DNA of 64,000 bases, taken from the NCBI GenBank assembly GCA_015501585.1, contig JADNRY010000004.1, positions 496,001 to 560,000 of the forward strand, given 5' to 3'. Shown one piece after another: positions 1 to 64,000 of this stretch (its first letter is position 1; every line of letters begins with the position of its first letter). Source of the stretch: Rhodocollybia butyracea. Lineage: Eukaryota > Basidiomycota > Agaricomycetes > Agaricales > Omphalotaceae. The notes under the pieces were generated by a model. That model saw only the letters and a list, made by a program, of their open reading frames with translations, was not told the origin of the DNA and made no database searches. A program made the position numbers and the translations under genes.

Positions 1-19
1 AAGTACTTAAAGTACATGA

Positions 20-430
20 TCATAAATAAAGTTGATTCTTTAAGAAAATGGAATCCCATCCCTGGCTAGATCCCACATTTTGTGATACATCAAAGATAAT
101 AAATACAAGGACGATAGATAGAAAGAACCCGCTACACATTGGAATACAAAACAGGATGTGGATGTATGGATCACAACTTGAAAATAGTGCCAGAACATCA
201 AAGATATACTTAGCTGTAAGAGTGAGAATACGAGAATCAAACAAGATCCTACATAGAAATATGTAAGATGAAGAATTCAAGCCAAAGGTCGACAACCCTG
301 GAACCAATACATCCATCTCCATGAAATACCGAAGTCTGAGATGCACAAGATCCGCCTTAACCACACAGTCCAGTAGTGCATGGACTTCATCTTCCACTAC
401 CCCGAAACAAAAATGACACAATCTCCTTGG
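20..430 (-). pseudogene. LINE reverse-transcriptase C-terminal relic (zinc-binding tail)
   Basis: On the minus strand an open frame carries a CxxC...HxxxxC pattern (CHFC, then VEDEVHALLDC), followed by a leucine/arginine-rich stretch and the sequence TAKYIFDVLALF. This order matches the zinc-binding segment and the extreme C-terminus found after the RNase H region in fungal non-LTR retrotransposon polyproteins. The reverse transcriptase core is not in the window, which starts within the downstream end. The open frame runs on to 574, but the part beyond about 430 is antisense to the repeated gene family next to it and is not retroelement sequence. A 5'-truncated or broken LINE copy is the simplest reading. 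Recognition is by motif memory only. Confidence 0.55.
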
Positions 431-1189
431 ACTAAATACGTTGCTGGATCGGACACTATCATCCGTTCTCACAATTACTTGAAACCATGGATATTTTGCC
501 CGTAAAGACAACGAAAAAACCCTGCCGGTTCGAGAAAAACTTATGAAACAGTTGACTATGTGGGTTGTATTCACCTCATTGTAGTAATAGAATCAGTGTT
601 CATCTCTATATCTAGTTATGAAGAAGCTGTGTCTAAGCTTGAACAGCCATGCTCCTTTCGATTCATCCGCGATTGGTCTTTGGACAGCAAGCGGACTGCG
701 CTAATCATGGCTTCAAGCAAATACGGGATTTCACTTGCTAGCGATGGCAGCCCCATTCTTATACAAACACCTTGTGGTCCCTGCACCTCGAAACTCCATA
801 GTGTTGATCCCCAAGAATGTGATTGTGGAATTGAGACAAAGGTTGTCTATTCAAAATATGGAACTCCAAGGAAGGAGCACTTCAAATGGACAGAGATGGA
901 AAAGCCACGGTTTGGGATCAATGTCAAAGGCCCTTTGTATCACCCTTGTAGGGAAGGATGCTTGATGCCTCCAGAATGGGTTCTAGAGCAGAAGCTAGAC
1001 AGCATGAGATCGGCGTACAGGAAAGAGCCATTTCTCGCAGAACTATTGGCTCAAAGGAAAAAGTATGGGTGGAAAGGTATAGAGGAAACTCCCGAGACCC
1101 GTACTATGATATACAAGCTACCTCGAAAACCGAACCCGAATTGGTTTCTAAGCAAACTCTATGGTGACGTCTCTGCCATTCTCACTTAA
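421..1189 (+). pseudogene. Repeated gene family RF1, copy A (unknown function, frameshifted 5' part)
   Basis: The open part (560-1189, 209 aa) is the best-preserved member of a family present three times here (also 8590-9467 and 33379-34950). Upstream of the open part, similarity to copy B continues back to about 421 in another frame, so one frameshift lies near 513 (after the LKPWIFCP stretch). Conserved blocks are a CGPC pair, a DCG cysteine, HPCREGC, PPEW, a LAQRKKYGW segment and the C-terminus YGDVSAIL. The regularly placed cysteines suggest metal binding, but this is inference; I do not recognise the family. The 3' flank (to about 1250) is also shared with copy C, which indicates duplication of a unit larger than the coding part. 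A LINE tail sits directly 5' on the opposite strand. Confidence 0.5.
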
Positions 1190-2006
1190 TCCCCCACAGG
1201 GCCATATTTTTCAGTGATTATCGTTATTCATTCTCGTATATTCTTGTATTTGTATTTACGAGAACATCGTCGCCTTATTATCTACTTCCCAGCTCAATTT
1301 CTTTTCTCTCTAGTAATGCCCACGACCCAGATACCACTTTCTTCCTTTCCGCAGCACTACTGCCAATCCTTTTGAAAATTAGTAATTTTGTATCTCACGA
1401 TAACAGAACTAGAAGACCATTTTTTTCGTGGTCTACGTATAGCTTAAAACTGGAAGGCTGTCGGTACGGATTTGTTGTCCTTATTGGTGAGTAAGAGATA
1501 AAGGATTTCTACGTATAACAGTCTGACGAACCCAAAATAATAATAACACATCGAAATTCCACCTCCGTTTTTGTCCTGTCTCTTTTGCGAGGGCGAAAAC
1601 GCGCGCACACCATAAAGTCGGATTCTGGGAAAACGAGATTGGATTTTGTAGTGCTTGTCCTAAAAAGTATCGTAAGCAACAGAGATACTAATGAAGCTTT
1701 ACTCTCACCATCCACAGAAACGAGAAAAAATTCGCACTAGGGCATCCCGAGTCCATACACAAAGCACGATCCAAGTGATATCTTTGAAGAAGCGGACCAG
1801 AGAGTTTCCGATGTGGTCAAGGAAGGCCTAGAACTAGCGGCGGCGGCTTAGTTTAGCGCAGGTTGTCAATTTGTCGTGGATACGGGAAATCAATAGGCTA
1901 CATACAATATACAGAGCGTCGTCTCGCAAACCAGAGGTCGAGGGAAAAAAACGAGAAGAGCGAATAATGTGAGACCTCAAGAACTTAGAAGATATGTAGT
2001 ACAAGT
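1190..2006. other. Intergenic, no gene recognised
   Basis: The first 60 bases are shared with the flank of RF1 copy C. The rest contains only a 68-codon minus-strand open frame (1509-1715) with no recognisable motif and no intron context, which I do not call. Confidence 0.5.
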
Positions 2007-2983
2007 TCAGTCAAAGAAGGAATCCAGGCTCTTGAACAGAACTCTGTCTAGTCTAACCTCTCCTTTCGACCGCCCGCTCTTTTCCTGATTCCGGCGTTTA
2101 GCTGCACTTGTGTGATCAAAGACAATTGCGAATGTAAAATCTTTCTCAGTCCTGCTTTCCTGAGGACTTTCAACCGGAGTCCTTGGAGGAAAACATCCCA
2201 AGTGGTACTCATTGAAGCCTAGTGAATCCGCGGCAATGGAACCGCAGCGACTGTTCATGCCCTTCAAGTTCCGTATCTCGGCCATTGAGGGGTCGTCCTT
2301 AGTAATTGTGTCGGCTTTTACGACGATGCTGTCCCTAAGCCACTGTGCGCTGTCGGACATCACTTTGATCCTACGGATTACCCCTATCTCAGGGGTAGGA
2401 AAAGAATCGACTGAGGGAGTTTCGAACTCGTAGGTACTGAGCTGGCGGAGTTGGAAGACCCGAGAGGATACTTGAGTTTGTACTCTAGCGTAGCCTATAT
2501 TATGAATTAGTTGGATAAAGCGCTGCATGATAAAGTCCTACGTCAGTAATAATAACATTTCCAGCCTCAGTTAGTTGATGAACTTGGACCTAAAGTAGCG
2601 TTTGGATGAGGAAATTCCGACCGCATTCATTAAACAGAACCACTCACAATTCTAGCGAAAGCAACATTATCCAAGGCGTTTATCTTGTCCTGAATATACT
2701 GTCCTTTGTTTTGCACCAGCGAGTGTTTGGTGCATCCAATTCTATTCGCACATTCATGAGCCGATTCGAAATGAAAAGGCGGGATGGTTGTGAGATCGTG
2801 GTATTCAAAGTCGTCAGACAAGATTCGGGCTATATGCGAGATCTCCCTGGCCTCGCTGGCCTCTTGGAAGGCTTGATACGCACGCTTGTTTGAAGAAAGC
2901 GTACTAGTTGGTGGCTGGAGCGGATACAATGAGTGCAGTGTCTCCTGACTTGAAGAGTGTTCGGAGTGAGCGTAGTTCGACAT
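2007..2983 (-). CDS. NTF2/SnoaL-like small protein (tentative)
   Basis: Two exons are proposed. Exon 1 starts at the Met of MSNYAHSEH (2983; an upstream in-frame Met lies at 3016) and ends with AFARI at 2648. An intron with GTGAGT donor and CATGCAG acceptor (2523-2647) joins it in frame to RFIQLIHNIG. The first exon has the pattern AYQAFQEASEAREI...LSDDFEYHDL, and the second has VIRRIKVMSDSAQW. Together these resemble the helix start and the final strand ('...I.KI.EF.DSA') of NTF2-like/SnoaL-like cone-fold proteins, which are small enzymes or ligand binders. The C-terminal tail after about residue 200 is basic and has no recognised domain. No neighbour suggests a pathway. Moderate to low certainty on the family; the spliced frame itself is well supported. 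Confidence 0.45.
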
Positions 2984-3016
2984 TGTTGATGTTTGAACGT
3001 GGAACTGAGCGCCCAC

Positions 3017-3865
3017 CGTTGCCTTGGCAGGAATGTTTTACGAAGAGTCACGTTGAACCCGTTGGCAGCAAAATCATCCGCCAAGAGCTGAAGACGGGAG
3101 AGAACAAGAACACTTAGTGCGATGAAATTTTTGTACATTGATTTATTACCTCCATAAACATCCGTCAGCCTGAGGAAAAAAAGAGCTTTAGCATCTCGTT
3201 GTTTGACGATTAATTTCCTCCTGTAAATTTGCTTCCATTGCTCGCATGCGTATATCGAATATACTTGAATGAACTTCAAGAGCGGTGTAGACCACGAGTA
3301 GCCCAGTTAGCTCAGTCTATGGCAGGTCTATGATCTGATCGTCGCTGCTGTAGCGCCTACAAGCGCAGAAACGCAGTGCTTTTTTTAGGAGCTCGGTGAC
3401 TCCTGTTTTGCGCCGACTTGGCACTTGTCCAGTAGTGAAAGTAAAAAGCAAGATACTCCGTCGGCATTTTGATGCATTTGAGGCCAAAGCGTATCATCGT
3501 AGTGTAGTTAGTCCACTTTGTCTTCATACCGACAAGTTACACTGACAAGATATTAGGTTTTAGCGTCCGTCCCGCTGCCTTCCCGAAAAGGTCTCCGGCC
3601 AAAGATCGCCTTCTCGACATCAAAATCAAAAGTTGTGAAACCTGATAAATTTGCAACGCAGCAAAGCCGAGTAAAACGCACGTACAAAACTCGCTGTTGA
3701 GCTCGAGGAGTAATGACTTTTCCGCGTGTTCACTGTCAAAACATCAAAACATCAAAACATCAGAGCATCAGACGTCACAGCTATAATTGTACCTAGCCCT
3801 TCTACATCCACGACCACCATCTCAATTTTCATTTTTGGTCCTCAGATTGCTCATGCTTTAGAACA
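3017..3865. other. Intergenic / promoter of the KRE6-like gene, with a short tandem repeat
   Basis: No gene recognised. At 3736-3771 an 8-9 bp unit (roughly aaaacatc) is repeated four times. The last about 50 bases before the ATG at 3866 are C/T-rich, typical of basidiomycete 5' leaders. Confidence 0.5.
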
Positions 3866-5013
3866 ATGAGCGACGAGCAAACTGATGTCCTAGTAACTTT
3901 GCAATCATCTCCACCAATCGCTAATTCAGAACCACACAACGACTCTCGACCTACATCCCCTCTTGGCCTCATCGCTCCAAAACCCAGTGTACCCATAAAC
4001 ATAAAGCCGTTTTCACAGTTCTCGTCCAGTTCAGACTCGAATCATAACACTTATCCTCCAGCTACATCCATCACCAATGGCGATTCAGCTAGTCCTGATA
4101 TGTACAGGCCCACCTCGCGCGGTACACCAATTCCTTCATCACCGGAATCCCTGCTGCCACATCCAAGTAGACCGCCTTCTGCTGCGGGCTTATTGGACCG
4201 CGTAACTTTCAAATCTCCACCAGCCTTCAAAACTGGCTCCAGTTTAATACCTACCGCTTCGTCTTCCTCATCCAAGTCCTCTGGCGAGAGCGTCTTTTCG
4301 ATGCCCACTTCCCAGATCTTCCGCATTCCCTCTGAAGAGACACGCGTACTCGCACAGGCGCAACAAGCAACAGCGTCGCGGTCGTCTCGGAACTCACGCC
4401 ATGTTCCGGCTCGATTACCCGTTATTCTATATCGTCTGGATGATCAGCCACAGCCCCGCGATCTGGAAGCTCTGGTGCCTCCTAACGTGCCTTTTGGTAG
4501 TAAAAGGAGCAGAACAACCACAGTAGACTCTATGAAATCGAGGACATCTGTCATGTCAGGCAGCTCGCGTCTTCCTCTCCTTCGTCAGGGATCCAGCGAC
4601 TTGTTAATCGGAGAAAGAGGTGGTTTTGGGTCTGGGATGCAAATCGTAGCGTATGCATATCAGCCCGACGCTCTTCTTGACGGCGAAGATGATGGAGAAG
4701 ACGACGATTGGCTACATGATCCTCGCGTGTCATTCTACGCGTCACCTGGAGAAGGCAAAAATCCGCCTACATCAGGGTATGTCGAGGACGCATTGTCCAT
4801 GAGGGGATTGGTGAATTATACGATGATCTGGTTGTTATTGGGGGCTTTGGTAGCGTTGTAAGTCTAATTTCGGATGATTAAGAGCTTTTCTGATATAAGC
4901 TCGTTAGATTTATCTTTTATCCTGTCCTCACAGAGGTGAGGGGTGAAAACACGGACGAGTTAATTGCGAATAGTCCGAACATTAATTCGACGGGACAGGC
5001 TACTGCGAGGTGA
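3866..5013 (+). CDS. KRE6/SKN1-like beta-1,6-glucan synthesis protein, N-terminal part only
   Basis: Exon 1 (3866-4857) and exon 2 (4908-5013) are joined across a GTAAGT...CGTTAG intron and give 365 aa. The first 280 residues are Ser/Pro-rich and disordered. Then come an acidic patch, DDWLHDP, an S(M)RGLVN motif and a single membrane span (MIWLLLGALVALFIFYPVLT), followed by a short NINSTGQ segment. This is the usual N-terminal layout of KRE6/SKN1 type II membrane proteins, which act in cell-wall beta-1,6-glucan synthesis in the ER/Golgi. Family members continue with a luminal GH16-like domain of about 350-400 residues. Here the frame stops after QATAR, and nothing resembling that domain is visible before the next gene at 6078. 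So this is probably a truncated gene or a pseudogene, unless a distant exon exists. Confidence 0.6.
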
Positions 5014-6077
5014 TATTATACATGTCTTTCTAATTCTGGCATTGCTGGGACTTTTCTTTACTTATTGTACTTGCGTTGAATCGAATATGTATCTCAGGCT
5101 TTCTGTTCTTTCTAGCTCCTCAAATGGACACTTCTATACTTCCGGTTCTGGATGTACACAACGTACACAATTCCGACGCACACTCATAATATATTGGATA
5201 TAGGGATAGATAGGAACAGGCCAGGTCAGGCATCCGCGACGGCACCATTTTGAAGCCTTGAAGATCGATGGTCGAGTTAGTAATTGCCCACAGCTCTTGC
5301 GAGTATTCGTTCATTACTTGATCTTCTTTGTTGCACTGAACCTATGGAATATGTGGGAAAAACAGACTTCGTTTCCGCTGAGGTCTTTTTATTCGTGACG
5401 CGTAACTTGTTCCCAAGCTCGCTGTGCTTTTAATCGTTGTTTGACAGAGTGCCGAATATGGTTCTGGGTTCCATTGATTTTACTCGGTTAGTATACCGCG
5501 TTTGTAGGTGAGACTAAGTGGGACTCAACAGGACTCAACTCGGTATGAGGGTCTGTGGGGCTACAGATCCTGATGTGCGTGTGTATAAGCCGGGTGGTCA
5601 AACAGGAAGAATGTTTTATTCGCTTCCCAAGTTTACAGAACTACGTTTGGCATGGCACAATCCAAGGGCCGCCAATTCTTTAATGATGTTCAGAACAACG
5701 GCTAGCAACTATCGACTAGAACATGGCCTACATCGGATAGTAAATTTAGAGATTGAGGGCTGAGGGTTGTTCGAGACCAACAAAACGGAGCATTCGATAT
5801 CTGATTCACAATTGGACAGCCGACCTTGACAGAGCTCATGAACAACTTGTTTGACCAGCCGAGTAGTAAGTATACTATCACACGCCAGGATCCGTAGCTT
5901 CACAGATCCTCACCTGATACTATTCAACAAGTATCGAAGACTGGAACTTACCAGCTTGATATTGATAAACGCGGTAATTAATATTACTACTACTACACTA
6001 CTAAACAGAGTAGAATAAATTGAGTGATCAGATACATATTCTCCGACTTTTAGCGCCCATTCTGATTCCGAACCAAC
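5014..6077. other. Intergenic where a GH16 domain would be expected; none seen
   Basis: I looked for GH16-like sequence in all frames downstream of the KRE6-like exons and found none. An 81-codon plus-strand open frame (5518-5763) has no recognisable domain. The final 140 bases form the promoter and leader of the phosphatase gene. Confidence 0.45.
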
Positions 6078-8338
6078 ATGGACGTCGAACGAGGCGATTA
6101 CGCCGCATACGACGAGAACAACGACAATATCGCAGAGCACGAGGCTCTACTCTCCTCTCCCAAGCCTGAACTTTCCGGCCAAGTGCCTTCTGCTACTAAA
6201 CGCACTAATCTACTCTTACAGCGCAACTTCTCCTTAATACACCTTGTCTCAGCCTTCGCCGTCGGACTCTTTGGCTGTTTCATAGCACAATATGCATTCT
6301 GTGGCTCACTGTGCTTTGGTGGAAAGCAAAGTAGTAGCGCATCTGCATATCATGTCGGCGACGCCGTGGCGTTAGCGGATCCTACCGCCGGAAGTACAGA
6401 AGTTCAACCGTTTCCTCCTCCATCTCCAACAAATGCATTTCCCTCGATGTTTCCTACGGATGTTGGGTATCCTGGGGGCACGCCGACAGGCGCTGAACCA
6501 GGACTAATCGCAACGGCCCCGGAGTATCCTACACACACTGGTGCTCCTCAACTGGTAAAGCCGACTAGTTTGGGAAAAACGAAGAAGGACAAGGGGAAGA
6601 AAAAGGATAAAGAATGGGATCTATTTAAGCACTGGGGCAACCTTTCACCTTGGTACAGCAATGAACGTGGGGCGTTCGGTTTAGATTCGGATCCAGAGAC
6701 ACCTGATACTTGTCGAGTCACGGGCCTGCACTTTTTGCATAGGCATGGTGCGAGGTATCCAACTGCATGGGCTACTTTCGGAGGTCCAGCGGATCTGGCT
6801 AGGAGGCTACATGATGTTGCGGATAAATGGACCGCAAAGGGAGATCTGAAGTTTATGAATAGCTGGTGAGCTTTTTGCTCTGGGTCTTGACTTTGACTAA
6901 CTGATTGACTTTTAGGACGTACAAACTTGGCGAAGAGCTTTTAACACCATTCGGAAGGAAACAACTGTTTGACCTTGGCCTCTCCCTGAGGCTCAAATAC
7001 GGCTTTTTGCTTAACAACTTTACCGAAACAAACACTATCCCTGTTTTCCGTACCGAATCACAGTACGTCTATGATAGACCCTTAATCTTTGTACAGGTAT
7101 TGACTACTCTGTTAGAGACCGTATGCTGCACTCTGCACTTAACTTTGCAATAGGCTTCTTCGGATACCCATTCGAAGGTCAATATCAGCAGAGTATTACC
7201 ATTGAAGCTGACGATGTACGTAATTCTACGACACCTCGCATCTCCCTTATAATAACCTTCCTGTTCAGTTCAACAACACCCTTGCTCCCTACGATACATG
7301 TCATAACGCGCGCGAGCTTCCTATCGCTGACAGAGGAACATGGTATGTCAAAAAATGGGCAAATATCTATCTAAACGATACTCGGGCGAGACTTCAGTCC
7401 CAGATAGACGGTTACGACTTGACCATCGAGGACGTCTTTACCATGCAACAAATGTGTGCCTATGAGGTTAATTTCACCCTCGAACAGTCCCCTTTTCGAT
7501 TTGACTGATTCCTTTCTTTTCTCCGTCTTCCTTTATCAGACCGTGGCCATCGGATACTCCAAATTCTGCGAACTTTTCACCCAAACCGAATGGGAAGGTT
7601 TCGACTACTCGCTGGACTTGTCTTTCTGGTACAACTCTGCCTTTGGTTCGCCCGTTGGTCGCGTTCAAGGTGCAGGATGGGTTCAAGAATTACTCGCGCG
7701 CTTAGAACGTAAACCCATGGAACCTCAAGATCATCGTTTCAGTACTAATTCGACTCTGAACGATAACCCGGTTACATTCCCGGTAAATCAAAGCTTGTAT
7801 GTGGATGCTACACACGAGGTGGTCATCTTAAATAGTGCGTTTGCATTTTGATTTCGATATGATTATACTGAGAATGCTCATGTCAATCGTAGTTTTAACG
7901 GCGTTGAACTTGTCGACGTTGGCTACGAACGGACCTCTCCCATATGACCACATCCCAGAAAACCAATCGTTCAAGGTATCGCAGCTGGCACCTTTCGGCG
8001 CAAATGTTCAGTTCCAACGTATGTTACTCGTGTCTCTTTTTCTACTTCACTGACCTTACCTTCCATTCCCCAGTCCTCGAGTGCTCCTCCCCTCCCTCTC
8101 TGGCGAACAAATCCGGATCATCATCAACGATGAACCTATACCTCTCACCACTATCCGTGGGTGTCCTGACCAAAAGGACGGTATGTGCCCCGTGGAGACA
8201 TTCGTCAAGACGCAAAAGGAGCTTTTAGATAAGACGAGTTGGGAGTGGGATTGCTTCGGTGACTATGAGGACATAGTTGGAGTGGGACCACAGTGGGAGA
8301 CCGTTACTGGGGATGCCCCGAGAAGGAAGGATGCGTAG
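6078..8338 (+). CDS. Histidine acid phosphatase (phytase-like), type II membrane form
   Basis: About six exons. Exon 1 (6078-6865) joins exon 2 at 6916 (GTGAG...TTTTAG, restoring NSWTYKLGEE). Later introns restore TESQ/DRMLHSAL, EADD/FNNTLAPYD, CAYE/TVAIGYSKFC and VVILN/ILTALNL. The protein has an acidic cytosolic N-terminus, one membrane anchor around residues 55-75, a Pro-rich/Lys-rich stem, and then the catalytic RHGARYP box (HFLHRHGARYP), which defines the histidine phosphatase clan. The proton-donor site reads DATHEVVIL, so HE stands where classical phytases have HD. Cysteine-rich C-terminus ends with WDCFGDYEDIVG. Expected role: extracytoplasmic hydrolysis of phosphate monoesters. One junction is uneasy: after NVQFQ (8019) the obvious acceptor (CCCCAG) puts the final exon out of frame, while an acceptor 8 nt downstream (CTCGAG) keeps it. 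A fragment of a second copy lies at 30177-30394. Confidence 0.85.
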
Positions 8339-8589
8339 AGAGGCAGGTGTATAGGAGCATGGACAAACCACCTGGATCGGATCGAAATACCACTTTCGTC
8401 AAGTAATCTATATTACTGCGGTTAAGATAGGTAGATGCAGCTGAAAAATCTTCAGTTAAGTAAATTGAAGCGTTTGTGTCGAGGTCCCAAACTGCTCTTG
8501 AACACCTACCTCATGTAAAGACCATAGTAAGTACTTCAATGATCGATCCAACGATTCATTTCAAATACCTCAACTTGTTCCCAACTCTC

Positions 8590-9467
8590 ACTGTTTGTCG
8601 GCATGGACCATCCTTGGCCTACATATGTTTCTGGATCGGAACTCATCATTACTTGTCACCGTTATCTCAAACCTGAGCTTTCCTTTGCCCTTAACGATAC
8701 CGAAAAAACCCCGCCGTTCCGTGAGAGGCTTGTAAAACAATTGACTATGTGGGTTGTACCACTTCATTGTACTAATGGGAAAAGCTCATTTTCACGTTTA
8801 GCGTCGAAGAAGCTCTTAAACAGCCACACTTCTTTGGCTCCCAACTCATTCGCGATTGGTTTTATTTTATGAACGTAAGCGGTGGGCGCTAGACAAAGCC
8901 TCACTGAGTACATGGTATCACTTCGTACTGATGGTCGCCCTATTTCTATACAAACACCTTGCGGTCCCTGCCTCTCGAAATTCCATGATGTTGACCCCCA
9001 AGAATGTGGCTGTGGCATTGAGACAAAGATTGTCTGTTCAGAAGATGGAACCCCAAGGGGGAGCACTTCAAATGGGCAGAGATGCGAAAGGATCAACGTT
9101 AAAGGCCCTTTGTACCACCCTTGTAGGGAAGGGTGCTTGACGCCTCCAGAATGGGTTCTAGAGACACGATATGCGTCTTGGATACTGGGATGAGCCTTTT
9201 TATGCACAGCTGTTGGCTCAAAGGAGAAAGTATGGGTGGAGAGGTATACAGGAAACTCCTGAAACTCCTACTCGGATATACGTTGATATACCACGAAAGG
9301 ATTGGTTTCTTAGCAAGCGCTATGGTGACGTTTCGGCAATCCTGTCCCCTCAGGATAATAAGTATGCTGCTGCCGGCCTTATCATCATTCATTTTATACT
9401 TGGACATATAGCTTTATTCATTTCAGCGACCTTTCCCATCTCCAACTACAGCGCTCCCAGAAAATAA
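8590..9467 (+). pseudogene. Repeated gene family RF1, copy B (several frameshifts)
   Basis: Similarity to copy A runs from the YVSGSELIITCHRYLKP segment (frame of 8603) through KQLTMWVV, then IRDW, CGPC, ECGCGIETK, HPCREGC, PPEWVLET, LAQRRKYGW and YGDVSAIL. The segments lie in three different frames, with breaks near 8866, 9050-9065 and 9175, so the copy cannot make the family protein. Unlike copy C, no intron is seen in the region before IRDW. The copy starts about 250 bp after the stop of the phosphatase gene. The APH copy 1 repeat follows, about 170 bp beyond its end. Confidence 0.55.
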
Positions 9468-9720
9468 CGGTCTAATACAATTTTGTTGCGCGAGATCTGG
9501 TCCTCAATAAGACTGGATCGGTTATTCATGTCTTTATTAAATATATCAGGTCAGGTTTATGATTTTATCGGAAAAAGGATGACGGATAGCTTACATTGAT
9601 TTAAGTTTTAACATAAGAAGTTTTCCTGCATTACAGCTCGCTACACAGACATGTCTATCCCCAACTCTTCAAAGTATCCTAGTTTCTCTGCGAGCGCGTC
9701 TTGACTGAAATCACAACATA

Positions 9721-10553
9721 GGCAACCGTCTATCGGGTCTAGCAGCATTGGCCCAACCTTGTAGGACTATGTAATCGAACCAGGGGGGTACGCACCCGAG
9801 TATTCCCAGTCGAGCAACCAAACGCGATTGTTGTCATCGAGCATGATGTTACGCATATTGAGATCATTATGGCAAAAAACTAGAGGATTTCCAGTACCTG
9901 CTAGCTGTGGGAATTTGGGTGACTTCCACAAGATTCCCCATCCACGGTGTAGTCGTACCTGGTGGGAGTAGAGTTGATAGTCAAACCAAACGACAAGCTC
10001 TTGATGATTTTTTAATGGACCAGCACCCACTTGGGGGAACTGTGTACCCCTACAGAGAAGGGATAGCCCGGTACCATCAAACGGTCCAGGTATGCCGGGG
10101 TTTGGTAGTGGAAGGCTCTTTACCTGGTGAATATACCACCAGAGAGTACACATGATGCACAACTTGCGCCAGATGCTCAACGTTCGCCAGCAATGTACCA
10201 GTGTCTGTCCAGAGATAAAATCCATTACTATCCAGTGTCTCGAAGGATCCTTACGGTCCAGCAAGACTTTTCGAACGCGGGGGATTGGAATACTGGTACG
10301 TTCCGCCACATATTGCATTGTGAATGCCTCGTGCTGCTCTGGGTATCGAACTAGCTTGGCTACAGCATCAGGAGCGATGCGATACACCTGTGCAGCGCCA
10401 ATAACGTCAAGATCCTTGTCATAGCCAACTAACTGTTCATGTTGTCTTCCTGCGATAATTAGCTCGTACACATCGGTCATCGGTAAGTTGGTCGATGGAA
10501 GAAGACGGTGGGACGTTAGAGTTTCTAGTACGGAATGACAGAACCTGGCCCAT
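9721..10553 (-). pseudogene. Aminoglycoside phosphotransferase-like (APH/choline kinase fold), copy 1, frameshifted
   Basis: The main frame (10480-9767) shows the APH-type core: a nucleotide-loop-like N-terminus (AAQVYRIAPDAVAKLVRY), WIVMDFISGQTL, then the Brenner/DxD block FCHNDLNMRNIMLDD followed by WLLDWEYSGAYPP. In this fold the HND aspartate is the catalytic base and the later D binds Mg. By comparison with copy 3, the original start (MGQVLSFRTRNSN) lies at 10553 but is out of frame because of one extra base near 10463. One base is also missing after GAYPP near 9784, which ends the frame early. Downstream 80 bp (9640-9720) is shared with the flank of copy 3. Substrate unknown; fungal members of this fold are numerous and mostly uncharacterised. 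Confidence 0.65.
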
Positions 10554-13172
10554 TTTGTGAACAGATGGCTAGTGATGGTGGTGAGGCCAGATGTAGTTCA
10601 ACCCACACATATCTGTTCGTGACAATAGATCTTTCCCGCGAATTTTGACGTAATTTTAATCGATGCATCAATGTGGCAATTAGGCCTAAAACAGACCCCT
10701 CTAGGTACACGGCCAGACGCTCAGATGCGCTTGGTTTATCTGCCGGCCGCAGTGCCACACATCAATCTTATTTTTGACCTATTCTTTAAAAAATTTAACC
10801 CAAACTTCAAACAGCGTAGATAGCACTAGAACGCAAATTTTATTAGTTTTACACTTCAGCGACCACTTGGCTGCACCTGGGACGAACCCTCCACGCTCAT
10901 CTGTCATCATTCCAGAAGCCAAACGACCACGAGACCGCTTGCACGTGTTGGCTCGTGTTGGTTCATCGCCGTCGCTTTCTTCATGAGTCCTTCTCTGTCC
11001 TTCTTCCTTCCTCTCCTTTGCATTCCGATTCCGAATTTTCATGGCCTTCTTCAAGCTTCACCTTTCGATTCATTCGAGTCATGCAAGTGTTCAAGCCAGC
11101 AAGTAGTTCTCAAGCATACAGGCTCAAGAATCAAGATACAAATATGTAACACTAACGTCCTTCAAGTCAACTTCAAGTCATGATAGCTTCAAGAAATTAT
11201 TCAACACGTTCGGAGAACGACTACAAATAGTAATATCCAAACCCTTCAAGACACTCAAGTATCTCAATATCTCAAGGCTTCCCTTCCAACCTTTGAAGTG
11301 AGGTAGGTTTTTTCGCTAATTTTTCATCCTGTGGATCAAAGCAAGGTAACTCTGTTTTCTTCTTTGCATCGTTGGTATGAATATGCCGCACAGCGTTTGT
11401 GCAGTACGACTACAGATAGCATAGCTAGTAGTGTGCAATACAATATATATTCTTTTGGCTGCAAACTATCGGGGCACTCGGAATAAGAACCGGGGACAAG
11501 CGGAATAGGATTTGGAAATAATCGGAAAGGCACATCACGTTGTAACAGCAATTGGTCCCAGAGACGATCCGTTTGCTTCCTGGGACTGATTTGATCCCCA
11601 GTACTGTTGCTCACTTTGACCCTTAGCATCAAAACAATAAAGCCACGCACCAGCGGCTTTGGGTTCAACTCAGTTTAATAGATTGGGCTAGCTGTGTAGT
11701 GGTAGTGGTAGTATAACCGACGTGGTCCCATAGGTGATGTCGAAAATCAAGAAACCTCGTAAAGCGGAAGCAAATTTACGAAGAGATTGTCGGGAAAGTC
11801 CCTGAAAGTCCTCGTTCAAGCATCGATGACTACAGATGTTACCACATCGACGGCCCGGCCCCGGAAAAGATCCTAGCCCATTTCCGGATATTCCTCGTAC
11901 TTAGTTGCGAGGGACAAGCGAGGGATCTCTCGGTTGAGGTTAACTCTTTCGGCAATCAAGGGCTTCATACCTCAGCAAGCGGGCCTACAGTCAATCGAGC
12001 ACGACGCGGTCCTTGGGTACGAGATTACTTCGTGCCACCCTGTACCAGGCCCTCCATCATATCATTCATGATCTGGGCCTCAGTGAGCGCTATCAGCTCG
12101 ACCCTACTACTGGGAGTGGATGCATCTATTGGTGTTACGGCCATTGACGCCTTTACCTCTAAAGGCTGGATTGCTCAACGAAGCTCAGCCCAGGTCTATT
12201 ATTTGGCCGCAGGTATTCGTCAGGAGAGGCACTATCTTGACATGCCTAAACAGGGTGTGCATTCTATTAAGTTTACTATTAAGAGCAACTTAAGTACTTA
12301 GTAGAACTCTTCTCCGAACATTAGTGTCGTTCAAGCTACCTCCTTAAAGACTTGTTGAACTCGCCTTAGACTTACCGTCTCTATTTATCAGCTTATACAC
12401 CTCTCGGACTTGACAAATTTGGAAGCAGTGTCATGAGGACAAAATGTTTTTGACAATCAAATCACAGATAAACAAGCCGACGAATACGTCAGGAGATTGG
12501 AAGAGATTGGATCATTGATGTCACGTCTTATCGACGCGTCGCGTAAATGAATACGATTACGGACAGAGCTAGACAGAGCACTAGCCTGCTCCTTCGATCT
12601 ACTATAAAAGTCGGGAAAAACCCCTTGAATTCTACGGAATAAGTAATTTTGGACAGATAGATAGAGAGAATATAATTGATTGAATTTGTCCTCATTTGCT
12701 GTTTATGCATCATAAGTCAGAGGCTAGCAAAGAGATCTGGACTAGATACTGACTAGATACGACTGTTCGCAGCTGTCCGCCTCGCTATTCACTTACATTT
12801 CCACGCCGCGCCTGCTTCTGTTCCCGCCACTGCCCCCATTTCCTCCTACTAGCGCTCATAAGTGTCTCCCACGCTCTCGTCGCACCACTCGGCTACTACT
12901 CGTCGCCCCGCCTGTTTCGTCTATCCTTATATTCCTCTCACCACTAGTTACTCGCCAAGAGTCACTTCCGCCCACACTCCCTATTACGCCTCTGACTACT
13001 ATTATTCCCGTTTAACTAGTACTCATGCTTATACATGTAGATTGCACTTACAAGTAATACTTACTCCTTGAATACGAGTTGTTTGTCCGGAGTACACCTT
13101 CGAGGAACGTACTCACAAGTTCCACAACATCTTTGAGTATGTTAGAGAACCCTTTCCAGTAATGAGGATAGA
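10554..13172. other. 2.6-kb stretch without a recognisable gene
   Basis: Several short open frames exist on both strands (for example 11336-11668 minus, 12032-12301 plus), but none shows a domain or consistent splicing. 11080-11290 is rich in CAAG/CTTCAAG motifs; 12780-13020 is strongly C/T-biased on the plus strand. From about 13105 the flank of APH copy 2 begins. Old transposon debris is possible, but I see no diagnostic motif. Confidence 0.4.
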
Positions 13173-13970
13173 TCAGACCAAGGTTCCCGGCGATTTTCGA
13201 AAGAGCCTAGGGAACCGTCTAACGGGGTTACTAGCAACATTTGCCCTCATTGGCCCAACTTTGTAGGACTGCGTAATCGAACCAGGGGGGGGGGAGGGTA
13301 CGCACCCGAGTATTCCCAGTTGACCAGTTGAACAACCAAACACGATCGTTGTCATCGAGCTTGATGTTACGCACATGGACATCATTAACTAGAGGATTAC
13401 CAGACCCTACTGGCTGTGGGAATTTGGGGGGACTTCCACAGGTGCCCCATGCACGGTACTACAGTCGCACCGGGTGGGAGCAGTAGTATGTACCCCTACA
13501 GAGAAGTGGTAGCCCAGTCGCCGTACCATCAAACGGTCCAGGTATGTCAGGATTTGGTAGTGCAACGCTCTTTGCCGGGTGAATATACCACCAGAGAGTA
13601 CACATGGTGCACAGCTTGCGCCAAATGCTCAACGTCGGCCAACAATGTATCAGGGTCTGCCCAGAGATAAAATCTATCACTATCCAGTGCAAATCCAGTG
13701 GCGAAGAATCCTCGCGATCCACGACTTCTCGGATGTGAGGGATTGGAATGCTGGCATGTTCTGCCGCATACTGCATTGTGAATGCCTCATGCTGATCTGG
13801 GTATTGCACCAGCTTGGCTACAGCATCAGGAGTGATGCGACACACCTGTGCAGCGCCCATAACGTCGAGATCCTTGTTATAGCCAACTGACTGTCTTCCT
13901 GTGATTAGCTCGTACACTTGGTCGTTGGTAGGTCTGTATATTGAAGGTAGGATTCGAAAACCTGATCCAT
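13173..13970 (-). pseudogene. APH-like kinase, copy 2, internally deleted
   Basis: Same family as copies at 9721 and 30615. The N-terminal half is recognisable from VGYNKDLDVMGAAQV through WIVIDFISGQTLIHCW to PDIPGPFDG. It then lacks about 60 bp of the middle, including the stretch that reads LKNHQELV in copy 1, and the catalytic block is damaged: a small deletion removes the CH of FCHND, leaving NDVHVRNI. A poly-G tract (13286-13294) disrupts the YPP segment. This is the most decayed of the three copies. The start equivalent (13970) is also changed. It cannot be an active kinase. Confidence 0.65.
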
Positions 13971-14054
13971 CGTTGGTATTTACGTCACAAAGGGCCGGCC
14001 GCGGCTCGGACGAGCATTTCCAACTTTGTTCTTCCTCTCACTTGTCGAAAAAGA

Positions 14055-15143
14055 ATGAAGCTGCATCGTCCATCTAACATAGAAGACAATTCCTGTACTG
14101 CTTCTTTGGAAGACTTTGCTCATATCAGCTTTATTGCAGAAGGTGGCTACGGTGAGTTACCTGCCCTTTCAGTGTGACGGCTAATGGACGAATCACAAGT
14201 GAAGTGGAAAAATATGAGTCCAACTGGCGGACTCGTTCAATGATTGAATACGAACACAAACCCTACCAATTTCCCAAAGAACATCCTTGCATCCCGTGTG
14301 TATATGCATATGGTACAAAGATGATAACTGGCCTCCGATTTCCCGTCATCGTCATGGAACTTCTTGGATCAACTGTTGGAAATCGCTTTCGTCAATCTAG
14401 ACACGAACTCAACGTTGAAAGGGCAGTCCAACTGGGTCTCGGAATTGTGTGTCTGCGGTCATCAAGCAAGTGCTTCGCTGGTTGTGTTTATAGCTTACCG
14501 CAGTGGAGTACACTCCCAGCAGGGTTCTATTCATAGATGCATGATTTTTTACTTGGAACTGCGATCCAGCCAGGAAACTTTCTCTTTGGACAAGACGATC
14601 AGCCTAGCCGCGACACTGTGCACATAATAGACTTTAGCCTTGCATGCAACATGTATTTTGCGCCTGGTAATGGGCGTGCATTTCGGTCAAGGTACGCATA
14701 TCATATCATATCGCCATGAGACAGCAGGAGAAAGCCTTATGTATCCCGGCGCGATGATCTTCGAACACTCTCGTACATATTGGTTTGACCCTTCAGGACC
14801 CTTCCCTTGAGAAAAATCGTCAGGAGGCACTAAGAAACATCGCAACAAGCGCACCGAACAAAAAAAGAACGCTCCCGGACACCAGCGAGATTATGCCAGG
14901 GTTCAAGAGGTCCCACTGCTTCTCTCTCGAGTGGAGTGAAGATCCGTACTATGCGAAACCAGCTATCTGTTATCGCCGGGTCCGGTACGACCTATAACTG
15001 GAGCGAAGAAGCAAGAGTGCTATATGACCTTCAGCTGGGGTGACGAAGGTGAAGCGGAAACAGAAGAAACCAAACCAATCTCTCTCCCGTCGGAAGAGGT
15101 TGACGATCCGGCGAGGCGATCTGACTTGGCGCTTTCTGTGTAA
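14055..15143 (+). pseudogene. Casein kinase 1-like protein kinase, decayed
   Basis: Recognisable CK1-family landmarks appear in order but in changing frames. These are a glycine-loop-like FIAEGGYG (14130-14150), an intron, YEHKPYQF, a hinge-like FPVIVMELLGSTV, AVQLGLGI, IHR at 14529, PGNFLFGQDD, IIDFSLAC (the DFG position reads DFS) and SRRDDLRTL. The last is typical of CK1 helix F (RRDDLE). The catalytic loop HRD is broken: after IHR about 24 bases encode unrelated residues (CMIFYLEL) before the PGN motif resumes in a different frame. The C-terminal extension (ITGAKKQECYM...) stays open to the stop at 15141. Pseudogene of a fungal-expanded CK1-like family rather than a housekeeping CK1. Confidence 0.55.
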
Positions 15144-15934
15144 AGAAACCTTGGAATATGAACCTAAACTTCGAAGCCCAGACCCAAGCTACTATCATCG
15201 TACTAATGACAACGAGGAGTTTCCCTTTCGCCCGACCATTGCGCCCAGCGTTTCTTGCTCTGGTGATCAAGTCAAGTTAAACCTGGACCCACTGACTCGA
15301 CGTACAAACGAAGTAAAGGGTATTGCAAGTGAACGTAGGGCATGCTTCCGACTGTTCCCTTCAGTATGCAATCTGTATATTAATGATCTCTTTGTCTACG
15401 ATGTTGCTCCATATCGGGGTGTTTTCCTATTCAGCCCCAAACTCAGAGGGATATGTACGACTTCGTAAAATTAGATATGAAGCTTAAGCTTCTGATCGAA
15501 AGCAATTTCGTTTGGCTGACAGGAACAATCCCCAGAAACTCAGGTGCAACTCGGAGACAAACCGCATAGGCCAACGCCGAGAAATCTTTAGACACTTAGA
15601 TGGGAATCAAAAAAACGCCGGTTGTGTTTTGGATGGAGAGTCCTATAAATACAGTTATCCGTCCAATGCAAGTTGAGTGTATATATGCTTTACTTTATGA
15701 TAAAACCTACCTTCCTTCCATAGAGGAACCAAAGCAAAGGTGACTGACAGTCTGAACCTTTCGATTATCAATTTCCTTTGTAATAACTTATTCTTCCTTC
15801 TTCCTCCACGCTGATTCTGACTCCTGAGAATGCAATCAAAAAAACGTTACAAAAATTCAAGCCTTTGTACTATAATAAAATAAGTTGCTAATAAGTATGG
15901 ATAATAAAATAAGTTAAGTATATGTGAGTATGTG
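15144..15934. other. Intergenic, A/T-rich downstream flank
   Basis: A 142-codon open frame (15040-15468) overlaps the CK1 remnant in another frame and has no recognisable domain. 15840-15930 contains a short repeated ataataaaataagttgctaa-like motif. No gene recognised. Confidence 0.4.
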
Positions 15935-17165
15935 TTACACTGATTCGACGCTGTCAACTTTTTCTTTAGAAGTGGCCGACGACAAATTTCGTGCATGTAA
16001 GTGACGCGCATCCATAAACTCTCGCTGGGCCGAAGGGATCACTGAGGAAATTAGTTGAAAAATAGCAAAAAAAAGGAAGGCAACGATTGAATAGACTCAC
16101 CTCGAGCATAATCTGCAAGGAATATTTCATACAGTAGCACTCCGAATATGGTTGCAGGGAAAGCGGTGAGCGCTGCGATGGCAGCATACTTTCCCCCGAT
16201 CGCTATATATAAAGCAATCAAGAGGACAACCTCCATTAAAAACAAAACTTAACTAACCGGCCTTTCCATAGATCGTTACGGCTGCAAGGCGTCCCCCTAA
16301 ATCACGAGCAGGATTGATAGCCACTAGCATACACCATGTAAGTGCTCAGCCGAGGCCAAAATGGATCTCTTACATCCTATCCCAGAAGATCCCCAGATGG
16401 CAGCACACCTGGACATCGAGACGTCAAAAATTTGCAAAATGTAATAATAGGAGAGACCAACAAAGCCATCGCAAACACCCAAGGAGCAGAAGATGGTGGA
16501 ACAATTAGAGATGTTGGGTCAAGTGATCCCCATCTCACTATAGCCAAAAGAGTATCCTGTGTTAACAGTCATGATGAGCGAGTCTAGTTTCAGTCTGAAG
16601 TTATAAAGACACATACTGTGACAAACTCGTTCAAGAACACCCTCGCCAAGCTTGATCTAGGAAGAACATAAACTGCAAAAGCCCCCGCTGGCCCGGTCGA
16701 AGTAAACAGAGTCGACTCGAGAAGGTTCACACTGGCAAGCGCAAGTTCACTTTCTTTGATCATAGCGTACCACTGGGCATGGATCAAAAGACAAGCTACA
16801 TACGAACCAAGGATCTGGGCGATGATATATCTGCGGTATCAAACTGGTAAGATGCAAACTCTGGCAGTCACCGCACTTATTACTCTACTTTAGCCTGACT
16901 GAAGTAGGCTGGAAGATCGTAACATCCACAGACCAGGTGGAATCCCTTCTTTCATGGTTCAGTACCGATGATATCTAAATTTTAATCGGTTCATCTTTAG
17001 CCATCGATGAAGGGGCATTCTTCGCTGTCTACTTCGGTCAGGCTGAAGTGGAACAATAGAAGCGTGGTGAGTTAGACTGTTGGCCAGGATTCACCTTATA
17101 GCTTTTAACGGTGGGAAACCTCTGAATATGACCAACGCAACGCTGGTAGCCGGGTTAAAATGACC
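15935..17165 (-). pseudogene. Aquaglyceroporin gene, 3' part (separated by transposon from its 5' part)
   Basis: Read on the minus strand, this half begins at GGHFNPATSVALVIF (first NPA box). It continues with RGFPPLKAIR, then after an intron YIIAQILGSYVACLL, VFLNEFVT, DTLLAIVRWGSLDP, AAIWGSSGIGLAINPARDLG (second NPA box), KYAAIAALTAFPA and an ADYARV tail, and stops at 15935. The Asp right after NPAR (NPARD) is the position that marks glycerol-conducting channels. Introns restore each junction in frame (for example GTATGT...CACAG before DTLLA; GTAAGA...GCTAG giving GLAINPARD). The sequence stops making sense at 17166, where the 6-bp target duplication and the transposon end begin; the rest of the gene is at 25940-26431. 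The coding sequence itself carries no other break that I can see, so the insertion looks recent. Confidence 0.85.
16885..17051. repeat. Small inverted-repeat element (MITE-like) inside an aquaporin intron
   Basis: The ends 16885-16911 and 17025-17051 are inverted copies of each other (about 23 of 27 positions match; core AGCCTGACTGAAGTAG / CTACTTCGGTCAGGCT). The element makes this intron about 260 nt, against 45-70 nt for the other introns of the gene. No clear target duplication was identified. Confidence 0.5.
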
Positions 17166-17171
17166 CCCACT
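17166..17171 (+). repeat. Target-site duplication, left copy (CCCACT)
   Basis: CCCACT directly precedes the left terminus TATGCTG. The identical hexamer directly follows the right terminus at 25940-25945. Keeping one copy and removing the element gives the minus-strand codons for PTSGGHFNP, the conserved sequence around the first NPA box. Confidence 0.9.
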
Positions 17172-17406
17172 TATGCTGTTCAGAAGTGTGAATAAATACA
17201 TAGTCAATTTCTCGCAAGTTGTTAGTCAATTTCTCGCAAGTTGTTCATCAATTTCTCGCAAGTTGTTCATCAATTTCTCGCAAGTTCATTTTCTCACAAG
17301 TCCAATTTCTCGCAAGTTCAACTTTTCCCACATTTTCTCGCAAGTTGTTCTTCATTTTCTCGCAACTTCCGTTCATTTTCTCGCAACTTCAAATTTTCAC
17401 ATACAT
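17172..17406 (+). repeat. Left terminal inverted repeat built of a minisatellite
   Basis: After the unique tip (TATGCTGTTCAGAAGTG) the repeat consists mostly of the unit aatttctcgcaagttgtt with spacers, iterated roughly nine times with variants. It is matched in inverted orientation by 25705-25939. Long open frames through it are by-products of the repeat. Confidence 0.9.
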
Positions 17407-17771
17407 TTTCTCACCAAAGCCTCTGAAAGCCCGTAGTACTTATCTTTACACTTCAAGTAATTGATTAAACCAAGTAAACTAAACTAAAAGGCAACGAGCA
17501 ACTGTCTAAACTGTCCAGTAAATATGCATAAGAAGTAGACTAGGGAAGGTTCAACGATTAATAGACTAGGTATGGATTGAAGCCGGGGGAAGGAGAAGCT
17601 GAACGAGCGTATCTGAATGCAAAGATCGTGCAGGTAACTGCAGCTTCGTATGGTGAGTACAAAGCGGATATGAGTAGTGAAAATGAGCGAGATTGAACTG
17701 TTGAAAGTTCAGGAATCAGTGAACGCTGTCCAAGGCATATTTGTAAGTTATAAGAAAGGCAAACGGAGCCC
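17407..17771. other. Non-coding subterminal region of the transposon
   Basis: No gene seen. It holds the 3' flank of the gene ending at 17772. A minus-strand open frame (17558-17788) overlaps that gene's end and has no domain. Confidence 0.5.
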
Positions 17772-19508
17772 TCAAAAATTGAAGTCAATGGGTTTCGTCC
17801 CCCAAGTTGTGTACTGGTGGCTATACACCTTGTAATCTGGACTCCAATGGTCAGATCCTGGTGAAGGCGCTGCTTCTGGAGTCATAGGACGGCTAGCGGC
17901 ACCATCGTTCTTATCACTGGAGCCACCATCTGAGCCAGCAGCATCATCTGTGGCCCCACTTGTGCCGGGAGCATCAACAGGCTCTATATACGAAAGATGA
18001 ATTATGACGATGGCTTGCCTGAACTAAGAGAGCATACTGACCTAATGTATCATCTTCGTTGTCAGAGTCAACGGTTAGATCCAAGGTTTCTGTGAATAAA
18101 AAACCAATGAGACATTGAAACAACCGCCCCCGTTGGCTACGAAACTCACCAAGGATGACTTTTTGCTTCTTGCGTGGATGAATCGGTGATGGATCGGGCG
18201 AGCTTGTCAAATGTGTTACCACTTCCTCTTCAGAGCCAGATGACTCTATGCGAGCACGTTTTCGACTGTTTCGAACACTTCTGCGAGGCACAGGAGGGCT
18301 AGTTCCCCTTTCTGAGGGATCATCTCTGCCGCTGTCATCGGGATGCTGTGTAAGGATATCGTCCCAGCCATCTACTTCAATGATTTCGTGTCCATTCTTG
18401 TCTACAGCATTCTCTGCCAATGCCTTGAGGTCTTTAGGATTAATCGCTGTACGTGATGCTGCGTTTATGGTTCAGTGAACAGACTAAAGTCGTTGTAATG
18501 ATCGACTTACTAAACACCAATACAGATCCTCGCCACCCTGCAGTGGGTCTCCGAGAATATTGCCGAGCAGCGTCACCGTTAGGAATAGTAAGGCCGGTTA
18601 GTTGAATACGGCGGTCTTGGCGTGTGCATAAAAGAACAGAGGGTCGTCCTCTCAAATCATTTTCTCCTTCTTCCATCAAGAGCTGAATCGCTGGAAGCTC
18701 CTCTACGAGTTTCTCGAGCACCGTTTCCTTGTCCCACACCATATCAAACTCAATCCCAGTGGTAGAGTTGATCACTGCAAGACCTTGATTCTGATACGCC
18801 CGGAGAGAAACCAAGGTAAGGATGTGTGTGCCGTTGACTTTCTTTGGGAGAGCAAAGTAGCGACTTCCCAGCTGGACAGCATGGGCCGCAGCGGCATCTT
18901 CGTTATCCTACAACATAAGAGCAAGAGGTGAGAATTTTGTTTGTGAAACCATATAATACACATACAACAGCGATAATGCCTTCAGGTAAGCAAAGGATTG
19001 ATTCCACCAAGAAGGTAGTACTTTGAGCCTTCTACGAGAATAAGCAATTGGCCGTATGAAAAAACACTTATGAAAGACTTACTGCCTTTCCTTTGCCCTT
19101 TTTAGAACCAGAGACACGTCTTCCCCCTACCATCTTGGATGGCTTCTGCTTGGGACGAAGTCCGCGTGACATTTCTGCCTGAGCTGTAGCATACTCGTCA
19201 TCACTGTCTGGGATAGTTTCAGGCTTCACAAGCAGCTTGTTGGTGGTCAAGCTGTTAATGAGAGCATCGGCGTCCTTGTCTTCAGTAAACTTTCGAAGCT
19301 TATTCATAGTCAAATGTGAGTTTAAAACCTCTGAGTCGGTACTTTCGTCCTTAGCGTCGTCGCTGGGAGGAGCAAGTGGACCACGGCCACGATGGCCTTT
19401 GCGCCCTGTGGAGTTCCGTGGTTTGGGGCTGTTCTTGTGATAAGCACTACTGGTTGTTTTTGTGGAGAGCTGTTTTCTCCGATTTTTTAAAGGGCCGCCT
19501 GTGCCCAT
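17772..19508 (-). CDS. Transposon-borne uncharacterised protein (charged, nuclear-type)
   Basis: Minus strand, start MGTGGPLKNRRKQ at 19508, end WGTKPIDFNF at 17772, with about five introns. The N-terminal 145 residues are basic and acidic by turns (STGRKGHRGRG, PDSDDEY, KKGKGKA). The middle part is compact and hydrophobic enough to fold (DAAAAHAVQLGSRYFALPKK, LRAYQNQGLAVINS, WDKETVLEKLVEELPAIQLL, LCTRQDRRIQLTG). The C-terminal third is low-complexity and acidic with an SRKRAR-like basic stretch that could be a nuclear localisation signal. I do not recognise a domain. Its position in the element, same strand as the dioxygenase and transposase and 178 bp after the dioxygenase stop, suggests a role in transposition, DNA targeting or in partnering the dioxygenase, which is inference. 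Confidence 0.65.
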
Positions 19509-19685
19509 GTTAAGTCAAGAAATGAAAGAAAGGAAATGTGTGATGGCGTGGGATTTGTTAAATTGAACCTTTAGACCTGGAGTCCAGATCATAAACCTTT
19601 TCGAGCTCACAGAGCTGAATGAGTGTTTAATTCACCAGTATATACTTATAGCTATTTCTAATTACAAAGTACAAGTACGAACTAA

Positions 19686-21530
19686 CTAGTTACCCTTCCA
19701 GTTACCTGCTTGAATATCAGCCCATTTTGAGAACTTACGCAGTCCGCTCTCCCACCTCTCTCGTCGCTCAGCGTTGCGTTTCGAGCGTTGAGATGCAGTA
19801 GCATGAGCCTTGAAACGAATGTCGCTTCGAAAGCCGTTCTCGACCCAGCGGAAAAGTCCTGCAGAGGAGTATTGAACAAAGGAGTAACGCTCCTCGCCAG
19901 GAGCAACGGGGACATTGGAGTGCACAAGGAGAGCTGAAGGGATAAGGATGGTTGAGCCTGGCGGGAACCTGATGTAAAGCCCAAGGTCCCAGAGTATAAG
20001 ATGCCCTCCCCGCGTGTAGTCAAACTTGCCCAAGGCCGTGATGGAGCACCAGCCAAAGCAAAGGTTTGCAGCGTCGACATGAGGGAAGGTGATGGATTGG
20101 GGGCCAAAATTGATTGTGCATGCTGCCCATGCGTTGTTTCGAAACAGACGACGGAGGTTTGGATTCCACTCAAAGAGCTTATCCAGATTAGCTGTGCAGT
20201 AGATATAGCACTGATATGCGTAAGCCATGAAAAGGGCTAGTGTTTACATCAGGGTTTTGCCAAAAATTGAAGGCTAACACTCACAGTTGGCGAAGCCAGA
20301 TATCCGTGCAAAGCAGTTGAGGCTGAGGAGGGCAGACATGATGCCGAATGCTGCTGCATTTGTTTGCTTCAAATTTCCTGGCTCCTAGGGAAGGAGTTAG
20401 CCAAGAACAATCTGTGAAGAGCGAAGGCTTACCTGCGGTCCTCCCCCAAAACTCACGCCGAAGGCAACGGCGGGACAGTCAGCACGGCGGTGGTTCGTTT
20501 GCTTTTCGCTGAACGTCAGATCCTTGCGAGCTTCCCGAATGGCTTCGGTGGCCGGCTCGTTGACTGTCTCCAGCCAGTTGGTGTCTTGCGGGTTGCCGCC
20601 AACAACCCCGGTAACAACACCGTCGGAATCGAGAAGCGCGTATGTTTGTCTAAACGGAGGCTGATGAGATGTAATAACAATATAAGCTGAAGAAACACGC
20701 ACCCAGATTCCGCAACAAACTCAACCAGTCCTTGCGCCTCAAGCTCTGCAGCCGAGCTATGAACGCGGTCAAGCTCCTGCTTTTTTCCCGTGTAGCCGCC
20801 TGAGCCGATCTGAGCGTCCTCCGTCAGAGAAAAGCCCTCCAGTGTGAGCGACGCTGAGGACAGCATGCGTTGCTGAGCATGCTCAGAGACCTCCCGTTGT
20901 CTATCCCCAGCCTTTTCAGCACGAAGAAGCTTCCGTTTCTCGCGATTTTTGGAATCCTTGGCCACGTTCTTCTCCTTCTTGGTGCGATGAGGGCCAATCT
21001 CGCCGCGTAAGCCAGCCGGAAGAGGCTGGAACAAAGACGGAGGCTTGGGAACGAGGTCAAGGAGGGAGCGGTACGGCGAGGTGTTACCCACGGCAGGATT
21101 CACATGAGCGAGCGGGCCATTGAGCTGAGAAGCGCGTCTGCCGTTGGCTTGGGAAGTGGATTCGGGGCTGAGGAGGTTTTCCGACTGGAGGCTGGGCAGG
21201 CTGTCGACTTCCGGGTTGTCCTGGAGATCGGTGGACATTTCGGCCGCTTCCTGCGCACGTATCTGCTCCGAAAGTCGTTCTGTAAGCCTGAACGGCCTCC
21301 TGGTGTGTACAGGCTCCATAGCCTGAGCTTTGAGTCCGTCGATGCCCCAAGGCGAGTATTCGCGTCCAGTTCGTGTCCCTAAGAAGCATCGTCAGAATGT
21401 TGCGCAGCTAATAGGATACACGTAGATGTTCTCCTGGTGTTGAGCGAAAAGCTCGATGCCCCAAACGCAAAAGGCTGCCAACAGTTTGGCTCCAAAGTAG
21501 GACCCTCCCTGCCAGCGCCACCCATTGCAT
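19686..21530 (-). CDS. TET/JBP-like 2-oxoglutarate/Fe(II) dioxygenase (fungal transposon type)
   Basis: Minus strand, about five exons. The N-terminal 250 residues are low-complexity with a Lys/Arg-rich segment (KKEKNVAKDSKNREKRKLLR). The catalytic double-stranded beta-helix follows: GVSFGGGP, an intron, EPGNL...LNCFARISGFA, then FGPQSITFPHVDAANL with the HxD iron ligands (H at 20079-20081, D at 20073-20075), GKFDYTRGGHLILWDL, FPPGSTILIPSA, the distal His in LVHSNVP (19920-19922) and the 2-oxoglutarate-binding Arg region EERYSFVQYSS, ending with a basic tail. This layout is that of the fungal TET/JBP family, whose studied relatives oxidise 5-methylcytosine or thymine in DNA. All metal and cosubstrate residues are present. 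The start is uncertain: ATG at 21530 plus an intron (GTGTAT...TTCTTAG) joins in frame to GREYSPWGIDG; a later Met lies at 21319. Activity is inferred, not shown. Confidence 0.8.
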
Positions 21531-22212
21531 CTGGGAACATATAACGAGCATACAGACACACAGGAAAGAAAGAACAGAGAGATAAAAAAACCATGCTTAC
21601 CCATGAGAAGAAAAGGAGGCCGTGTTGTGGTTGTAGTTGAAGGTTGAAGAGAGAACAGTCAACGTGATTGCCTGTAGCGCCCGATGTCACCTGATGTGAC
21701 AGCGCGTGCACTCAGAACGAGAACAGCGACACAATCGCCTTATCATGACTGGCTCGGCCGCCCCACCTTTTTATAAACATTGGAGAGCAACCGTTGAAGG
21801 TTGTGCTAAATACTTTCGCTGAAGATCTAGCCATCTAACTTTTTCACTGCCATATTAACTAGAAAATGATGTTAGTAAAGTAGGTACATAGAATATTTGC
21901 ATTCAGAATGTTTGGCCACTGCAAGAATAAGTACTCAAACTTAAAAAAGAAATGAAGAAATAACTATTGAAGTAGAAAAACTACTTACTGTGCACAGAGG
22001 CTTCATTAATGCCTTTGTCTCAATACAATACCAAGGCCGCCTCAGCTTGGGTTCAAACCAACGGCTTTCAACGAATGGCATCGGCGTAAGATTGCATAAC
22101 GACGGTCAGTAACCTCCAATCCCTCGGTACAATTGAGAGCTTTGCAGAAAAGCTCAGGTGTGTTGGCAGTCTCACAGACGAGAGCGGAAAGCAGGTATAT
22201 TCAACAACCAAA
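21531..22212. other. Transposon interior between dioxygenase and transposase genes
   Basis: Contains the presumed promoter of the dioxygenase gene and the 3' flank of the transposase gene. A/T-rich around 21830-21990. No additional gene recognised; an 89-codon plus-strand frame at 22158 is antisense to the transposase C-terminus. Confidence 0.5.
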
Positions 22213-24260
22213 CTACTGAGACAGACGATCCCTCAGCTGGTCCATTAAATAAAGTCCCTGCACCCATCGAACAGAACGAGGCCTCCACACAGAGTCCGGT
22301 AGCGCAATCTCGAGCCTCTTGCCACCTTTTCGACCAGACCGTATGGCACCAACGGCGGGATATCCGTTGCTGTCCCACTCGGAATGATGAATGCCAAAGC
22401 CTAAAGGAATCTGCCCGCTTTCATTGAGGCGAGCCAAAGCTACTTCAAATAAACGGCGCGTCCGGTCGTTTTGGAAAGGGTCGTTGTGTTTGGGAGCCTC
22501 TATAACGTCCTCGTTGAACTCGTTTTCATCCTCTCCCTCTACCATGTTTATCAGGTCCTCCAACCTGTTGCCTTCAACCCCCCTCGAGCTATCCTCATCT
22601 CTGATTCCAAGCCATTCGCTACTCTCATCCTCACTGTCAATGCCCATCCATTCAGACCCGTCGTCTATTCCAACTGACTCACTCTCAGATTGTTCCTCCT
22701 CCGAGGGATGACCTGCGCCAGTTTGATGGGCATGTCTTTGCGCTGGCTTCCCATGAACTCCGTAAAAGCGTCTCAAAAGACTAGGGTCAATTCCAGGACA
22801 ATCCTCGTATGCTCCGTGATCCAGCTGACCGAGAAAGAGCAGGTCCTAGGGAAAGATGTTTCGTTGAGTCTTACTAACAGTTACAAATAGAAACAACCTA
22901 CGTTAGGGCTTCTATCATGGCCTTCCCCTGAGATAGGATGTGCATTCCAATTCTCAGCAAACTCTTCACAGTCTTCGTTAATCAGATCAAGGAAAAGAAA
23001 ATGTAAAAGCCAAAGATGAAACGTGTTCTTTCGGTCAAGCCCGTGGAGTTCTTCAAGTCGAAAAAAGAATGCCCGCCAGGCACGAGCAAATTGAGAACCA
23101 ACTTCGACCCACAACCGCTCTATTCGAGTGTTGTGTGTTGAAGAGCCCCAAATAAAGCTGGCTCGGTTTCGTCCCCGTTTAATGATGAGAAGGATTGACA
23201 CTAACTTGTTTTCCCAGCCACGATCTCCTCGAACACGGGACGGCATCCCATATTTCCTGACGGCAGCAAGAAACATGTGCAAAACCGTGGAAGGACGGTT
23301 GTTCGTATTAGCACGGAGCCCAGTAATCTACGTACGCTGTGTTAAAAATATGTCAAAAAGAAGCAAACAAACACCTACAGTTCGGGAATACCCATCCACA
23401 CACCCATGAATGACAATGCCCCAAAGAATTAGCTTGTGGTGTCCATCAATGTGCCAGAGATAATGTGGCCTGGATACGCTATATGGATTCCGGATAATTT
23501 TATTTTTCTTTCGTCGACGAAGCGACCGTCCAAGCTTATCGACACGGTCAAGTGACTCGGTGATTCGACGCTTCTGAAGCCTGAGACCTTTGCGGCAAAG
23601 GTACGCTGTTAAGTAGCGTATGCTACTGGGTTTTTTTCCTTGGTAGTTCTTCACCAGTTCATCAAGGTCATCGTTCGTGATTGTTGAGAAACGATGGTGA
23701 ATATTATGCTCCTTAAGCCGTGCTTCAAGAGTCTGGCGATGTACCTTCAGTTTCCTTGCCAGCTCTGCAACTTTGATACGACGCTTAGGATCCATAGCAG
23801 ATCTAAGGAATTCCGGGTCAATGGACTTCTTTGGCCGACCACGCTTTCCGGTTTGTTGGGATAAGACAGGATTGACACTAGAGATTACACGCGTAGATTC
23901 CCTGTGATCATGCAATAGTATTTGTAACTAGAAACAAGGTTGAATACAGAGGTCGTACCTGTCGCCAGTAGCTGCCTTTGCTTGATCCAATTCAACCAGT
24001 ATACGTGCAAAATGGTCAGACACATCATAAATCCATTGTAGCGGTATCTCTTCATCATGAGCTGCCTCTTCGATCTCCAAAAGCAATGGTATTGCTTCTT
24101 CGAGTATTGAATTTTGGTGCTGTTTTGCCTGATGTAGATTATAGTTGCCTGAGGCAAGAAGTGCAACCGGTCTTCGATACAACTCTCGCAGAAGAGAGTT
24201 GGCTTCATATACGTTTGATGACCATGGTGTAGCTCGTCGAGGAAGTGAGGGTAGAGACAT
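22213..24260 (-). CDS. DDE integrase-core transposase
   Basis: Minus strand, four main exons from MSLPSLPRRATPW (24260) to DQLRDRLSQ (22213). A helical N-terminus is followed by an AT-hook-like KRGRPKKS and a helix-turn-helix (VAELARKLKVHRQTLEARLK). The retroviral-integrase-type catalytic core then follows. The three acidic residues are in WHIDGHHKL (D codon 23445-23447), RGDRGWEN (D codon 23223-23225) and RIERLWVEV (E codon 23118-23120), with 34 residues between the second D and the E, as in DD34-35E enzymes. The intron at 23329-23381 (GTAGGT...CGTAG) joins GYSRT to ITGLRAN. The last exon is acidic (SESESVGIDDG, NMVEGEDENEF) and ends with a basic KKGGKRLE-like patch and VRWVQGLYLMDQLR. It should cut and join the element ends. 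The frame is intact. It starts 117 bp from the divergent BTB-like gene. Confidence 0.85.
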
Positions 24261-24377
24261 TCAGATCTTTAGAACATGGAGGTAAGGAATAAATATTATG
24301 TAAAACAAATAGGTTGGGAATTTCGCTTATCATCCATCTATCGTTCCTCTTAATATTTCCTATCTGTTCAAATCTCT

Positions 24378-25427
24378 ATGACTCTTCCTGTTCACTACGG
24401 CAGTTTTGAAGAGCTTAATGCTCACTTAAAGCATCAGAAACAAGAGTGGAACCTCGTTCCTGAGTTCTGCAAAGACGCTGCTGTAGTCCTTATACGAGTA
24501 GGTTAAGTTCTTTCAAGCATGGATTGAACGTTCTAACATTGATATTTCAAGTCAGAGGATAATCAGGTCTTCAGGATTAATTACGAAACACTCACAGCCC
24601 TGGCAGTGGGGCTAAAGGAAATCCTCAAGCTTCCTGACCCTACAAATGGGCTTCTAGGGACGGAAGTTAACCCGATTCTTCTGCCAGGAAAGCCTTCTGA
24701 GATTGTTCTTTTCCTTAAATGGATCCAACACCCGTGAGTAGCCTGCATTTGATTTAATAATACTCTGTCTTCATCGAAATACTGTAGCCACTGGATGCCC
24801 TTGGACTTGACAGAGTCGGAGCTGTTGAGCTTGTATCTGTTTGCAGACCAATGGATTTGTGAACCTGCTACGGATTGGGCTCTTCAGCGAATCGAGGGCC
24901 TTGGGTTGGGAGCTTCCAGAATGCTTGGCCTTGCCATTACGCTTGGGGTACGCCGATGGGTTGAGCCGGCACTTCAACAACTCTTCTATATCCCGATGTA
25001 TTCATTGTCAACTTCGGAAAGGGACGAGATTGGATCCGATGCCTTCGCAGTGATCTCTAATGCACAACTCTTACTCTCAGACCAACGTATGTCTCGTGCC
25101 GCATGCCCACCCCCTATGGCCAACGTTGGGTTTGGCATGAAAGGGTGCAGATACTATGGTATTTTACATGAGAAATCAAGATGTGCTCGGGCCTGGGACC
25201 ATGGGTGGAAAGAGATAGGTTTGAGATTCATCCACCCAGAAGAACCGGTCCACCTTTCACAGGCCATGTGGTATATTCGAGGCCATCCGTTCAACGGGGT
25301 GTCGGAGGAATGCAGGATTGCCACTATCGAAAGTCTTCCGCCATTTTTCGAAATCGAAACGCAGATCTATCAGCGTGCAGTCAAGAGGATTGGTGAACTT
25401 ATCCGCATGTCCCCTTATTCAGTATAA
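24378..25427 (+). CDS. BTB/POZ-like protein carried by the transposon
   Basis: Three exons from MTLPVHYGSFEEL (24378). The introns restore VVLIR/SEDNQVF (GTAGGT...TTTCAAG) and WIQHP/HWMPLD (GTGAGT...CTGTAG). The N-terminal 130 residues have the fungal BTB pattern: DAAVVLIR..DNQVFRINYETLTAL, a short acidic/hydrophobic spacer, and a later LFLKWIQHP followed by a helical region (LSLYLFADQWICEPATDWAL). BTB domains mediate dimerisation and adaptor contacts. The C-terminal half (WYIRGHPFNGVSEECR and onward) is not recognised. It is the only element gene on the plus strand and is divergently arranged with the transposase, so the two may share a promoter region. Why a transposon should carry it is unknown; targeting or regulation of expression is possible. 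Confidence 0.65.
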
Positions 25428-25704
25428 ATCTCAAACAGGTGCTTCCAACTCTGACCACTGCATACGTGAAGGTGTTCTCTGTCGTTCCCTCCCCATCCTT
25501 CCTTCCTAGCCTTAAACGTGTACACACTGCTTCATCACTCTTTAATACTCCCTTTGCATCTATTGGACGTATCTACTACATAACCTAATACTCTTTCGCT
25601 ACTCCCTAATACCCACTCTCTTTTACAGTCGTTAGATCTATCTAACTGCTTGATACATATAATGGTCATAAATTGAAGTCTTCAATGTGCATGTAAGAAA
25701 CATC
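25428..25704. other. Right subterminal region of the transposon
   Basis: No gene. C/T-rich 3' flank of the BTB-like gene leading into the right inverted repeat. Confidence 0.5.
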
Positions 25705-25939
25705 ATGTATGTGAAAATTTGAAGTTGCGAGAAAATGAACGGAAGTTGCGAGAAAATGAAGAACAACTTGCGAGAAAATGTGGGAAAAGTTGAACTTGCG
25801 AGAAATTGGACTTGTGAGAAAATGAACTTGCGAGAAATTGATGAACAACTTGCGAGAAATTGATGAACAACTTGCGAGAAATTGACTAACAACTTGCGAG
25901 AAATTGACTATGTATTTATTCACACTTCTGAACAGCATA
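25705..25939 (-). repeat. Right terminal inverted repeat
   Basis: Inverted counterpart of 17172-17406 with the same minisatellite units (cttgcgagaaattgatgaac on the plus strand), ending in CTGAACAGCATA followed by the target duplication. Confidence 0.9.
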
Positions 25940-25945
25940 CCCACT
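25940..25945 (+). repeat. Target-site duplication, right copy (CCCACT)
   Basis: Identical to 17166-17171; see the left copy. Confidence 0.9.
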
Positions 25946-26431
25946 CGTCGGGCTGCACGTCGTGATTGCTGTGGAGAAGATATCAAAAAGTGAGTTGGAA
26001 GTAGGGAAGTGTCGCGTCCACCACACACCAAAAAGCATACCAGCAAAAGAGCCAAGTCCAGTCTGGAGAAGAGCTATGAAGTCTTTTGAGGAGTGGGTCA
26101 AGCAAGGTAGACATATTAATCACAGCCAAACCCTTCAATCTTCAATATATCGCCAACTATGTGTCCAACCTGAGATCCCACACCTATTTGTATTTAGCTG
26201 GGCGTATCAAGAGTGAGTAAGTTAAGTACTTGCCGAAGTAAACGTAGAAAAACATGCCGAGCTAAACTATAGTTTTTACAAGCTGAAGACTGGAAGAGCC
26301 TGAACGTGACGTACGAATTCCGCGAAGCATTCTACCAACCAATGGGCTGATGAGTGCCGGCATTCTTCCCAAATGGAAAAAGCTCTCGGACGAGTTTGTA
26401 CGTCGCTGAGATGGATGGAGGTGGTAGACAT
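25940..26431 (-). pseudogene. Aquaglyceroporin gene, 5' part (interrupted by the transposon)
   Basis: Minus strand, five short exons: 26431-26315 (MSTTSIHLSDVQTRPRAFS...HWLVECFAEF), 26261-26234 (LGMFFYVYF), 26183-26132 (VGSQVGHIVGDILKIEG), 26082-26041 (DFIALLQTGLGSFAG) and 25968 onward (AITTCSPTSG). Every junction restores the membrane-channel reading EFLGMFFYVYFGVGS... expected for the first helix of fungal aquaporins. The second intron uses a GC donor (GCAAGT, from 26233). Exon 5 runs straight into the transposon end at 25939 and resumes at 17165 with GHFNPATSV. The promoter lies upstream of 26431. Expression of a functional channel would need excision of the element or an intact second allele. 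Confidence 0.8.
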
Positions 26432-27414
26432 TACTTGGGGCTTTGAAGAAGATGAATTTATGTCTTAAAAGTTCGAGAAATGCAATATAGGAGGTTTGCT
26501 CACTATGTGTTGTGAGTGCACCTGTTTCCAACGTGGTATCGCTGTGTCGACTTAGAGTGTCTTGCAGATCTGAGTCCTGCTCACGGTAATGCACACAATG
26601 TCGTTGATATATGAATTTTCGAAAATACGGCACGCCTGGACTTCCAGTATCTGCACCAAAGTGGTATAGGTGGAGGCACAGATCTGTGGCAAGATGATAT
26701 TGAATTAAGTTGAAAAGTTTCACTTCAAAAAAAAAGCCTAACCCTAGGACCACCATTCTCTTTTGAGCAGTTGAGAACGAGAGAACAAGCGGGCCGGAAA
26801 TCTGGTGCTTGCCAATCTCCGTTCGAAAAATGCAGAAACAGTGTGGCGAAGTGTTTCAATTAACTTCCAGCCGCGCTTCACCTACAAATCAAGCGGGCCC
26901 AATGCGCTAGTGAGGCCCTGAAAGTTCGGTTCCCTGTCCTGATATAACGTACTTTAGATGAAAACTTTGCAGTACGCCGTACAATTCGGTGAGCTCAAGA
27001 AGGATCAAGTCTGCCAAGTTGGCCCACCAAGCCTGAAAGCAGTCCAATCGAGCCGACGAGCTCGTTCATGTCCAAGGAGTTTTTGGTGATTCGCGTGATT
27101 GCCCCTGTCCGGACTCGAGTCTGTTTCCGATTGTACTCACTTGGCTGGAAAAATTTGAAGGGATAATATGCGCCTGACATAGTGAAACGCTTGTCCACAT
27201 TGTTCGCTTGTGACGTGTAGCTTGTTGCACGAAGATACTAGTAGCGCGGGCCCTTGGCTGCCCTTGGTAATTTGGCGTTTCCTTAGCAAGCGCCTAGTAG
27301 GAGTCCAGGAATAATTGAGGAGGTACGGTATGTCAGCTGTCAATGGATGTATACTTAATACAGTTACGTTTATCTTAATGTTTTACGGCCCCTTTTTCTA
27401 ACCATGTTTACCGT
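26432..27414. other. Upstream region of the aquaporin gene
   Basis: Presumed promoter and leader up to about 26760 (a poly-A/T tract at 26727-26735). A 67-codon minus-strand frame (26995-27198) shows no domain. Nothing else recognised. Confidence 0.4.
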
Positions 27415-27830
27415 TGGCGAAGAAATTCAATTCAGCATTGAGTATCTGATCTTCGGCCGATGGCATTATGTACCGCCATGTACCACGATACTTCAACTTG
27501 ACATGCATACTTCAACTTGACATGCTTTTAAATGGTTTATTTCCGTATACTCAGATTAGGCCACTGTTAGATGTGGATAAGATAAATATGGGCTCCGCGG
27601 ACTGCCGTAAGTTGCAAGGAAGAAATTCAATTTTGCTGATCTTCGGCCGATGGTTTTATGTACTGCTATGGATACCACGATGACATGCTTTTAAATGGTT
27701 TACTTCTGTATTCTGAGGAGAAACTTTAGTTTCGACTCCCCGTCATAAGCAGGACACGTGACTGAATTGCAGATTCGAATTAGTAATTCAAGATATTTGA
27801 TAAGATAAATGCTTGGCTCCGCGGACGCGC
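27415..27830. repeat. Local imperfect tandem duplication
   Basis: Blocks near 27417-27580 and 27617-27720 share gaagaaattcaatt, gatcttcggccgatgg, taccacgat and gacatgcttttaaatggttt in the same order. A following motif, agataaatatgggctccgcgg at 27580-27600, recurs as agataaatgcttggctccgcgg at 27801-27822. A short internal duplication of acttcaacttgacatgc lies at 27492-27525. Confidence 0.6.
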
Positions 27831-30176
27831 TATGGAAAACAATGAGAAACCATGCAGAGGCCGGGTTTCTTGAAATGAGGAGTGGGGGTTTGAAAATGCA
27901 AGATGAATCAAGAAGCGGCAGTAAGAATCGCCGAAGTGCAGACTCTTCGCCTAGGTTATTCAAAGTATGAAGCCGCAACTTATGTATTATTTCAGAGTAA
28001 TCTTAATGTATCTTGTCAAGAGGGTCTTTAGAGTTCTATGAGATAACAATGTAGAGAGTCCTTTAGCCATGCGACTCGAAGAAGAGCACAAGACAGTGCC
28101 GAGCGGTATGATGGCCAAGTTGCCGATAGCTGGCTGACTATATGATGGCGGCACATTGGGCAGAACTTAGTTTGGTTTTTCGAAGGATGCGATGCCAACC
28201 TTCGTAGATCTACGGCATAGAGCTTACTATCTAGTATCTTGATAATCTTATGCCTCAGCTTTGAGATCTTAACCTGTAGCCCGGGCACTCCTCACAGGCT
28301 CAGGCACCAGGCTCCTGAGTCCTAATGAACACAGGCAGCTGAGTATAGAGCGCTGAGCTCTCTGAGGTCTGGGGCTCACTAGAATGGTTATTTCTACTAT
28401 ATCTGGTCCACTTGTTTGGTCAAATTCAACTGGAAATTCTTCAGAAATTCATTGAGCATCACTCAGCACTTGGTCTAACCCAACCTCACTTAGTAACAAA
28501 GCGCCAAACGGAAATCAAACGTTGAGTCAAAAGAATTTCTTCCTCGCACTTGCCGCCAATGTTACCTATGTTTGCAAGTTTACAAATTGATATTCATCTT
28601 TATCCTGGAAGGACTAACTTGGGCTATGAAACCCCGATGAACCAGACTGAAATAAGTAAAGTAAGCCCAGGCCTCAGTTACTTATCATCGCTCAAAGTAG
28701 CGATCCACGCCAACCGCAGCTGTCTAGGTTCTCGGGCACGAATCGCCAACCTTGGACTAATCCTTTTGCCATTGACTACTATTTCACTACTCATTCTTAA
28801 CATTCAATTAACATTTCAACTATCTGGAGGCCCCGGCGCCGCCCCCGACATCATTCTATCAGACTCTCTGACAATGAAGAGGGCTAGCTGATTTAAATTC
28901 TCATTAATGTTCTTAGTCATGCCATTGTTGAGGCAAGCGGGACGGTCGACGTTCGTGGTGAGCGGAATCGCGACGTGGGGGAAAAGGAACAAGAGCAAAT
29001 GATCAGTAGTGTCCTGTAGACTGTTGTGTCTAGGTACCAGGTATATAAGTATAAAGTATTTACATAAGTGGCGCGAAACGCCCGAGCAACGTACAAAGTA
29101 TGTAGTCTAGCAGCCATCTGGCAAGGGGCAAATAGGGGGCAAATGCTGAACACAGGCTAAATGATTCCGCTTTGGATATGTCGTATCAACGGGGTGGTGG
29201 CCACTTGGAGGCATTCTATCAACACATCGCTCACGCGTAAAGCTCCCTTCTCCCATTTGTCCAAACTTTCAAACTTTGAGCCTGTTCAGCAACTCGGAGA
29301 ACCAATTTGTTATTCTGAGATCCGAATTTCCTTAGATAGTACTAATCGGCATCTTTGCAAATATCAGCAATCACACCGAACAGGCTGCTCATATCAATTT
29401 AGCAACAATTTAGAGCAAAGTTACTTATCCTTGCAAGATAAACACTTCCTTTTTGTGTTTAGCGGGTGAGCTTGATGTACATTTAGCCTCAAAACCTCTG
29501 AGCAGCGGCGCACTCGCCAAGGGACAACTATAACTGAAGCGGAATCCTTATATGAGACTGGCGTTGCAATCGTTTAGCCAAGCCTATTTGAGCTTTGACG
29601 GAAAATTTGTACCAGAACTTGCTATTTTTCATACGGGTACACGGGGCATATCCATACAAGATTACCATTGTGGGTGAGATGAAACGAAGAAGACTTGCCG
29701 ATCTGCTACTACCGATCTGCATCGTGCGGCAATTCGCTGACCAAAGAACATTCCCATCTTCTCCAGAAAAGAAGAGGATGTAAGTAATCGTTATCGTCGA
29801 TTCCATCCTTATCTGATCCTTATCGCACCTCCTCCCCAGACTCCTCCGCAGGCTGCTAGAGTGAGAGCCTGTGGTGTATAATGGAAATTATGGAATCCTA
29901 CCGAGGGAAACTGAATCAATATACGATTCAACTGTAATACAGCATTGATCTAATATATCGGTTTATAGAACGTCCAGCAGTACTGCGCCTCATCTCTCTC
30001 GTAAGGCCGCTGAGAGTAGTCTCTCAATAATTTCTTGGGACGCACAACTCAGTAGTACGATATTAGCTGAGGCCACAGTCATCACTACCAGTCACTACCT
30101 CACCGCCGTAATCGATAAACATTTGAACCACAGATTGCAGCTGTTCACGAACCTGTTTGCGTTCTCAGCCGCCAGT
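27831..30176. other. 2.3-kb gene-poor stretch
   Basis: No gene recognised on either strand. A 35-bp segment at about 28573-28607 (caagtttacaaattgatatt and onward) recurs inverted at about 62188-62222, pointing to a dispersed repeat. Short open frames (28550-28891, 29161-29469, 29528-29806) have no domains and no splice support. Confidence 0.4.
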
Positions 30177-30394
30177 TTCACTCAAACCGAATGGGAAGGT
30201 TTCAACTACTCGATGGACTTGTTGTTCTGGTACAACTCCACCTTCGGTTTATCTGTTAGTCGTGTTCAAAGTACAGGATGGGTTCAATAATTACACCGGC
30301 GTAAATCCATGGAACCTCAAGATCATCGTCTCAATACTAATTCGAATCTGGGACGATTTTTATCCGGTTACATTCCCAGTATATCAAAGCTTGC
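30177..30394 (+). pseudogene. Histidine acid phosphatase gene fragment
   Basis: About 218 bp strongly similar to the inside of the complete phosphatase gene (7580-7798). It runs from the TQTEWEGFDYS region through FWYNSAFG, GWVQELL and PVTFPVNQSL. It has an in-frame stop (attacaccggcg after GWVQ) and several deletions, and no catalytic box. It sits about 120 bp upstream of sequence shared with the flank of APH copies. Confidence 0.75.
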
Positions 30395-30614
30395 ATCAGC
30401 AGTGTGAGTTACAAAGGTTGTTGGACAATGGATCCTTCCATCATGGCACAGTAAGTTTTAAAAGTTTAGTTGACGTTGATCCAACCAAGTTCTCCTGCAA
30501 TACCAGCAGCCACCTTCATTACACAGACGTATCTATTTCCAACTCTTCAAAGTATCCTGGTTTCTCTGTGAGCGCATCTCGACTGACATCGTGGAGTAGG
30601 TCAGAGAACCTTTT

Positions 30615-31510
30615 CTAGTAATGATGATAGATTAGACTATGGTTCCCGGCGATTATCGGAATGAAGATCCGAAACAGCCTAGGCAACCGTCTATCGGGGT
30701 TAACAGCATTGGCCCAACCTTTTAGGACTGCGTAATCGAACCATGGGGGGTACGCACCCGAGTATTCCCAGTCGAGCAACCAAACGCGATTATTGTCATC
30801 GAGCATGATGTTACGCATATTGAGATCATTGTGACAAAAAACTAGAGGATTACCAGAGCCCACTAGCTGTGGGAATTTCGGGGACTTCCACAAGAGCCCC
30901 CATGCACGGTACAGTCGCACCTGGTGGGAGTAGAGTTGATAGTCAAACCAAATGACAAGCTCTTGATAATTTTTCAATGGACTAGCACCGTTGTCTGGAA
31001 ACTGTGGACCCCTACAGAGAAGGGGTAGCCCGGTACCATCAAACGGTCCAGGTATGTCGGGGTTTGGTAATGGAACGTTCTTCGCCTGGTGAATATACCA
31101 CCAGAGAGTACACATGATGCACAACTTGCGACAAATGCTCAACATTGGCCAACAATGCATCAGGGTCTGCCCAGAGATAAAATCCATGACTATCCAGTGT
31201 TTCGAATGATCCTTGCGATCCGGAAAGACTTTCCGTACGCGAGGGATTGGTATGCTGGTACGTTCCGCCACATATTGCATTGTGAATGCCTCGTGATGCT
31301 CTGGTATTGAACCAGCTTGGCCACAGCATCAGGAGTGATGCGATACACCTGTGCAGCGCCCATAACATCGAGATCCTTGTCATAGCCAACTAACTGACCG
31401 CGTTGTCTTCCTGCAATTAGCTCGTACACTTGGTCGTCGGTAAGTTTGTCGATCGAAGAAGACGGTGAAACGTTCGAGTTCCTAGTACGAAATGACAGAA
31501 CTTGGCCCAT
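30615..31510 (-). pseudogene. APH-like kinase, copy 3, one frameshift
   Basis: The most complete copy. The start MGQVLSFRTRNSN is at 31510, then DKLTDDQVYELIAGRQ, AAQVYRITPDAVAKLVQY. A one-base deletion near 31292 then shifts the frame, which resumes as MQYVAERTSIPIPRV. The catalytic half is intact: WIVMDFISGQTL, LVFCHNDLNMRNIMLDD, WLLDWEYSGAYPPWFDYAVLKGWAN, ending at 30615. With the shift corrected by comparison to copy 1, the family protein would be about 298 residues. Downstream 95 bp match the flank of copy 1. Confidence 0.65.
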
Positions 31511-31970
31511 CGAATTTTGTGAAGAGACGGCTACCAGGCTTGAGATGGTGGTGATGTAGTGGCCCACAGTTGGTTATATAAATTTATTTGTTTACTGATC
31601 TGGGTTCGATCCCACGAAATTCCTGAACTTTATTGAGTCGTTCGACGAGTTTCCGAACGAGGTAAATACGCGATTGACTGGAGTATCGAAATTAGAACCA
31701 AACTCGGTGAGGCTGCAACCACCAATAATGTCTAAGATTGAGGCGCGTCGCCAAGTATAACTGTCTTGGAACAAAACGATACAGCGTTGATACAAATCTC
31801 TGGCCGCAAATCGAAAAGTTTATTGTATATTATGAGTGCAATTTGTCACGACTTGTAAAATCTTCCCGTCTGCGTTGCTCGGCCGCCCTATCCAGATCAT
31901 CTTTCTGGTTTGAACCTAGTTTTCCGACGCGTTTAGAGATCCGCGCACGAGCGAGATAATAGGACCGTCA
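31511..31970. other. Intergenic between APH copy 3 and unknown paralogue P1
   Basis: Mostly the 3' flank of P1; parts of it (31630-31970) are recognisably similar to the 3' flank of P2 (35540-35778), so the duplicated unit is larger than the coding part. Confidence 0.5.
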
Positions 31971-32648
31971 TCATACTGTTGCAGCCAAAGTGTTGGGCAA
32001 GATAGGACGAGTGATGTTGTTCTTTGCAGCGATAGTGTAGACCATGATGAGCGCCTGCAGACGTGCATCTTGTACCGCCAGTTGAAGTTCATTCAGCTGC
32101 AGAACCGCTGCCGAATCATTCCGACCACTAGAACAATGAAAATCTTCAGTTTTTCTTGTCGCTTCATAACGGTGTTTTAGAACCTGAAATAGCTGTTAAT
32201 GCCAGGACGCAAGAAAGGTTTCCAACAACATACGACAAGTGCCTTCCACCTCGCCCATCGGAAAAAACGCTGAACCACTCTTCATATCCAATACGGCCAT
32301 GACTTTTCCCCCTTCAATAGAATCGGTTCGATAGGACTCGAAGAGTTCGGCATTATGCGAGATTTCAGCCTCAAAGGTGAGTGATGAGAGTCGAGCTGGA
32401 GTCTCGACATGTTCAGGATCAAGCTTCCGAGCGAGGTCAGCCGTGAATTTGATGTCGTCTAGAGGCAGATGGCTGGGGTATCCGCATTTCGATCGCAAGA
32501 AAAGCCATTCAAGATAGCATTCAGGTCCAGTGAGAGTATTGTAGATAGTTGCCACTTTCATAATGATACCGCTCACGTCTATTGAAACTAGCCATCCGGG
32601 GTGAAGGTCCAGGCTTTGTCGATGGAGAAAGAAGTTGAATATGTTCAT
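31971..32648 (-). CDS. Unknown protein, paralogue P1
   Basis: Minus strand, start MNIFNFFLHRQSL at 32648. Exon 1 carries LHPGWL, FTGPE-like LTGPECYLEWLFL, CGYPSHLPLDDIKFTADLA and RTDSIEGGKVMAVLD. A second exon reads VLKHRYEATRKTED...ARLQALIMVYTIAAKN...PNTLAATV and stops at 31971. Both exons have a protein-level counterpart in P2 (35779-36515), so the reading is supported by conservation. The exact junction is unclear: a GTATGT donor exists near 32230, but the phase that best fits the conserved second exon uses a weaker GTTGTT site just after it. No known domain recognised. A MITE lies 24 bp upstream of the start codon. Confidence 0.5.
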
Positions 32649-32671
32649 GATGAGATCTTGAGAGTAGTTTA

Positions 32672-33024
32672 GGGCCTGTTCAGCACCGATATCTGATCCG
32701 AGTTTTGGAGCTCGGGAAACGCGAGATTTGTTACTTGATGTGACTAGCTGTTATCTGTGTTACTTGTTACTGCTGATTATTGTGCAATGAATGTGCATCA
32801 TGTCTTCTCTTCACTAAAAATATGTAAAGTAGTGTTTGGAAACCTCTAATAGACCAAATCTGACACTAAATGCCCTCTATTAAGCATGGAAGAGGCATGT
32901 TATGTAGGGTCAAATATCTTCTCAATCACGCTGATATCACACAAATTCACACGATGATATATCAGGGAATTTGAGCTCCAAAACTCACGCAAACTCGGAT
33001 CAGATATCGGTGCTGAACAGGCCC
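32672..33024. mobile_element. MITE, 353 bp, with GGGCCTGTTCAGC termini
   Basis: The terminal inverted repeats begin gggcctgttcagcaccgata (32672) and end with its complement (33024). They stay matched for about 27 bp, and again after an 11-bp gap for another dozen bases (ttttggagctc). The dinucleotide TA flanks both ends (32670-32671, 33025-33026); no longer direct duplication is evident. No coding capacity. Similar G-rich termini occur in PIF/Harbinger- and hAT-type MITEs; class not assigned. Confidence 0.8.
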
Positions 33025-33378
33025 TAAGTTAGGTTGACGTTCAGGTTGACTCTGAGTAAAGACTCAGTAGTAAACCCGCGTTTGTGTCACATGAGACCCT
33101 GTCATGAGGGCAGGTCCAAGCTGAGGTGGTATCGCAACGGAATGATCTTCGAGATTATACGCTAGAGATGTTGCAAAGAGTCAGCCTAAAATTGTTAATT
33201 TAATTTATTTATACATTATTCAAGTTTGAGCTGGGAAAGGTAAGGCTAGGTATGTAAAGGTCGCTGAAATGAATAACGAGGTGGCTATGTTTTTGGCTAC
33301 AGGTTCAAGTGCACTGAGGATACTAAAATGAAACGATAATCCAAGCGATAATCACTAAAAAGTAGCGACCTGTGGGGC
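33025..33378. other. Short intergenic spacer
   Basis: The part next to 33379 is the 3' flank shared with RF1 copy A. Nothing else seen. Confidence 0.5.
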
Positions 33379-34950
33379 TTAAGTGAGGATGGCGGAGACA
33401 TCACCATAGCGCTCGCTGAAAAACCAATTCGGGTTTCGAGGTACAACCGGCTCGTATATCATCGTAGGGGTCTCAGGAGTTTCCTGTATACCTTTCCACC
33501 CATACCTTTTCCTTTGAGCCAATAGTTCTGCAAGAAACGGCTCTTCCCAGTATGCAGAACGCATGTTGTCTAGCGTCGTCTCTAGAAGCCATTCTGGGGG
33601 CATCAAGCATCCTTCCCTACAAGAGTGATACAAAGGGCCTTTGACATTGATCCGGATCCCAAGCCGTGGCCTTTCCATCTCCGTCCATTTGAGGTGCTCC
33701 TTTCTTGGAGTTCCATCTTCTGAATAGACAACCTTTGTCTCAATTCCACAACCGCATTCTTGGGATCAACGCTATGGAGTTTCGAGGTGCAGGGACCACA
33801 AGGTGTTTGTACAAGAATGGGGTACCATCGTTAGCAAGTGAACACCCGTAGTTGATTGAGGCAGATATCAGTGCATTCCGCTTGCTGTCCAAAGACCAGT
33901 CACGAATGAATCGAAAGGAGCTGTAGAAACAGCGGTCAGTCAACACAAGGTCGACAGCATACTCACCTGAGAGTGTAAGGATGTTACAGGAGTTGTAAGA
34001 GTGCTTGTTTAAGAGCAGAACAAGTGTCCAGACGAATAGTAGGATTCTTGGTTTGCTCTTAAACAAGCACTCTTACAACTCCTGTAACATCCTTACACTC
34101 TCAGGTGAGTATGCTGTCGACCTTGTGTTGACTGACCGCTGTTTCTACAGGTTACGGGGCCCATAACCAGTAGAAACAGCGGTCAGTCAACACAAGGTCA
34201 ACAGCATACTCACCTGAGAGTGTAAGGATGTTACAGGAGTTGTAAGAGTGCTTGTTTAAGAGCAGAACAAGTGTCCAGACGAATAGTAGGATTCTTGGTT
34301 ATTGTTACAGGAAAATATCTACAGTATTTATACTACAGAATATAATAAACCCTATAACAATGTATGAGTCTACTTGAGTCGTACTGCTAAACATAGTGCA
34401 TATACATGTGCATAATGTACCCTAGAAGATGGAGTCCGTATGGTAATTCTATAGGTAATGTTCATAGGTACTGCAAGGCAGCGTACAAGCTATGTATCAT
34501 AAGACTAATAGCGAATGGCATAATTGACTACATCTATACGAACCTGCGTAGAGGCTGTGTCTAGTGTTTGAGGGTGAGTTTCAACATAGCATATATCGAC
34601 AGTTCATCGATTGTATAGCAAGTGCGTCTAGTCGACTCACATCACTGATTAGATACGACTCATAAGTGGTAATCTAGTTTCAACAGGAGCATGGCTGTTC
34701 AAGCTTGGATACAGCTTCTTCGAAACTAGAGAGATGAGCACATGAAGTAAATACAACCTACATAGTCAACTGTTTTATAAGTTTTTCTCGGACCGGCAAG
34801 GTTTTTTTGTTGTCTTTACAGGCAAAAGATACATGGTCCAAATAATTGTGAGAACGGATGATAGTGTTCGATCCAGCAACGCATTTGGGTCAAGGAAGGA
34901 CCATGCTATAGCCGACAAATAATGAGACAAGGAACAAGTTGAAGTATTTG
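33379..34950 (-). pseudogene. Repeated gene family RF1, copy C, rearranged
   Basis: Minus strand. The C-terminal part is open (33678-33379: MERPRLGIRINVKGPLYHSC, GCLMPPEWLLET, LAQRKRYGWKG, YGDVSAIL). The middle part (FRFIRDWSLDSKR, LVVPAPRNS) is in another frame at 33740-33920. It is preceded by a clean intron (GTGAGT...TTTCTACAG), absent from copies A and B. The N-terminal part is displaced to about 34695-34930 by an insertion that includes a triple fold-back (33924-34300) and about 390 bp of unrelated A/T-rich DNA. The copy is not functional in this form. Confidence 0.55.
33924..34300. repeat. Triple fold-back: a 130-bp unit present direct, inverted, direct
   Basis: 33924-34053 and 34171-34300 are 130-bp direct copies with a single visible mismatch (gtcgac/gtcaac). 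34055-34149 is an inverted copy of their first about 95 bp. The second loop contains the near-palindrome gttacggggcccataac. The unit includes the intron and exon edge of RF1 copy C. Confidence 0.85.
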
Positions 34951-35778
34951 AAATGAACTTGTGTCAGATATGTGATTATTGGAAAAATATGCTCCTACAA
35001 CTTACAAGCACGAGTACTGAGAATAATGTACTTGCACATGGGTTAGCTGTTCGTGGAGATACGAATGAAGGTTAAAGCTGTCAAAAAGGGTGCGTTCACA
35101 GCATGGATTGGAGAAAGCTGTTTGTAGCTCGATATCGACAGCTTTGACCTCCGGACCGTTCACCGAGCCGATGAACTCCCTTGTTGTCCATTGTTGATTT
35201 CTTTTACATTTCTCCTCCAACTCAACAACCTGCGCTAGTTCTGTGCTATGCTTTACCGCATCAGGAGCTCATACTGACTGCTACTTCAATGATATCGCTT
35301 TGACTTGCTTGGACCATACTAATACTGTGCCTTCGACTTTGCTTTGCTTGGGAAGTTGGGAACTATCTGTGAATATGGTGAGTTCTCGATCAAAGCTGCA
35401 TTGCTATCCTATCGCTTACTCTGCTTCTACAGTACCGTTACTACAAAATCCAGTCCAGACTTAGCCTTTACACGTGTTTTCATTCTCGATATTGCTGGGA
35501 GAGACTCGGAATACTGGAATCGATAGCGCAGCGGCTGCGTGGTTTAGAATCAAGTTTCCGAGCGAAGTAAACATGCAGTTATATGCTATACCTGTCTGAG
35601 AACAGAGTGATATAGCGTTTGATACGACCCCTCACTACAATCTTCTGGCCAAATTCAATGTGTCATGACGCGCAAAATCTCCCTTTCTGTCTGCTGCTCG
35701 ACTGCATATCGTCCCGTCATCTTTCCGATCTCTTACGCGTTTAGCGAGTGAATCGCATCCGTGCTAGTAGAACCATCC
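34951..35778. other. Intergenic, no gene recognised
   Basis: A 72-codon minus-strand frame (35002-35220, EEKCKRNQQWTTREFIGS) has no known domain. From about 35540 the sequence is the 3' flank of paralogue P2. Confidence 0.4.
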
Positions 35779-36515
35779 TCATACTGTTGCAGCCGAAGTG
35801 TTGCGTGGGATGCCAATGCGATATGTAGTGTTTATCTCTGCAGCTCTCTTGTAGAGCCTGACGAGCCGCTGCAGTAGTTCATCTTTCACCACCAGGTCAG
35901 ATTCGATGGGCTGCAGATCCGGGGGGACATAATAGCCATCAGTTCTAGCAAAGTCGTCATCTTCAGTCTTTCTCGTCGCGTCATAGTGGTATTTTAGAAC
36001 CTGACCTAGCTGTTAATATCCAGGACAAAAAAGATGTGAACACAACATACGAGAGTTGCCTTCCGCCTGGCCCAATAGACAAACTTTGAATCACCGGCAC
36101 CTTCCATCTCCCATACGGCCCTAACCTTTACTCCTTCGATAGTATCGGTGAAATAGGACGCGAAGATTTCAGAATTACGGTGCATTTCGTCGTTAATCAA
36201 GAATGCACTTGAGCCTTCGGTATGTAAAGGATTGAGTTTCCGAGCGAGATCAGCCGTGAATTTAATGTCGTCCAAAGGCAGGTCGCTGGGATATCCGCAT
36301 CTGGATAAGAAGAAAAGCCAGGCGAGATAGAATTCAGGTCCGGTGAAAGCCCTGTAGATACTTCTCGCTTTGGTGTTAATATTGGCTATGCACACTAAGA
36401 GTAGCCATCCGGGGTGGAGACCTAGGAAGCTAGTCTGCATGATGAAAGAGGTTGAGTACCGCTTGTCACATGACTCTGCAAAGTGCGCGTAGACGCGTAT
36501 AAGCGCATACATCAA
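35779..36515 (-). CDS. Unknown protein, paralogue P2
   Basis: Minus strand, paralogue of P1 (31971-32648). Shared blocks: GLHPGWLLL, FTGPEFYLAWLFFLS, CGYPSDLPLDDIKFTADLA, SYFTDTIEGVKVRAV, then in exon 2 VLKYHYDATRKTEDDD, a Pro-rich loop, DELLQRLVRLYKRAAE and IPRNTSAATV, ending at 35779. The ends of the two proteins are the most conserved (TLAATV / TSAATV). The start could be Met 36515 or the internal Met before QTSFLGLHPG. No domain known to me. The two genes lie on the same strand 3.1 kb apart, with the RF1 copy and MITE between them, so they arose by duplication before the repeat insertions or were separated by them. Confidence 0.5.
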
Positions 36516-36850
36516 CTAGTCATTGAGTATTCTTCGAGAGATACCAAAGACAGCTTCCATATCCACTATGGATTCATGTAGGTGTTCTGTCCTCGAATCG
36601 ATTTACGCATCCCACTGTACTTCCTCCTCTCTAATGCCCTGCAGTCCCATAGTGGTTTCGGGAGTTTTAGACTTTTCTCCTGCGTTATGATGGTATATTG
36701 GGCGTTCTGAGATGACGTTCAGTAGAATAGATTCAGTGAGATGGGTTTACAATTAGAAAAATATTAAAACATTGGAGAGTTAATGAGATGGGTTAATGGG
36801 TTTACAATTAGATGACGTTTAGTAGGATACGAAGAGACTTGAGATGCTGC
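36516..36850. other. Spacer with a small duplicated motif
   Basis: gagatgggtttacaattaga occurs near 36740 and again near 36786. A related sequence follows P450-2 at 39709, so this belongs to the duplicated P450 unit. No gene. Confidence 0.5.
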
Positions 36851-39053
36851 CTAAGCACCCTGATACAACTTGACCAACAAAGGAAGCTGACTACCTGCGT
36901 CGTCATCGCTTTTCAGTCTCGGCCTCTGCACTAAAGTTGTTTTCGTAGTAATGTCCTCTGGTGGCACGGCCAGCTCGAATTCGAAGTTTCGTACAAGGAT
37001 AAATAGAAGGGCCTTCATTCTGTGGATATAGCAAAGTCAGGTCAGGTCGTGTATTCAAATTTCTTGAACGATTCAAAGACTCTTACTCGGCCAAAGAGAA
37101 ACGATATCCTATACATGCCCTAGGCCCTCCAAGGAAGGTCATTAGGTTACCCCATACACCAGGAATGGAGGTCACTGCTTCGGGAAGCTTATCCCAGCGC
37201 TCAGGTCTAGAGACGAAAGCTGAGCAAGACGGAATGGATTTGGTCAAGAATTGAACTTACTTAAATTCCACAGCATCCTCTCCCCACAATGACTTGTCAC
37301 GGTTCAAAGCCGCGATTGGTATGATAATAGTTTGTCCTTTCTGGATACTGTAGATGGTATTAAAAGAGAGAAAGTGTGACTGAAGGGAAAATACACACGA
37401 AACACTATCTCTCGTCACACCTTTCCTATCTACAAATGGCGTACCCAGTGGAATAATGTCGTCTTTGGTGGCGACACGCGATGTGCTCGTGACAGGTGCG
37501 TGCACTCTCAAAGTCTCTCGCACGACATGGTCGAGGTATGGTAGAGAATTGAGTTCGTCCATGTCAGGGGTGTCGGAGGAGAGTGTATATAGCTCCTCTC
37601 GCAGCTTGCGTTGGATCTCGGGTTTCCGAACTAGCGCATATAATGCCCAAGTGGTGGCGGCTTGAATAGCAAGTGTTAGATGATATATACCTATTAAAAC
37701 GGAAATGTGACTTTACTCGAAGCTACAAGTAAAAGGTTCACGCGTCAGCTTTGTGATAGCTCAGAAAATTGTAGATAAAGACTAACTTGTTTCGTGACCT
37801 GCAACCAGGAAGGTCGGTACCTCTGTCAAAAATGAGTCTAATAGCTCGAGCATGAAAAAAGGGTAAAGCTCACGCGCTATGATATCCTCATCGCTCATCC
37901 TCTCTCCACCAACATTCGATTTCACCAGCAACGACAACAGGTCCCTTGAAGCCCCTGCTTTCTCACCGTTACCTCGTAGGGAAGCTTTGCTTTCATCAAG
38001 CAAGTTTCGACCGATACGATCCATAGTGTTCTTGGCTTGTTCCAACGGAGGATCCCAGGAAGGCTGTAAGGACGTAAATAAGGTGCATGATAGGTTATGA
38101 CTGAGAGGGAATCACCAAGTTACGCAAAATCGGTATGAGGAGCTGGGCAATAGGCCAAAGCTTGACCTGCGGATTCCCAAACAAGGTAGAGAATGCTTTA
38201 TTCAGTTCATTCGGCTCCCCGCTCAAGGAATTGAATTTGTAGTTGAACCCCGCCAAACCGATAACGTCCAAAGTCATCTGGCTCAGTGACGAAAGGACAT
38301 CGATACGAGCAACTCCGCCCCCGGCCACGACTTGAGATGTCCAGACATCCTTCAACTATTGACCGGTTAAAAGAGGAGCAGTAGTTTCAGAAAGGCGGCT
38401 GACCTCCACAGACTTATCAACAAATATTTCTGTGAGTTCTCGGATTTGAGAGGGACCAAATGCAGGGTTCTGTTCGTGAGTGTAAATGCGAGTTAAGTTC
38501 ACTACTAAAGAAGAGAAGAAATACCATGATTTTGCGCTGTACACTGTGCTTATCCCCTTCGGTCACTAGCAGACCTGCTCCCAGAATTTGAGTCAAATTA
38601 TACCGCACCATTTCCGGTTTCTGGTATATGGGATGGTTCGTGAGTATGTGACTGAGGGCTTTAGTGTCCATCGTGTGTAGATGATCGAGCTGGAAACAAA
38701 GCATGAACATAAGTTGAACCATAGAAGCATAGCCGAAATCCAAGACGACACGAACACCGAATATCCACCTGTACTTTAACGTCCGACCATATTCTTCGGC
38801 CCACTTTTCATGTACCATGCCATCCTGTATAACGCGCAGTACAATCAGAATCAGCATTCCAAAAATCCTGCCTGGTACACACAGTGGCTATGATTTCCTT
38901 CAAGTTACCCCACAATAGATGTCCATTAGAAGGTCCAGAAAGATCTTTTATCGTCGAATTGACTAGAAATTTGATGTAATCGAAAAGGACGTAAAGCCCA
39001 TAGAGAGAGACTGTAGTCGCAGTCGAGCCGATAAGTTGAACAAGGATGCGCAT
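36851..39053 (-). CDS. Cytochrome P450 monooxygenase, tandem copy 1
   Basis: Minus strand, start [12 protein letters not shown] (39053), end [11 protein letters not shown] (36851), about nine exons. An N-terminal membrane anchor (residues 3-25) is followed by a Pro-Gly hinge-like [13 protein letters not shown]. The I-helix oxygen-binding motif is LVAGHETT (the last Thr completed across an intron). The K-helix ExxR reads ETLR in [12 protein letters not shown]. The PERW motif is followed by the heme loop [13 protein letters not shown], whose Cys is the iron ligand. All hallmarks are intact, predicting an ER-bound microsomal monooxygenase. The CYP family cannot be assigned by eye; it is of the large basidiomycete-specific type. 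The substrate is unknown, and no biosynthetic core enzyme lies beside it. Confidence 0.85.
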
Positions 39054-39780
39054 TATCAGTGTCAACGGGGATGAAGGTCAAGAATAAGGTGCCTTAGAGT
39101 CACATTCTAAACCGAGCCGCTTTCTATGAGATCAGTCCAATCCGAGTCTGCCCGAAAGCCGGCAATGGCGGTGGTACGTGGTAACCGCGCTGAGATAGCT
39201 ATGCAGTTCCACGTCGAGAGAACGCCCAGTGTACGTATACTTTGGGATGACGGATGTTGAGCGAGTACGAACAGATCTGCAGCGTCGAAGAGGGAGAGAT
39301 GATCGTTTACGGTAAGTTAACGCGCAGATGTCATTCGAGCGCCTACGCTAGTAGGGAGACATCTCTAATGAAGGTCTTCAAATGTGGACCCTAGAAACTT
39401 CAGCGTCTCGAACACTACAAAAGCCTCTGCAGAACAAGTCGGTTCCTTTCTCCACTAGTATCGCAACGCACGAATCGATACCTCATGAGCTTCGGTTTTT
39501 GCAACGGCTTGATACATATCTGAACTTGGTAGCGAATGTCATATGGGTTCAATATTGACGAATGCAGGATTGCAAAAGACGAGATACAAAGGGCGGAATA
39601 TGGAATGTTTTTTTACTTCACTTTAGGTGAGGTCCGTGTGGGATAGCTTGCTTGATGACTGAGTGCTACTCAAGTTACACGACTGCGTAGGCTACGGCCA
39701 GAGAGGTACAATGAGATGGGTTAACAATTATTAGATGAAGCTCAGTAGTATATCAGAAGGATTGAGTGAATCAAAGTTGC
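39054..39780. other. Intergenic between the two P450 genes
   Basis: Presumed promoter of P450-1 (39054 to about 39500) and 3' flank of P450-2. The 39709-39780 segment is similar to 36720-36850. No gene. Confidence 0.5.
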
Positions 39781-42030
39781 CTAAGCACCCTGATACAACT
39801 TGACCAACAAAGGAAGCTGACTTCCTGCGTCATACTCGCTCCTCAGCCTTGGTCGCTGTACTACAGTGCTTTTTGCAGTAATGTCCTCTGGTGGGACAGC
39901 CAGCTCGAACTCGAAATTTCGTATGAGGATAAATAGAAGGGATTTCATTCTGCGAGAATAATAGAGCAAAGGTTAGAGTATTCGAAGTTCTCAGAAGATA
40001 TAATTCTTACTCAGCCAAAGAGAAACGGTAACCTATACACGCCCTTGCCCCACCGAGGAAGGTCATTAGGTTACCCCATACTCCAGGAATGGAAGTCACC
40101 GCCTCGGGGAGTTTATCCCAACGTTCAGGTCTAGAGACGAAAGCTAAGCAAGACAGAATGGATCTGGTCAGATATTGGGCTTACTTGAATTCCATAGCAT
40201 CCTCTCCCCATAGCGACTTGTCACGGTTCAGGGCCAGAATAGGAATGAAAATAGTCTGTCCTTTCTGGATGCTGTAGATGGCATTAAGAGAAAAGCTGTA
40301 AATGAAGGGAGAATACATACGAAATACTATCTCTCTCCACACCTTTCTTATCCACAAACGGGGTACCCAGTGGAATAACGTCGTCTTTAGTAGCGACGCG
40401 CATTGTCCCAGTGACAGGTGCATGTACTCTCAAAGTCTCTCGTACGACGTGATCGAGGTAGGGCAGAGAATTGAGTTCATCCATACCAGGGGCGTCAGAG
40501 GAGAGAGTGAATAGCTCCTCTCGCAGCTTGCGCTGGATCTCGGGTTTTCGAACAAGGGCGTACAATGCCCAAGTGGTGGCGGCTTAAGGAGCAAGTGTTA
40601 GATGATATATATAAATCAATAAGGAGATGCAACTGACTTGAAGCTAGGAGTCAGAGGACGCGTCAACTTCAATAGTTCAAGAAGATTCAAGGATAAAACT
40701 GACTTGTTTCGTGACCTGCGACCAAGAAGGTTGGGACCTCTGTCAAATGATCAGCTCAATAAGATTACATAGAAGAAGCGCAAAGGCTCACGCGCTACGA
40801 TATCCTCATCGCTCATCCTCTCTCCACCAACATTCGATCTAACCAGCAGTGACAACAAGTCCCGCGAGGTTCCGTTCTCTGCTTTCTCACCGCTACTCTG
40901 TACAGAAGTTCTGCTTTCATCGAGCAAGTTCCTGCCAATACGATCCATGGTTTTCTTGGCTTGTTTAAATCCGGGAGAGCTTTGAGAAGGCTGTGGACAT
41001 AAGTAATGCAAGGAAATGGTTCTAGGTGAAAAGGAATTACCAAGTAACGCAAAATAGGTACGAGGGCTTGGGCAAGAGGCCAAAGCTTGATCCGCGTATC
41101 CCCATTCCCAAACACAGTGGAGAATGCCTTATTTAGCTCATTCGATTCCCCGCCCAAGGCGTTGAACTTGTAGTTGAAACCTGCATAGAGTGAGACTGAG
41201 TAGGTAGGATAGCTTTAACCAAAAGAGTTCCACTGACCTGCGAGTCCAATCACATCCAGCGTCATCTTGCTAAGCGACGATAAGACATCGATGCGGGCGA
41301 CTCCGCCTTTGGCCACGACTTGAGATGTCCAAACATCCTTCAGCTATCCACTGGTTAATGGAGGTCAACAGTAGATTCAGAAAGGCGACAAACCTCTATA
41401 GATTTATCAACAAATATCTCAGTGAGCTCCCGGATTTGAGGGGGCCAAATGCAGGGTTCTGTTCGTGAATATTAACGAGAACTGGTTTTCACAGATATAT
41501 AGGGGATCTTTACCATGATTTTGCGCTGCAATCTGTGCTTATCCTCTTCTGTCACGAGCACCCCGGCACCAAGAAGCTCAGTAAGATTATAGCGCGCCAT
41601 TTCTGGCTTCTGGTAAATGTAATGGTTCATAAGGACATGGGTTAGGGCTTTAGTGTCCATCGTATATAAGCGGCTGAGCTATATATGTTCAAGAGTAAGT
41701 AGAGACACATTCGAAATCTGGAAAGGGACAGACACCGAATATCCAGTTGTACTTTAACGTCCGACCGTACTCTTCGACCCACTTTTCGTGCATGACTGCG
41801 GCATCCTGAGTAGCAAACAGGTCAGATTCAGAGCTCTTGAACTAGGTCTTCCCACGCACACTGGCTATGATTTCTCCTGTGTTCCCCCATAGCAAGTGTG
41901 TACGAGAAGGTCCAGGTAGGTCTTTTATCGTTGAGTTGATTTGAAACCTGATATAATCGAAAAGCGTATAGAGCCCATAGAGAGAGATTGTAGCTCCGAT
42001 TGAGCTGAGGAGCTGAAGGAGGATATGCAT
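39781..42030 (-). pseudogene. Cytochrome P450, tandem copy 2, one-base deletion in an early exon
   Basis: Tandem paralogue of P450-1 with the same exon layout. Start MHILLQLLSSIGA (42030), [29 protein letters not shown], the ETLR ExxR motif, [18 protein letters not shown] heme loop (40020-40075; read from the reverse strand) and the identical C-terminus [11 protein letters not shown]. In the exon encoding [12 protein letters not shown] in P450-1, copy 2 has one base fewer after GGCCCC (about 41443-41450), which reads NPAFGPLKSGSS and then a stop. Every other exon inspected looks open. So it is either a recent pseudogene or a sequencing error in a run of five C residues. Otherwise the annotation is as for copy 1. 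Confidence 0.75.
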
Positions 42031-42345
42031 TCTTAATGAGACTGGTGATCTTGAAAGTCAAGAACGAAGTCTCAGAACTATTTAAATCGTTGCTAACAGT
42101 CGGCTAACGGCTAACAGTCTTGAAACGGAATCATCCGTCGGTTATCCCGATGCCGATAACTCGGCAAGCTGACGTAGCCGCAGTAAGGTACCAATTAAAG
42201 AGTCAATTAAAGAATGAAGACGTGTCGACTTTGGGCGTCCCAGTTGAACTTGCGAACGAAACTACTTACGAGATGAGTTAGACTAATAAATCAATTCAAT
42301 GCGACAGCTTGTACAGGACGGTACACATCATCTAGACCCCTCCTC
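42031..42345. other. Short intergenic region, tail to head
   Basis: Promoter of P450-2. A small direct repeat, gctaacagtcggctaacggctaacagt, is at 42091-42119. No gene. Confidence 0.4.
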
Positions 42346-44570
42346 CTAGCGACCAAAATTACGAGTCAAGCCCACTGGCTTGGGCGTCACTCCCCGTTGA
42401 ATTTGATACGACTTTGTGAAGGAATTTATCACATGAAAAGGAGGAACAAGGGGAACAAATTTGTGATATCTCACCTTCAGAGCTTTCCGTGATACTTTCC
42501 TGTTCTTTATATGGTGGTAAAGCTTCATGATGCTAGGAATATAAAGCAAGGGCATCACAATTGCCATTACTGGAAGAGCAACGATCCAGAACCTAAGAAA
42601 AAGTCCAGTATTGAATCAGGAAAGAATCTCGACCATTTGGTAGACGACCGCACCGGACATCGGACTCTATAGCAGAGACTCCGTCTGGATTCGAATTACC
42701 GTTGAGATTTCCGGTCCACCACATTCCATTGAAATTCATGCCCTGTTTTTGGTAAGGAGATTTAGACGCGACCAAGGAGATAACTTCGGCACGCTTACGC
42801 CGTAGCCAGTGAGGAATGTTAGAGGTAGGCAAATAACCGTGATGAGGGTGAGCCGTTTCCTACAAAGTGTAAAACATGAATCTGAAATCGACTCCATGAA
42901 AATGGAGACTTACATGACAACGTTCATCTCGTATGAAGTCAGCTAGAAAGTGTTTACATGAAAAAGAAATTCATCATGCAAGAAGTTTTCACTCACATTG
43001 AATGAATATCCAATCAAATTCTCACTCAGACTATAGACAATATCGAGGCTCCCCAGAATATACTCGACATGATCTTGTACATCTGACTGAATTGCAAGTC
43101 AGCCTCTCAAAACATGCCCAAGTTGAGCAACTTACCAAGTAGATTGATGCCGTATGAGATATATATCCTTGGACATTTGCACTTTGCTCCTCTCCTGGTG
43201 GAAGATCCAAGAGCGCGATACATCGATCGAGGTCGTATCTTCGTAGCCCGTATATGACACGTTTGAGTGGTTCGAGTGCACGTTGGTGGAGATTGATGTC
43301 GCCGGCTAGAATGTTTACTGCACGGTGCAATGAGGAATGAAGGAAGAAGAGGAACGAGAGAGGATAGCTTACAGCTGCTGACTGTATGCAATTTTGGGTG
43401 TATTAATATCTGCTTTTCAAACTTTTTCATCTTCATTTCGCAGGCTTCCGCAAGTCCGAAGGCCTTGTCAACAGCTGAATGAAACTATTCAGAAAGCGGG
43501 AGGAAAAAGCGTAACGAGATTACGCGCACCAAGGTCGAGTAAACTCTGCAATAAGAACGAAGCATCGCTTGTTGTTCGTAGAAGCGTGTCGGCTCGCGCG
43601 AGTCGGTTCCTGATAGGCTCCGTGAGCTTGGGATTGGTGGTTCGGTGCAGAGTTATAAGAGTGCCTAAATGCGTGACCATCAGCCATATTCAAAATGAAG
43701 GAGAGAGAGAGATTGTCAGACCATCTCTGAATAAAAGCATGAATACAGGGAACACATTGACGTCGACACGGTCAGCCTAGAGATATTCCCAGCAACATAT
43801 TAAATGGCAAAAAAAGTAGGATTGGATTCGAGGATTACCTGTTTCAATGCCTCGACCTGCTCTGCGGCTGCGTCACTTTCTTGGTAGAAGCTGTTTCCCC
43901 TTCGTCCACCGCGATCAGGCTCTAGATCCTCGACAGCCAATGAAGCCTCCCATTTCATCTCTGAAGGTTGGATGACACTGTTCTCATCACGGAGCTCAAG
44001 ACATAAAATTCGGAGGAACAGATGCTGAAGGTAATAATCAGATTTGCTAGCAGTGGCTTTAGAGTGTGTGTGTAGTATATTTTCCAAAGCAAGATAGTGT
44101 ATATCTAGCAATATCATTTTCAGTCTACATGAAGGAAGGATTCGACGACGGTACTAACTGTACTTGGTTGCAAGTGCCTTCAGAACATCCCAGCTTATTC
44201 CTCCAACATCTATCCATCTCACTTTAGCCCAAGATGGTCTTGCGCCTTTTCGAGGGTCATGTAGCATGTCGGTAAATTCATTGTTCGACATGGTCCTCGA
44301 CGTAATTGAGACTGGACTGTAATCCATAACTCGTATTGAGCACGACTCTCTCAATCCACGATAGCGCAGGTCTGCGCTCAGGTGTCGCGGATTACTAGCG
44401 GAGAACACATTAACAAAGTCGCATTTTCGCCCAAAAGTGATCAGTACTTACACACCGGGTTCAGCACCAGCGCCATAGGCAGTCAGGACTGTTGTGGTTC
44501 GATGAAGGGCTATTACCTTGCGTACTGCACCACGCAAGCGATCCAGTTGTGGGTTTGTTGAGGTTGCCAT
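42346..44570 (-). CDS. CorA-like magnesium transporter family protein, copy A
   Basis: Minus strand, about ten exons, start MATSTNPQLDRLRGAVRK (44570), end VGLTRNFGR (42346). The N-terminal domain has the CorA-type pattern RWIDVGGISWDVLKALATKY followed by HYLALENILH, then a long helical part (LARADTLLRTTSDASF, VDKAFGLAEACEMKMKKFEK, DLDRCIALLDLPPGEE). Two membrane spans come at the end; the first closes with TGYG/GMNFNG, where GMN is the signature of the CorA/MRS2 selectivity filter. The second is VALPVMAIVMPLLYIPS. A basic cytosolic tail ends the protein. Expected function is divalent cation (Mg) transport across a membrane. Its close paralogue B is at 46944-49163 on the same strand, with an F-box gene between them. 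Confidence 0.75.
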
Positions 44571-45011
44571 ATTATTGTACTCGAAACAGAATCCAGATGG
44601 AAAAGACTAAAAGTGTAAGGTAAAGTAGAGAAGAGAGCGTGTTGCTTCCTTGGCGTTGTCAGCAGTGGATTGCCTCGTTGTTGATATGATGGAATGAGTG
44701 TAAAATGAACGCCACAAGTTCTGGAGGAAGTTTGCACCAAGACACTAGTTTATTTCTTCTGGGTTACGGTAGTAAGAAGCCCAGACTTCAAGGGACTACT
44801 TGAGTGAACTGTGACAGCCAGAGGAAAACTTCCGACGGCCCGAAATATCCGAAAGGATCCGCGGAGCGTTTTTTTGGCACCATCAACTTCACATCTGAAT
44901 TATGCCTCACCCGTCGCTTTGCCACAATCAGCTGAAGGGGAGGAGAACGACGGAAAAGGTGTTCAAGTTACTCTCATAGTCTGTACGCCAAATCGGTATT
45001 ATACTCGAAAG
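44571..45011. other. Intergenic, promoter of CorA-like copy A and 3' flank of the F-box gene
   Basis: No gene recognised. A 70-codon plus-strand frame (44811-45023) has no domain. Confidence 0.5.
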
Positions 45012-46625
45012 TCAAATTATTAAACGTGCACCCCATTCGTTAGTACCACCAACCACTACTCTCAAACCCTCTGCATCTAAAATCCGAAGTGGTTTATAGA
45101 TGTCCGCATCAACTTCTCGTGAAGTAAACTGAAGAGCAACAGATCGGATACAGGCCCTCCCCTCCACAGATAAATCCGAACCAGGTTTAAACCAACGCGA
45201 TTCAACCATGCTAACAAAACCAGAGTCGTTGAAATCAGTAGATGCAGATCTCAAATAAAGGCTGTGTAATTTTGGAACCAGAAACGTCGAAGTGCTTGCT
45301 AGGCTCGCGATGAGATACGAAGTGATTGCATTCTGATTATGTGGATACTGGTCAACCTCGAGATGAAGTAGGGAGGGCATGACTTGGAGGGCTGTAATAA
45401 GTTCCGAATCAAGCATAGATATACCGCGTAGTGTGAACGTGGTGATCATACAGGATGATCTGAAGATGAATGAAGCAAAAGCATTGGCGGACCAGATGAC
45501 GTGGGTACCAACTACCCTAAGCTCATTCAGGGAAGGAAAGTTGAAGGAGGAAAATACTGTATCTAGTGACGTTCTAAGTGTGAGCGATAGGATGTTACGC
45601 CATGTGCCCAGTGCGCCTTCTCCTTCGGCAGGGGGCGTATGCCGCGACCAGCAGCTCAACTCAAGAGATTTGAGAGAAGGGCAGCTGTGAAGAGCTTCCG
45701 ACAAACTTGTCGGGACCGAGCCATGATAACTGAGATGATCTAGTTGACTGTAGAGAAGCTTCGCTGTTGGTCCCAGTGTGGACTGGATGGTGGAAAGTGC
45801 ACAGAGTTTCGGGCAATAGTTGAAACGATCCAACTCATCCCCTCTGGCCCCTCTGACAATGTCCAGTTCTGCAAGTATAGGAAAACGCAGTTGATGGAGT
45901 ATGCCGTACGCCATTAATGAGTAATCTCCTGCATACTTGAACGCTTTCCAACGACAAGCATGCTGCGTGAGATGGATTAGGGAAGGAACCTCCATAGCGT
46001 GAGATGGCCCCTGTATACTAAGTGCAAGCCGTATTGGTGAATCACCCGATCTCTCCAGATATAGAATAACCGTATCAATGAAACCAATCAAGGCTTCTGC
46101 TTCACCCCAGGGAGTAGTGTGTATCTCCACTGTTAGGTTTGCCCACAAACTAGGTGTCGACAGTGCAAGTTCGCGCCAACGAGAACATACGGAGCTAATT
46201 GCCATCGTAGGAAGGTAAGTGATATAGGGAGAGGTAATTATAGTGGGAGGACTTCCGCCCCATTTCGACCACGGATAGCTCTGGAGAAGATTTTCCTCGC
46301 ATACGTGCTGGAAGATGCGCAATAAAATTTCATTTGGCAACTTCCGCACTGGCGAGAGTAAAGAGAGTAGCTTGGCTCTTTGTGTCCCAAGCCGTTGGTT
46401 TTGTCCTCGAAGAAATGTGATTTGCTCTGTGAGGCTGGCCACCTCCAAATCATGATCTTCGATATCTTTGTCGGCCAGAGCCACTATTGCCCTGAGCTCC
46501 GTTGCTCGTGTCGGGGTAACCACGAATGGTCCAAATTCAAATCGAAGATCATTATCCAGTGCAGATAGTTCCTCAGGGCTGAGGTTTACACGTACCCGCA
46601 AAGGCTTCAAACAAGATGAGGTCAT
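45012..46625 (-). CDS. F-box-like protein with leucine-rich C-terminal half
   Basis: One uninterrupted exon of 537 codons, start MTSSCLKPLRVRVNLSPEEL (46625). A coiled-coil-like segment (residues about 50-95, DKDIEDHDLEVASLTEQITFL) is followed by an F-box-like motif VRKLPNEILLRIFQHVCEEN (about 93-112) and a W-containing SSVCSRWRELALSTPSLWANL block. The second half is a series of leucine-rich segments (LKSLELSCW, LNELRVVGTHV, SLLHLEVDQYP, LHSLYLRSAS). This is the standard layout of the expanded agaric F-box family, in which the F-box would recruit SKP1 to an SCF ubiquitin ligase and the LRR-like part would bind a target. Targets unknown. Lack of introns contrasts with every neighbour. Confidence 0.85.
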   Translation of the reverse strand: MTSSCLKPLRVRVNLSPEELSALDNDLRFEFGPFVVTPTRATELRAIVALADKDIEDHDLEVASLTEQITFLRGQNQRLGTQRAKLLSLLSPVRKLPNEILLRIFQHVCEENLLQSYPWSKWGGSPPTIITSPYITYLPTMAISSVCSRWRELALSTPSLWANLTVEIHTTPWGEAEALIGFIDTVILYLERSGDSPIRLALSIQGPSHAMEVPSLIHLTQHACRWKAFKYAGDYSLMAYGILHQLRFPILAELDIVRGARGDELDRFNYCPKLCALSTIQSTLGPTAKLLYSQLDHLSYHGSVPTSLSEALHSCPSLKSLELSCWSRHTPPAEGEGALGTWRNILSLTLRTSLDTVFSSFNFPSLNELRVVGTHVIWSANAFASFIFRSSCMITTFTLRGISMLDSELITALQVMPSLLHLEVDQYPHNQNAITSYLIASLASTSTFLVPKLHSLYLRSASTDFNDSGFVSMVESRWFKPGSDLSVEGRACIRSVALQFTSREVDADIYKPLRILDAEGLRVVVGGTNEWGARLII

Positions 46626-46943
46626 CGGGGAGAAGTGCTTGTTCGAATAAGCGCCACAACTGAGCTAGTAGGCGCCTTTCACGCTGTATTCGTCTTTCTG
46701 GGTTATGTTGACTACTCTAAACAAACGTTCCGCACAAAAGATTTTGGATGTAAAGCCTATTTCTTTCGGCTTAAGTAGAGGACTTGACTAACTAGCTTGA
46801 CTATATCAGAGTTGTCCACTGTTTCCCAAGTGGTCGTGGCAATCTCAGTACGAGTTCCAATGGTCAGCGTGCTGACGCGTACACTTGGCAACACAGTAGT
46901 ACCATTCGATAAATATCGGGCCCCGTTTGAAGAAAAACTAGAC
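46626..46943. other. Promoter region of the F-box gene
   Basis: 318 bp between the F-box start and the end of CorA-like copy B, both on the minus strand. No gene seen. Confidence 0.5.
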
Positions 46944-49163
46944 CTAGCGACGAAAATTCCTAGTCAAACCCGTGGGCTTACTAGGTGTCACCCCCCGTTG
47001 GATTTGATACGACTGTGAGCAAAGGCACGATATGAGATCAAGAAAGAAGGGAGAACGCAAGAGCAATATCTCACCCTCAAAGCTTTCTGCGAGACTTTTT
47101 TGTTCTTCATCTGGGAATAGAGCTTCATGATGCCAGGAATGTAGAGCAGGGGAATCACAATTGCCATTACCGGTAGGGCAACAGCCCAGAACCTAGAGAA
47201 ACACCCAATATTTAATCAGTATGAAACCCTGACCGTCTGTTAGTAGCGCGCACCGGATATCAGACCGCTGAGGGCCGTCGTCGAGTGTAGTATGGCCGGT
47301 CCACCACATACCGTTAAAGTTCATTCCCTTTTTCAGTAAGGAGGGTAATGAGACTCATTTGGGATAATAGTCGAGTAAACGCTTACGCCGTAGCCAGTAA
47401 GGAATGTCAGAGGTAGGCAGATAACCGTGACAAGAGTCAATCGCTTCCTGTAAGGTGTAAAATATCTTAACGCGACTTCACAGTGAAAAGACTTACATCA
47501 CAACGTTCATTTCATACGAAGTCAACTAGATGGTGTGTTGATTAAAGGAATCTATAGCGAAGAAAGTTGTCACTCACATTGAACGAATACCCGATTAAAT
47601 TCTCACTCAAGCTATAGACGATATCCAGACTTCCCAGAATATAATCTATATGATCTTGTACATCTGACTAGATTGAAACCATTAGCCTCCTAAAACACTG
47701 CTCGAGTTGAAACAGCATACTAGGTAAATTTGGGCCGTATGAGATATATATCCTTGGACACTCGCGTCTTTCTCTTCCCCAGGTGGAAGATCCAAGAGCG
47801 CAATACAGCGATCAAGGTCGTATCTTCGTAGCCCATATATGACGCGTTTGAGTGGCTCAAGTGCACGTTGATGCAGGTTGATGTCGCCGGCTAGAATGTT
47901 TACTGCCCGCGTGGGATGAGATTTGAGGAAAGAAAACAAATGAAAAACATTCGGCTCACAACTGCTAACTGTATGTAATTTTGGGCTCAATAATATCTGC
48001 TTTTCAAACTTTTTCATTTTCATTTCGCAGGCTTCTGCAAGCCCCAAGGCCTTGTCTACGGCTGCATAGAACTATTCAGAAAGCAAAGGAGAAAGTGCCA
48101 CGAAGTGTTACGCACCAAGGTCGAGTAAACTCTGCAATAAGAACGAAGCATCACTTGTTGTTCGTAGAACCGTATCAGCTCGTGCGAGTCGGTTCCTAAT
48201 GGGTTCCGTGAGCTTAGGATTGGTGGGTCGGTGAATAGTTATAAGCGTCCCTAGACAAAGATATATCCATCATGATCAAGCACATATCCATCAACCAGAT
48301 TCAAACGACAAACCGTCTCTGAAAAGAAGCATGAACACAGGAAAGACGTTGACTTCAACACGGTCAGCCTAAAAATAGACCCAACACATCAGAGCGGGGA
48401 TGAAATAACGCCGGATTTGTAGCCCACCTGTTTCAGTGCCTCGACCTGTTCTGCGGCAGCGTCCCTTTCTTGATAGAAATTGTTCGCCCACCGCTGTCCA
48501 CCACGATCAGGCTCTAAATCTTCAGCGGCTAGTGAAGCCTCCCACTTCATGTCCGAAGGTAAAATTACACTGTTCTCGTCGCGGAGCTCAAGACATAAAA
48601 TTCGGAGGAACAGATGCTGGAGGTAATAATCAGATTTGCTAGCAGTGGCTTTAGAGTGTGTGTGTAGTATATTTTCCAAAGCAAGATAGTGTATGTCTGG
48701 GAATATTATTCAGTTTACAGGAAGGAAGGATACGACGACAGTACTAACCGTACTTGGTTGCGAGTGCCTTCAAGACATCCCAGCTTATGCCACCAACATC
48801 TATCCACCTCACTTTGGCCCAAGATGGCCTTGCGCCTTTTCGAGGGTCATGTAGCATGTCGATAAACTCATTGTTTGACATGGTCTTCGACGCGATCGAT
48901 ACTGGACTATAATCCAGAACTCGTATTGAACACGGCTCTCTCACTCCACGGTAGCGCAGGTTTGCGCTCAGGTGTCGCGGATTACTAGTAGAGATGATTC
49001 CATCAACAAGGTCGTAGATTTGCTCGAAAGTGGCTAGTACTTACACTCCAGGTTCAGCGCCGGCGCCATAGTTACTTAGAACCGTCGTGGTCCGATGCAA
49101 AGCTATTATCTTGCGTACTGCAGCCCGCAGACGGTCCAGTTGTGGGTTTATTGGCTTTACCAT
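46944..49163 (-). CDS. CorA-like magnesium transporter family protein, copy B
   Basis: Paralogue of copy A with the same exon pattern: start MVKPINPQLDRLRAAVRK (49163), AKVRWIDVGGISWDVLKALA, LENILHTHSKATASKSDYYL, HRTTNPKLTEPIRNRL-type segment, AEACEMKMKKFEKQILLSP, DLDRCIALLDLPPGEEKD, NLIGYSFN, KRLTLVTVICLPLTFLTGYG, GMNF, ending KPTGLTRNFRR-like at 46944. The exons I compared are open and highly similar to A, whereas the introns and the Asn/Asp-rich loop after GMNF differ in length. So selection on the protein is likely, and B is likely functional. The gene is divergent from NDUFS5, with 297 bp between start codons. Confidence 0.75.
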
Positions 49164-49460
49164 GTTATTGTGTTAGGAACGAGCGGAAAAAGTATACCGA
49201 TTCGACGGGAAAGGAGAGAAAGAGTGAGCGCTTTGCTGTGTCTCGTTATTGATGTGATGGAATCCACGCAAACGAGAAATTATGCAAACGAGAAACTTTA
49301 ATTAAGTCCAGTTTTGAAGCTTGATTTTGGACCATGCCGAGTTAATTGACTTCCTTCTTCGTGAATCGTAGGGGCAAGTCGAGAGTCTGATGACCGCGCC
49401 GATACCAGTCCGCTAGTAGGCGTCTATTAGGCGTCTAAACTCTTCTCTCACTAACACAAC

Positions 49461-50018
49461 ATGGCTGTATGTTTCTTCATTGTATACCATTTTATCTTAT
49501 ACTTATACCAATAATCCTAGTCCGGATACGGCTGGGGCGGAGGCAAGTAATCGGGACAACTCGGAAAAGCAACCTTTGCGCTGACCTCGGTTTGTAGGAC
49601 GCTCACGATGCTTTGCGTATTGGCAGGAATTCCAAAAGGTCTCATTCTTAAAGTCCTGCTAACAAGGAACTGTCTTGTTGACTCTACGCTCAAGTGCTAC
49701 GCCAAAGCAGATTTCCCTACTGAATGTCGCCCTCAAGGTGATGATTACATGGAATGTTTACACCATACGAAGGAGGTGCGCTGCACAAATTTTGTGTTCC
49801 ATGTTCATGAATTAACAAAACGACATGTTCAATTCTTCCACATACTCCTTGTTCCAATGTTTCTACAGGCTGCCCGCGCCAAAGCTATCCAAGATGAATT
49901 CATCCGTCAAGCCGAGTCGAAGGCGAAAGAGGGACAAAAGACTGCAGATATCTTGTCGGATGGTGTAATAGTGAGCGTAGGCCTGATACAACGCGGCGGA
50001 GCAGAGCAGTCGAAATAA
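49461..50018 (+). CDS. NDUFS5: NADH:ubiquinone oxidoreductase (complex I) 15-kDa subunit, NDUFS5-type
   Basis: Five exons: 49461-49466 (MA), 49521-49542, 49598-49638, 49695-49775 and 49869-50018, giving 99 aa. The protein reads SGYGWGGGRSRCFAYWQEF, then QKCYAKADFPTECRPQGDDY, MECLHHTKE and a helical C-terminus with EFIRQAESKAKEGQK and GVIVSVGLIQRGG. Two CX9C pairs (C-FAYWQEFQK-C and C-RPQGDDYME-C) are the twin signature of this intermembrane-space accessory subunit, imported and oxidised through the Mia40 route. The second intron starts with GC (GCAAGT at 49543); using the nearby GT instead would break the frame. Convergent with the p24 gene, whose stop is 124 bp away. Confidence 0.9.
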
Positions 50019-50142
50019 ATGATATGTTGCTACTCTAGAGGTCCCAAGGCTCAAACTCATGAGTATCCCTATCTGACGTTTCATATTACAGGGCCCTGGC
50101 CCCGATAGATACGATACAAAGCATGATATCATACAGCCGAAT

Positions 50143-50981
50143 TCAATCAATGAGATACTTGCGTTTGAAGAACGAACGCAAGTGCACTATCTGCCAAACG
50201 CCGAGAGCAGCTAGGAGTAAGACTGTAAACCAGGCAAAATTCTGTACGCGCTTGTTAGTCGAAACTGGATTATCTGTTGAGTAGAAAGTCCCCGAAAAGA
50301 AAAACTACATAGACGTACGATTGGTATCGGAAAAGCGGATTTCTCTTTGTTTGAGGTACCCCATTTCGTCAACAATTTCTTTCACCATACCTTCAAGCTT
50401 CCGCATCTCCGTTTCCAAGCCTGACAGTGATTCTTGGTTCGCAATTGCACTGTAAGGTCGTCAACAAATAAACTATCAGAATGGTAGGGCAAACGTACTT
50501 GTAGTCTACAGCATCAGCGCCGATGTCAACGTCCAGGTCAACGATACGTGTAGCCTCGGACGATTTTTCTGACGGGTATCCTGGCAAAAACTCGGTACTC
50601 AGAAAACGGTCCGAAGTACCATAGCCTATAGCACACACCTTTGTCAAGACTGTTCGTAAAGCAGACGCCTACTTCGCCCTCTGCATGAGATGTGATGGCG
50701 AGACGTGTCTCCCCGTTGATATTCTTTTTGCTCAGATATTGATTCTTCTGTGGGCTCGAGTCAACAATCTCTACGTCAACCTGTTGCCCTTCGCCCGCTC
50801 CAACATTTGCCGTGACGATTACAAGGGCATTATTGTGTACTGGGTTCCATATACATTTCGGTTTGGGGTAACGGTAAGCTCGAAGCTTAAATTTAATGGC
50901 GAAGGTAGGTCCGGTTAATAGCGTTAGGGTAAGCAGTAGAAGTAAGAATGAGGAAAACGTCAAAGAGGGCAGTCTAGCCAT
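50143..50981 (-). CDS. emp24/gp25L/p24 family cargo receptor
   Basis: Minus strand, four exons, start MARLPSLTFSS (50981). A signal peptide (residues 1-29, LLLLLTLTLLTGPTFA) is followed by a GOLD-type beta-sandwich with the usual two cysteines (CIWNPVH-type and VCFTNS). A coiled-coil segment follows (ETEMRKLEGMVKEIVDEM with YLKQREIRFSDTN). A single membrane span (FAWFTVLLLAALGVWQIVHL) and a short cytosolic tail RSFFKRKYLID complete it. The FF and KRK signals of the tail bind COPII and COPI coats. The protein cycles between ER and Golgi and helps select cargo such as GPI-anchored proteins. Typical length and order; no defect seen. Confidence 0.9.
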
Positions 50982-51759
50982 TGTTTTACAAGTGCAACGG
51001 TAGTGGTACCGTACAAGAATTTTGCCGGGTGGCAGATTAGGTCAGGCGGTGCTGACACGCTTCCTTTTCGAGTTGCTTTTTCTTGCTTTGACCTCAGGCT
51101 ATTCTGCTGGATATCTTCGCAGTCGCAATTTCTGATTTAAATTTTCAGTTAAGCTCTTATTTCTTTGGTTTTTGGTATCATGATTCAGAAAAGTTGTCGT
51201 ATTGACTGAAACGGCAGTATAGTCCCACACATAACTTGAAGCTTAAAGCTGAACACTGACGGTTTTCTAAACGAATGCCTTCGCAATATTTAAGCTTTCC
51301 GAGCACTCCTGATAGCCGGCCACCCTAATATCTCTATGTGGTATGCCTGTCTTCTGTATAACCATCCAAACAAGCATCGAGCGTCAAAATTATATTACGA
51401 CCATAACCGAGAGCAACAAAGTTCAATCTCACATGGATCGCTCATTTAGCTACCGCTTCACGCTCACTTTTTTCTTTTGCCATATATCTGTACCGTACAC
51501 TTAATTGTTCTCTTCCCGGAGCTTCCGGGAATGTTCCTAGACAGAACGCGGTGACGCGGTCCTGTACCTGGACTATTAATATGCACCCTGATGCCTTATT
51601 GTCAAAGCAAAAGAGCCTAAGGAGATATACCCGTATGTAAGCTTGTTATTGTTAATTCTGGAGAGAAATTAGGGACCCTCTTTCCCACTTGGTGGCTGGA
51701 CGGTTCATCGAGATGTAGTAAAAACACAATTAGATCGAAGTTGGCTGGAGCCTGGAGGG
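50982..51759. other. Intergenic between p24 and pheromone genes
   Basis: No gene recognised. It holds the p24 promoter on one side and the upstream region of the pheromone gene on the other. Confidence 0.5.
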
Positions 51760-51767
51760 TATATAAG
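51760..51767 (+). promoter_or_regulatory. TATA box of the pheromone precursor gene
   Basis: TATATAAG about 95-100 bp before the start codon at 51862, with a C/T-rich leader (ccctcagtacctgcgactcc and onward) between them. Strong TATA boxes at this distance are common for highly expressed small fungal genes. Confidence 0.6.
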
Positions 51768-51861
51768 ATCCCTCGGATTTTTCAAGTCCCTCAGTACCTG
51801 CGACTCCAAGCCCTCCTTCTCACTCGAACAAATCGTCGAACAACTTTGATCTTTCTGAGAA

Positions 51862-51993
51862 ATGGACGCTTTCGCTACCCTCCCATCAGACGTTACCACC
51901 TCACCCGCCGTCGAGAAAGTCGAAATCACCTCGTTACCTGTCGACGATGAGACCAGCACTAGCGGGGCTAACAGCTCCTGTGTTATTGCATAA
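51862..51993 (+). CDS. Lipopeptide mating pheromone precursor (CaaX type)
   Basis: A 43-residue frame beginning MDAFATLPSD and ending in SGANSSCVIA, immediately followed by TAA. The last four residues C-V-I-A form a CaaX box with two aliphatic residues and a terminal Ala, the farnesylation signal of basidiomycete mating pheromones. The length, the acidic middle (EKVEI, PVDDE) and the Ser/Thr/Gly-rich segment before the Cys all fit agaric B-locus pheromone precursors. Processing at an acidic pair such as DE (residues 29-30) would leave a lipopeptide of about 10 residues ending in farnesyl-cysteine methyl ester; that cleavage is inferred. The expected receptor is a STE3-type GPCR, but none is found in the 64 kb. 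The frame is too short for routine gene finders. Confidence 0.85.
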   Translation: MDAFATLPSDVTTSPAVEKVEITSLPVDDETSTSGANSSCVIA

Positions 51994-53620
51994 ACTACCG
52001 ACGTTTCGAGTCGCTTGTTATACTGTGAGTTGTACAATCAAAAAAGCTGGTGTCACCAAGACTTATGTTGCTTCCCCTTAGATTCAACAATACCTTGCCC
52101 ACCTGCGATGACTTATCGCAAATTGGTCTATTAATCAACTTCGAAATTCGTTGCCTAAGCTTAGGCTGTTATTTTTTTAATGGGGTACAGGGAGTTCTGT
52201 AGGGGGAGAGGGACAACGCGTAGAATGGGCTGGAATTGATGTATTATAACTACGAGATGAATGTACGAAGATCCCACAATGAAATTGGGATAATTGCTCT
52301 TCGAAGTCCACGTGCAAAACGGACACAAGTGATGAGGGCGACAGCAGCAAATTTTACAAAGACGGGTAGATTGTTAAAAATCTTGAAGTACTTACAGTTT
52401 AAGATACAAGAGTTGAAATTGTGAACAAAAAGGCATCGTTGTAAATTCCGTGTATGTAGGTGGATTGAAGCCGTTTTGGGGCCTAAGAAGCTGATCGACC
52501 AAGATCCAAGTAGGTTTTACCTTGGGAGTAGTACTTAGTAACGATAGCAAATACACCTGAGGGCTGACGTTGGATAGCAGAATAGAACGTACTTTTGAGT
52601 GAATAAAAGTCCAAATTGGACAACCGGTCTTTGGTTAGGACCTATACAAGCAGTCATTCCAGAAATAGGTCTAGAAGCTAGTTAGAAGTCGATCCAATTG
52701 TCAAGTTTTAGCCGAAATGAAAGGTATATATCGACGGAACGACAGAGGACAGAGGCTTCATTAATGTTCACAGTCGGCCAGGTCAGTCTCCAGGATGTAC
52801 AGACCGGAGAATTGGGCATGAGCCGGTGACAGCACAGGTTTTCAGGTATTTTGCGCCTCCCCAATGGTTTAGTGCTTTGTGTTACGGTATTTCGGGGAAG
52901 AAAATGCTGAGCGAGGTTTGGACCTTACCTAGGCTCTGCGTGGTGTCGCACCTTTCATAGTCGTCCCTATTTAGGACGTTGGCTCGAGTGTTCGTCCCTC
53001 TATTGAAGGTGTTGATCAGCATCTGCATTGTCTTCAGTGCAGAAGCAGAAGGGAGAAATAAGTGTGACTTTCACGTGCCTCATCTACTTTAGTCTTTCAT
53101 CCTCGACCTCGTCGTCGAATCTCAATACGCCTCAGCGCAATTCAGCCATGTATTTTGGTCCACTCTAGCCAAATGGATATATAATTCTCGGCCTCCGAGA
53201 ACAAATCGAAGATTTTCTTCTGAACCGTAAACCAAAAAATATACGTGCCACATCATCATACAGCAGAAAGGATCTCGTGGGCTACTAAGTGCTTGCAACT
53301 TTGCCTTCTGCTCTAGCGTGCGAAGGACTGGCAGCTCTAGACTATATAAATCTATCGACGTAAACCAAAACCCATACAGGCTGGTCTACTGCTATTCACA
53401 CAGAGACGATTGAGATGGTAGGATTTGTATCACATGTCCAGAATTATCGGACAAGTACTGGACAGTCCTGGGAGTCCTGGGGCTAATTCTTGGGCGAAGT
53501 GAACGTTCACGTTTGAACAGCTAAATACAGTTCTGTAAATGCCGAATAGCCTACGAAATACGCCCAGTGACAACATTTAAATTCGTCCTTTCCAAAACAC
53601 GACGTCGTCCGTAACCCAGC
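51994..53620. other. Intergenic up to the first SDR gene
   Basis: 51994-52080 could be a 3' UTR with an intron of the pheromone transcript (GTGAGT at 52025, CCCCTTAG at 52080). From about 52930 onward the sequence resembles the spacer after SDR copies 1 and 2 (cacctttcatag, tttaggacgttg), so the triplicated unit begins here. A TATA-like tatataaat is at 53342-53350. Confidence 0.45.
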
Positions 53621-54874
53621 ATGATCGCAAAGTCGCTTGGTGGAGCACTCGTCACTGGGGCAGCTCAAGGAATAGGCAAGGCCATTGCCATGCGACTAGC
53701 CTCTGACGGATTCAAGGTTGCATTGAACGACTTAAATAGCAAGAGAGAGCAACTTGAAGCTGTGGCTCGCGATATAGAGAAACAAGGTCAAGCTTCGTTT
53801 GTTGTGCCTGCAGATGTCTCTCAGGAAAGAGAGGTTCATGAAATGGTTCAGTCGGCTTCGAAAACATTGGGTGGACTGGATGTTGTGAGTTGAATGATTC
53901 ACTTTTGGAGACCCATCATTCATTGTGTCTTTGTACTCGCATAGATGGTCGCAAATGCAGGAATTACCAGCCCAATGAAATCAATTACCGAGTTCGGTGA
54001 GTGAACCTGTGATAGTTGCTTGCTGGTGCCTAAAGTTGACTTAAAATGAAAGACGTTGATGACTGGGACAGAATCCTTCGCATCAACGCCCGTAGTGTTT
54101 TCCTCTGTTACAAACATGCTTCTAAAGAAATGATCTCTCGAAAGCAAGGGGGAAGAATCATTGGAGCCTCATCGTATGCTGGTGAACTCACTAGTCTTCA
54201 CTACCGAACTAGAATGTACACTGATAATGTGTATAGGTAAACAAGGTTGACATTATTGCACAAATTATGTAGCAATGTGGTGCTAAAGCCGGCATTGTAT
54301 TTAGGCATACCACGTCAATCTGCATACTGTGCTTCCAAATTTGCAGTCCGAGGCTTGACTCAAAGTGCTGGTACGCTTCATTCTTTCACTTCGAGTATTG
54401 CTATCCTGATTTAGTCCTTGAGCTCTCGAACTCGGTGAACATGGCATCACTGTCAATGCATATGCACCTGGTACTTGGATCTAAGAAAATTTCTTCATAG
54501 AACGACTACAGATTCACTGTCTCATCATGCAGGTGCGTAGATACTCCGATGCTTAAACAAAGTCTAGACGAAAATCCAAGCGAAGTGTGTAAACTACTTC
54601 ATTCGTTTTCATGCCCACATATTCTCCCTGTTTTAGGATTTCAGTTCATTCGTCGTAGGACAACCTGAAGACATTGCGAGTATCGTTTCATATCTGGCTT
54701 CCAAAGAATCTCGTTATATCACCGGTGAGCTCAAATCCCCACACGCCGCTGAGTCAGGCTCATTAATACTGTCTTTTTGCAGGACAAACTGTACGTGGAT
54801 CCTATAAATTTATACCGTACGCTCAACTCAAACTGGGACAGATATCTGTAAATGGGGGAATATATTTCGACTGA
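53621..54874 (+). pseudogene. Short-chain dehydrogenase/reductase, copy 1 (one-base deletion)
   Basis: Same structure as copies 2 and 3. Seen in order: the NAD(P)-binding TGAAQGIG (residues about 12-19), NDLNSKREQLE, PADVSQEREV, NAGITSPMKS, DVDDWDRILRINARSVF, IIGASSYAG, a 9-nt micro-exon (54237-54245) giving GKQ, then GIPRQSAYCASKFAVRGLTQ with the catalytic Tyr and Lys. It continues ALELGEHGITVNAYAPG and ends ISVNGGIYFD at 54874. In the exon reading GVIDTPML or GSIDTPML in the other copies, one base is missing (54533-54540, gtgcgtagat), which gives an immediate stop. All other parts remain intact. If real, the enzyme lacks its C-terminal quarter and is probably inactive. Confidence 0.75.
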
Positions 54875-55964
54875 TCGAAGCGGAACACCGGTGATCGTCG
54901 TATTTTTGGAGGGAGCAGTACCCAGAGCACACACATGTGTGTCACGGCTATCTTTGTTGTACTAGGTTGCCAAAGTCGCTTCGCTCACAACATCGTTAGC
55001 AGATATGGGGGAGAGTGCAGTTTTATGGATATACATTTCAATCAATCCTTTGTTCTTTGACTGCGCAACCTGTCGTACGTTTCATAGCAATCCCAGTTAA
55101 GACGCTGCCTCTAATTATCATCTGTGCTAAAATATCGATCGGGAAGGATGGCCTCAGGATTTTCTTCAGCAACGCGTTCGAACTTTCGTAAGGACTAAGT
55201 AGGTGCCATGAGTCATGACTTCCACGTGCCTCATTTAGTACGTGACTGCTAGTGTGACTACTGTCACGTGCTGAACTCATTCCTTTACTGAACAGTGAAA
55301 TCCTCGTTGACGGAGGTTGAGCATTATATCCATCTATAATGGAACGAAATCCATTATTGCGCTGAGGTGACGTGTCGCACACCGTAATGATACCAGAATC
55401 TGCTCAGCAGAAAATATTCCTTTTATAGTTTATCACAGACTTTCAGTTCGGATAATCAGCTTTCTTTCAGATCACAAATCTGCCGAGCAGATTTTTGTAT
55501 CATCCTGGTGTGGTCGACAAGAACAAAACCAGAATTACCCGTTGAACCGACGGTAAACCAAAAACCATACGGGCCACACCATACAGCAGAAAGGAGGCAG
55601 GACTGCGTGGGCTACTACGAATTTGCCTTCTGCTCTATATGTGAAGGATGGACTGCTCTAGACTGTATGGATCTGCCGACCCAAACCACCATACAAAACA
55701 AAACCATACAGGCTGGTCAACTGCTATTCACACATTGATGATTGTCAATTGAGAACGCAGGATTTATATCACATGTCCAGAATCACCATAACTCTGGACC
55801 AGTACTTAGACAGCGCTGGGAGTAATTCTTGCGAGAAGTGAACATTTGAACAGCTAAATACAGTTTCGCAGGTGCTGAATAACCCAGGAAATACACCCAG
55901 TCTTTCACAGTGGCAATATTTAAATCTAGTCCTATCTAAAATACGACATCTTTTGTAACCCAAC
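54875..55964. other. Spacer between SDR copies 1 and 2
   Basis: Duplicated non-coding spacer. An atttaaat motif lies about 50 bp before the next ATG. A 76-codon plus-strand frame (55508-55738) has no domain. Confidence 0.5.
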
Positions 55965-57235
55965 ATGATCGCAAAGTCGCTTGGTGTAGCACTCGTCACT
56001 GGGGCAGCTCAAGGAATAGGCAAGGCCATTGCCATGCGACTTGCCTCTGACGGATTCAAGGTTGCATTGAACGACTTAAATAGTAAGAAAGAGCAACTTG
56101 AAGCTGTGGCTCGCGATATAGAGAAACAAGGTCAAGCTTCGTTTGTTGTGCCTGCAGATGTCTCTCAGGAAAGGGAGGTTCATGAAATGGTACAGTCGGC
56201 TTCGAAAACATTGGGTGGACTGGATGTTGTGAGTTGGATGATTCACTTTTGGAGGCCCATCATTCATTGTGTCTTTGTACTCGCATAGATGGTCGCAAAT
56301 GCAGGAATTACCAGCCCGATGAGATCAATTACCGAGTTCGGTGAGTGAACCTGTGATATTTGCTTGCTGGTGCCTAAAGTTAACTCAAAATGGAAGACAT
56401 CGACGACTGGGACAGGATCCTTCGCGTCAACGCCCGCGGTGTTTTCCTCTGTTACAAACATGCTTCTAAAGAAATGATCTCTCGAAAGCAAGGGGGAAGG
56501 ATCATTGGGGCCTCATCGATTCTTGGTGAATTCACTAGTCTTCACTAATGATCTAGAATGTACACTGATAATACTTTTGTGTATACTAAGGTAAAACAGG
56601 TTGACATTTTTGCACAAATGATGTAGCAATATGGCGCTAAAGCTGGCATTGTACTTAGGAATAGCACGTCAGCCTGCATACTCTGCTTCCAAATTTGCAG
56701 TCCGAGGCTTGACTCAAAGTGCGGGTGCGCTGTCTTTTTTTCATTTTAGTATTCCTATCCTGATTTAGTCTTTGAGCTCTTGAACTCGGTGAACATGGCA
56801 TCACCGTCAATGCATATGCACCTGGTACTTGGACCTAGAAAAACTCTTCGTGGAATGACTACAGATTCACTGTCTCATCATACAGGTGTAATAGATACTC
56901 CAATGCTCCAACAAGGCAAAGACGAAAATCCAGGGGAAGTGTGTAAACTATCTCTTCATTCGTTTCCATACTCACTTCTTCTCTCTATCTTAGACGTTCG
57001 CTTCACTCGGGCAGCCAGGCCAACCTGAAGACATTGCGAGTATCGTTTCATATCTGGCTTCCAAGGAATCCCGTTATATCACCGGTGAGCTTAAATCTCC
57101 ACACGCCGGCTAAGTCAAGCTCATTGATTCTGTCTTTTCGCAGGGCAAACTGTACGTGAATGCTATTAATTTCCACAGTAAGCTCAACTCAAACTGGGAC
57201 AGATATCTGTAAATGGGGGAATATATTTCGATTGA
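55965..57235 (+). CDS. Short-chain dehydrogenase/reductase, copy 2 (acetoin/diacetyl reductase-like)
   Basis: About nine exons including a 9-nt micro-exon (56591-56599). Landmarks: start MIAKSLGVALVTGAAQGIGK, MVANAGITSPMRSI, DIDDWDRILRVNARGVF, IIGASSILG, GKTGIARQPAYSASKFAVRG, ALELGEHGITVNAYAPG, VIDTPMLQQGKDENP, SLGQPGQPEDIASIVSYLAS, YITG, ISVNGGIYFD. It has the Rossmann glycine motif, the NAG motif, the Tyr-x-x-x-Lys pair (YSASK, Ser in place of the Cys of the other copies) and the C-terminal GG motif. The sequence is closest in my memory to acetoin/diacetyl reductases of the classical SDR family (about 255 aa), which reduce alpha-hydroxyketones with NAD(P)H. The substrate is not certain. No frameshift found. 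Confidence 0.8.
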
Positions 57236-58129
57236 TCGAAGCGGAAGACTGCCGTAGTTTGTACAGTGATCGTCGTATTTTTGGTGTGGGCAGTACCCAG
57301 AGCACACATATGTGTGCTACGGCTATCTTCGCTGTGCTATGTGGCCAAGGCCACTTCGCTCACGACCTCGTGAGCACTAAGTAGATATGGAAGTTTTTAT
57401 GGATATACATTTCAATCAATCGTTTGTTCTTCGACTGCGCAGCCTGTCGTACCTTTCATAGCAATTCCCATTTAGGATGTTGCCTCAAATGTCCATTGAT
57501 TTTCGGGTGTCAATTGGCAAGGATGGCCCCAGTATTTTCTTCAAGCAAAGCGTTCTTCGTGGCGTGCGCAAGGAATAAGTGTGACTTTCACGTTTACCGT
57601 CCCTGTTGACTACTTCACATGCTGAACTCATTCCCTGAAATTCAACCTTCAGCTTTCATCATCGTCGAGTCGTCGACACGCCTCAGCGCAACATCAATTC
57701 AGCCATGGATTTCGGTCTTAAAGAGCAAAGTTGGGATTTTCTGAACCGACGATGCTTACACGTAACTTAACCAAACCATACGCCATATCATAGAAGGACC
57801 TCGTGGGCTACTCCTTCGGCTCCAGTATTGACATCTCTAGATGCCTCTCACCTCTGTATAGACAAATAACACAAAACTCATACTGATCTCCTTCTATTCG
57901 CACAGATCGATGACTGAGGACGCAGAATTCCTTAAAGAATCAAAGCCTCCTGTATCACATGTCCTGAATTATCATGACAAGTACTGGACAGCGCTGGACC
58001 GCTGTAATTCTTATGAGAAATGAACGGCTAAATACAGCTTTGCTGATGCCGAGTGACCCAGGAAAATACACCCAGTGACGATATTTAAATCCAGCACCAT
58101 CCAAAATACGACATCTTTTGTAACCCAAC
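57236..58129. other. Spacer between SDR copies 2 and 3
   Basis: Non-coding, alignable with the other spacers; atttaaat at about 58084. Nothing else seen. Confidence 0.5.
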
Positions 58130-59387
58130 ATGATCGCAAAGTCGCTTGGTGTAGCACTCGTCACTGGGGCAGCTCAAGGAATAGGCAAGGCCATTGCCAT
58201 GCGACTTGCCTCTGACGGATTCAAGGTTGCACTGAATGACTTAAATAGCAAGAAAGAGCAACTTGAAGCTGTGGCTCGCGAAGTAGTAGAGAAACATGGT
58301 CAAGCTTCGTTTGTGGTGCCTGGAGATGTCTCTCAGGAAAAAGAGGTTCATGAAATGGTACAGTCGGCTTCAAAGACACTAGGTGGACTGGATGTTGTGG
58401 GTTGAATGATTCACTTTTGGGGACCCATGATTCATCACGTCTTTGTGCTCGCATAGATGGTCGCAAATGCAGGAATCATTACTCCGCTGAAATCAATTAC
58501 CGATTTCGGTGAGTGAACCTATGGTAGTTGCATACTGGTACTTAAAGTTAACTCAAAATGAAAGACATCGATGACTGGGACAGGATCCTTCGCGTCAACG
58601 CCCGCGGTGTTTTCCTCTGTTACAAACATGCTTCTAAAGAAATGATCTCTCGAAAGCAAGGGGGAAGGATCATTGGAGCCTCATCGATTGCTGGTAAATT
58701 CACTAGTCTTCACAAACGAACTAGAATGTACACTGATAATGTGTGTATAGGCAAACAAGGTTGTCAATGTTCCACTGTTTACAGATTAGCAATATGGTGC
58801 TGAAGTCAGCATATGTATTAGGCCTAAAATATTATCCTGCATACTGTGCTTCGAAATTCGCAGTCCGAGGCTTGACTCAAAGTGCCGGTACGCTGTTTTT
58901 CTTTCATTTTATTACTCCCATCCTGATATAGCCCTTGAGCACTTGAACTCGGTGAGCATGGCATCACCGTCAATGCATACGCACCTGGTAGAAAATATCT
59001 TCGTAGAATGATTACATATTTACTGTCTCGTTGTGCAGGTTCGATAGATACTCCAATGCTCAAACAAACTTACGACGAAAATCCAAGCGAAGTGCGTAAA
59101 CTGTCTCTTCATTCGTTTCCATACTCACTTCTTCTCTCTATCTTAGATGCTCACTTCATTCGGGGAGTCAGGCCAACCTGAGGATATTGCGAGTATCGTT
59201 TCATATCTGGCTTCCAAAGAATCCCGTTATATCACCGGTGAGCTTAAATCTCCACACGCTGCTAAGTCATGTTCATTAATGCTGTCTATTCTCAGGACAA
59301 ACGGTACGTGAATGCTATAAATTTCTACAGTAAGCTCAACTCGAACCGGGACAGATATCTGTAAATGGGGGAATATATTTCGATTAA
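58130..59387 (+). CDS. Short-chain dehydrogenase/reductase, copy 3 (acetoin/diacetyl reductase-like)
   Basis: Same exon plan as copy 2, with a micro-exon at 58751-58759 (gcaaacaag). Landmarks: TGAAQGIG, VAREVVEKHGQASFVV (one residue longer than the other copies at this point), MVANAGIITPLKSI, DIDDWDRILRVNARGVF, IIGASSIAG, GKQGLKYYPAYCASKFAVRG, ALELGEHGITVNAYAPG, SIDTPMLKQTYDENPSE, SFGESGQPEDIASIVSYLAS, YITGQT, ISVNGGIYFD. The catalytic Tyr and Lys are in YCASK. The frame is intact throughout after splicing. Divergence from copy 2 around the substrate-loop residues (KYYPAY against ARQPAY) could mean altered specificity. Confidence 0.8.
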
Positions 59388-60384
59388 TCAAAGCGGAACT
59401 TCCAAGTCACTGCTGTAATTTGTATAGTGATCGTTGTATCTTTTGAGGAGAGCTGATAGTTGGGTTCCGTTCAGTATCCAGAGCACTCATATGTTTGCCA
59501 CGATTATCTTCATTGTAGTCGGCAAAGCCACTTCGCTCGCAACTTCGTCAACAAATATGCTCAGAAGGGGGTGCGGTTTACGTTTCAATCATTTTTTGTT
59601 CTCCGACTAGGCCAGTGGCCGCGGGCCTCGTTATTGCCTTGACTTACCGACTATAACTGGTAAAGTATTTCTAGGGTTGGTGTCCAGTGTCCACTTGCCT
59701 GCATATTGATTATTGAACTTCACATCAAATAAAAATTCCAACTAAACGGTGTAAGGTCGAGGCAATGCAATTCTAAGCTGGTGTCAACCGAAAGTCGCCA
59801 TGCTATATTCCAATACCACAAAACATCCAGCTGTACTCGATACATATGGGGATGAACATTGGAGACATTGAAGAGCTGCAGGTGAGTCGAAATATTGTAT
59901 GCAAAGCGTGAGTCGGATCCGATAGCATGAAGGGGAAGGACATCTCGGTTTAAGGAACAGCCGAGTACCGCTTCGTGCATAACATATAATGACTTTCATC
60001 CGTTTCTAAATTATGTTCCCTGACTGGGAATGGATGCGGGTAAGCCACATAGGATTATGCCCTACTAAACATATAGGAACAAAAAATCTGTATGAGAAGA
60101 GGTAAGCTCCCTTACGCCGTCCATCACATAACTACATTGTACAACATGCATTCGTGGGCTTTCAACTAGAGTACATTTTTGCAGACTGAAAGACATATAT
60201 ATCATGAGCTATGACGCTTCGGGTATCCGCCTATCCCATGGTTCGCAGGTAACACCGATTTCCAAATGCCTTTGACGGTCATCCCCTTCCTGCTGTAGCT
60301 TGGGTGTCCCAGGCATTGTGATGACCACAGCGACCTGCATAACAGTAGGTTTCCACTTGTCTACCTTTGCCTTAACATCTTTTT
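59388..60384. other. Intergenic, no gene recognised
   Basis: The end of the third duplicated unit reaches about 59600. Beyond it no gene is seen; an 86-codon minus-strand frame (59720-59980) lacks any domain. Confidence 0.45.
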
Positions 60385-60945
60385 TTACGTTGTGACCATT
60401 TTCGGAGGCTGCTGTTGTCCATATAGGAAGGGATAAACCGTGTATGGTGGCATGAGGATTTGGGGACAGATGGCGAATCGGCGGAAGGGTAGAATTTCCC
60501 GAGCGAGAAGATACAGCGTCTTCGCGGGCACCTGCGGATAATGGCTAAGCAAGGTATCAGCGCAATACACAAGAAAATGAGAGAAGACTCGTACCTGTAT
60601 TGAAAACCATGAGCTGCTATCATCACCCTTTACGAACGGTGTTTCATAGAACGTAGGCGGCACCGCAGAGCCTGCATAAAAACCTTCAAAGTTGATAGGA
60701 TCGTGATCGAAGTCGAATTGTGCTAATGCTCTTCGTTGTGCGAATCTCCTTCGCGAAAAGCCACAACATATAAAGAAAGATAGAAGTACAATGAACGTGA
60801 CTAAGAAACCGAAGAAGTAGTGGACCCCCTGAGACGCGAAGCCGTTTGATTTGTCTGCCGGAGACGAAGATGCAGCAGCAGCGGTCTGAGTACTTGTCGC
60901 AGAGGTGGAAAAAGAAGAGGCTCCTGAAGACATAAGTCCGTACAA
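60385..60945 (-). CDS. Small single-pass membrane protein, unknown function
   Basis: Minus strand, two exons. The start is MYGLM at 60945 (or the next Met, MSSGASS). The intron (GTACGA...ATCCGCAG) joins WFSIQ to VPAKTLYLL, and the stop is after KMVTT at 60385; about 165-170 aa. A Ser/Thr/Ala-rich N-terminus is followed by one membrane span (HYFFGFLVTFIVLLSFFICC) and a basic stop-transfer SRRRFAQRR. The cytosolic tail contains DFDHDPINFEGF and a Pro/Tyr-rich end (PPYTVYPFLYGQQQPP). The layout resembles conserved agaric membrane proteins of unknown role. No partner gene in the neighbourhood. Confidence 0.6.
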   Translation of the reverse strand: MYGLMSSGASSFSTSATSTQTAAAASSSPADKSNGFASQGVHYFFGFLVTFIVLLSFFICCGFSRRRFAQRRALAQFDFDHDPINFEGFYAGSAVPPTFYETPFVKGDDSSSWFSIQVRVFSHFLVYCADTLLSHYPQVPAKTLYLLAREILPFRRFAICPQILMPPYTVYPFLYGQQQPPKMVTT

Positions 60946-62553
60946 TCGTTTATCGTGAGGCCAAAAACTTGCAAAGTTGAGAGGAAGACTACTTGAGTTG
61001 TAGCCTTGCTAGCCAGGATTTCGCGAGAGAAGCCGCGTGGATGTAGAAGTTGGGAACAGAGGTGTATATAAATACGCACAAATACATGATTCAGGTCCGG
61101 CCGGACCTCTGGGCGTCTAACTGCCTCCAGATTCTGAGATTCTCCGTGGCTGCTCCGTGATCCATGGTCCATGGGTGCGCGTCATAGCCGGAACACCCCT
61201 TCCCTGTGTCGTCTCGATAATGCACAGTTTTACCAGCAAAAGCAAAAGTTTCGAACTTGAAGGTCCTCACTGGTCCTCACCTTAGTGCACCGATCGTGAT
61301 CAGGTCATTGTCAAAGTTGCCACCTTTGCCACCTTTCCGTCCTTCCATCTTCGAGAAGCTATTATGGGCACAATGACAATGACTTAACGTTCGACGTTCA
61401 ACATCCGCAATTCAGTAACTCATGAACGTTCATGCGTAGGTGGTCGGCGGGAGGAACTAGTTAATACCCACTTGAAGTGCTACTAAGATAAGATTCCAAA
61501 ATTCATCCATCAGTATTTTAGGCCATCTAACATTTCTTGTGAGCCATTTTTGCCACAAGAGAATACGAATAACTCTTGTGGCCTTTTTTCAGAAAAGTCT
61601 CATCAGTAGTTTGCCAAATAACATTATTCTTGTGAGCCTTTTTCGCTACAAGAGAATACAGATAGTTTCACTCCCTTTCACTCCGAAATTTTATCAAGGA
61701 GTAGCAAAAATACTTGTACTTGATCATAGATAGATTGAATTTATTGTATCTTAGATTGTGGAGAGAAGAAAAGACGAACAACCCGCTGCTCTCACCGCAC
61801 TTGAGCAAAAATTGCACCAAGGTTCAAGTTTGCAGGAGCGCTTCTTGTGAGCGAAACACCTCTCAAGAGCGTTTCTAATAAAACAGGCCAATGACTACAA
61901 AACAACACGATACTGACTCCTGAGGTACGTAAAATGAGACACATCAAATAACTAGAAGGTACCCCCGAAGGCAACAAATCGTCGTCGTTATCATCAGAGC
62001 TCACTGAGCATAGACATAGGCAACTTGGGAACTGGAGATGAGGAACCGGATACGTTACGGGATGAGCAAAAAGCGTAATCGGCGGAGTTAGCAGACATAT
62101 ATAGACTCGAAAGTGTGGTTAGAAAAGAAGACGGGTCGTATTCCGATACCGCGCTGGACTACTGTATGGAATGTATAGCCTTAGTTCTTCTAGGATAAAG
62201 ATGAATATCAGCTTGTAAACTTGTAAGAGGAGGATGTTGTACAGCTGGTAGAATCGTATTGAAGGTGATACGAGTTTTTTTGAATGGACGAGATTCCAGT
62301 TTGGAGGTACTGTTGAAGAGAAGCAAGAGTAGCCTCAGGAAGGACTGGAAGAGGCGGAAACTCCTTCGAACCAACCATCAATGAGAAAAACAATAAAATT
62401 ACACATAAAAGTACAGAGGTCTCGACAAGTAGCGCGAGATTGGAAAAGTATGATTGCTTAAAGCTCTGTAAGAGGTGTGTGAGAAGAATCTGATTTGACA
62501 AAGGAACGAACGCTTAGCTTGCCACATTTTGCAATATGTCAATACAGCAGCGC
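60946..62553. other. 1.6-kb intergenic region with short repeats
   Basis: 61539-61672 contains two copies of cttgtgagcc...ctacaagagaatac, each partly inverted (cacaag/cttgtg). The 35-bp dispersed repeat shared with about 28.58 kb is at about 62188-62222. A 97-codon minus-strand frame (62208-62501) has a hydrophobic stretch (LALLVETSVLLCVILLFFSL) but no splice or homology support. No gene called. Confidence 0.4.
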
Positions 62554-64000
62554 TCACCACTCCGCCACACTCCCATCCTCACTCCTCCAAACTGGATTTC
62601 TCCAAGGCGTACTCTTCCTGACATAACTCTCACTCGCCTCCCTCACACGCTTTTCATCAATCTCAATTCCAATCCCAGGCCCTAGTAGTAAGAAATTCAA
62701 GGAAAGGTTGAGGTTATCGAGGTAAGACTCTCAACATCTTTCGGGTGACTTACCTTGCAAAACGGCGACATGACCGTCTTTTACGTCGAAGACATCTGGA
62801 TTAGACATATATGTGTGTAGATCTGCATCAACGTTTAGGTCCTTCCCGGCGGCGACGTTGTAATGAATCTGTAGTGTTGTGTTAGTCGTACATTGCCAAT
62901 CTACATGTATGCTATGGAAAACTAACCTTCCAGCTCATTTCTTGAATTACGACTGTACGAACGAAAATGATAATAAACGGGAGTGAATCAGTGGGTCGAG
63001 TATAATATACAACAATTGAAAAGAGTTGACATACAATTCGGGGCAGATATCGCAACCTGCATACATGCAGCCAGCGCAATCGGGCCTAATGGACAATGAG
63101 GCGCAAGAGCCACATCGTATGTTTCCACATAGCTGGCAATCCGGTGTAATTCAGAGATCCCACCACAGTGAGCTACCTAAAGAAAGCAAAGTGTTCAACG
63201 CAGAAACTGGATTGAGATTGTTATCAAATGTACATCGGGTTGAGCAATATCGATTGCCCGTCGTTCGAGGTAGGGTCTAAAATCCCAACGTGAATAAAGT
63301 CGTTCACCAAGCGCGATAGGCGTGGAAACCGCGTTGGAAATGTCAGCAATTTCTTCGGGTTGAGTTGGGAGGAGCGGTTCTAGCGGATATGATCGATGCT
63401 AAGTTGGAGAAAAAGTTTGGTTGGTTGTTGGGTCAGACTCACCTTCGATGAACATGGGGTGTAGAGGTTCCAGTAATTTCGCAAGTTGTTTAGCCATGCC
63501 TTTGTGCAACCTTCCGTGAAAATCTATCCCGACATCAAGTCCTAGCCCTCTAAAGTTTATGAGATATAATATATGTGGCGGTTATTGACAGGAAATGAAA
63601 GAACATACTTGACTTGCTTGACGCGTTCAACAGTAGCCTCGAGGAATCCAGGCGAGTCGATCCATGAGATTGCATCTGTATCCCAGATAGCCAGTCTGTA
63701 AGATTATAAGGATCATAAAAATTGACATTTGGCTTACCAGTTCCATTCATCTTCACCACAGTGAATCCTTGCGCCTTGCGCTCCTCCGCACCTTGGATTA
63801 CCTCGCTAGGATGATCACCTCCGATCCACCCGTACACTTTGACTCGGTCACGGACTTTTCCACCGAGTAATTGCCAGACAGGAACGCCTAGCCGTTTACC
63901 TTTGATGTCCCAGAGCGCAATATCCAGCCCAGAAAGGGCACTCTACACGCCTATATAATGATAACGACAACGTATATCAACGAAAATCATACCATCAAAA
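62554..64000 (-). CDS. Enolase-superfamily dehydratase (D-galactonate dehydratase-like), 5' end beyond window
   Basis: Minus strand, 5' part cut by the window edge. In order: [49 protein letters not shown] (with the VKMN lysine region), a [13 protein letters not shown] stretch, [20 protein letters not shown] (DFHGR, metal Asp), [38 protein letters not shown] (metal Glu), [30 protein letters not shown] (catalytic His) and the C-terminus [12 protein letters not shown]...SVAEW at 62554. The motif order and the APHCPLGP box match mandelate racemase/muconate lactonizing enzymes of the galactonate dehydratase type, which remove water from aldonates such as D-galactonate. Introns are short and in phase. 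Exact substrate not certain; galactonate, gluconate or rhamnonate are all possible. Confidence 0.85.

What the first reader, a model, noticed from the sequence alone, without database searches (positions are those of the whole stretch)
17172..25939. A four-gene DNA transposon carrying a TET/JBP-like DNA-base dioxygenase and an integrase-type transposase
Seen: precise 235-bp inverted repeats, a 6-bp target duplication, an intact HxD...H dioxygenase with fungal TET/JBP sequence signatures, and an intact DDE transposase of the WHIDGHHK type. Known: fungal TET/JBP genes are expanded in Agaricomycetes and have been linked to KDZ-superfamily transposons, whose transposase is unrelated in sequence to this one. 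Inference: this is a separate transposon lineage that has captured, or co-evolved with, a DNA-base-modifying enzyme, perhaps to counter cytosine-methylation silencing of its own promoter or ends.
Basis: partly seen in the sequence, partly recalled or inferred. Interest (0 to 1): 0.95.

Follow-up and report, generated by a model that had tools for sequence, protein, structure and literature searches.

The report
Mushroom transposon carrying a DNA-demethylation-type enzyme
A jumping gene in a mushroom genome carries, besides its own cutting enzyme, an enzyme of the family that strips methyl marks off DNA; similar combinations were published in 2025 for rusts and a truffle, but this one is a different version, and its older sister copies show the kind of damage that such methyl marks cause.

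Summary

TET-carrying IS3EU elements are already published (Kojima 2025), in rusts and Tuber with other TET types; none was listed in Agaricomycetes. So the kind is known and this variant looks new. The dioxygenase core is under purifying selection (dN/dS 0.05-0.14 between diverged copies). Two decayed copies show C-to-T changes 32-56-fold enriched at CpG. Best mechanism: the transposase moves the element, and the TET enzyme oxidises 5mC on its own CpG-methylated copies, delaying silencing and decay. No enzyme activity was tested. IS3EU-dioxygenase linkage probably arose twice here, among KDZ-linked relatives.

The parts
17166..17171 (.). target site duplication CCCACT, left copy
   Evidence: empty site with one copy at C1248
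17172..17406 (+). left terminal inverted repeat, 235 bp, starts TATGCTG; nine sub-repeats of the type TTTCTCGCAAGTT, eight with CpG and one with CpA
17772..19508 (-). gene G1, 485 aa, six exons (19508-19083, 19031-18966, 18907-18511, 18458-18150, 18089-18042, 17983-17772); function unknown; all nine contigs with a G1 match also have a dioxygenase match
   Evidence: gene model; genome search; dN/dS 0.14-0.20 between diverged copies; no Pfam or PDB match beyond chance
19686..21604 (-). TET/JBP-type dioxygenase (DIO), 544 aa, exons 21604-21601, 21508-21422 (5' end uncertain), 21378-20703, 20649-20433, 20384-20285, 20236-19686; HxD, distal H, R intact; Asn five residues after the first H
   Evidence: structure match of P0001 to CcTet
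22213..24260 (-). transposase, 627 aa, exons 24260-23959, 23901-23379, 23327-22902, 22845-22213; PF24764 integrase core, D253/D310/E345
   Evidence: (PF24764 E 3e-63)
24378..25427 (+). divergent gene, 313 aa, exons 24378-24497, 24552-24733, 24788-25427; looks BTB-like to the eye but no domain match was found
   Evidence: no Pfam or PDB match beyond chance; dN/dS 0.14-0.19 between diverged copies
25705..25939 (-). right terminal inverted repeat, 235 bp, perfect reverse complement of the left
25940..25945 (.). target site duplication CCCACT, right copy

Best explanation
This is an autonomous-looking DNA transposon of the IS3EU/GingerRoot type in an Agaricales mushroom, most likely Rhodocollybia butyracea. 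Shown: complete ends, a 6-bp target duplication, a matching empty site, open genes, a TET-like fold of the dioxygenase, purifying selection on the genes, and CpG-specific decay of sister copies. Inferred: the DDE transposase binds the CpG-containing terminal sub-repeats and moves the element. The dioxygenase oxidises 5-methylcytosine on the element's own CpG-methylated DNA, so that new copies stay expressible (and perhaps their ends usable) for longer before methylation silences them and deamination destroys them. G1 and the divergent gene are retained helpers of unknown function.
Confidence: 0.66

Rival explanations
1. The dioxygenase acts at transposition itself: oxidised bases made at the CpG of the terminal sub-repeats tell the transposase which ends to use or when, so the enzyme licenses movement and does not mainly restore transcription.
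For: Each 235-bp end holds eight CpG-bearing sub-repeats and one CpA unit; in 13 MITEs 130 of 146 units keep CG. In the decayed copies C628 and C444 the matching units of the ends are 16 CG with 2 CA, and 15 CG with 2 CA and 1 CC (the window has one CA in each end), while interiors lost 10.5% and 6.0% of CpG bases.
Against: MITEs keep transposase sites by selection anyway; 5 of their 146 units read TG. The numbers at the ends are small (about 3 losses expected in C628, none seen; an unplanned comparison, and units changed outside the searched pattern would be missed). C1183 has no unit of this pattern. No transposase-binding data. Transposase relatives occur without a linked dioxygenase.
Confidence: 0.12
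2. The enzyme is TET-like in fold but its substrate is not 5mC of the element: 6mA, thymine, RNA or a protein; it serves some other need of the element.
For: Sequence identity to solved TETs is only 14-18%. CcTet itself takes 6mA as well, and CMD1 makes a different product (PMC12730594 section 3.4; PMC11040006 passages).
Against: The Asn at HxD+5 is at the position of the residue that blocks 6mA in TET2. CpG-specific decay suggests that the relevant mark exists on these copies.
Confidence: 0.15
3. The dioxygenase is a passenger or host-serving gene that spreads through the genome on several transposons and acts on all methylated repeats alike, without special benefit to this element.
For: The family is large (1,053 hits at E<=10 among 7,999 scored candidates) and in this genome is found beside IS3EU, beside KDZ and with neither. 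In C. cinerea and L. bicolor oxidised 5mC is found on retrotransposons too (stated in PMC12730594).
Against: Same order and orientation with the transposase in nine near loci, and with G1 in eight; purifying selection together with the transposase over long divergence.
Confidence: 0.2
4. Chance neighbourhood or assembly artefact: a host dioxygenase between unrelated repeats.
For: The assembly has single-base indel noise in copies C545 and C444.
Against: Perfect ends and duplication, an empty site, and all four genes at eight of the nine loci that have both transposase and dioxygenase, the ninth cut by its contig end.
Confidence: 0.01

Closest known systems
TET+ IS3EU transposons of Pucciniales (rusts), PU-type TET (Kojima 2025, PMC12730594)
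   Same: IS3EU transposon with TET/JBP gene, long inverted repeats, TA..TA termini, 6-bp duplication
   Different: rust elements end TAYGG..CCRTA (here TATGC..GCATA); all TET+ IS3EU of that paper carry an alpha-kinase gene opposite the transposase with the TET gene between; no kinase match in the four proteins here; different accessory genes
TET+ IS3EU of Tuber indicum, PE-type TET (Kojima 2025)
   Same: IS3EU with a TET/JBP gene
   Different: PE type has HxE; this one has HxD
TET+ Kyakuja/Zisupton (KDZ) transposons of Agaricomycetes, AG-type TET, CcTet (Iyer 2014 recalled; Kojima 2025; CcTet structures)
   Same: TET-like fold closest to CcTet; relatives of this dioxygenase lie beside KDZ matches in this genome
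   Different: transposase unrelated; AG type keeps Gly/Ser331 and Asp337 of CcTet, here Asn and Cys at those spacings
VANC anti-silencing proteins of Arabidopsis VANDAL transposons (PMC10398659, abstract and outline)
   Same: proposed role: an element-encoded protein lifts DNA methylation; targets are tandem repeats in non-coding parts
   Different: VANC is described as a sequence-specific binding protein that induces loss of marks; here a presumed enzyme; no homology claimed

Membership tests
IS3EU/GingerRoot superfamily | TA..TA termini | tested here: met
   TATGCTG..CAGCATA; definition from PMC10045372 (passages)
IS3EU/GingerRoot superfamily | 6-bp target site duplication | tested here: met
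   window, C628, C1183 and ten other insertions exact (13 of 33 printed pairings, which include false cross-pairings); four more pairs differ at one base; L030 and the C444 pairs do not match
IS3EU/GingerRoot superfamily | integrase-type DDE transposase related to reference IS3EU transposases | tested here: inconclusive
   PF24764 E 3e-63 and animal relatives; reference Repbase proteins were not at hand, so no tree with them
TET/JBP dioxygenases | double-stranded beta-helix with HxD...H and R, closest to TET structures | tested here: met
TET/JBP dioxygenases | match to Pfam Tet_JBP (PF12851) | tested here: inconclusive
   DIO none; 21 of 84 relatives at E<=0.1, best 1.1e-4; P0214 3.3e-8, 33.4 bits against cut-off 34.9, though the database lists PF12851 for P0214 and P0285; own genome four weak matches below cut-off, three of them DIO relatives
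TET/JBP dioxygenases | oxidises 5mC (or thymine) in DNA | not testable with these tools
   no biochemical data
AG-type TET (Kojima 2025) | Gly/Ser and Asp at the positions of CcTet 331 and 337 | tested here: not met
   Asn at +5 in 71 of 75 rows, Cys at +11 in 72 of 75, by spacing from HxD
PE-type TET (Kojima 2025) | HxE in place of HxD | tested here: not met
   HVD
PU-type TET (Kojima 2025) | conserved residues of the rust group | not tested
   no rust sequence at hand; the figure with the alignment is not held
KDZ transposons | KDZ transposase (PF18758) in the element | tested here: not met
   no PF18758 match at C716:513172-521939; the matches on this contig lie at 580660-581297

The most novel reading that the evidence does not exclude
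A fourth type of transposon-borne TET (HxD with the TET2-like Asn, without CcTet's Gly/Asp pair) moves between unrelated transposon superfamilies in mushrooms. In IS3EU it forms a stable four-gene unit that fights CpG methylation-linked hypermutation, with the CpG sub-repeats of the ends as the sites that must stay readable.
Probability: 0.35. Interest if true: 0.75.

Novelty: new variant of a known kind. Interest (0 to 1): 0.55.

Why it matters
Whether transposon-carried TET enzymes really protect their transposons is open; Kojima 2025 states that their function is not experimentally validated, and a 2026 review repeats it (PMC13297926, passages). This genome offers a natural test: an intact element with a matching empty site, close but decayed sisters whose damage is mostly CpG C-to-T, and related dioxygenases linked to two unrelated transposases. 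It also extends TET+ IS3EU to Agaricales with a dioxygenase outside the published AG and PE types, and it suggests that swaps between superfamilies happened in mushrooms with HxD-type enzymes too.

Tried and rejected
Led nowhere or rejected. (a) DIO alone against Pfam and PDB sequences: nothing. The profile of 84 relatives against PDB: chance matches only. The TET assignment therefore rests on the fold and on weak Tet_JBP matches of relatives. (b) The BTB and G1 naming: profiles of 4 and 3 copies found nothing in PDB, and Pfam scans of the members nothing beyond chance, so 'BTB-like' is by eye only. (c) Whether transposase and dioxygenase share contigs in other species was judged only by equal contig lengths in the capped lists, read by eye, with none seen; this is weak. 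(d) My first last intron of DIO was wrong and was corrected with P0001; two searches were run with the earlier 529-residue version. (e) KDZ origin of this element: rejected. (f) Hypermutation in a mushroom as a novelty: rejected, since CpG-biased hypermutation is reported for Tricholoma matsutake and Rhizoctonia solani (PMC6980582, PMC4014442, passages).

Rows dropped: three short rows (C1027, C335, C772) in the first dioxygenase tree, and four more (C1094b, P0091, C444, P0080) in the second. External rows: 22 of the 93 hits in the dioxygenase trees (24 chosen, two lacked the motif used to trim); 70 in the transposase tree out of 78 tried (120 listed of 151). Own-genome dioxygenase rows: 53 loci, of about 70.
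Full report
What is there. The window lies in a 95.6-Mb assembly of 1,381 contigs. The species was not given. Protein P0001, annotated as Rhodocollybia butyracea, matches the dioxygenase at 95% identity over 52% of the query and comes from a contig of 92,843 bases, the length of contig C545 here; P0002, same species, comes from one of 251,887 bases, the length of C1083. I therefore take the host to be R. butyracea. The element runs from 17172 to 25939, with 235-bp inverted repeats that are perfect reverse complements and a CCCACT duplication. A 236-bp query made of the two flanks with one CCCACT matches C1248:7461-7696 at 100%; C683 matches 198 bases of it at 86%. The C1248 match is an empty site, either the other allele or a duplicate, so the insertion was precise and is young relative to that copy.

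Genes. On the minus strand, in order of transcription, lie transposase, dioxygenase (DIO) and G1; a fourth gene diverges from the transposase on the plus strand. All are open with GT..AG introns. The 5' end of DIO is uncertain. The transposase has PF24764 at E 3e-63 and catalytic D253, D310 and E345. G1 and the divergent gene match no family beyond chance.

Copies in the genome. All four genes were found at C716 (the window), C545, C628, C444, C312, C977, C1183 and C1083; C1208 has three and is cut by the contig start. C628 and C444 share their right flank at over 99%, so they may be one insertion on two haplotypes; against this, their left flanks do not match beyond the repeat itself. C703 and C1366 have transposase and divergent gene but no detected DIO or G1 in the roughly 2 kb left before their contigs end; they share left flank letters and may be alleles. 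In the transposase tree they sit inside the DIO-bearing clade, which speaks for loss or truncation. C554 ends with its contig and cannot be scored. C866 has the transposase and none of the others in 7 kb. Near dioxygenases without a transposase match occur at C1206 (8.5 kb read), C524 and C954. By eye, most of the more distant transposase loci have no DIO hit nearby; both lists are lower bounds.

Ends. A survey of fetched loci printed 33 pairings of ends, including false cross-pairings. In 13 the six flanking bases agree exactly (window CCCACT, C628 CCCGAG, C1183 GCCGCC, C1294 GTCGAC and nine copies of about 0.85-1.1 kb); in four more, five of six agree; L030 and the C444 pairings do not. TA..TA termini with 6-bp duplications are the published signature of IS3EU/GingerRoot (PMC10045372, passages). 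Reference IS3EU proteins were not at hand.

Relation to KDZ elements. PF18758 gave 144 matches in the genome and none inside the element. By coordinates, 12 dioxygenase relatives lie within 5 kb of a KDZ match. In a tree of 72 rows, IS3EU-linked dioxygenases fall in two places: a clade of ten rows with the window copy (eight IS3EU-linked, two unlinked; SH-aLRT 100), and C436/C557/C1316 (98), inside a clade of eight with KDZ-linked C506 and C1268 (98; inner branches 83-87). With seven of 75 rows left out in all (68 rows), holding all ten IS3EU-linked rows together is rejected (AU p 0.0013 against the KDZ-linked rows, 8.6e-8 against all). The second group is decayed (YLD for HLD in two, Cys for the R in two), has no delimited ends, and may be few independent copies; at C436 the gene order is DIO then transposase, the reverse of the window. 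The transposase tree agrees: the near clade (9 rows, SH-aLRT 100) is far from C436/C557, and its nearest outside relatives are from Tetrapyrgos nigripes. I read this as probably two associations of IS3EU with this dioxygenase family in one species.

Selection. Between diverged copies the dioxygenase core has dN/dS 0.05-0.14, its N-terminal part 0.09-0.30, transposase exon 3 0.03-0.07, the divergent gene 0.14-0.19 and G1 0.14-0.20. dS is above 1 in most pairs, and several pairs are saturated and give no value. The near pair C716-C628 is less constrained (0.37 core, 0.59 N-terminal part, 0.43 transposase, 0.21 divergent gene over 72 codons, 0.96 G1), as expected of a decaying copy; C628 has two stops in the compared transposase exon.

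Methylation-type decay. Against the window copy, C628 lost 80 of 759 CpG bases by C-to-T or G-to-A but only 6 of 3,199 other C or G bases; C444 44 of 739 against 6 of 3,183; 37 sites are shared, so much of the decay is common to both. C545 lost 1 of 759 against 2 of 3,196. Changes the other way, CpG in the copy and TpG or CpA in the window, number 16 and 12. All four genes are affected; rates are 0.131 at TCG, 0.129 at ACG, 0.078 at CCG and 0.065 at GCG in C628. The right flank of C628/C444 has no substitution in 1,244 aligned columns, and the dioxygenase pair C1206/C524 has 17 substitutions in 1,691 columns, all at CpG (15 transitions, 2 transversions). In ten MITEs 13 of 74 CpG bases vary by transition against 15 of 373 others (p 1.2e-4). 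CpG methylation with deamination is the plain reading; similar patterns are printed for other Agaricomycetes.

Mechanism and novelty. The best reading is in the field above. It is the anti-silencing hypothesis of Kojima 2025, for which this genome adds selection and decay data. His paper lists Kyakuja, Zisupton, EnSpm, Plavaka and Helitron2 as the TET+ lineages of Agaricomycotina, with no IS3EU, and says that the AG type shows no transfer between superfamilies while A. bisporus PE-type genes suggest some. I read its introduction, methods, sections 3.2 and 3.4, the first of two parts of the discussion, figure legends and found passages; its supplementary tables were not read, so a family listed only there could be missed. 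Searches of the held library listed no other title on TET in IS3EU of mushrooms; of the 35 papers with the word IS3EU 20 were listed and I opened two. Iyer 2014 is not held and is cited from recall. Hence: new variant of a known kind.

Noticed in passing
L094 (C904:20500-29500) and C533, C1094:86827, C25, C561, C642, C158, C663, C1008, C855, C992, C495, C1216: A high-copy relative of the dioxygenase (13 close rows in one clade) with no IS3EU or KDZ match nearby by coordinates; in the one 9-kb stretch read, no transposase was recognised by eye among the ORFs. What moves it is unknown.
   Followed up: partly
L032 and L007 (C628:305906-316424): The C628 element seems to sit inside an older relative whose ends are followed and preceded by AACGAT: a transposon nested in its own kind.
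   Followed up: partly
L034 (C1294:6800-16790): A 9.5-kb unit bounded by the same ends with duplication GTCGAC but none of the four genes by tblastn; its ORFs include repeated ones that look GIY-YIG-like by eye.
   Followed up: partly
L032 375-543 and 8881-9181; L033 339-500 and 8808-9110: In decayed copies the CpG of the terminal sub-repeats shows no loss to TG or CA beyond the window's own CA, while the interior lost 6-10% of CpG bases; about 3 losses were expected in C628, an unplanned comparison.
   Followed up: partly
L031 (C545) and L033 (C444): Many single-base indels against few substitutions, perhaps assembly noise; frameshifts in these copies may not be real.
   Followed up: no
L048 (C557:31100-34600) and C1316:204212-207028: Transposase pieces lie on both sides of the dioxygenase on opposite strands, possibly one element inserted in another.
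   Followed up: no
window 9767-10597 and 30615-31328 (minus): Two APH/choline-kinase-type phosphotransferase ORFs, PF01636.
   Followed up: no
window 45012-46664 (minus): A 550-residue ORF with an F-box-like domain, PF12937.
   Followed up: no
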